32,036 bases of DNA, taken from assembly GCA_020849655.1 (NCBI GenBank), contig JADLFU010000017.1, positions 1 through 32,036 of the forward strand. The letters run 5' to 3'. The position numbers were made by a program, and so were the translations under genes. The notes below the pieces were generated by a model. The model was not told where the DNA came from. It made no database searches and was given only the letters and a program-made list of their open reading frames with translations. This document shows, piece after piece, positions 1-32,036 of the stretch. Position 1 is the first letter of the stretch. Each line of letters opens with the position of its first letter. This stretch comes from Polyangiaceae bacterium (lineage in GTDB: Bacteria; Myxococcota_A; Polyangia; Polyangiales; Polyangiaceae).

Positions 1-465
1 AGCGCGGGCAGCAACCTCGCCGCGGTGGTGGCGCTCCGCGCTCGCGGGCTCGCGACGCCGCCCCCGAGGGCGCAGCTGCTCGTGTACCCGGCGACCGATC
101 TGCGCCGCGGAACGCCGTCGCACAGGCTCTTCAACGAGGGGTTCCTGCTGACCGAGGGGACGATGGAGTGGTTCCTCGATCAGTACATCGAGCGCGCAGA
201 GCGCACCCACCCCGACGCCTCGCCGCTGCTCGCCGACGACGTGGCGGGCGCGTGCCCGGCGATCGTCGGCACCGCCGGGTTCGATCCGCTGCGCGACGAG
301 GGCGACCAGTACGCGGACAAGCTGGCCGCCGCCGGCGTGCGCGTGACGCACCTCTCCTTCCCCGGCCTCGTGCACGGCTTCTTCGGCATGTGGCGCGCGT
401 CGCCCGCCGCGCGCGCGGCGTCCGAGCAGCTCGTCGACGCGCTCGCGAGGGAGCTCGCCGGGTGA
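1..465 (+). CDS. alpha/beta hydrolase, HSL-type esterase (5' end outside window)
   Basis: This is the C-terminal half of an alpha/beta hydrolase of the hormone-sensitive-lipase/acetyl esterase type, which hydrolyses carboxylic esters of small acyl groups. The window opens on what looks like the nucleophile-elbow serine: the frame begins S-A-G-S-N-L-A-A, the usual continuation of the family's GDSAGGNLA motif. The acid residue sits in FDPLRDEG and the catalytic histidine in GLVHGF, both standard. The oxyanion-hole HGGG motif must lie upstream of the window. The frame is open from base 1, so the GTG at 25 is internal and not the start. It overlaps the asparaginase start by four bases (GTGA), which suggests co-translation. 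The substrate cannot be told from sequence. Confidence 0.85.
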   Translation, partial: SAGSNLAAVVALRARGLATPPPRAQLLVYPATDLRRGTPSHRLFNEGFLLTEGTMEWFLDQYIERAERTHPDASPLLADDVAGACPAIVGTAGFDPLRDEGDQYADKLAAAGVRVTHLSFPGLVHGFFGMWRASPAARAASEQLVDALARELAG

Positions 466-1469
466 CGCGGACCGCGCTCCTGTTCACCGGCGGCACGATC
501 CTCATGCAGCGCGGGGAGGAGGGCGCGCTGCTCCCCGACGAGCGCGCGCGGGATCTCGTCGACGAGCTGCCCGTGCTGGGGCGCCTCGGGCCGCTCTCGC
601 CGCGCGCCGTGCTGCACCTCGACTCGGGGGACATGCAGCCGGAGCACTGGGTCACCATCGCGCGCGCCGTGCACGAGGAGCTCTCCCACCCCGACGTCTC
701 CGGCGTCGTCGTCCTGCACGGCACCGACACGATGGCGTACACCGCGAGCGCCGTCGCGCTCCTGCTCGGCCCGGTCGACAAGCCGGTCGTGTTCACGGGC
801 GCGCAGCGACCGCTCGCCGAGGCGCGCACCGACGCCCGCGCGAACCTGGTCGACGCGTGCCTCGTGGCGCGGATGCCGGTGCCCGAGGTCGGCGTGGCGT
901 TCGCCTCCAGGTTCCTGCGCGGCGCGCGCGCGACGAAGCGGGACGCGTGGGCGCTCGACGCCTTCGACTCGCCGAACCTCCCCGCGCTCGTCGATCTCGG
1001 CCTCTCGGAGCACGTCGCGCCCCACGTGCGCGCCCCCGCGAAGCTCGGTCCGCTCGACGCCCGCCTCGATCCTCGCGTGCTCGCGATCCGGGTGTTCCCG
1101 GGCCTCGATCCGTCGTCCCTGCTGCGCGCGCTCGCGGCGGGGCTCCGCGGCCTCGTGCTCGAGGGCTACGGCACCGGCAACCTCCCGCACCTCTCCGGCT
1201 CGCTCATTCCGGTGCTCGACGACGCGCGCGCGCGCGGCGTCCCGGTGGTCGTCGTGTCCCAGTGCCCGCGCGGCGCGGTCGAGCTCGGTCGCTACGAGGG
1301 CGGGCTGCTGGCCGAGCGATCGGGCGCGATCAGCGGCCGCGACATGACGGTCGAGGCGGCGATCGCGAAGACGATGATCGCGCTCGGCCGGTACGCGAGC
1401 TACGACGCTCAGCGGGCGTTCATCGCGCGCGATCTCGTGGGGGAGATCTCTCCGCCGCAGGGTGCCTGA
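462..1469 (+). CDS. ansA: type I L-asparaginase
   Basis: Cytoplasmic L-asparaginase, hydrolysing L-asparagine to aspartate and ammonia; 335 residues, close to the roughly 338 of Escherichia coli AnsA. The first catalytic-threonine motif TGGTI lies at residues 9-13 (Thr12) and the second, HGTDTM, at 86-91 (Thr88, Asp89). A lysine in RATKRDAWALDAF (Lys159) matches the catalytic lysine region of the family. No signal peptide is seen, as expected for type I rather than the periplasmic type II. The GTG start at 462 is chosen because it makes a GTGA overlap with the upstream hydrolase stop and places the TGGTI motif at the usual distance from the N-terminus. Some archaeal relatives are GatD subunits, but no gatE is present here. 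Confidence 0.9.
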   Translation: MTRTALLFTGGTILMQRGEEGALLPDERARDLVDELPVLGRLGPLSPRAVLHLDSGDMQPEHWVTIARAVHEELSHPDVSGVVVLHGTDTMAYTASAVALLLGPVDKPVVFTGAQRPLAEARTDARANLVDACLVARMPVPEVGVAFASRFLRGARATKRDAWALDAFDSPNLPALVDLGLSEHVAPHVRAPAKLGPLDARLDPRVLAIRVFPGLDPSSLLRALAAGLRGLVLEGYGTGNLPHLSGSLIPVLDDARARGVPVVVVSQCPRGAVELGRYEGGLLAERSGAISGRDMTVEAAIAKTMIALGRYASYDAQRAFIARDLVGEISPPQGA

Positions 1470-1481
1470 GCAAGCCCCGCG

Positions 1482-1510
1482 TTGTGTCCGGCGTCGTCCG
1501 CCTGTACGCT
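1482..1510 (+). promoter_or_regulatory. candidate sigma-70-type promoter before the pseudokinase
   Basis: TTGTGT at 1482-1487 and TACGCT at 1505-1510 are separated by exactly 17 bases. The ATG at 1521 lies only 10 bases after the -10 box and has no Shine-Dalgarno sequence, so the transcript would be leaderless or nearly so. The match to consensus is moderate. Confidence 0.3.
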
Positions 1511-1520
1511 GCCGCGCGAC

Positions 1521-2984
1521 ATGGGTGGCGCACGTCTCGCGACCGGAGCGATCTTCGCCGGAGATTTCCAGGTGAAGCGCGCGCTCGCCGAGGACGACGC
1601 GCGCAGCGTGTACGAGGTGGAGCAGGCGTCGACGGGCCGGCGCCTCGCGCTGAAGGTGCTCGCGCCCGAGCTCGTCCCCGACCGCGACGCGTTCGTCGCC
1701 GAGGTGCGCGTGTGCGGGACGGTCGAGACGCCCCACCTGGTCGACGTCCGCTCGGCCGGCGTGGACGCCGCCACCGGGCTGCCCTTCGTCGTGATGGAGC
1801 TGCTCGAGGGAGAGGATCTCGACAAGCGCCTGTCGCGCGAGGACGGCGCGCGCGCGATGCCCGACTGGGACGAGGTGCTCAGCCAGATCCTCCACGGCCT
1901 CTCCGCCGTGCACGGGGCGGGGGTCGCGCACGGGGCGCTCTCGCCGGAGACGGTCTTCCTCGCGGTCCCCGGGATCGGCGGGGAGCCGTTCCGCGTGGAG
2001 CTGCTCGACCTCGGCATCCCCCGGCCCGTGCGCGAGGCCGACCGCGGCACCCGGCACCTGTACCTCGCGCCCGAGCAGCACGCGGGAGATCCACCGACGG
2101 CGCGCGCCGACGTGTTCACCGTCGGCCTGCTCGCGTTCCGCATGGTGACGGGGCGCGCGTTCTTCTCCGGCTCGCGCGACGAGGTCGCCGCGGCGACGGC
2201 GACGGCGCTCCCGGCGGCCTCGGCCCGCGCGAAGGAGCAGGGCGCCAAGGTGTCGCCGTCTGCCGCGTTCGACGCGTGGTTCGCGAGGTGCGTCGCCCCG
2301 AAGACCTCCGACCGCTGGGCCGACGCGGCCGAGGCGCTCGAGGGCGCGGCCGAGATGCTCGGAGAGGTGAGCGAGGTCGCCGCCGCCGACATCGAGGACG
2401 CTCCCGCCGAGCCCCGGAAGCGCACCGCGCCCCCGCCGCTGCCGCCGATGGTGCGGCGCATCGCCGAGAACCCCAAGCCCGCCATCATCGCGATCGTCGT
2501 CCTCATCACGCTCGCCCTCGCGGGCGGCTTCGGCGTCGGCGCGATCCTGCGCCCCGAGAAGGCGCAGAGCGCCCGCGCGAAGGCCATCGCGTGGGAGCGC
2601 CGCGCGAAGGACGAAACCGAACAATCCTGTCAGAAGGGCGACGCCTCCGCGTGCCACGGCCTCGGGATGATGTTCGACATCGGCGTGAAGGGCCCGCGCG
2701 ACCAGAAGCGCGCCGCCGAGCTGTTCCTGAAGGCGTGCGACGGGGGCGATCCCTCCGCGTGCGGCACGCTCGCCGGCAAGTACCTGTCGGGCGACGGCGT
2801 CCCCGAGGACAAGGCGCGCGCGGCCTCGCTGCAGACCCGCGCGTGCGACGGCGGCGAGGCGGTGAGCTGCGCCGACCTCGCGGAGATGTACCAGAACGGA
2901 GTCGGCGTCTCGAAGGACGAGGCCCGCGCGAAGTCCCTCTTGAAGAAGGCGTGCGCGGCCGGTTACACCGAGGTCTGCAAGTAG
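1521..2984 (+). CDS. membrane-anchored Ser/Thr pseudokinase with cysteine-paired Sel1 repeats
   Basis: 487 residues. Residues 10-280 have the layout of a bacterial Ser/Thr kinase: an ALKVL lysine at 45, MELLEGEDL in the hinge and APEQ at 183-186. The catalytic loop reads HGALSPET (137-144) instead of HRDLKPEN, so the catalytic aspartate, the lysine and the metal-binding asparagine are all replaced. The Gly-rich loop is also lost and DFG is DLG. It is therefore probably catalytically dead. One membrane helix lies at about 320-342. The C-terminus (365-487) is a set of Sel1-like repeats with a 36-residue period and cysteine pairs eight apart: 370/378, 406/414, 442/450 and 478/486. This is the arrangement of disulphide-braced Hcp-type repeats and fits an extracytoplasmic location. 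ATG 1521 is preferred over a GTG/ATG-like start at 1482, which adds unrelated sequence. The role is unknown, perhaps a scaffold or sensor. Confidence 0.85.
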   Translation: MGGARLATGAIFAGDFQVKRALAEDDARSVYEVEQASTGRRLALKVLAPELVPDRDAFVAEVRVCGTVETPHLVDVRSAGVDAATGLPFVVMELLEGEDLDKRLSREDGARAMPDWDEVLSQILHGLSAVHGAGVAHGALSPETVFLAVPGIGGEPFRVELLDLGIPRPVREADRGTRHLYLAPEQHAGDPPTARADVFTVGLLAFRMVTGRAFFSGSRDEVAAATATALPAASARAKEQGAKVSPSAAFDAWFARCVAPKTSDRWADAAEALEGAAEMLGEVSEVAAADIEDAPAEPRKRTAPPPLPPMVRRIAENPKPAIIAIVVLITLALAGGFGVGAILRPEKAQSARAKAIAWERRAKDETEQSCQKGDASACHGLGMMFDIGVKGPRDQKRAAELFLKACDGGDPSACGTLAGKYLSGDGVPEDKARAASLQTRACDGGEAVSCADLAEMYQNGVGVSKDEARAKSLLKKACAAGYTEVCK

Positions 2985-2997
2985 CGCGGGCACCCGC

Positions 2998-3771
2998 TCA
3001 CGCCGCGTCTTTTCGCCGGCGCAGCTCGGCCAGCACCTCGACGTCGCTCGCGCCCACGAGGCCGAGCGCCTCGCGCACCGCGGCCTCTCGCGCGCGGAGG
3101 AAGACGTTGGTTGCGCGCTCGATCGCCATGGTCGACGGAACGCTCGGCGCGCCCCCCTGCCGCAGCGCCGTCACCTCGGCCGCGCGCGCTGCGGTCGCCG
3201 CGTTCTCGGGCTCGATCGACAGGCAGAATCGCAGGTTCGCGGCGGTGTACTCGTGCCCGGGGTACACGCGCGTCTCCGGCGGGAGCGTCGCCAGGCGCTC
3301 GTCGAGCGAGCGCCAGAGATCGGCGGGCGTCCCCTCGAAGAGCCGCCCGCACCCGCCCGAGAACAGCGTGTCTCCGGTGAACACCGCGCGCTCGGCGCCC
3401 TCTGCCTCCACCACGTAGGCGAGCGCGCCCAGGGTGTGCCCCGGGACGTGCCGCGCCTCGACCCGGAGGCCCGCGAGCCTCACGCGATCGCCGTCCGCGA
3501 GCGCCCGCGTCAGCGGCGGCAGGCGCGCGACGTCGGGGCCGAAGCCGAGCACCTCCGTCGCGGGGAAGGCCGCCACCACGCCCGCCGCGCCGTGCGTGTG
3601 ATCGGGGTGGTGGTGCGTGAACGCGACGACCGCCGCGGACAGCCCCTCCTCCGCGAGCGCGCGCAGCACCGGGCCGTCGTCGGAGGGATCGATGATCCAC
3701 GCCGTCCGGTCGTCGGCGGTGACGAGGTAGGCGTAGTTGTCGACGAAGCAGGGCACCGGGAGGACGCGCAC
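2998..3771 (-). CDS. gloB: hydroxyacylglutathione hydrolase (glyoxalase II)
   Basis: Metallo-beta-lactamase-fold thiolesterase that hydrolyses S-D-lactoylglutathione to D-lactate and glutathione, the second step of methylglyoxal detoxification. It has 257 residues, normal for GloB. The dinuclear metal motif THHHPDHTHG lies at 52-61, with further ligands in PGHTLG (His112), FTGDTLF (Asp134) and VYPGHEYT (His173). The C-terminal third carries the helical substrate-binding region of glyoxalase II, including the asparagine- and arginine-containing ATNVFLR segment. It is the last gene of a minus-strand run (recN, membrane protein, UDG, gloB), nine bases after the glycosylase stop. GTG start. It converges on the pseudokinase 13 bases away, and no terminator hairpin was recognised between them. 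Confidence 0.92.
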   Translation of the reverse strand: MRVLPVPCFVDNYAYLVTADDRTAWIIDPSDDGPVLRALAEEGLSAAVVAFTHHHPDHTHGAAGVVAAFPATEVLGFGPDVARLPPLTRALADGDRVRLAGLRVEARHVPGHTLGALAYVVEAEGAERAVFTGDTLFSGGCGRLFEGTPADLWRSLDERLATLPPETRVYPGHEYTAANLRFCLSIEPENAATAARAAEVTALRQGGAPSVPSTMAIERATNVFLRAREAAVREALGLVGASDVEVLAELRRRKDAA

Positions 3772-3780
3772 GCGCCGAGC

Positions 3781-4476
3781 CTACCCGCGCGTCGAGTCGA
3801 CGGCAGCCTTCGCCCGCGCGAAGACGGCGTCCTGCATCGCCGGCGTCAGCCGCCCCGTCTGGGTGTTCTGCTGGCTCGGGTGGAAGCAGTCGATCAGCGT
3901 GAGCCCTGCGACCTCGTGCTCCGCGCCGTGCGCGAACCTGGGGCGCGGCCCTGCGACGGGGCGCCCCACCCGGGCCGCGTGCGCGAGGAACGCCGCGTGC
4001 GCGATGCCGCCGAGCGCCACGATCACCCGGCGTCGCCGGAGCGCCGTGAGCTCGGCGTCGAGGAACGGCTGGCACCGCTCGAGCTCCTCGCGCGTCGGGT
4101 GGTTGTCGGGCGGCGCGCACCTGCCCGGCGCGACGATGAAGACGTCTCGAAGCGTCAGGCCGTCGTCGCGCGAGGTCGACGTCGGCTGCGACGCGAGCCC
4201 CGCCCGGTGGAGCGCCGCGAACAGGAAGTCGCCCGACCGATCGCCGGTGAACATGCGCCCCGTGCGGTTGGCGCCGTGCGCGCCGGGCGCGAGCCCCACG
4301 AGCACGATGCGCGCCGCGGGATCGCCGAAGCCGGGCACCGGCCTGCCCCAGTACGTCTCGGCGGCGTACGCGCGCCGCTTCACCTCGGCGACGTGCTCCC
4401 TCCACTCGACGAGGCGCGGGCACGCGCGGCACGCGACGATGTCCGCCGCGATCACCGCGAGGCGTCGCGCGCTCAC
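3781..4476 (-). CDS. family 5 uracil-DNA glycosylase (UDGb type)
   Basis: Removes uracil, and in known family members also hypoxanthine and some thymine lesions, from DNA at the start of base-excision repair. It has 231 residues. Motif A reads [13 protein letters not shown] (61-73), with no acidic or amide catalytic residue, as is characteristic of UDGb. It is followed by the [11 protein letters not shown] stretch typical of the family. The leucine-loop motif [10 protein letters not shown] is at 199-208. Four cysteines (16, 19, 120, 135) are placed to bind the family's 4Fe-4S cluster. The GTG start at 4476 is preferred because it makes a GTGA overlap with the upstream gene and begins just before the first cysteine pair; a longer reading to 4614 would overlap that gene fully. 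Clustering with recN suggests a DNA-repair operon. Confidence 0.9.
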
Positions 4477-4697
4477 CCTCGATCGACGTGCGACGACGAC
4501 GACTTCTGGAAGAGCTCGCCGTCCTGGTGCAGCACCGACAGCACCATCACCGCGCCGAGCACCGGCACGAGCCACACGAGGGAGGTCTGCACGCGCTTCT
4601 GCTCGGCGCTGCACGAGGGGCTGCGGCGCAGGCGCAGCGTGGTGAAGACCTGCAGCGCGAGGACGGCGACGATCAAGGCGACGGCGACGAATTCCAC
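4473..4697 (-). CDS. small two-helix membrane protein
   Basis: About 74 residues from the GTG at 4697. One hydrophobic helix spans residues 3-22 and a second spans 44-60, joined by a basic loop ([10 protein letters not shown]) and followed by a short polar tail ending [10 protein letters not shown]. The second helix, [15 protein letters not shown], faintly resembles the N-terminal segment found in some phospholipase D-like and immunity-type membrane proteins, but this is not enough to name it. It starts about 40 bases after recN and overlaps the glycosylase start by four bases, which supports a real translated gene. No strong Shine-Dalgarno sequence precedes the GTG, so the exact start is uncertain; a longer form would run back into recN. 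Function unknown. Confidence 0.6.
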
Positions 4698-4737
4698 GAT
4701 GGCGCGGAGGGTAAGGATGTTTCGTCCCAGCGCAAGG

Positions 4738-6459
4738 TCAGGGGCTCGACGATCGCCTGGGGCGGGTCGACGCCCGCCGCGCGCCCGCGAGCAGCTCCTC
4801 CGCCGCACGGCGCGCCTGGGCGCCGACCGTCGCGCCGCTCTGCATCCGCGCGAGCTCGTGGACGCGCTGCTTCTCCGAGAGCTCGGTGATGCGGCTCGTC
4901 GTCGCGCCGCCCTCCGCGCTCTTCTCCACCACGAAGTGCGTCGCGCCGAACGCCGCGATCTGGGCGAGGTGCGTGATGCAGATGACCTGCCGGCTCGCCG
5001 CGATGTCCGCGAGCGCGAGGCCGATCTGCGCTGCGACGGCGCCGCCGACGCCGGTGTCCACCTCGTCGAACACGTACGTCCCGCGCGGCGCGACGCTCGA
5101 GAGCGCGCGCTTCAGCGCGAGCAGCGCGCGCGACAGCTCGCCGCCCGAGGCCACGCGGCGCAGCGGGCGGGGCTCGGCGCCCTTGTTCGGCGCGATGAGG
5201 AACTCCACGCGGTCGACGCCCTCCCGCGAGAGCCGCGCGCCGCCGACCCCGGGATCATCGGCGTCCGGGGCGAGCGGCGCGACGTCGACGACGACCTTCG
5301 CTGCGCCCATCCCGAGCGCCGCGAGCTCCTTCGTGATCGACGCGCCGAGCTCGTCCGCCGCGCGCTTGCGCCGGGCCGACAGCTCCACCGCCAGCCGGCC
5401 CGCTGCGAGGAGCGCCTCCTCTGCCGTCGCCGACAGCCGCGCCGCGAGCTCGTCGCTGCCCTCGAGCGCGGCGAGCTCGGCCCGGAGGCGCGCGGCCGCC
5501 GCGAGCACGTCGTCGAGGGTGCCCCTGTGCTGACGCTTCAAGCGCTCGAGCGCGAACAGGCGCTCCTCGATCGCCGACAGTCGCTCCGGGTCGGCGCCGT
5601 CGCGCGCGCGCCGGGCGAGATCGCGCGCGACCTCCGCGAGCTCCGCGCGCGCAGCGTCCACCGTGTCGGCGAGCGACGTGAGCGACGCGTCGAAGGCGGC
5701 GGCGGAGCGGAGATCGGCCACCACCCGCGCGAGCGCGTCGGTGAGCGCGGCCTCGCCGTCGTCGAGCGCCGCGACAGCGCGGTCGATCGCGCTCGCGATC
5801 CTGTCCGCGTTGCGGAGCCGCGCACGCTCGGCGGCGAGCTCTGCCTCCTCCCCCGCGACCGGCGCGAGCTCCTCGATGCCCGCCAGCTGAAACCTCGCGA
5901 ACGCCTCTCGCTCGGCGCGGCTGCTCGCGCGCGCCTCCGCCTCTCGCAGCGCCGCGCGCGCGGCCCGGTGCGCGTCGACCGCGCCCGCGACCTCGCCCCG
6001 CTCGGCCAGCAGGCCCGCGAAGGCGTCGAGGTACTCGAGGTGGGTCGCCGGATCGGTCAAGGCGACGCTCTCGTGCTGGGACGCGATGTCGACCAGCCAC
6101 TCGGCCGCCCGCGCGAGCTCGGCCGCGGTGGCCAGGCGCCCGTTGAGGTAGCCGCGAGAGCGCCCCTCGCGCGTCACGACCCGGCGCACGACGAGCTCGT
6201 CCGCCGGCAGCCCCGCCTCGACGAGCCGCGCGCCGAGCGCGGGATCTTCGATGGTGAACAGCGCCTCGACGGCCGCCTCCGCAGCGCCCGCGCGCACGAG
6301 GTCGGCCTTCGCCCGCGCGCCGAGCACGAGCCCGAGGGCGTCGACGAGGATGGATTTCCCAGCGCCCGTCTCGCCGGTGAGCACGTTCAGCCCCGGGCCG
6401 AACGTCAGCTCGAGCCGCTCGATGAGCACGAGGTTCTCGACCCGCAGCGTGGAAAGCAT
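4738..6459 (-). CDS. recN: DNA repair protein RecN
   Basis: SMC-like ATPase involved in repair of DNA double-strand breaks, where it holds and organises broken ends for RecA-dependent recombination. It has 573 residues, normal for RecN. The Walker A motif GETGAGKS is at 29-36 after the typical start MLSTLRVENLVLIERLEL. The middle third is rich in Ala, Glu, Arg and Leu and fits the family's coiled coil. The ABC signature ASGGELSRALLALKRAL and the Walker B stretch YVFDEVDTGVGG are in the C-terminal head, followed by ITHLAQIAA. ATG start at 6459. It is first in a minus-strand operon and divergent from the Fic-like gene across about 120 bases. No LexA-type box was recognised in that gap. Confidence 0.95.
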   Translation of the reverse strand: MLSTLRVENLVLIERLELTFGPGLNVLTGETGAGKSILVDALGLVLGARAKADLVRAGAAEAAVEALFTIEDPALGARLVEAGLPADELVVRRVVTREGRSRGYLNGRLATAAELARAAEWLVDIASQHESVALTDPATHLEYLDAFAGLLAERGEVAGAVDAHRAARAALREAEARASSRAEREAFARFQLAGIEELAPVAGEEAELAAERARLRNADRIASAIDRAVAALDDGEAALTDALARVVADLRSAAAFDASLTSLADTVDAARAELAEVARDLARRARDGADPERLSAIEERLFALERLKRQHRGTLDDVLAAAARLRAELAALEGSDELAARLSATAEEALLAAGRLAVELSARRKRAADELGASITKELAALGMGAAKVVVDVAPLAPDADDPGVGGARLSREGVDRVEFLIAPNKGAEPRPLRRVASGGELSRALLALKRALSSVAPRGTYVFDEVDTGVGGAVAAQIGLALADIAASRQVICITHLAQIAAFGATHFVVEKSAEGGATTSRITELSEKQRVHELARMQSGATVGAQARRAAEELLAGARRASTRPRRSSSP

Positions 6460-6578
6460 GCGGCGCCGCGCATACCACCGCCGGCGATTTTTTCCTGGTG
6501 AATCGGGGCGGGGTTCTGGACTAGGGTACCAGCGCCCGTTCGCGCCGTAAGGGCGGCGCGCGGCACCCGAGAAACGTC

Positions 6579-7457
6579 ATGGCGGCACGCTCCGACCGCA
6601 ATTCCGTGAAGCTCCGAAAGGCGACGCCGTCGTCCGTCAAGGTGAAGGCGGCGCCCGCCGTGCAGCTCCCGCCGCCGCCCCCGAAGCCCAAGACGATGGA
6701 CGAGCGGCGCGCAGCCGCCGAGGCGCGCCTGTCGAAATCCGACGACGCGTTCATCCAGGGCTACCTGCAGCGCCTCGACATGTCGTGGATCTTCCACGAC
6801 GCCGCGCTCGAGGGGACGGTCTACACGAAGGAGGAGCTCGCGCTCGCCCTCTCGAACGCGGTGCTCCCGGCGCCGGTCGAGGGCGAGTCGACGATGCAGC
6901 CGATCTGCGACGAGATCCGCCGCCACCGCGCCGCGATCAACTTCGTCCGCGAGATGGCCGTCAAGCGCAAGGCGACGCTCACCGTCGACACGATCCGGCA
7001 GATCTACCTCATCCTCCACCCCGAGGAGGGCGACCTGAAGTCGGTGAAATTCCGCAAGGACGTCCCGCAGCACCGCCTCTACTTTCACGAGTACGCCGCG
7101 CCCGATCGCATCGCCCCGAAGGTGCGCGCCGTCGTCGACTGGGTGAACGATCCCGAGACCAGGAAGACGCGGAGCCCGCTGCGCCTCGCCGCGCGCGCGC
7201 ACTACGATCTCGTCCGGGTGTTCCCGTTCGCCGCCGACAGCGGGAAGGTCGCCCGGCTGTTCATGAACATCCTCATCCTCCGCGCCGGGTACCCGCCCGC
7301 GATCATCCACTCGGCCGATCGCCAGCGCTACTACGACGGCCTGAAGGGCGCGCCCGTCGCCATCAACCAGATGGTCACCGAGTCGATCGACAACGCGCTC
7401 TCGAGCGTCGAGAAGCTGCTCGACGAGCGCGACACGCGCACCCGCAGCTTCGTGTAG
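6579..7457 (+). CDS. degenerate Fic-domain protein
   Basis: 292 residues with a basic, proline-rich N-terminus (a run of prolines near residues 31-36) and a Fic fold. A class II-type inhibitory helix is recognisable at ALEGT (Glu78, Gly79). The core motif, normally HPFxDGNGRxxR followed by LMNLLLLRAGYPP, here reads FPFAADSGKVAR (215-226) followed by LFMNILILRAGYPP. The fold context is therefore intact, but the catalytic histidine is Phe and the Asp-Gly-Asn phosphate-binding residues are changed. Fic enzymes transfer AMP or other phosphate-containing groups to Ser, Thr or Tyr; loss of the histidine argues against that chemistry. It ends four bases before lptA and probably belongs to the lpt/rpoN operon, where lptC or kdsC would stand in enterobacteria. 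Its role is unknown. Confidence 0.85.
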   Translation: MAARSDRNSVKLRKATPSSVKVKAAPAVQLPPPPPKPKTMDERRAAAEARLSKSDDAFIQGYLQRLDMSWIFHDAALEGTVYTKEELALALSNAVLPAPVEGESTMQPICDEIRRHRAAINFVREMAVKRKATLTVDTIRQIYLILHPEEGDLKSVKFRKDVPQHRLYFHEYAAPDRIAPKVRAVVDWVNDPETRKTRSPLRLAARAHYDLVRVFPFAADSGKVARLFMNILILRAGYPPAIIHSADRQRYYDGLKGAPVAINQMVTESIDNALSSVEKLLDERDTRTRSFV

Positions 7458-7461
7458 CGCG

Positions 7462-7953
7462 ATGCGCCCGCGAGCGTGGCCGGCCGTCGTCTCGGGTCTC
7501 GCGCTCGCGGCGGCGGGCGGCTCCGCCGCGCTCGCGCGTCCCTCGGTGTTCGAGGCCGGCGGGGAGCCGGTCAGCGTGACCGCCGAGCGGCTCGAGGCCG
7601 ATCTCTCCGGCAAGACTGTGTCGCTGTCCGGCGCGGTGACGCTCCGACGCGGCGAGCTGTCGCTGCGGGCGCCGCGGGTCGAGGCGCGCCTCCGCGACGG
7701 AGGTCAGGTCGCGTGGGCGCGGGCGTCCGGCGGCGTGCGCCTGGAGCATCAGGGCAGCCACGCCGAGGCAGAGGAGGTCGAGGTGGACCTCGCGGATCGC
7801 CGGGTCGAGCTGCGGGGCCGGGTGGTCGTCGGGCGCGGCGCGTCCCGCGTCGAGGCCGAGCGCGCCACCCTCGATCTCGCGACCTCCAGGCTGTCCTTGT
7901 CGCAGGTGCGCGGCACGCTCGCGCCGCCGGCCGCGTCGTCGGCGGCCCCTTGA
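7462..7953 (+). CDS. lptA: LptA/OstA-like periplasmic lipopolysaccharide transport protein
   Basis: 163 residues. It begins with a signal peptide (basic MRPR, a hydrophobic stretch to about residue 22, predicted cleavage after SAALA). The rest is the repetitive short beta-strand pattern of the OstA/LptA beta-jellyroll: EPVSVTAERLEADLSGKTV, then VTLRRGELSLRAPRVEA and VEVDLADRRVELRGRVVV. LptA oligomers form the periplasmic bridge that carries lipopolysaccharide from the inner membrane to LptD. The assignment rests on this fold pattern plus its position directly before an LptB-like ATPase and rpoN. Its TGA stop overlaps the next start. LptC and LptF/G are not in this window. Confidence 0.85.
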   Translation: MRPRAWPAVVSGLALAAAGGSAALARPSVFEAGGEPVSVTAERLEADLSGKTVSLSGAVTLRRGELSLRAPRVEARLRDGGQVAWARASGGVRLEHQGSHAEAEEVEVDLADRRVELRGRVVVGRGASRVEAERATLDLATSRLSLSQVRGTLAPPAASSAAP

Positions 7954-8702
7954 TCCTCTCTGCGCGGAGCCTGTCGGTCGCGCGCGGGCGCGTGATGGCC
8001 GTGTCGGAGGTGTCGCTGTCGGTCGCGCGCGGCGAGGCCCTCGGCGTGTTCGGGCCGTCGGGCGCGGGCAAGAGCACCCTGCTCTCGGCCCTCGCCGGGC
8101 AGGTGCGCGCGCGCGGCGAGGTCTGGCTCGACGGCGCCGACGTCAGCCGCCTCCCGACCGAGCGCCGCGTGCAGCGGGGGCTCGGGTACGTGCCGCAGGG
8201 GCCGAGCGTGCTGTTCGATCTCTCCGCCCGCGACAACCTCGCGACCGTGCTCGGGCTCGCGCGCCTGCGGGCCGATCCGCGCGCCCTGCTCGACGAGGTG
8301 GGGCTGTCATCGCGCGCGGACGTCCCCGCGCGAGAGCTGTCGGGCGGAGAGCGGCGGCGCCTCGAGCTCGCGCGCGCGCTCGCCCTGCGCCCAGCGGTCC
8401 TCCTGTGCGACGAGCCGTTCGCGGGCCTGGGTCCGCGGGATCTGGAGGTGGCGCGCGCGGTGCTGGCGGCGCGCGTGCGCGACGGCCTCGCGCTCCTCGT
8501 GACGGACCACCGCGTCGCCGAGGCGCTCGCGCTCTGCGATCGCGCGCTCCTGATGGTCGACGGCCGCGCGGTCGTCGAGCGCCCCCGCGACGACTTCTCT
8601 TCGGCCCCCGAGGTGTGCGATCGGTACCTGGTCGACGCGGCGCGCGCACCCCAGGATCCCCCCGCGGCCCGAGCGCTCGATATCGGCGGCGAGAGCGGCT
8701 AG
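7950..8702 (+). CDS. lptB: LPS export ABC transporter ATP-binding protein LptB
   Basis: 250-residue ABC ATPase that powers lipopolysaccharide extraction with LptF/G and LptC. Walker A GPSGAGKST is at 35-43, the Q-loop Gln is at 83 in GYVPQGPS, the signature LSGGE is at 130-134 and Walker B LLCDEPFAGL is at 151-160. The H-loop His187 lies in LLVTDHRVAEAL, which closely follows the LITDHNVRETL stretch typical of LptB. The start is inferred to be a TTG at 7950, since it overlaps the lptA stop as TTGA and places Walker A at the normal position; no ATG or GTG is available nearby upstream. The last 25 residues are an alanine/proline-rich extension of no obvious function. Confidence 0.88.
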   Translation: MILSARSLSVARGRVMAVSEVSLSVARGEALGVFGPSGAGKSTLLSALAGQVRARGEVWLDGADVSRLPTERRVQRGLGYVPQGPSVLFDLSARDNLATVLGLARLRADPRALLDEVGLSSRADVPARELSGGERRRLELARALALRPAVLLCDEPFAGLGPRDLEVARAVLAARVRDGLALLVTDHRVAEALALCDRALLMVDGRAVVERPRDDFSSAPEVCDRYLVDAARAPQDPPAARALDIGGESG

Positions 8703-8734
8703 AGTCGAGCCCACGCGCCGCGGGCGACCCCTCG

Positions 8735-10651
8735 ATGGAGATCAAGCTCAGTCAGAAGCTCACGCAGTCGCTGGTGATGACCCCGCAGCTGCAGCAGGCG
8801 ATCAAGCTGCTGCAGCTCTCGCGCCTGGAGCTGATCGACGAGGTCCGCCGCGAGATGGAGGCGAACCCGGTGCTCGCCGACGACGACATCGAGCCCCGCC
8901 AGGCGAGCGCGACCGACACGACGGCGCTGCCGGGGCTCTCCGACGAGGCGTTCGCCGACAACACCGAGCGCCACGTCCAGAAGGAGGGGCTCGCCGAGCG
9001 CAGCGACGAGAAGCGCGCGCAGGAGGTCGACTGGGAGCAATTCCTCGAGAACCGCTCGCTGCAGCAGACCACCTACTCGTCGAAGAGCGGCTTCGAGGAG
9101 CTCCCGCCGATCGAGCAGACGCTGTCGACCACGACGTCGCTCCAGGACCACCTGCTCTGGCAGCTCGGCGCGAACGACTTCAGCGACGCGGAGCGGCGGT
9201 TCGGCGAGCTCGTGATCGGCAACCTCGACGAGCAGGGGTTCCTCGATCTGTCGGGTGTGGAGGTCGGCCCCGACGGCGAGGAGATCTGCGAGATCACCCT
9301 CGGAGACCTCGCGCTCGCGAGCGATCTCGACCCCGAGGACGCCGAGGAGGTGCTGCGCCTCATCCAGCAGTTCGACCCCGTCGGCGTCGCCGCGCGCGAC
9401 CTCCGGGAGTGCCTGCTCGTGCAGGCCGAGCTCGCGGGCTTCGACTCGCTCGAGCTGTCGATCATCGAGCGGCACCTGCCCAACCTGGAGAAGCACAACT
9501 ACCAGGCGATCGCGCGCGACCTCGGCGTCCCCGTCGAGGAGGTCTACGAGGCCGCGAAGGAGATCCAGAAGCTCGAGAGCCGCCCCGCGCGCAACTTCAC
9601 GACGACCGACGAGCGCACGCTGATGATCTCCCCCGACGTCTACGTGACGAAGGAGGGCGACAAGTGGACGGTGCTCGACAACGACCGCGGGATGCAGCGG
9701 CTGTACATCAACGACGTCCTCGCGAAGCGGCTCCTGAAGGACCCGAAGGCGAAGGAGTACGTCGGCGAGAAGCTGAAGAACGCGCAGTGGCTGATGCGCG
9801 CCATCGAGCAGCGCCGCAAGACGATCATCCGCGTCACCGAGTCGATCGTCGAGCGGCAGCGCGACTTCTTCGAGAAGGGCCCGATGTTCCTGCGGCCGAT
9901 GATCCTCCGCGACATCGCCGACCAGGTCGGCATGCACGAGAGCACCATCTCGCGCGTCACGACCAACAAGTACGTGCACACGCCGCAGGGGCTGTTCGAG
10001 CTGAAGTACTTCTTCAACTCGTCGATCCGCCGCGTCGCCGAGGACGACATCGCCTCGGAGAGCGTGAAGCAATCCATCAAGAAGATCATCGACGAGGAGG
10101 ACAAGCAGTCCCCCCTCTCGGATCAGGCGCTCGTCGAGCTGCTCGAGAAGGCGTCGGGCATCCAGATCGCGCGCCGCACGGTCGCGAAATACCGCGAGAT
10201 GCTGGGCATCCTCGCGTCCAGCAAGCGCAAGAAGCTGTTCTTACGTCCCGCCACGAAGGAGGAGTCACGCCATGAACATCGCGATCACGTTTCGCCACCT
10301 CGACGCCACCGACGCCATGAAGGACTACGCCACGGAGAAGGTCGCGAAGCTCCAGAAGTTCCTCAGGCAGCCGATGCGCGCGCGGGTGACGCTCTCGCTC
10401 GAGAACAAGAAGCACCGCTGCGAGGCGGAGGTCAACGCGGGAGACGTGCACCTCGTCGCGAGCGAGGTGGGCGGCGACATGTACGCGTCGATCGACAGCG
10501 TCACCGACAAGCTGGAGCGGCAGATCAACCACCAGCACGGGGCGAAGATCGCGCAGAAGCGCGGCGCGGAGAGCGCGGGAGAGTTCGCGGCCCGAGGCTC
10601 CGGCCCGGTCCCCACCGTCGACGAGTGACCGCGCGCCGTGAAGCTCTGTGA
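8735..10651 (+). CDS. rpoN: RNA polymerase sigma-54 factor RpoN (open frame runs on through hpf)
   Basis: Sigma-54, which directs RNA polymerase to -24/-12 promoters and needs AAA+ activators. Region I (KLSQKLTQSLVMTPQLQQA, then IKLLQLSRLEL) covers residues 3-35. The core-binding domain follows, then the HTH region (SRVTTNKYVHTPQGLFELKYFF), and the RpoN box ARRTVAKYRE is at 479-488. The conserved protein should end at about residue 502 (SSKRKKLF, base 10240), giving normal family length. Codon 503 is TTA (10241-10243), not a stop, and the frame stays open to a TGA at 10649-10651. That adds 136 Arg-rich residues read in a different frame across the whole hpf gene. TTA is a very rare codon in such GC-rich DNA, and TAA or TGA is one base away. 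I think the natural stop was lost by mutation or miscalled. Confidence 0.9.
   Translation: MEIKLSQKLTQSLVMTPQLQQAIKLLQLSRLELIDEVRREMEANPVLADDDIEPRQASATDTTALPGLSDEAFADNTERHVQKEGLAERSDEKRAQEVDWEQFLENRSLQQTTYSSKSGFEELPPIEQTLSTTTSLQDHLLWQLGANDFSDAERRFGELVIGNLDEQGFLDLSGVEVGPDGEEICEITLGDLALASDLDPEDAEEVLRLIQQFDPVGVAARDLRECLLVQAELAGFDSLELSIIERHLPNLEKHNYQAIARDLGVPVEEVYEAAKEIQKLESRPARNFTTTDERTLMISPDVYVTKEGDKWTVLDNDRGMQRLYINDVLAKRLLKDPKAKEYVGEKLKNAQWLMRAIEQRRKTIIRVTESIVERQRDFFEKGPMFLRPMILRDIADQVGMHESTISRVTTNKYVHTPQGLFELKYFFNSSIRRVAEDDIASESVKQSIKKIIDEEDKQSPLSDQALVELLEKASGIQIARRTVAKYREMLGILASSKRKKLFLRPATKEESRHEHRDHVSPPRRHRRHEGLRHGEGREAPEVPQAADARAGDALAREQEAPLRGGGQRGRRAPRRERGGRRHVRVDRQRHRQAGAADQPPARGEDRAEARRGERGRVRGPRLRPGPHRRRVTARREAL
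10241..10651 (+). other. anomalous C-terminal extension of rpoN overlapping hpf
   Basis: Beyond the normal sigma-54 end, the rpoN frame continues through the hpf Shine-Dalgarno sequence, all of hpf and the first codons of ptsN. The extension is Arg/Gly/Ala-rich with no recognisable domain, which is what an out-of-frame reading of a GC-rich gene looks like. hpf keeps a perfect Shine-Dalgarno sequence (AAGGAGGAG, 10256-10264) and normal codon use, so it is the real gene here. Confidence 0.7.
10272..10628 (+). CDS. hpf: ribosome hibernation-promoting factor, short HPF/RaiA type
   Basis: 118 residues. The N-terminal MNIAITFRHLDATDAMKDYATEK and the following beta-alpha-beta-beta-beta-alpha pattern (VTLSLENKKHRCEAEVNAG, then MYASIDSVTDKLERQINHQ) are typical of HPF/RaiA. 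The protein binds the 30S decoding centre and promotes inactive 100S ribosomes in stationary phase. It lacks the C-terminal dimerisation domain of long HPF. The Shine-Dalgarno AAGGAGGAG at 10256-10264, seven bases before the ATG, is the strongest in the operon. The position after rpoN and before ptsN is conserved across proteobacteria. The rpoN frame is open through this gene (see that entry). Confidence 0.93.
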   Translation: MNIAITFRHLDATDAMKDYATEKVAKLQKFLRQPMRARVTLSLENKKHRCEAEVNAGDVHLVASEVGGDMYASIDSVTDKLERQINHQHGAKIAQKRGAESAGEFAARGSGPVPTVDE

Positions 10652-11105
10652 AATCGTGACGCCCGACCGCGTCACCGTCCTCGAGGAGGGGGAGCGCCTC
10701 GACAAGCGCGGCTGTCTGGAGCGGCTGGCGGAGCTGCTCGCGCGCGGGATCCCCGCGGCGCCCGAGCGCATCCTCGCCGTCCTCGAGGAGCGCGAGGCGC
10801 TGCAGACGACGGGTATCGGCGACGGCGTCGCGATGCCGCACGGCACGCTCGAGGGCGCCGCCGGGCAGGTGGGCGCGCTCCTGATCTGCCCTGGAGGGGC
10901 CGATTTCGAGTCGATCGACGACAAGCCCGCGAACATCCTGTTCGCCGTCGTCGGGCCGAGGCACGCGGTCGAGCACCTGAAGGTGCTCGCGCGGATCTCG
11001 AAGGTGCTCCGGAGCTCCGGGTTCCGCGAGCGTCTGCTCGAGCAGCGCGACGCGCGGTCGGCGTTCCACCTCCTCTCCGCCGAAGACGACGCGGTCAGCG
11101 GGTGA
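10638..11105 (+). CDS. ptsN: PTS IIA-like nitrogen-regulatory protein PtsN
   Basis: EIIA-Ntr, the terminal phosphoacceptor of the nitrogen PTS, which regulates rather than transports. It has 155 residues, as usual. The phosphorylated histidine is His68 in GDGVAMPHGT, the family's GIAIPHG motif. The downstream RHAVEHLKVLARISKVLRS segment is also typical. GTG start at 10638, nine bases after the hpf stop. Its stop overlaps the hprK start as GTGA. It is probably phosphorylated by the HPr encoded at 13044, which receives phosphate from the enzyme I at 13323. Confidence 0.92.
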   Translation: MKLCEIVTPDRVTVLEEGERLDKRGCLERLAELLARGIPAAPERILAVLEEREALQTTGIGDGVAMPHGTLEGAAGQVGALLICPGGADFESIDDKPANILFAVVGPRHAVEHLKVLARISKVLRSSGFRERLLEQRDARSAFHLLSAEDDAVSG

Positions 11106-12133
11106 CGCCTCGACCCGGCCCGAGCCTGTCCGCGGGGGCGCTCTTGCAAGACGCGACCCTCCCGGTGCGGCTCACGCTCGTCGCCGGGCGGGCGGGCGTC
11201 GCGCGCATGATCGATCACGCGCGCATCCAGAAGCCTGGCCTCGCGCTCGTCGGCCACATGCACGGCGTGGTCGCGACGCGCATCCAGATCCTCGGCGAGA
11301 CGGAGCTGTCGTTTCTCTCGACCCTCGACCCGGACACGCGGCGCGCGCGCGTCGCCGCGTTCTTCGCGCACGGCTTCTCGCTCGTGGTCGTGACGGCGCA
11401 GGACGACGACGTCCTCGCCGAGCTGGGCCTGGCGGCAGAGGCGACGGCGACCCCGCTCGCGCTCTCCGCGCAGCGCTCGAGCCACACGATCGCCGCGCTG
11501 CACACGCTGCTCGACGACCGGCTCGCCCCGCGCACCGTCGTGCACGGCGTGCTCGTCGACGTCTTCGGGCTCGGCCTGTTGTTGCTGGGCAAGAGCGGCA
11601 TCGGCAAGAGCGAGTGCGCGCTCGAGCTCGTGATGCGCGGGCACCGCCTCGTCGCCGACGACGCCGTGCACTGCGACTGGCGGCCTCCCGGCGTGGTGGT
11701 CGGCGCGCCCGCCGAGCTCCTGAAGGACCACATTGAGGCCCGCGGGCTCGGCGTGCTGAACGTGCGCAAGCTCTACGGCGTCACCGCGGCGCGTGACAAG
11801 AAGCAGATCCACCTCGTCGTCCGGCTGCTCGAGTGGAGCAACGACGCCGAGTACGACAGGCTGGGGGTCGACGATCACCACCACGAGATCCTCGACGTGC
11901 GCATCCGCGAGGTCGCGCTCCCGGTGCGCCCGGGGCGCAACATGGCGAGCATCATCGAGATCGCCGCGCGCAACGAGCTGATGAGGCAGTCGGGCGTCCA
12001 CTCGTCGCGCGAGTTCATGACGTCGCTCGAGCGCGCGCAGCTCGTCCAGGAGGCCGACCGCGACCTCCCGTCCGACGACTCGGCGGTGCTGCCCGCGACC
12101 GTACCCACCACGCCGCCGGGGCCGCCCCGATGA
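11102..12133 (+). CDS. hprK: HPr kinase/phosphorylase
   Basis: Bifunctional enzyme that phosphorylates and dephosphorylates the regulatory serine of HPr. It has 343 residues. The N-terminal HprK domain (1-130) ends before the conserved HGVLVDVFG (His148). The P-loop GKSGIGKS is at 163-170, VADDAV (Asp186, Asp187) follows, and the HPrK signature EARGLGVLNV is at 212-221. The full-length form with an intact N-terminal domain differs from the shortened HprK of many alphaproteobacteria. The C-terminal 35 residues are a low-complexity Pro/Ser/Asp tail. GTG start overlaps the ptsN stop, and its own stop overlaps rapZ (ATGA). The target is very likely Ser48 of the HPr encoded three genes on. Confidence 0.93.
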   Translation: MTPRPGPSLSAGALLQDATLPVRLTLVAGRAGVARMIDHARIQKPGLALVGHMHGVVATRIQILGETELSFLSTLDPDTRRARVAAFFAHGFSLVVVTAQDDDVLAELGLAAEATATPLALSAQRSSHTIAALHTLLDDRLAPRTVVHGVLVDVFGLGLLLLGKSGIGKSECALELVMRGHRLVADDAVHCDWRPPGVVVGAPAELLKDHIEARGLGVLNVRKLYGVTAARDKKQIHLVVRLLEWSNDAEYDRLGVDDHHHEILDVRIREVALPVRPGRNMASIIEIAARNELMRQSGVHSSREFMTSLERAQLVQEADRDLPSDDSAVLPATVPTTPPGPPR

Positions 12134-13047
12134 CCGTGGCGTCGCGCGTCGTGATCGTCACCGGCATGAGCGGCGCCGGCAAGAGCACGGCGCTGCACGC
12201 GCTCGAGGATCTCAGCTTCTACTGCATCGACAACCTCCCGACGCCGCTGCTCTCCCTGGCCTTGGCGACGTGCGAGCGGGCCGGGCTCCAGCGGGTCGCG
12301 CTCGGCGTCGACGTCCGCACGGCGGAATTCCTCGAGGGCGCGGGGCACGAGGTGCGCGACCTCCTCGCGGGGCGCGGCGACGAGATCACCGTGCTGTTCC
12401 TCGACGCGGCCGACGACGCGCTCCTCCGTCGCTTCGGCGAGACGCGGCGACCGCACCCGCTCTCCCCGCTGCCGGCGCGCGGCGCGGCGCGCGCGCTGCT
12501 CGACGGCATCACGCTCGAGCGCGAGCGCCTCTCGTCGGTGCGCGCGCAGGCGTCGCTCGTCATCGACACGACGGGCACGAGCGCCCAGGAGCTCCGCCGC
12601 CGCGTGATCACGGCGATCGCGCCCGACGCCGAGCCCCCGCGCATGGTGACGCGCGTGCTGTCGTTCGGGTTCAAGTACGGGCTGCCCGTCGACGCCGACC
12701 TGGTGTTCGACGTGAGGTTCCTGAAGAACCCGTACTTCGATCCCGATCTCCGGCCGCTCTCGGGGCTCGATCCGCGCGTGTCGTCGTTCGTGCTGTCGCA
12801 GCGGGAGGCCGAGCAGCTCGTCGAGAAGATCAGCGATCTGCTGGTGTTCGCGCTGCCGAGGTTCGTGAGGGAGGGCCGGGCGTACCTCACCATCGCGGTG
12901 GGGTGCACGGGCGGCCGGCACCGCTCGGTCGCCGTCGCGCAGGAGCTCGGGCGCCTGCTGGTGGAGCGCGCGGGTCTGCCGGTGGGCGTGTCGCATCGAG
13001 ACGTGGAGCGCGCCCACGCGCGCGAGCCAGGGAGGGGGGAGCCATGA
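12130..13047 (+). CDS. rapZ: RNase adapter / nucleotide-binding protein RapZ (YvcJ family)
   Basis: 305 residues. Walker A GMSGAGKS is at 12-19, followed by TALHALEDLSFYCIDNLP, a hallmark of the family. The C-terminal domain has LSFGFKYGLP, DVRFLKNPYF and GCTGGRHRSV at 258-267. In E. coli, RapZ delivers the small RNA GlmZ to RNase E and so adjusts glucosamine-6-phosphate synthase. In other phyla the family is a GTP/ATP-binding regulator of less certain role. The start overlaps the hprK stop as ATGA, and the stop overlaps the HPr start as ATGA. Neighbours with hprK and ptsH are typical of deltaproteobacterial-style operons. Confidence 0.94.
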   Translation: MTVASRVVIVTGMSGAGKSTALHALEDLSFYCIDNLPTPLLSLALATCERAGLQRVALGVDVRTAEFLEGAGHEVRDLLAGRGDEITVLFLDAADDALLRRFGETRRPHPLSPLPARGAARALLDGITLERERLSSVRAQASLVIDTTGTSAQELRRRVITAIAPDAEPPRMVTRVLSFGFKYGLPVDADLVFDVRFLKNPYFDPDLRPLSGLDPRVSSFVLSQREAEQLVEKISDLLVFALPRFVREGRAYLTIAVGCTGGRHRSVAVAQELGRLLVERAGLPVGVSHRDVERAHAREPGRGEP

Positions 13048-13319
13048 GCCGGGCGGTCATCGAGGTCGAGATCATCAACGAGCTCGGCCTGCACGCGCGG
13101 GCGGCGGTGAAGCTCACGCAGGTCGCGCAGCGGTTCCCTTGCGAGATCGTCCTCTCGCGGGACGAGCAGCGCGCGAACGCGAAGAGCGTGATGGGGGTGC
13201 TCCTGCTCTGCGGGTCGAAGGGCACGCGCATCCGGGTGGAGGCCGACGGCGAGCGCGCCGACGAGGCCGTGCGCGCGATCGACGAGCTCGTCGCGGCGCG
13301 GTTCGGGGAGGCGAGGTAG
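13044..13319 (+). CDS. ptsH: phosphocarrier protein HPr
   Basis: 91-residue HPr. The catalytic histidine is His17 in NELGLHARAA, and the regulatory serine is Ser48 in NAKSVMGVLLL, so both the enzyme I site and the HPr kinase site are present. The hprK gene in the same operon fits the latter. A purine-rich GGAGGGGGGA (13031-13040) just before the ATG is a good Shine-Dalgarno sequence. Start overlaps the rapZ stop. In related operons a mannose-type EIIA gene often lies between rapZ and ptsH; here there is none. With no sugar permease nearby, it may serve mainly the nitrogen-PTS branch (an NPr-like role). Confidence 0.93.
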   Translation: MSRAVIEVEIINELGLHARAAVKLTQVAQRFPCEIVLSRDEQRANAKSVMGVLLLCGSKGTRIRVEADGERADEAVRAIDELVAARFGEAR

Positions 13320-13322
13320 CGC

Positions 13323-15146
13323 GTGCCGTCGAGCCCCTCCTCGACGCAGCTGCGCGCGGTCGCGATGGTGCTGACCGGCATCGCGGGCTCGCCCGGCGTC
13401 GGGGTGGGCCCGGCGATCGTGCTCGGACCTCGCCGGCTCACCTTCGTGCAGCGGCAGGTGCGCACGGCGGAGCACGACGGCGAGGTGGCGCGGTTCCGCC
13501 AGGCGGTCGTCGACGCGAAGCTCGAGCTCATGCGGCTCTCGCGCGGCGCGCAGCCGGGCGGCGCGCGGGCGGAGGTGTCGATCCTCGAGGCCTACACGCT
13601 GATGCTCGGCGACGAGCTGCTGGCCGAGGCCGTCGAGCGCAACGTGCGCGTGGAGCGCCAGTGCGCCGAGTGGGCGGTGTCGACCGCGATCACCGATTTC
13701 GCGCGCAAGCTCGCGCTCCAGGAGGACGCGTACCTGCGCGAGCGCAGCCACGACTTCGAGTTCGTCGGCGAGCGGCTGATCCTCGCGCTCACCGGCGCGA
13801 CGTCGACGCGCGCGCTCCCGCCGCTCGAGGAGCCGTCGGTCGTCATCGCGCACGATCTCTCGTCGGCCGATCTGCTGTCGCTCGATCCGAAGAAGATCCT
13901 CGGCGTCGCGACCGAGGTCGGCACGAAGACGAGCCACACCGCGATCGTCGCGCGCGCGCTCGGGCTGCCCGCGGTGATGGGCGCCTGCGGGCTCGTGGAC
14001 AACGTGGTCTCGGGCGACGCGGTCGTCGTCGACGGCCTGCGCGGGACGGTGACCCTGCGCCCGAGCGAGGACACGGCGCGCAGCGGCCTCGCCCGCGGCG
14101 AGCGGCACCTCGCGCTCACCCGGCACCTGCGCAGCGACGCGGCCCGGCCCGGCGCGCTCGCGAGCGGAGAGCGGGTCGGCCTGTTCGCGAACATCGAGTT
14201 CGCGAAGGAGGCGGGCGGCGCGATCGAGCACGGCGCGGACGGCGTCGGCCTGTACCGCACCGAATTCTTGTACCTGGGTCGGACCGATCTCCCGTCGGAG
14301 GAGGAGCAGCTCGAGCAGTTTCGGCGCGTGCTCGAGGTCGTCGACGGTCGCCCCGTCACGCTCCGCACGTTCGATCTCGGCGGCGACAAACCCTTCGGGC
14401 GGCTCGCGCCGCCGCCGGAGCCGAACCCCGCGCTCGGGCTGCGCGCGGTGCGCCTCGGCCTGCGGCACCCGGACGTGCTCGTCGCGCAGCTGCGCGCGAT
14501 GATCCGCGCGTCCGCGTTCGGCGACGTCCGGGTGATGGTGCCCATGATCGCCACCTTGCGCGAGTGGGTCGACGTCAGGCGGCTGTTCTCGCAGGCGCTC
14601 GCCGACGTCGATCGCGAGGGCTCGCCGCGGGCCACGCGCGTGCCGTTCGGCTCGATGATCGAGGTGCCCTCGGCCGCGGTGCTGTCGGACGCGCTCGCGC
14701 AGGCCGCCGAGTTCGTCAGCGTCGGCACGAACGATCTCGTGCAGTACACGCTCGCGGTCGACCGCACGAGCCCGGGCCTCGCGTCGCTCGCGTCTCACTT
14801 CGATCCGGCGGTGCTGCGGCTGCTCTCCGGCGTCGCCTCGTCGTCGTCGGCCGCGGGGTGCCCCGCGTCGGTGTGCGGCGCGATGGCGGCGGACCCGCTG
14901 GCGGCGCTGCTCCTGGTCGGGCTCGGGTTCCGCGCGCTGTCGATGGAGCCGGGGGCCATCCCCGAGGTGAAGGAGGCCCTGTCGCGCGTCACGCTCTCCG
15001 AGGTCACCGAGGCCGCGACGGGCGCCCTGCGGCTCACCTCGGCCGACGAGATCGAGCACGCGCTCGCCGTCTCGTTCGCGCCGCGCCTCTTCGACCTGCT
15101 CTCCGGCGACGAGGCCAACGCGCCCGGGCGCGCCGGGCGGTCGTGA
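13323..15146 (+). CDS. ptsI: PTS phosphoenolpyruvate-protein phosphotransferase (enzyme I)
   Basis: Cytoplasmic enzyme that takes phosphate from phosphoenolpyruvate and passes it to HPr. It has 607 residues; the E. coli PtsI length is about 575. The swivelling-domain histidine is His205 in GTKTSHTAIVAR. The barrel has GLYRTEFLYL, TLRTFDLGGDKP, GSMIEVPSA and FVSVGTNDLVQYTLAVDR, and the catalytic cysteine Cys518 in SVCGAMAADP. No N-terminal GAF domain is present, so this is the ordinary EI form and not the longer nitrogen form PtsP. GTG at 13323 follows the HPr stop by three bases; an internal ATG at 13365 lacks a Shine-Dalgarno sequence. Its stop overlaps the following kinase start as GTGA. 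Confidence 0.94.
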   Translation: MPSSPSSTQLRAVAMVLTGIAGSPGVGVGPAIVLGPRRLTFVQRQVRTAEHDGEVARFRQAVVDAKLELMRLSRGAQPGGARAEVSILEAYTLMLGDELLAEAVERNVRVERQCAEWAVSTAITDFARKLALQEDAYLRERSHDFEFVGERLILALTGATSTRALPPLEEPSVVIAHDLSSADLLSLDPKKILGVATEVGTKTSHTAIVARALGLPAVMGACGLVDNVVSGDAVVVDGLRGTVTLRPSEDTARSGLARGERHLALTRHLRSDAARPGALASGERVGLFANIEFAKEAGGAIEHGADGVGLYRTEFLYLGRTDLPSEEEQLEQFRRVLEVVDGRPVTLRTFDLGGDKPFGRLAPPPEPNPALGLRAVRLGLRHPDVLVAQLRAMIRASAFGDVRVMVPMIATLREWVDVRRLFSQALADVDREGSPRATRVPFGSMIEVPSAAVLSDALAQAAEFVSVGTNDLVQYTLAVDRTSPGLASLASHFDPAVLRLLSGVASSSSAAGCPASVCGAMAADPLAALLLVGLGFRALSMEPGAIPEVKEALSRVTLSEVTEAATGALRLTSADEIEHALAVSFAPRLFDLLSGDEANAPGRAGRS

Positions 15147-16276
15147 GCGACCTCGCGGAGGGAGCGCTCGTCGACGGGCGGTTCCGCGTGGACGGCGTGC
15201 TCGGGCGCGGCGCGATGGGCGTCGTGTACGCGGCGACGCACGAGCGGCTCGCGCAGCCCGTCGCGCTCAAGGTCATCACGAAGGGCGTGCTCGGCGAAGG
15301 GGAGGCGCGTGCCCGGTTCACCCGCGAGGCGCGCGTGCTCGCGCGGCTCTCGACCCGCCACGCGCCCCGCGTCCTCGACATCGGCGAGCTCGACGACGGC
15401 CCGTACATGGCGCTCGAGCGGCTGCGCGGGCAGGATCTCGCGCGACGCATCGAGGCGTCCCCCCACTTCGAGATCGACGAGGCGCTGACGATCGCGGTGC
15501 AGGTGCTCGACGCGCTCGCGGAGGCGCATTCGCTCGGCGTCGTGCACCGGGACGTGAAGCCCGCGAACGTGTTCCTCGCCGAGGTCGCGGGCGAGGGCGC
15601 GGTCGCGAAGGTGCTCGACTTCGGCATCTCGAAGGCGAAGGAGGCCCCCGGCGGCTCGCTCACCGGGACGCACGAGATGATGGGCTCGCCCGGCTACATG
15701 GCCCCCGAGCAGATCCTGGCGACGAGCGAGGTCGATCCGCGCGCGGATCTCTGGTCGTGGGGCGCGCTCTTCTACGAGCTGCTCGCCGGCGCTCCGGCGT
15801 TCCGCGGCGACGCCGTCGGGGTCGTCCTCGCGGAGGTGCTGGAGGGGCGCCTCGAGCCCGTCGGCGCGCGCCGAGGCGTCCCCGACGCGCTCGCCCGCGT
15901 CGTGCACAGGTGCCTCGAGCGCGAGATCGCGCTGCGCTTCGCGACGGCGGGCGAGATCGCGGCCGCGCTCGCGCCGCACGCGCCCCCGGAGCTCGCGCAC
16001 CTCCTGCTCCGCATCCAGACCCTCTCGGAGGTGCGGGCGCCCGAGACCGTGCGCGACCCTCGGTTCGCGCCGCCCTCCACGCCGCGCCCGACGCTCCCCG
16101 ATCTCCCGAGGTTCGGGCCCGCGGCAGAGACCGTCGCCGCGCCGCCCGCGACCGAGGTGTGGCGCGAGGCCCCGGCGGCCCGCGGCGGGGCGCGGCCGTG
16201 GCTCGTCGCGCTCCTCGTCACGGCGGCGCTGGTCCTTGGCTTCGCGCTCCGAGCCTTGCTCGTCGAGCGAGGATGA
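15143..16276 (+). CDS. tail-anchored Ser/Thr protein kinase
   Basis: 377 residues. This is a complete Hanks-type kinase domain (14-285): Gly-rich loop GRGAMGVVY (21-29), Lys43 in ALKVI, catalytic loop HRDVKPAN (135-142), DFG at 159-161, and SPGYMAPEQ in the activation segment. A proline- and alanine-rich linker (about 305-350) leads to a single hydrophobic helix at about 352-373 that ends in VERG. There is no extracytoplasmic sensor domain. The start overlaps the ptsI stop (GTGA), so the kinase is probably made together with enzyme I. This pairing suggests cross-talk between the PTS and Ser/Thr phosphorylation, but the substrate is unknown. It converges on bamD three bases away. Confidence 0.92.
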   Translation: MSDLAEGALVDGRFRVDGVLGRGAMGVVYAATHERLAQPVALKVITKGVLGEGEARARFTREARVLARLSTRHAPRVLDIGELDDGPYMALERLRGQDLARRIEASPHFEIDEALTIAVQVLDALAEAHSLGVVHRDVKPANVFLAEVAGEGAVAKVLDFGISKAKEAPGGSLTGTHEMMGSPGYMAPEQILATSEVDPRADLWSWGALFYELLAGAPAFRGDAVGVVLAEVLEGRLEPVGARRGVPDALARVVHRCLEREIALRFATAGEIAAALAPHAPPELAHLLLRIQTLSEVRAPETVRDPRFAPPSTPRPTLPDLPRFGPAAETVAAPPATEVWREAPAARGGARPWLVALLVTAALVLGFALRALLVERG

Positions 16277-16279
16277 TCG

Positions 16280-17089
16280 TCAGCGCGGCACGGCCGAGTG
16301 CCGCTGCTCGATCTCGGCCTCGAGGCGCCTCGCCGCGTCCACGAAGGGGCTGCCGGGGTACGTCGCGAACAGCTGCGCGAGCACCTGCTTGCTCTCCGGG
16401 ATCTTCTTCATCTTCAGGTAGGTCTCGGCGAGCAGCAGCATGGCCTCGGGCTCGAGCCCGCTGCCGTCGTACGTCGCGAGCGCGTACTGCACCCGCTTCA
16501 TCGCCGGCTCGAACCTCCCCGCGCCGAGATAGTACCGGGCGACGTACAGCTCGTGCCGCACGAGCCGCCCGGTGACCGAGAGGAGCATGTACTTCGCGTC
16601 GCGCGACCAGCGCGACTCGGGGTGATCGAGGAGGAACGAGTTGAGCTCGCGGTAGGCGTCGACGATCGCGCCCTGATCGCGCTCCTCCTGCGGCGGCAAG
16701 AGGATCGTGTCGGACACCTGCGCGAACAGCGCCTTGCAGATGCGGAACCGCGCGTACGGCACGCCCTCGTCGGTGCGGTGATCGTGCGCGAAGGAGCGGT
16801 ACCCCGTGATCGCCGAGGTGAACTTCTCCTGCTCGAAGTCGATGTCCGCGAGCCGCAGCTCGGCCTCGCGCGCCCACTTCGAGTACGCGTACTTGCGCTT
16901 CACCTCGCCGAAGAGCACGCGCGCCTCCTCCCAGTCCTTCTCGAGGAACGCCTCGACGGCGCGATCGTAGGCCTTCTTCGCGTCCTCCGCGTACTTCAGC
17001 GGGTTGGCGGGCGGCGCGCTCTGCGTCTCCGCGCACGCGGCGGCGAGCGGGGCGACGGCGACGAAGGCGGCGAGCACGAGGCGGCGCAC
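16280..17089 (-). CDS. bamD: outer membrane assembly lipoprotein BamD
   Basis: 269 residues. A lipoprotein signal peptide with hydrophobic core LVLAAFVAVAPLAAA runs to the lipidated Cys19. The mature part is a chain of tetratricopeptide-like helices: YDRAVEAFLEKDWEEARVLF, then YSKWAREAELRLADIDF and SAITGYRSFAHDHRTDEGV. These are the YfiO/BamD repeats. BamD is the essential lipoprotein of the BAM complex that inserts beta-barrel proteins into the outer membrane. The GTG start at 17089 gives the correct signal peptide; upstream readings are Arg-rich and implausible. The C-terminus retains TYLKMKKIPESKQVLAQLF. It is a single-gene unit, divergent from the SDR. Confidence 0.88.
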   Translation of the reverse strand: MRRLVLAAFVAVAPLAAACAETQSAPPANPLKYAEDAKKAYDRAVEAFLEKDWEEARVLFGEVKRKYAYSKWAREAELRLADIDFEQEKFTSAITGYRSFAHDHRTDEGVPYARFRICKALFAQVSDTILLPPQEERDQGAIVDAYRELNSFLLDHPESRWSRDAKYMLLSVTGRLVRHELYVARYYLGAGRFEPAMKRVQYALATYDGSGLEPEAMLLLAETYLKMKKIPESKQVLAQLFATYPGSPFVDAARRLEAEIEQRHSAVPR

Positions 17090-17096
17090 GTCGTCG

Positions 17097-17125
17097 CTGC
17101 TACGCCCGCCGCGCCCTCGGAGCAA
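17097..17125 (-). promoter_or_regulatory. candidate promoter of bamD
   Basis: On the minus strand, TTGCTC (17120-17125), a 17-base spacer and TAGCAG (17097-17102) are followed after only seven bases by the bamD GTG. No Shine-Dalgarno sequence is present, so the transcript would be leaderless. Confidence 0.35.
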
Positions 17126-17177
17126 GCGGGGCCGCGCGCCTTGACGGGCTGCGCCCCCGTTGCGATGCGCGGGTCGC

Positions 17178-18026
17178 ATGACGGGCTCGATGGACGGCAA
17201 GGTCGTGGTCATCACCGGCGCTGGCGGCGGCATCGGCCGGGCGGCGGCGCTGCTCTTCGCAGACGAGGGGGCGCGGCTCGTCGTCAACGATCTCGGCGCC
17301 GACGTCGACGGCACGGGCGCCGATCCGTCACGCGCGGAGGAGGTCGCCGCGGCGGTCCGCGAGCGCGGCGGCCTCGCGGTCGCGCACCACGGCGACGTCG
17401 CCGTCCGCGCCGACGTCGAGGCGATGATCGGGCTCGCCGTCCGCGAGTACGGGCGCGTCGACGCGCTGGTGAACAGCGCCGGCATCCTCCGCGACCGGAC
17501 GCTCCTCAGGCAGGAGGACGCCGACTGGGACGCCGTCGTCGGCGTGCACCTGCGCGGCGCGTTCCTGTGCACGCAGCTCGCCGCGCGCCAGATGATCTCG
17601 CAGGGCGAGGGCGGCCGCATCGTGCACACGACCAGCGTCGCCGGGCTGCAGGGGAGCTTCGGCCAGGCGAGCTACTCCGCCGCGAAGGCGGGCGTCTACG
17701 GCCTCACGCGCACCGCGGCGATCGAGCTGCAGCGGCACCGCATCACCGTCAACGCGCTCGCGCCGATCGCCAAGACGCGCATGACGGAGGATCTGCCGAT
17801 GTTCCACGGCAAGGACTCGATGACGCCGGAGCACGTCGCGCCGGCCGCGGTCTTCCTGGGCTCGCCGCTCGCCGGCGACCGCACCGGGTTCGTCCTCGCG
17901 GTGTCGGGCTCGCGGATGTACGCGTACAAGCTCGTCGAGGCCGACGGGCGGTTCAAGGAGGGCGGGCGACCCTGGACGCCCGCCGAGATCGCAGAGCACT
18001 GGGACTCGATCACCCGCGCGCGCTGA
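17178..18026 (+). CDS. SDR family oxidoreductase (multifunctional enzyme type 2-like)
   Basis: NAD(P)-dependent short-chain dehydrogenase of 282 residues. The cofactor motif TGAGGGIG is at 13-20, followed by VVNDLGADVDGTG, a stretch typical of the (3R)-hydroxyacyl-CoA dehydrogenase domain of type 2 multifunctional beta-oxidation enzymes. Next are NSAGI (99-103, usually NNAG), the catalytic Ser153, and YSAAK (Tyr166, Lys170). The most likely substrate is a hydroxyacyl-CoA or steroid-like alcohol, which is an inference from similarity to that subfamily. It lacks the hydratase and sterol-carrier domains of the eukaryotic protein. ATG 17178 is chosen; ATG 17190 is also possible. A TTGACG at 17141-17146 may be its -35 box. 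Confidence 0.88.
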   Translation: MTGSMDGKVVVITGAGGGIGRAAALLFADEGARLVVNDLGADVDGTGADPSRAEEVAAAVRERGGLAVAHHGDVAVRADVEAMIGLAVREYGRVDALVNSAGILRDRTLLRQEDADWDAVVGVHLRGAFLCTQLAARQMISQGEGGRIVHTTSVAGLQGSFGQASYSAAKAGVYGLTRTAAIELQRHRITVNALAPIAKTRMTEDLPMFHGKDSMTPEHVAPAAVFLGSPLAGDRTGFVLAVSGSRMYAYKLVEADGRFKEGGRPWTPAEIAEHWDSITRAR

Positions 18027-18048
18027 CGCGCGTGAGGTCGGCGGTCGA

Positions 18049-18450
18049 TCAGTCGTCTTCGTCCTTCTCGCCGCCCGGCTCCTCGTCGTCGTCCTCGTCG
18101 TCCTCGTCGTCGTCCTCGTCATCGAGATCGAGGTCGTCGTCGTCCTCGTCGTCGTCCTCGGAGGCGGCGCCCTTCGACTCCAGCTTGAGATCGATGCCCA
18201 GCTCGCCGAGCTGCGTCTCCAGCATCTCGAAGAGCTCCTCGACGTCGTCGACGCTCCACTCGTCGAGCATGTCGGTGATGAACTCGAAGAAGTCACCGCT
18301 GTCGAGGCGTCGATCGATCTCGTCGGTCTGCTCCTCGCTGAACGCCTCGAGGATGTCCTCTCGGAGCGCCTCGGTGTCGCCCTCCTCGATGGCGTCCTGG
18401 GCAGAGAGACGGATCAGCTTCACGGCGCGCTTGTCGAGGTGGATCTCCAT
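18049..18450 (-). CDS. hypothetical protein with polyacidic C-terminal tail
   Basis: 133 residues. Residues 1-95 are predicted mostly helical (EIHLDKRAVKLIRLSAQDA, then ILEAFSEEQTDEIDRRLD and VDDVEELFEMLETQLG) with no family I recognise. Residues 98-133 are almost only Asp and Glu with a few Gly/Lys, giving an extremely acidic tail. There is no signal peptide or membrane helix, so it is probably cytoplasmic. A clear Shine-Dalgarno sequence (AGGAG about 12 bases before the ATG on the minus strand) supports the start. Acidic tails of this sort often bind basic proteins or mimic nucleic acid, but no function can be stated. It is divergent from the PilZ gene. Confidence 0.75.
   Translation of the reverse strand: MEIHLDKRAVKLIRLSAQDAIEEGDTEALREDILEAFSEEQTDEIDRRLDSGDFFEFITDMLDEWSVDDVEELFEMLETQLGELGIDLKLESKGAASEDDDEDDDDLDLDDEDDDEDDEDDDEEPGGEKDEDD
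18078..18160. repeat. low-complexity TCG/TCC trinucleotide tract
   Basis: A run built almost entirely of TCG and TCC triplets on the plus strand encodes the Asp/Glu tail of the minus-strand gene. It is irregular, so it is a codon-level low-complexity tract and not a CRISPR array. Such tracts can change length by slippage. Confidence 0.8.
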
Positions 18451-18534
18451 CGTCAGTCTCTGCTCCTCGTTAGGAGCCCTGCCTGTAGATGAGGACGAAG
18501 CGCGGCGTCAAGGACGCGCGCGGCGCGTCCGCGG

Positions 18535-18563
18535 TCGACATGCGCGGGGCGCGCGACTACCCT
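18535..18563 (+). promoter_or_regulatory. candidate promoter of the PilZ gene
   Basis: TCGACA (18535-18540, five of six to TTGACA), exactly 17 bases, then TACCCT (18558-18563). The GTG at 18573 lies nine bases further on, the same leaderless-like geometry as before bamD and the pseudokinase. This favours the GTG over the ATG at 18489. Confidence 0.4.
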
Positions 18564-18572
18564 CGCCGCCGC

Positions 18573-18935
18573 GTGACGAGCTCTCCTCCGCCCTCCTCTT
18601 CGCCGCCCGGCGCGCTGCGGCGCAGCGGCGGCGGCCGCGTCTCCTTCGATCGCCGCGCGGTCATCGTGCACGGCGATCGCGCGCTCGACGCGTGGTCGAT
18701 GAACGTGAGCCGCGGCGGCCTGCGGGTCGTCATGGAAGACGCGCTCGCGGCGGGCGACGAGGTCGACGTGGTCGTCGGCGAGCCCGACGAGCCCGACTAC
18801 TTCCGCAAGGCGGCGCGCGTCGCGTGGGTGCAGCCCGAGCAGGGCGGGTTCATCGTCGGCTTCGAGTTCAAGGACGGCGGCTCCGCGCCCAGCATCCCCG
18901 CGGCCCCCGCGCCCGCCGGCGAGCCCCAGCGCTGA
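18573..18935 (+). CDS. PilZ domain protein
   Basis: 120 residues from GTG 18573. A short Ser/Pro-rich leader is followed by GRVSFDRRAVI and the PilZ signature NVSRGGLRV (N-x-S-x-x-G). A beta-barrel pattern follows (DEVDVVVGEPDE, then RKAARVAWVQ and GFIVGFEF) and a Pro/Ala tail. PilZ domains usually bind cyclic di-GMP and control motility, adhesion or exopolysaccharide. The arginine part of the binding motif is not perfectly placed (GRVSFDRR), so binding is not certain. A longer reading from ATG 18489 adds 28 mostly basic residues and would swallow the likely promoter. The next gene starts four bases after the stop. Confidence 0.75.
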   Translation: MTSSPPPSSSPPGALRRSGGGRVSFDRRAVIVHGDRALDAWSMNVSRGGLRVVMEDALAAGDEVDVVVGEPDEPDYFRKAARVAWVQPEQGGFIVGFEFKDGGSAPSIPAAPAPAGEPQR

Positions 18936-18939
18936 TCGC

Positions 18940-19410
18940 GTGGCGCTGGCGCGAGGGCTCTACCGCACGACGCGCGCGCTCGCGGGGGAGGAGCGCGCGC
19001 TCGGGCCGGAGCGCCTCGTGTTCGCGCTGCCTCGCCCGCCCCGCGTCGACATCTTCCTGCCCGAGCGCTCGCTCCACAACCGGTGGAGGTTCCCTGGTCC
19101 GCCGTTCGCCGTGCACGACGCGGAGTGGCTCGCGTCGCTCTCGCCGCTGCGCCCGCAGGGTCACTACGTGCTCGCGAGGGAGGTGCGCTTCGACGGCGGC
19201 GCGTGGCCCGCGCGCGCGCTCGTCCAGCTCGGGTACTCGCGCCTCGCCGAGCCGATGATCTTCCTCGCGCAGCTGCGCGGTGAGCGGCGAGACAACGCGC
19301 TCCATTTCGGTGACGAAGGCGTGGCCCTCTCCGATCCCGATCTCGACGCCCTCCTGCCCGTCACGCTGTTCGTCGAGCCTGGCGCGGACGGCGCGGCGTG
19401 GGGGAGGTAG
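18940..19410 (+). CDS. hypothetical protein
   Basis: 156 residues from a GTG four bases after the PilZ stop, probably co-transcribed with it. No signal peptide or membrane segment is evident. Recognisable features are a proline-rich RPPRVDIFLPERSLHNRW segment, a middle part with HYVLAREVRFDGG, then ALVQLGYSRLAEPMIFLAQL, and an acidic C-terminus (ALSDPDLDALLPVTLFVEPG). I do not recognise a family. Balanced amino-acid composition and the tight spacing argue that it is a real gene and not a chance open frame. Confidence 0.6.
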   Translation: MALARGLYRTTRALAGEERALGPERLVFALPRPPRVDIFLPERSLHNRWRFPGPPFAVHDAEWLASLSPLRPQGHYVLAREVRFDGGAWPARALVQLGYSRLAEPMIFLAQLRGERRDNALHFGDEGVALSDPDLDALLPVTLFVEPGADGAAWGR

Positions 19411-19578
19411 ATCGGCCGCGCCGGGTCGGCGTCACTCGTGGCGCCAGACCATGGCAGCATGGCGGGGGGAGATGAGTGGCAGCGAGCGCGACACTGTCGT
19501 CGAATCGCCACAGCTCGCGGGCGACGGAGGGGGAATCGCCCGTGGCGGAGACGGCACGACCGCTGCAGGGCGCGGCGC

Positions 19579-20451
19579 ATGACCCGCTCCTGCCTGGCGC
19601 TCGCATTCTCTTGCGTGCTCTCCGTCGCGTGCTCGTCGCCCGAGTCGTCCATCGCGACGACGACACCCGAGCCGTCGGGCCCGTTCGGCGAGGTCGCGCG
19701 CGACGCCTCGGAGGCGTTCCCCGAGGCGCCGCAGGCGGTGCCCGCGCTCTCACGAGACGCCCTCCTGCGCGCCTGCGTGCGCGCCGCCGAGTGCCAGGTT
19801 GGACAACCTCCGTCGAGCCCGATCACCGCGGCGGACGCGCTCGGGCTCGTCGGGATCTGCGTCAGCGCGCTCGAGTTTTCAGCGGAGCGCGCCATTCCTA
19901 TCAGCGGCTGGATGAGCCGTGCGTCCACGGCTGACGTGTGGGCGGCCTGCGTCACGGCCGGCCCCGCGTGTGACGACGTGCGGGCGTGCGACGTCGCGCG
20001 GCCCGGCGTGACGTGCGAGGAGGACGGCTGCCGCGGCCCGTCGGGATGGGTGGAGACGCGCTGCGCCGGCGACCAGGCGACGATCGTGACGAAGACGTCG
20101 CAGTCGACGCGAGACTGCGCCCTCGCGCACGCGCGCTGCGACGTCGCGAGCCCGACCGGCTGCACCGACAGGCCGTACACGCGCTGCCCCGACGGTGCTC
20201 CCCACGTCGATCGCTGTGACGGCGACGTGCGGCTCGGCTGCGACGGGCAGGGTCAGGTGAGCTACCGCGACTGCCGCAGGCTCGGCGGGACGTGCGGGCT
20301 CGACGCGCGCGGCACCTACGACTGCGTGTACCCCGACACCGACGCGTGCGCGGGCACCGCCCCGCCGTCGCTCGGCTGCGCCGAGGGCGAGCTCGCCATG
20401 TGCGTGCTGGGCGCGCGCGTGACCGCGCTGTCCACCGCGCTCTGTCCCTGA
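19579..20451 (+). CDS. cysteine-rich lipoprotein of unknown function
   Basis: 290 residues. The N-terminus MTRSCLALAFSCVLSVACSS is a lipoprotein signal peptide with lipobox SVAC. A Ser/Thr/Pro linker follows, then a domain with many cysteines, denser towards the C-terminus (paired stretches such as CDDVRACDVA, CEEDGCRG, CDGDVRLGCDG and CAGTAPPSLGCAEG). The spacing suggests multiple disulphides, as in the myxobacterial Cys-rich secreted protein families. ATG 19579 is chosen because it gives a proper signal peptide; readings from 19438 add Arg-rich sequence. The 168 bases before it hold no convincing promoter that I could see. Probably on the outer membrane surface or in the periplasm. Confidence 0.75.
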   Translation: MTRSCLALAFSCVLSVACSSPESSIATTTPEPSGPFGEVARDASEAFPEAPQAVPALSRDALLRACVRAAECQVGQPPSSPITAADALGLVGICVSALEFSAERAIPISGWMSRASTADVWAACVTAGPACDDVRACDVARPGVTCEEDGCRGPSGWVETRCAGDQATIVTKTSQSTRDCALAHARCDVASPTGCTDRPYTRCPDGAPHVDRCDGDVRLGCDGQGQVSYRDCRRLGGTCGLDARGTYDCVYPDTDACAGTAPPSLGCAEGELAMCVLGARVTALSTALCP

Positions 20452-20464
20452 CGGCCTCGCAGGA

Positions 20465-22354
20465 TCAGGGGAGCTCGCGGGCGAGCTCGCGCGCGCGGGC
20501 GCCGTCGCACGCGTCGATCGAGAGGCGACGACGTCGCAGCTCGTCGAGGTAGACCGCCGCCGCGCGAGGCTCGCGCGTGACCAGCCACCCGCGAGCGACG
20601 CACAGCCTCGCCGCGGCCTCATCGCCGTCGGACAGCTCCGCCGCGCGCCGCATCGTCTCCGCGGCGACGCGCCGGTAGTGGAACCTCCCTGGCACGGGTG
20701 GCGACGACGCGGCGTAGCGCTCGCGCTCTCCGCGACGGATCATCCTGTCGCCGTCGAGCGTGCTCGCGCCCTCGTCGAACGCGCCGCCGTCGAGGTGCCA
20801 GTCGGGGGCCAGCTCCGTCCCGGAGAGCTCCATCCCCCGGTGCCGCTGCAGCCGCGCGAGCGACGAGAGCGCCTCCGCGCGATCGGCGCGGCTCCCCCGT
20901 CGCGACGCGCGCGACAGCGTGAGCCAGCGCTGGAGCTGCGGGCGGTCGTCCGAGGGCAGGTAGCGCATCGCGCGCGAGGCGAGGCCCTCCCGCACCAGGC
21001 GACGGGCGAGCAACCCTCGCAGCGCCCGGCGGGCGTCATCCTCGGGCGCCGACGCGAGCGCTGCCTCCGAGGCGTGCGCGTCGACGAAGCGCCGGAGCTC
21101 CTCGACCGTCATCACGCGCTCGGCGACGTGCGCGGCGTCTCGCCACGATCCCGCGTCGAGCAAGAGAGACAGCGCCGCGTCGAGCGCCCCGGCGTCGAGG
21201 CGCAGGATAGCGAGCTCCCCGCGCGCGCGGCTCTCCGGCTCGAGCGGCGCCTCTCGCACGTCTCGATCGCCGGGCGTGGCGGCCTCCAGCCGGGAGACGA
21301 CCCGCCCGAGCGCGCGCGCGGCCTCGGCGCGGTTCCCTGCCCTCGCGGCGAGCTTCGCGGTGAGCCAGTCGCCGAGCTGCGTGCCCGGACGAGCACGCGC
21401 GAGGAGCCGGCGCGCGAGGTCGGCGTCTCCCGCCCGATACGCTGCCCACGCGAGGTGCGCTGCGCCGCCGATCTCTCCGGTCTGCGGGAGCGAGGCGACC
21501 GCGGCGTCGAGCGCGGCGCGCGCGGGGCCGCCGCGCTCCAGCCGATCGCTCCGAACACCGGCGAGGTGGACCGCCACGAGCTCGAGCGCGCGCGGGTGAC
21601 GGAGCGCGCGGGACCGCGCGTCAGGCGGCGCGCGCAGGATGGCCGCGGCGACGACGCGCAGCGACTCCGTCGCCGTCGGGTCTCCCTCCGCGAGCGCGGT
21701 CGAGTACAGATCGACGGCCGCCGTGAGGCCTCCCCTCGCGAGCTCGATCCTCGCCCACTCGGACACCGACGTCTCGGCGAGCCGGAGCCTGTCGTCGAAC
21801 CCCGCCCGCGCGAGGAGGCGCACCTCTCGAAGGTGCGCGATGGCGCCCTCCCCGTCGTCGAGCTTGCCGAGCATGAACTCTGCCCATGTAGATTTCGTTC
21901 GCCGCGCGTGGGCGGGCAGCGACATGAGCTCCGTGAACTTCGCCCGCGCGCCGGCCTGGTCTCCCGCGTGGAACGCCGCGGCACCCTGCGCGTACAGCGC
22001 GATCTCTCGGGGCAGCCCGGGCGGGAGCGGCGGCCCCTCGACCTTCTTCATCGTCGCGGCGCGCGAGCGCTCGTACGCCGCGACGAGGCCCGCCGTGCCC
22101 GGGTGAGCCAGCAGGTCCGCGAGGTCCGCCGCCAGCGTCGCGCCCTGCTCGTCGAGCCCGTCTCGCGGGGTCCTCTTGGCCGTCGGCGCGCGGGCGGCGA
22201 GCACCCGCGCGAAGTCCGTCCGCGGCGCGTCCCGCAGGACGCGGCTCCGCTGCCGGAGAAACCTGTCCGGGAAGTCGGGCCCGCACGCGAGCACCGGCAG
22301 CGCGACGAGCACGAGCGCCAGCCAGCCGCGCCACGCGAGGCCGTCAGGGCGCAT
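20465..22354 (-). CDS. TPR-like lipoprotein (CGPDFP type)
   Basis: 629 residues. A signal peptide ends in the lipobox VLAC (Cys24), followed directly by GPDFPDRFL, a start seen in large helical-repeat lipoproteins. The rest is alanine-, arginine- and leucine-rich helical repeats of TPR/Sel1 character, for example IALYAQGAAAFHAGDQAGA, AHLAWAAYRAGDADLARRLL and AAARLCVARGWLVTREPRA. No enzymatic motif was found. Its start overlaps the end of the DUF3142 gene by 11 bases, so the two are surely co-translated and probably act together in the envelope. Function unknown; helical repeats of this kind usually bind proteins. Confidence 0.75.
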   Translation of the reverse strand: MRPDGLAWRGWLALVLVALPVLACGPDFPDRFLRQRSRVLRDAPRTDFARVLAARAPTAKRTPRDGLDEQGATLAADLADLLAHPGTAGLVAAYERSRAATMKKVEGPPLPPGLPREIALYAQGAAAFHAGDQAGARAKFTELMSLPAHARRTKSTWAEFMLGKLDDGEGAIAHLREVRLLARAGFDDRLRLAETSVSEWARIELARGGLTAAVDLYSTALAEGDPTATESLRVVAAAILRAPPDARSRALRHPRALELVAVHLAGVRSDRLERGGPARAALDAAVASLPQTGEIGGAAHLAWAAYRAGDADLARRLLARARPGTQLGDWLTAKLAARAGNRAEAARALGRVVSRLEAATPGDRDVREAPLEPESRARGELAILRLDAGALDAALSLLLDAGSWRDAAHVAERVMTVEELRRFVDAHASEAALASAPEDDARRALRGLLARRLVREGLASRAMRYLPSDDRPQLQRWLTLSRASRRGSRADRAEALSSLARLQRHRGMELSGTELAPDWHLDGGAFDEGASTLDGDRMIRRGERERYAASSPPVPGRFHYRRVAAETMRRAAELSDGDEAAARLCVARGWLVTREPRAAAVYLDELRRRRLSIDACDGARARELARELP

Positions 22355-23540
22355 CGATCGTCACCTCCGCGACGGCGCGCGCGTCGCGTGACCGGACCCA
22401 CCCGAGCGATCGCGTCGCGTGCGGGGCGAGCCCGCCGGTCTCGAAGACCACCCTGTCTCGCGCCGAGGTCGCGCGCGAGGACGCGGCGTCGAAGTCAAGG
22501 AGCGCGGCGAGCGCCACCTCGACGCGCGCGGCACGCGCCGGGACCTCTCCCTCGTTGGTGAGCTCGATCGCGAGCGCGCCGTCTGCGTCTCGACGTGCGC
22601 GCGCGCGGAGCCTCGCGTGGGGCGCCTCGCCGGCCATCAGCGATCGGAGCCCATCCTGCGTGACGCTGCGCGAGTCGTCGCGCGTGGGTAGGCGAAACCA
22701 CACCGCGCCCACCGCCTCACGCGGGCGTCGCCGCTCTAGCCAGCGCACGAAGCCCGCGACGGCCGCCGGATCGGCCGCGAGCTCCCTCGCGTCCGCGGCG
22801 TCGCCCTCCTCCGCCAGCACGTCCGCGAGCCGGCCCGAGTCGTCGTAGCGGAGCGCATACCCGTGCGTCGGGAGCGCGACACGAAACGGCACGCCGAGCG
22901 CGGCCGCGCGCGCCACCGCGGCCTTGGCGGCGGCCGCGTCGAACAGCGTCGCGCGCGCCCCTCGCGCGCTCGGCAGCGAGAGCGAGTGCACCTGCAGCAC
23001 GAACCCGGCGCTCGCGCGGGCGAGGCGGTCGAACCCTGGCGCGCCGAGCCACGCGGGCAGCGCGGTCACGGTCACCGGGAGCTCTCCCGCCCGCGCGGCG
23101 ATTGCCCGCGCCCACGCCGCGTACGCCCCGAGCGCGCGCGTCGGGCAGTCGAGATCGAGCTGCAGCTCCGTGGGCGACACCCGCTCCGCGCGCGCTCGCT
23201 CGAGGACGGCGTCGACGGCGTCCAGCAGCTCTCGTGGCGGCGCGCTCGCGTCGAAGGCCGCGCGAGGCAGCTCGTGGACACGCACCGCGAGGCCCACGGG
23301 GCGGCCCGACCTCCTCGCGAGCCCGAGGGACATGAGTCGCACCGGGGGACGAGCGCGCGGATCGAGCTCCGCAGCGAGCCAGACGAGGCTGGTGAGCTCG
23401 CCCGGCGCGCGGGCCACCGCGTCCTCCACGGCCTCGCCCCGCGCCCGCTGCCCCACGTACGCGCCGTGGGGGAGCGGCGGAGACCCGAGCGCCGCCCCCG
23501 GCAAGAGAGCGCAGAGACTGACGAGCGACGCGCGCCACAC
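22344..23540 (-). CDS. DUF3142 domain protein, secreted
   Basis: 398 residues. A signal peptide (hydrophobic core SLVSLCALLPGAALG) is followed by a domain with the features of DUF3142: AYVGQRARGEAVEDAV, TSLVWLAAELDP, LQLDLDCPTRALGAYAAWAR and GFVLQVHSLS, consistent with a TIM-barrel-like fold related to glycoside hydrolases. A beta-rich C-terminal domain (290-398) resembles an immunoglobulin-like module: IELTNEGEVPARAARVEVAL. No catalytic assignment is possible. GTG start. Its end overlaps the TPR lipoprotein start by 11 bases, and a 4Fe-4S protein lies 106 bases upstream on the same strand. I recall DUF3142 genes next to such lipoproteins elsewhere but could not check this. Confidence 0.72.
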   Translation of the reverse strand: MWRASLVSLCALLPGAALGSPPLPHGAYVGQRARGEAVEDAVARAPGELTSLVWLAAELDPRARPPVRLMSLGLARRSGRPVGLAVRVHELPRAAFDASAPPRELLDAVDAVLERARAERVSPTELQLDLDCPTRALGAYAAWARAIAARAGELPVTVTALPAWLGAPGFDRLARASAGFVLQVHSLSLPSARGARATLFDAAAAKAAVARAAALGVPFRVALPTHGYALRYDDSGRLADVLAEEGDAADARELAADPAAVAGFVRWLERRRPREAVGAVWFRLPTRDDSRSVTQDGLRSLMAGEAPHARLRARARRDADGALAIELTNEGEVPARAARVEVALAALLDFDAASSRATSARDRVVFETGGLAPHATRSLGWVRSRDARAVAEVTIDAP

Positions 23541-23646
23541 GACGCGACGGACGGGGCACGCGCGCCGCGCTCAGCGAGGTCTCCGCGGGCCGAGCTGAAG
23601 CCGAGTCCGACCGACGCATCGCCTGGAACCGCCCGCGACTCGACGC

Positions 23647-24075
23647 TCAGCCAGGCGCCGACGCGGCCGCCTTCGCCCGGATGAACCGGAACAGCTGCCG
23701 GAACGGCACGGCGGTCGGGCAGCGGGCCTCCTTCTCGTCCAGCACCTCGTCCGGCACGTGCGCGATGGCCCGCGCGGCGGCGTCGTAGTCGGGCATGCTC
23801 CGGCTCGACGCGAGCACGACGCGCATCAGCCCTGGATACTCGCCGCGCGAGGCCGCGATGCGCGCTCCTTCGCCGCGGTCGCAGCGCCCGCACGCCACGC
23901 ACCCGCTGAAGGCGGGCATCCGGTCGCGCTCGTCCGCGTCGACCGGCGGCAGGCGATCCTCCCGGTAGTTCTCGAGGAACACCGGCAGCCCCGTGCGCTT
24001 GCCGGCGAGGCGCCCGAGCAGCGACCGCACGAGCGCGATCGCGAGGATGAGGAGCGCGCGGAGCTGAGCCGACAC
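23647..24075 (-). CDS. membrane-anchored 4Fe-4S-type protein
   Basis: 142 residues. An N-terminal hydrophobic helix (ALLILAIALVRSLLG, about 7-21) is followed by a soluble part with GCVACGRCDRG, a C-x2-C-x2-C ferredoxin-type motif. A later RCPTAVPF supplies a Cys-Pro that could be the fourth ligand of a single 4Fe-4S cluster. This resembles half of a heterodisulphide-reductase or succinate-dehydrogenase iron-sulphur module, but the rest does not match a family I know. GTG start, preceded by a candidate leaderless promoter and a palindrome. It may transfer electrons at the membrane; the partner is unknown. Confidence 0.65.
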   Translation of the reverse strand: MSAQLRALLILAIALVRSLLGRLAGKRTGLPVFLENYREDRLPPVDADERDRMPAFSGCVACGRCDRGEGARIAASRGEYPGLMRVVLASSRSMPDYDAAARAIAHVPDEVLDEKEARCPTAVPFRQLFRFIRAKAAASAPG

Positions 24076-24082
24076 CTCGGCG

Positions 24083-24111
24083 AACCTAGCACCCGGCCGA
24101 TCCCCCGCGAA
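24083..24111 (-). promoter_or_regulatory. candidate promoter of the 4Fe-4S gene
   Basis: On the minus strand TTCGCG (24106-24111), 17 bases, TAGGTT (24083-24088) and then seven bases to the GTG at 24075. The -35 box touches the palindrome at 24110-24125, so a regulator bound there could control it. Confidence 0.3.
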
Positions 24112-24125
24112 CCGTAACGGTTACG
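24110..24125. promoter_or_regulatory. overlapping palindromes, candidate operator or activator site
   Basis: AACCGTAACGGTTACG contains two perfect overlapping inverted repeats, AACCGT-A-ACGGTT (24110-24122) and CGTAAC-G-GTTACG (24113-24125). It is AT-richer than its surroundings. It abuts the -35 box of the minus-strand 4Fe-4S gene and lies about 100-115 bases before the expected start of transcription of the sigma-54-type promoter at 24198, the usual distance for an activator site. Confidence 0.4.
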
Positions 24126-24197
24126 CCCGCGTGACGCCCGGCGAGGCCCCCCGCGCGTCATCGGCCCGGATCGCGGGGGAATTCTCGACCTCGCTGG

Positions 24198-24214
24198 CTG
24201 GCACGGCGGCTGCT
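24198..24214 (+). promoter_or_regulatory. sigma-54 (-24/-12) promoter
   Basis: CTGGCACGGCGGCTGCT matches the consensus YTGGCACGrNNNTTGCW at every defined position except the first T of TTGC, with the invariant GG and GC correctly spaced. Transcription would start near 24225, leaving a leader of about 37 bases to the ATG at 24262. rpoN is encoded in the same window. Confidence 0.6.
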
Positions 24215-24261
24215 TTGGACCCTCTCGTCCCGCGCCCTGGCGCAACTCGAAGGAACCGACC

Positions 24262-24900
24262 ATGACCGCCCTCCACGTCCTCCCTGCTACCCCGACCTCC
24301 CACGAAGACCTGCACGCGGCCGACGTCGCGCTGGTCGCAGGGCTGATCACCGGTGACGACGGCGCGTGGCGCACGTTCCAGCAGCGCTACGACCGCCTGA
24401 TCTACCGGTGCATCACCCGCGTCACCGGGCGCTTCGCGGCGCGCCTCGCGACGGACGACGTCGCCGAGATCTACGCGACCCTCTTGCTCAGCCTCGTCGC
24501 GAACGACAAGCACAAGCTCCGCAGCTTCGACCCGTGCCGCGGCAACCGCTTCAGCTCGTGGGTCGGCATGCTCGCGGTCAACGCCGCCTACGACCACCTC
24601 CGGTCGGTCAAGCGCGACGCCGGCAAGGCCGCGATCCACGAGGCCGACTCGCTGCAGTCCGAGCTCCCCGACCCGTTCGAGGTGTGCGCGGAGCGCGAGC
24701 GCGCGAGCCGCGTCGAGGAGGCGCTCGCCGACTTCTCCGCGAAGGACCGCGCCTTCATGGACCTCTACTACGGCGAGGGCCTGACCCCGGAGCAGGTCGC
24801 GAACCGGATGAACATCTCGGTGAAGACCGTCTACTCGAAGAAGCACAAGATCCAGTCGAAGCTGGAGGTGCTGCTCGGGCACGAGCACCTCGCCGCGTGA
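24262..24900 (+). CDS. sigma-70 family RNA polymerase sigma factor (ECF-like)
   Basis: 212 residues. Region 2 spans about 37-120 (WRTFQQRYDRLIYRCITRV, then DVAEIYATLLLSLV, FSSWVGMLAVNAAYDHLRS), and region 4 spans about 150-205 with the helix-turn-helix LTPEQVANRMNISVKTVYSKKHKI. Region 3 is missing, as in extracytoplasmic-function factors. A good Shine-Dalgarno AAGGA lies before the ATG. No anti-sigma factor is adjacent: the next gene is a convergent lipoprotein four bases away. The upstream -24/-12 promoter suggests control by sigma-54 and an enhancer-binding activator rather than the usual autoregulation. Target genes are unknown. Confidence 0.88.
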   Translation: MTALHVLPATPTSHEDLHAADVALVAGLITGDDGAWRTFQQRYDRLIYRCITRVTGRFAARLATDDVAEIYATLLLSLVANDKHKLRSFDPCRGNRFSSWVGMLAVNAAYDHLRSVKRDAGKAAIHEADSLQSELPDPFEVCAERERASRVEEALADFSAKDRAFMDLYYGEGLTPEQVANRMNISVKTVYSKKHKIQSKLEVLLGHEHLAA

Positions 24901-24904
24901 CGCG

Positions 24905-25714
24905 TCAGGGGCAGTACTGCGACGCGATCTTCCACCAGCCGCGGCGCGCCCCAGGGTTCCACACGACCTTGGGGCCGCCGTAGAAGCAGACGTGGTAGCC
25001 GTACCACTCGCCGTCGCAGCTGGTGTTCGCCACCGCGATCTCGTCGGTCGATCCGACGACGTGCTGCCCGGCGCAGAACCCCTGCGCGCGCAGCTCCGCG
25101 GTGACGGCGCCGAACCACGCCTGGCAGATGTCCTCGACGCTGCCGCCGGGGAAGCCCGTGATCGGGCAGTCGCTGCCAGGGCTGCAACCCGTCAGCTTCG
25201 ACATCGCCGCGTTGACCGCGGCGTCTACGGCGGGATCGGTGTCGTCGTACGAAGCGGCCGAGGCGATGAAGCCGTCCGGGTCCGGGACGCCCTGCGGGAA
25301 CGGATCCCCGCTGCACTTGGGGCCGGACGCCGCGCCTCCTGCGCCGCCGACCGAGCCGTTCGCCGCCGCGCCCGCCTGGCCTGCGGCGCCGCCCGGCGCG
25401 CCCGCGTGCCCCGCCGAGCCGGCGGTCGCGCTGCCGGCGAACCCCGCGCCTGCCGAGCCTGCCGTCGCGCCGCCAGCGAACCCCGCCACGCCGGGCAGCT
25501 GACCGCCAGCGCCCGCGCTGCCCGCCGTGGTGCCGCCACCCCCGAACGCCCCCGCGCTGCCCGCGCCGCCGCTCCCGCCAGACGCCGCGCCTCCCGCGCC
25601 CGCCGACACGACGGCGCCGCCGCGCCCCACCGCGTCCCCCGACTCCTCTGCGCACGCGACGACGACGGCGGCGACGGCGAACGAGAGCCACGCGAAGCGC
25701 GGGGTCAGGGACAT
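24905..25714 (-). CDS. lipoprotein with Gly/Ala-rich linker and cysteine-containing C-terminal domain
   Basis: 269 residues. The signal peptide ends in VVVAC (Cys21). Residues about 29-133 are a low-complexity linker of Gly, Ala and Ser with frequent AGSAGAG- and GGAG-type units, resembling the flexible stalks of myxobacterial surface lipoproteins. The C-terminal domain (about 134-269) has seven cysteines (in PKCSGDP, TGCSPG, SDCPIT, EDICQAW, GFCAGQ, TSCDGEW and HVCFYGG) plus the final QYCP, and is otherwise of unknown family. Likely surface-exposed. It converges on the sigma factor gene; whether it belongs to that factor's regulon cannot be told. Confidence 0.72.
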   Translation of the reverse strand: MSLTPRFAWLSFAVAAVVVACAEESGDAVGRGGAVVSAGAGGAASGGSGGAGSAGAFGGGGTTAGSAGAGGQLPGVAGFAGGATAGSAGAGFAGSATAGSAGHAGAPGGAAGQAGAAANGSVGGAGGAASGPKCSGDPFPQGVPDPDGFIASAASYDDTDPAVDAAVNAAMSKLTGCSPGSDCPITGFPGGSVEDICQAWFGAVTAELRAQGFCAGQHVVGSTDEIAVANTSCDGEWYGYHVCFYGGPKVVWNPGARRGWWKIASQYCP

Positions 25715-25794
25715 CTCACCGCACTTGTATCAGGCGCGCGTCGCGACGACGATCGGCCCGTGCCGACCACGACGTCTCCCGAGCGGCGTGGCGC

Positions 25795-27768
25795 GTGCGG
25801 GGGCCGGTGATCTCGTCGCGCGGGGTCGGCAGGCTGATCGTCGGAGCGCTCCTCGGCGCGGGGTACGTGGCCGCGCTCGCGCTGGTCGTCGCCCGCCGCG
25901 CGGCCTCGGACACGCGGGTGCTCGGCGTCGAGGCCGCGCACGTGACGCGCGCGATCGTCGAGCGCTTCCCCGACCACGTCGCCTCGGCGGCGCGCCTCGT
26001 GGCGTCGCTCGCCGTCGTCGAGGGCGCGCTCGTGGGCGCGGCGGCGGCGGCCGTCCTCGAGCTGCGTGAGCTCGCGCAGCAGAGATCGCTCGGCCGCCGC
26101 GCCTGGCTGCCGCTGCTCGTGCTCATCCCCCTCGCGCACCTCGCGCACCTCACGTGGGCGATGGCGTGGCACCCGGCGTTGTTCTCCGAGGCGTTCTACG
26201 AAGCCGGGGGCGCCCGCCGGCTGCTCCAGGTCGTCGTGACGGACCAGCTCGGTCCGGGCGGGGTCGTGGTCGCGTGGACGGCCGCGTCGACGCTGTTCGT
26301 CCTGGGTGGCCAGCGGGCGCGCGCGTCGTGGTCGCGCCTCCGGGCGCGCGCGCGCGGGCTCGGGGCGCTCGCCGGGGCGCTCGGCGCGTTCACCGTGATC
26401 GTGTGGGCTTGGCCCGCTTCACGTCCTCGCGCGGCGGCGAGATCGAGGCCGAACGTCCTCATCCTCGCGGTCGACTCTCTCCGCACGGACCGGGTGACGC
26501 CGCGCACGATGCCCGCGCTCTCGCGGTTCGTGGCCGGCGCGACCTCGTTCGAGCGGGCGTATGTCTCGGTGCCGCGCACCTTCCCTTCCTGGGTGACGTG
26601 GCTCACCGGGCGCTGGCCCCACGAGCACGGGGTCCGCCACATGTTCCCGTCCGCGCGCGCGCGGTCGAGCGAGCTCCGCGCGCTGCCCGCGCGCCTCGCC
26701 GAGGCCGGCTACGCCACGGCGGTCGCCAGCGACTACGCGGGCGACGTCTTCCCGCGGGTGTCGCTGGGGTTCCAGAGGGTCGACACGCCGACCTTCCACT
26801 TCGGAGAGCTCATCCGCCACAAGGCGCTCGAGTCGCAGCCGCCCGTGATGCCGCTCCTCACGAGTCGCCTCGGTCGGTGGCTCGCGCCGACGACCCGCGG
26901 CCTCGCGCGGCTGCCCGACGCCCGCGACGTCGCCGACCGCGCGCTCGGGGCCATCGACGCGGCGGGCGACCGCCCGTTCTTCGTCGTCGCGTTCTTCGGC
27001 GATGCACACTTTCCTTACGCGATCACCCACGAGGACCGCGCCGGACTCGACCGCGCGTACCGCGGCAGGTTCAAGTACGAGAAGCAGAACCGCCTCGGTC
27101 GCGACGCCCCCCCCGACGACGCGGACGTCGCGCAGATCCGCGCGCTCTACGACGGCGCGACGCGCGCGGTCGACAGAGGGATCGCGCGGGCGCTCGCGGG
27201 TCTGCGCGCGCGCGGGCTCGAGGGATCGACCGTCGTGATCGTCACGGCCGATCACGGCGAGGCGCTGCTCGAGCACGGCAGGGGGCAAGGCCACGGCGAT
27301 CACCTGTTCGGCGAGGACGTGCTGCGTGTCCCGCTCGTCATCCGCGACGGCCGGGCGCCTCGCCCCGCGAGGATCGACGCCGTGGTGCGGGACGTCGATC
27401 TCGCGCCGACGGTGGCGGAGCTGGTCGGCGTCGACGCCGAGGGCGCGACGTCGGGCGCGTCGCTCGCGCCGGCGCTCCGGGGCGAGGCGCTCCCCGCGCG
27501 AGACGCGTTCTCCGAGACGGGCCTGTGGTTCACCGAGGACGTCGACGGCGTCCCGCGCGCGCTGCGCCTGCCATACCCGGACGTCTCGCGCATGCTCGAG
27601 GTCGAGCGCGATCGCGGCGACGACGTCGTGCTCGCCGAGCGCTGGGCGGCGACGACGACGATGGCGAAGCACCGCGCGCTCACGACGGCGACCCACCGCC
27701 TCGTGCTGATGCCGACCCGCGGCGGCCTGCGCGAGCGGCTGTTCGATCTGTCGCGAGATCCGGGCTGA
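25795..27768 (+). CDS. membrane sulfatase/alkaline-phosphatase-fold enzyme with Thr nucleophile, cut by an in-frame TGA
   Basis: 657 residues to the TGA at 27766. About five membrane helices occupy residues 11-206. The sulfatase fold follows: metal-binding Asp227 in VLILAVDSLRTD, a nucleophile segment RTFPSWVTWLTG, and TADHGEALLEHG. At the position of the formylglycine Cys/Ser of true sulfatases there is Thr262, and the usual Arg is Trp. This fits phosphotransferase-type members (as in LtaS or EptA) more than a sulfatase. The frame stays open after the TGA for 54 sensible codons to 27933, where it overlaps the next gene as ATGA, so the natural end was probably there. GTG 25807 with a nearer G-rich stretch is an alternative start. 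Confidence 0.82.
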   Translation: MRGPVISSRGVGRLIVGALLGAGYVAALALVVARRAASDTRVLGVEAAHVTRAIVERFPDHVASAARLVASLAVVEGALVGAAAAAVLELRELAQQRSLGRRAWLPLLVLIPLAHLAHLTWAMAWHPALFSEAFYEAGGARRLLQVVVTDQLGPGGVVVAWTAASTLFVLGGQRARASWSRLRARARGLGALAGALGAFTVIVWAWPASRPRAAARSRPNVLILAVDSLRTDRVTPRTMPALSRFVAGATSFERAYVSVPRTFPSWVTWLTGRWPHEHGVRHMFPSARARSSELRALPARLAEAGYATAVASDYAGDVFPRVSLGFQRVDTPTFHFGELIRHKALESQPPVMPLLTSRLGRWLAPTTRGLARLPDARDVADRALGAIDAAGDRPFFVVAFFGDAHFPYAITHEDRAGLDRAYRGRFKYEKQNRLGRDAPPDDADVAQIRALYDGATRAVDRGIARALAGLRARGLEGSTVVIVTADHGEALLEHGRGQGHGDHLFGEDVLRVPLVIRDGRAPRPARIDAVVRDVDLAPTVAELVGVDAEGATSGASLAPALRGEALPARDAFSETGLWFTEDVDGVPRALRLPYPDVSRMLEVERDRGDDVVLAERWAATTTMAKHRALTTATHRLVLMPTRGGLRERLFDLSRDPG

Positions 27769-27933
27769 ACCCGCGATCTCTCCCCGGAGGAGCCCGCGCT
27801 CGCCGCCGAGCTGCGCGCGCGGCTGCTCTCGTGGGTGCTCGCCGATCGAGACATGTCGCTCTCGAGCGGTCACCTCCTCCACCGCCGCGTCGCCGAGACC
27901 GCGACGAGCGCGCTCTCGCTGCCGTCGCCATGA
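27766..27933 (+). other. in-frame TGA and the severed C-terminal tail of the preceding gene
   Basis: After the TGA (27766-27768), directly following LFDLSRDPG, the same frame encodes TRDLSPEEPALAAELRARLL and then a helical stretch to a TGA at 27931-27933. DPG followed by a polar residue and RDLS is the normal continuation at the end of the sulfatase fold. The tail has ordinary composition and ends in an ATGA overlap with the next start. A single-base change of GGA, CGA or TGG would give the TGA. Confidence 0.75.
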
Positions 27934-30560
27934 AGCTGCGCCTCGCCCGGTCGTCGCCGCCCGTCGCGCTGGTCGTCGCGCTCACGGCCGCCGTGGTGAT
28001 CGCTCGCCGCGAGGGGACGCCGCGCTCGCCCCCGATCCCCGCGCCTGCCCCGCCGACCGCGGCCTCCGCGCGCGCCGTGCCCGCGCCTCTGGCGTCCGTC
28101 GCCGAGCGCCTCGCGGCTCACCCCGACCGCCTCCGCGCAGAGCTGCCGAGGCTCGATCGCGCGTACCCCGGGTTCCGAAAGGCCTGCTGGCGCTCGCTGC
28201 CCTCGCCGTACGCGCGCTCCTCCCCTCTGCCCCGTCGCGCGCTCTCGATCGTGGCGCTGCCCTCGTCGCGCGAGCTCGGCCAGAAGGCCGAGCAGGCGAG
28301 CGGCTGGCGCGAGGACGAGCGGACCTGGAACATGAGCCAGGCGAGCTTCGAGCTGCGAGAGTCCTTCGTCGCGCCGCCGCCGGGCACGCTGCGCTACCGC
28401 GTGCGCCTCCCCGAGGGCGGGCGGCTCGAGGTCGGCACGGCGGCGGTCGCGCTCCCCGCGTCCAGCGTGACGTTCGAGGTCGCGGTGAGGGCGGCGAGCG
28501 GCGAGCGCGCGGTCGTCGACCAGTCGCGCGTCTCCGCAGGAGAGCCCACCGCGTGGCACGAGCGCGTGGTCGATCTCTCGCGGTTCTCGGGGGAGGAGGT
28601 GGAGCTCGAGCTCGTCACCACGACCCGCTACACGGGCGACGATCCGCCGACCGCGCTCTGGGGCACGCCGACGATCGTGGGGCGCGGGCCGGCGCCGGTG
28701 CCGTACTCGGTGCTGTGGATCGTCGTCGACGCGCTGCGGCCCGACGTGCTCGCCGCGCTGCACACGCCGGAGCTGGACGCCGCGCGCGCGGCCGCGGCGC
28801 TGCCGCCGAAGGAGGCCTGGCTGCCCGCGATGCCGACGGTCGCGCCGAACCTCGACGCGCTCGCCGCCCGCGGCGTCTCGTTCGCCGACGCGACCAGCGC
28901 CGCGACCTGGACGCGCCCCGGCACGATCGCGCTGCTCGCGGGCGCGCGCTCGACGGAGCTCGGCCTCGACGCGACGCCCTGGGTGCTGCCCGAGAGCACG
29001 ATCCAGCAGTTCTACTCGCGGCGCCCGCCGCTCGTCCCGCTCGTGCTCGGCGGCCTCGGCGTGCGCGTCGAGGGCTTCGTGAACAACTTCTTCCTCGCGG
29101 GCTACGCGCGCGTGGGCGTCGACGCGGGCTTCCCCCGGCTGGTCGACCACCGGCACGAGACCCTCGACACGCGGCGCATCGTGCGGGACGCCGTCGCCTT
29201 CCTCGAGGCGCGCAAGGACGAGCGGACCTTCGCCTTCGTCAACCTCAACTCACCTCACAATCCTTACGACCCTCCCGACCGCTGCCTCGCGCGCGTGCCG
29301 CCGCCGCCGCTCGGGCCGCGCGATCCGACGGTGCGGAAGTACCTCGCCGAGATCTCGAAGGACGACGAGGCGGTGGGCGAGCTGCTCGCGGCGCTCGACC
29401 GCACGGGCGCGCGCGAGCGCACGCTGGTCGTGGTGACGGCCGATCACGGCGAGACGTTGAGCGAGGACCACGACTGGCTCGTGCACGGGCTCGGCAAGGG
29501 GCAGGGCTCGACTCGCTTCCGCCACGCGAACGCGATGTTCGACGAGACGACGCGCGTGCCGCTCGTGCTGTCGCTGCCCGGCGTGCTGCCCGAGGGGCGC
29601 GTCGTGCGGGCGCCCGTCTCGACGATCGATCTCGCGCCGACGGTGCTGTCGGTGCTCGGCGTGCCGGCTCCCCCGCGGATGACGGGCGTGGATCTGACGC
29701 CGCTCGCGCGCGGGGCCGACGGGCCGCGCGACAGGCCGATCGTGACCGAGGGCCGCGCCGCGCGCAGCGTCCGCGTCGGGCGCTACCGCTACGTCGAGCG
29801 AGACCCTGCCGCGCGCGAGGTGTCGGGGCCCACCCTCGGCCACCATGTCTGGAGAGAGGAGCTCTACGATCTCGAGGCCGATCCCGGCGAGCGGCGGAAC
29901 GTCGTCGCCGACCTGCCCGACGTCGCGTCGAGGCTGCGCGAAGAGCTCGGCGCGGCGCTCGCCACCTCGACGACGTTCGACACGAAGGACAGCGAGGCGC
30001 TGGCGGCCACGCGGCACGTGCGGCGCCCGGCCGGTGAGCCGTTGCGCGTGCGCCTGCGCTTCGTCGGCGCGGGTCGCGCGCGCAGGTTCGCGCTCCGTGG
30101 CAGCCTGCCCGCTCCCGAGCCAGGCGCGCCCGAGCCGACGGTGCGCGGGACCGTGGTCGCGGCCGAGCCCGAGGCGCTCCGCGTCGACGGCCGCGCGTTC
30201 GACCTCTCGCTCACGAGCCTGCCGGACGCGCAGGTCGGCGTCGATCTCGAGCTGTCGCCGTCGACGGCGCCGCTCACCTGGGAGGTGTCGCTCGACGACG
30301 CGCCGATCCCCCCCGAGCTGATGTTCGCTGGTCGCTACGGCCTGTCGCTGCCCGCGCTCGCCGCCGGGCTGGTGGGCGCCGACGCGCGGGCCTTCGCGGT
30401 CGGCGAGGCCGTGCCGCGGATCGATCCGCGCGGCGACCTGGGGGTGTTCGTCGTCGTCGCGCCCGGGGACGTCTCGGTCGTCGACGGCGCGCGCGACGAG
30501 GCGCTGCAGGAGATGCGAGGGCTGCTCGAGGCGTGGGGCTACGCGAAGACTGCCAAGTGA
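27930..30560 (+). CDS. large sulfatase-fold protein with Thr at the nucleophile position
   Basis: 876 residues. An N-terminal signal anchor (VALVVALTAAVVIARR) and a Pro/Ala-rich linker precede a beta-sandwich-like region (about 110-250: LRYRVRLPEGGRLEVGTAAV, then HERVVDLSRFSGEEVELEL). The sulfatase fold follows: Asp267 in VLWIVVDALRPD, Thr328 in TWTRPGTIALLAG where sulfatases carry the formylglycine Cys/Ser, FVNLNSPHNPYDPP, and TADHGETLSEDH (about 503-514), ending near LYDLEADPGERRN. A C-terminal beta-rich domain of about 200 residues follows. It was probably co-translated with its neighbour (ATGA overlap). The two share the fold but little sequence, so they are not a recent duplication. Substrate unknown; a phospho- or phosphotransfer chemistry in the periplasm is plausible. 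Confidence 0.85.
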   Translation: MKLRLARSSPPVALVVALTAAVVIARREGTPRSPPIPAPAPPTAASARAVPAPLASVAERLAAHPDRLRAELPRLDRAYPGFRKACWRSLPSPYARSSPLPRRALSIVALPSSRELGQKAEQASGWREDERTWNMSQASFELRESFVAPPPGTLRYRVRLPEGGRLEVGTAAVALPASSVTFEVAVRAASGERAVVDQSRVSAGEPTAWHERVVDLSRFSGEEVELELVTTTRYTGDDPPTALWGTPTIVGRGPAPVPYSVLWIVVDALRPDVLAALHTPELDAARAAAALPPKEAWLPAMPTVAPNLDALAARGVSFADATSAATWTRPGTIALLAGARSTELGLDATPWVLPESTIQQFYSRRPPLVPLVLGGLGVRVEGFVNNFFLAGYARVGVDAGFPRLVDHRHETLDTRRIVRDAVAFLEARKDERTFAFVNLNSPHNPYDPPDRCLARVPPPPLGPRDPTVRKYLAEISKDDEAVGELLAALDRTGARERTLVVVTADHGETLSEDHDWLVHGLGKGQGSTRFRHANAMFDETTRVPLVLSLPGVLPEGRVVRAPVSTIDLAPTVLSVLGVPAPPRMTGVDLTPLARGADGPRDRPIVTEGRAARSVRVGRYRYVERDPAAREVSGPTLGHHVWREELYDLEADPGERRNVVADLPDVASRLREELGAALATSTTFDTKDSEALAATRHVRRPAGEPLRVRLRFVGAGRARRFALRGSLPAPEPGAPEPTVRGTVVAAEPEALRVDGRAFDLSLTSLPDAQVGVDLELSPSTAPLTWEVSLDDAPIPPELMFAGRYGLSLPALAAGLVGADARAFAVGEAVPRIDPRGDLGVFVVVAPGDVSVVDGARDEALQEMRGLLEAWGYAKTAK

Positions 30561-30571
30561 TCGCCGCAGGC

Positions 30572-30600
30572 TTGCCCGTCTCTGCACAAACGGATAGTTG
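30572..30600 (+). promoter_or_regulatory. weak candidate promoter of the outer-membrane protein gene
   Basis: TTGCCC (30572-30577), 17 bases, then TAGTTG (30595-30600). The -10 match is poor and only 18 bases separate it from the ATG. Confidence 0.2.
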
Positions 30601-30618
30601 TATCGGAACGGAGACCCC

Positions 30619-31410
30619 ATGAACCGCAACTTCACCGCGTCCTTCCTCGCCGCCGCTGCGCTCCTCACCTCGGGGGCCGCGCTCGCGCAAGATCCCCCGC
30701 CCCCGCCCGCGCCCGCGCCCGGGCCCGGCGCCGCCACCGGCAGCGAGAAGGTGACGGACGGCGGCCCGTCCGCGCACTCGCAGGTCGTCGGCACCTTCGC
30801 CATCACCTGGTTCGGCGTCGGCGACGTGCCGATCGCGGCCGCCCAGGGCGCGCGTCAGGCCGTGGCGACGCCGGCCGTCGGCGCGCGCTACTGGCTCAAC
30901 GAGAAGCTCGGCATCGACGCCGGCCTCGGCTTCTCGCAGAAGAGCGGCAGCACCGAGACCGTGAGCGGCGGGACCACCGTCACCACCGACCAGCCCTCGT
31001 CGACCGCGTTCTGGCTGCACGTCGGCGTGCCGCTCGCGCTCGCGCACGCGGGCAACTTCACGTTCCTCGTCACGCCCGAGCTGAACTACGGCAGCGCGTC
31101 CGGCAAGATCAAGGGCACGCCCGCGATGGGCATGCAGCCCGCCGGCCCCGACACCGACCTCAGCGGCAGCCGCATCCTCGCGGGCGCGCGCGCCGGCGCG
31201 GAGATCCACTTCGGCTTCATGGGCCTGCGTCGCCTCAGCCTCGAGGGCTCGGTCGGCCTGTTCTACGACTCGCAGTCCTGGAAGGCGTCCTCTACCCAGA
31301 ACGGCACCGAGGTGAGCGCGAAGGGCAGCGAGACGATCATCTCGACCTCGTCGATCAACCAGCCGTGGGACTTCTTCCGCGGCAACGTCGCGGCCCGCTA
31401 CTACTTCTGA
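30619..31410 (+). CDS. outer membrane beta-barrel protein
   Basis: 263 residues. A signal peptide (core TASFLAAAALLTSGAALA, cleaved after ALA) is followed by a Pro/Ala-rich segment. The rest alternates beta strands with amphipathic character, for example VGTFAITWFGVG, VGARYWLNEKLGIDAGLGFS, FLVTPELNYG, RAGAEIHFGFMG and LSLEGSVGLFYD. It ends in ARYYF, the aromatic C-terminal signature recognised by the BAM complex. About eight to ten strands are predicted by eye. The ATG at 30619 has a Shine-Dalgarno-like GGAACGGAGA. No transport or enzyme function can be inferred. The next lipoprotein starts 10 bases after the stop. Confidence 0.8.
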   Translation: MNRNFTASFLAAAALLTSGAALAQDPPPPPAPAPGPGAATGSEKVTDGGPSAHSQVVGTFAITWFGVGDVPIAAAQGARQAVATPAVGARYWLNEKLGIDAGLGFSQKSGSTETVSGGTTVTTDQPSSTAFWLHVGVPLALAHAGNFTFLVTPELNYGSASGKIKGTPAMGMQPAGPDTDLSGSRILAGARAGAEIHFGFMGLRRLSLEGSVGLFYDSQSWKASSTQNGTEVSAKGSETIISTSSINQPWDFFRGNVAARYYF

Positions 31411-31420
31411 CGGAGCCGCC

Positions 31421-32036
31421 ATGACGCCTCGCCTTCGCTCCTCGCTGCTGCTCGCCGCGCTCGGCGCGTTGGCCGCTTGCGCCCCCGACGGCGGGCCTGG
31501 CGCCGGCGGCTCCCCTGGCTCGAAGACCGCCTTCGGGTCCAGCGATCCGGGGCCGTTCTCCGGCGCGAGCGACCCGGGCTCCTCCCCCAGCGGCGCCGCC
31601 GGGCCGTTCGGAGGGGGCGACTCCGGCCTGTGCGAGGTGCTCTGCACCCAGCTCGCTCAGTGCCTCTCGATCAGCCAGGCGCAGTGCCTGTCCGGCTGCG
31701 CGTCGGAGATCGAGCACATCCCGTGTGTCGCCCAGTACACGCGCCTCTTCAAGTGCGCCGGGCAGTTCCTCACGTGCAAGCCCCCCGAGGACAAGAACAA
31801 GAAGGACACAAAGGAGTCCGACGATGCCCAGTACGTCATCGACGAGGAGGGCTTGAAGCAGTGCGCGGCCGAGGCGAAGGGCCTCTCGGCCTGCCTCGAG
31901 CAGCAGGGCGCGGCCGGATCCGGCGGCTCGAAGCAGGGCGGCGGCGGTTCGGGCGGCTCGGGGCTCGGCGGCTCGGGGCTCGGCGGCTCGGGGCTCGGCG
32001 GCTCGGGGCTCGGCGGCTCGGGGCTCGGCGGCTCGG
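31421..32036 (+). CDS. cysteine-rich lipoprotein with GGSGL repeats (3' end outside window)
   Basis: At least 205 residues, still open at the right edge. The signal peptide ends in the lipobox LAAC (Cys20). A Gly/Pro/Ser linker is followed by a compact domain with ten cysteines: CEVLC, AQC, SGC, IPC, FKC and LTC, then a Lys/Asp-rich loop and KQC and SAC. This spacing is like that of other small myxobacterial Cys-rich lipoproteins, and five disulphides are possible. After residue about 165 comes a Gly/Ser-rich stretch that turns into perfect GGSGL repeats to the end of the window. ATG at 31421 is 10 bases after the barrel-protein stop, so the two are probably one operon. Function unknown. Confidence 0.78.
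   Translation, partial: MTPRLRSSLLLAALGALAACAPDGGPGAGGSPGSKTAFGSSDPGPFSGASDPGSSPSGAAGPFGGGDSGLCEVLCTQLAQCLSISQAQCLSGCASEIEHIPCVAQYTRLFKCAGQFLTCKPPEDKNKKDTKESDDAQYVIDEEGLKQCAAEAKGLSACLEQQGAAGSGGSKQGGGGSGGSGLGGSGLGGSGLGGSGLGGSGLGGS
31952..32036 (+). repeat. 15-base tandem repeat encoding GGSGL
   Basis: Five perfect copies of GGCGGCTCGGGGCTC (31952-31966, then every 15 bases to 32026) and a sixth cut at base 10 by the window edge. The period keeps the reading frame, so changes in copy number would only lengthen or shorten the protein. Confidence 0.95.

Follow-up and report, generated by a model that had tools for sequence, protein, structure and literature searches.

UUA very probably acts as a stop codon, beside UGA, UAG and UAA, in a clade of four Myxococcota genomes, and the in-frame TGA reported from one of them is, in the same reading, an ordinary stop. 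The codon was quite probably reassigned from leucine to stop through a remodelled release factor 2 (RF2) after loss of tRNA-Leu(UAA), which would be the first sense-to-stop reassignment outside organelles. At the level of sequence, this is suggested by the position of UUA at gene ends, by its exchange with canonical stops, by the failure to find a matching tRNA and by a changed RF2. The code of the genome is accordingly described here as unusual at TTA rather than at TGA, the TTA having been missed by an earlier note on this DNA.

The window, meaning the whole analysed stretch of 32,036 nucleotides, belongs to genome G000, a draft assembly of 307 contigs and 6.56 Mb, of which about 576 kb was sampled (73.6% GC in the sample). 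Together with a congener (G001) and two genomes of a second genus (G019 and G078) it forms the four-genome clade, all four members being drafts with a completeness of 81-97%. Two relatives with the standard code (G014 and G021) served as controls.

A sulfatase-fold gene with an in-frame TGA

The sulfatase-fold gene is a GTG-started ORF of 657 aa on the forward strand (25795-27768), with the Pfam Sulfatase domain (PF00884) at residues 219-546, and it is cut by an in-frame TGA (27766-27768). After this TGA the same frame gives 54 sense codons (27769-27930, TRDLSPEEP...SLPSP) until a further TGA at 27931-27933, which overlaps the ATG of the next gene at 27930 as ATGA (27930-27933, forward strand). 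The cut and the 54-codon continuation to the overlap had both been claimed in the earlier note and were confirmed. The next gene (27930-30560, forward strand) encodes a second sulfatase-fold protein of 876 aa, identified by family match. At the usual catalytic site the first protein reads RTFPSW, which we take to suggest a threonine nucleophile rather than a formylglycine sulfatase, and its N-terminal third looks membrane-bound by eye.

An open tail of 54 codons by itself means little at this GC content, and it is homology, as judged from alignment, that raises it above chance, because the G001 orthologue aligns across all 54 codons, with 67% identity, the same SLPSP end and the same ATGA overlap. 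Relatives of the gene were sought in 58 other genomes (cut-off E<=1e-30), 17 of which gave a match, and 16 sequences were taken into the alignment at the TGA; L015, which runs off its contig, and L025, which is without the C-terminal half, were left out, and L026 lies on the same contig as L009. All 15 aligned orthologues that end inside their locus, and so have a visible end, run past the TGA point, and the sixteenth (L018) has no stop within its locus and continues far past the conserved tail. The residue opposite the TGA, for which the earlier note had proposed such an alignment, is Glu in 12 of the 16, Cys (TGT) in G001, Asn in one, Asp in one and a gap in one. Orthologues that stop here, with an unconserved tail, are thus the opposite of what was found, and the proposal that the ancestral stop lay at 27931-27933 is supported both by the orthologues that run through and by the shared ATGA overlap. 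Decay of the tail was considered and rejected: pn/ps between G000 and G001 is 0.61 in the tail versus 0.35 upstream, a value as high as the tail's is reached by 12% of 54-codon windows taken upstream, and a comparison by lineage shows no excess in G000 (three changes in G000 versus five in the congener in the tail, 37 versus 29 upstream, p 0.46), with no sign of long disuse.

Nothing was found that recodes the TGA. TGA ends 361 of the 454 sampled G000 genes, and a UGA-reading tRNA or a tRNA-Trp with a 4-bp stem was rejected, there being no UCA anticodon among 40 G000 tRNAs and the anticodon stem of tRNA-Trp having its full 5 bp. A Cys opposite a TGA is the usual sign of a selenocysteine/cysteine pair, and the TGT of the congener, with the conserved tail after the TGA, prompted consideration of selenocysteine or programmed readthrough. 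Such a reading is extremely improbable, and the selenocysteine candidate was rejected: selA gave no match in G000, and selB and tRNA-Sec none over the cut-off, whereas the same searches found all three in the relative G011 as a positive control; the orthologues mostly carry Glu at the site; no tRNA with a UCA anticodon was seen; and for the 50 bases starting at the TGA the fold is on a par with that of shuffled sequence (z 0.04). At 27755-27780 a hairpin of 10 bp, interrupted by a single bulge, places the TGA in its loop (GAGATCCGGG-CTGAA-CCCGCGATCTC; z -2.02, with 5 of 200 shuffles folding as well). It is not seen by eye in the aligned bases of the congener and is probably due to chance.

Given that the searches yielded neither selenocysteine machinery nor a tRNA with a UCA anticodon, and that most sampled genes end in TGA, the codon is read as a plain stop and not as a recoding signal, in agreement with the earlier view that readthrough or a reassigned TGA was less likely. 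As far as sequence can tell, and if the base is right, it removes 55 codons of the gene, either by a recent nonsense change or by a consensus error. An error of the draft consensus, with the gene intact in the organism, is a tentative but substantial possibility: the assembly is in 307 contigs, the tail is not decayed, and the TGA is one base away from the TGT of the congener. Against it, no other clean interruption was found when 77 G001 genes were compared with G000 with TTA taken as a stop, and the assembly is not visibly error-prone.

TTA at gene ends

The frequency of in-frame stops in G000 was gauged by comparing contigs syntenic with G001. Among 77 G001 genes with a homologue of at least 50% identity, five show a stop within the match, namely the reported gene, one gene with TGA in G000 and TTA in G001, and three cases at or beyond gene ends. 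The site G000:C64:90549 at first resembled a second premature TGA, and the TTA found there in G001 led to TTA as a stop; this site may be a single gene interrupted in G000. A frameshift in the same contig (G000:C64) proved only apparent, a TTA ending the first gene ahead of a second, which is presumably a glutathione transferase. Several genes, rpoN and infB among them, have TTA at their ends in both G000 and G001.

The rpoN case lies in the window. The sigma-54 gene (8735-10243, forward strand, 502 aa; TIGR02395 and Sigma54_DBD) ends in TTA (10241-10243) and not in a standard stop, and TTA occurs at the same point in G001. TIGR02395 is matched over its full length (1-434 of 434) at RpoN residues 9-499, complete three residues before the TTA, and Sigma54_DBD is complete immediately ahead of it. 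The two genomes share the end AAG AAG CTG TTC TTA, and conservation breaks off shortly afterwards. The hpf/yfiA gene for a hibernation factor follows (10272-10628, forward strand, TIGR00741); under translation table 11 the rpoN frame overruns it out of register in G000 and is fused with it in G001.

Orthologous gene ends were compared in 82 reciprocal pairs from the G000 and G001 samples, of which 28 had differing ends and 54 were flush. TTA is involved in nine of the 54 flush ends, with three TTA/TTA, five TTA/TGA and one TTA/TAG, that is, at conserved gene ends where it exchanges with canonical stops in six cases. The exchanges are mostly with TGA, as a one-base drift from UGA to UUA would predict. 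Between G019 and G000, two of seven flush ends show an exchange of TTA with a canonical stop, the genes being TypA/BipA and GreA by Pfam. With all codons allowed (n=54), the codon in G001 opposite the canonical stops of G000 is a canonical stop in 42 cases, TTA in four and eight others once each; the reverse table (n=54) gives 43 canonical stops, three TTA (two distinct sites) and eight others. Apart from the TGA/TGT pair of the reported gene, the other codons occur where the lengths differ by one codon or the ends match weakly.

All sense codons of G000, G001 and G019 were also scanned for whether the 40 codons that follow still look coding. The signal is lost after 20 of 30 TTA codons, the next worst codon being GTA (30 of 139) and the figure for all codons 4724 of 201783 (2.3%; Fisher p ~6e-26 for TTA). 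In the controls G014 and G021, where TTA is rare too, it is lost after one of five (p 0.11, a small sample), and in G078 two TTA codons passed the filter. Coding-like sequence follows TTA in six of the 30 cases: in four of them the following gene shares the frame, the fifth is the IF-2 case, and the sixth is the ORF G000:C91:34604 (minus strand). TTG keeps the coding signal afterwards in 341 of 395 cases in G000, and UCA is not among the outlying codons of the scan.

Thirty TTA-containing ORFs were examined with Pfam (20 of the 21 long G000 ORFs, 9 of 11 from G019 and one from G078), 24 of which have domains; the upstream domains end before the TTA, except for one that passes it by two residues. 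In four ORFs a new domain begins after the TTA (Pth, NUDIX, aldose epimerase and complex I chain 5), giving single-frame pairs such as L25|TTA|Pth, RelA|TTA|aldose epimerase and NuoK|TTA|NuoL. In the first of these, on the minus strand at L085:4872-6128 (G000:C37), L25 and peptidyl-tRNA hydrolase share one open frame by Pfam, with the TTA as sole separator.

No codon is rarer than TTA in the first sample of G000, where it occurs 7 times in 54319, always at gene ends; it is a leucine codon inside prfB of G005, G016, G021 and G030. As far as Pfam shows, no TTA of the G000 sample stands at a conserved sense position, although the one in ORF G000:C91:34604 might be a sense codon; one TTA of G001 does lie at such a position, inside the conserved G-domain of IF-2 (L081:889-891, G001:C64), where G000 has TTC. 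The latter may be a counterexample, a base error near the contig end or a real break. Forced gene calling with TTA as a stop gave TTA ends in the controls as well (3 of 162 in G014, 15 of 126 in G021), and the resulting count was not used as evidence because the procedure breaks genes there.

tRNA-Leu(UAA), RF2 and competing explanations

The tRNA-Leu anticodons in G000, G001, G019 and G078 are CAA, CAG, GAG and TAG, and a TAA anticodon was not found among the tRNAs read from these genomes, an absence that is provisional in drafts; other tRNAs (Asn, for example) are likewise missing from the G000 list. The reading covered all 34 matches in G001 and, in G019 and G078, the long (class II) tRNAs among the matches listed. 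A tRNA-Leu with the TAA anticodon is present in G014, a relative with the SPF form of RF2. A DNA pattern for tRNA-Leu(UAA) had hits in 33 of 59 genomes; G000, G001 and G019 were not among these, but 23 others were missed too, and the pattern is weak evidence alone. The number of tRNA matches is 87 in G019 versus 33-43 in G000, G001, G014 and G078, and one locus of G019 (L242, G019:C300, ~14000-18100) holds an array of more than 20 matches on one strand within 4 kb.

The SPF motif of RF2 contacts the stop codon. It reads SPY in G000, G001, G019 and G078 and SPF in the other 46 of the 50 sequences read, so that the codon-recognition region is changed in exactly the four clade genomes. The clade RF2 keeps the serine of the motif, carries an insertion of three residues roughly 30 positions upstream of it, at what we take to be the tip of the helix that recognises the first codon base, and has other shared changes. 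An RF2 match was obtained in 98 of 108 genomes of the family, where the clade four stand apart at 622-805 bits versus at most 501. By eye, RF1 of G000, G001 and G019 is ordinary. The coincidence of the RF2 change with the clade suggests that RF2 itself reads UUA.

The events leading to this state may have been ordered as follows. High GC would have made UUA very rare, and tRNA-Leu(UAA) would then have been lost. The altered codon-recognition region of RF2 (SPF to SPY plus the three-residue insertion) would have come to accept U at the second position, after which a single base change from a UGA stop to UUA would have been harmless, RF2 tolerating the U. A codon-capture model agrees with the high GC content and with how rare TTA is.

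Two other readings of the TTA data were weighed. UUA might have no assignment at all, so that ribosomes stall on it for want of a tRNA and the protein is freed by tmRNA or an ArfB-like rescue factor. The failure to find tRNA-Leu(UAA) in the four genomes would suit this, as would an ArfB-like GGQ protein in G000 (G000:C66), but ArfB-like proteins also occur in the SPF relatives G011, G014 and G021. The RF2 change in exactly the same four genomes also speaks against stalling, and UUA ends essential and probably highly expressed genes, including those for IF-2, TypA, L25, EF-G and GreA; this explanation is considered improbable. Still less probable is that TTA remains a very rare leucine codon and that the proteins carry unconserved C-terminal extensions. 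Its rarity in the standard-code relatives as well and the single TTA at a conserved position of G001 IF-2 speak for leucine, but the extensions would have to begin exactly at the canonical stops of the orthologues, six times in 54, L25 would be fused to Pth and NuoK to NuoL, and the codon would need decoding without any tRNA that was found. Termination at UUA, probably by the altered RF2, is the preferred reading.

Relation to known code changes

If true, the bacterial case would carry a sense-to-stop change into cellular genomes of several megabases, and the clade RF2 would be a natural factor with an apparently widened codon specificity, found next to relatives that keep the old code. It has a practical side in annotation, where table-11 gene calls in the clade over-extend or fuse genes, as with rpoN over hpf, L25/Pth and NuoK/NuoL. 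A search of the open-licence literature found no bacterial precedent for UUA as a sense-to-stop change; organellar precedents exist.

The bacterial reassignments described with Codetta concern, as far as the available text goes, new amino-acid meanings, and its authors state that the method cannot detect new stop codons (PMC8629427). The present clade is like those cases in that a bacterial code change is deduced from genomes, tRNAs and release factors, and it points to a blind spot, since screens that assign amino acids would miss new stops (PMC8629427).

The organellar comparisons all come from one account, as far as its available text goes. In Marsupiomonadales mitochondria, UUA and UUG are described as stops read by mtRF1a, likewise a leucine-to-stop change, but one that involves an RF1-type factor and both UUR codons, whereas in the clade TTG keeps its coding signal and RF1 is ordinary (PMC12574857). 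In labyrinthulean mitochondria, UUA is a stop via mtRF2a (as cited in PMC12574857), and the attribution to an RF2-type factor is shared with the clade; the differences are the mitochondrial setting and a serine substitution proposed as the cause (PMC12574857). In the peDinoflagellate plastids UUA and UCA are stops via pRF2, and the authors count this as the first discovery of a sense-to-stop change beyond mitochondria (PMC12574857). These plastids resemble the clade in a leucine-to-stop change of UUA at conserved gene ends with an altered codon-binding region of an RF2-type factor (PMC12574857). They differ in being organelles, in the substitution of RF2 Ser204 with a two-residue deletion there, and in having UCA as a further stop (PMC12574857). 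If the residue is the same one, the clade, which keeps its serine, departs from the organellar UUA stops, for which a substitution of Ser204 has been proposed (PMC12574857). The Myxococcota clade, by comparison with the plastids, combines a bacterial genome with an SPF-to-SPY change, a three-residue insertion and a UCA codon that does not stand out.
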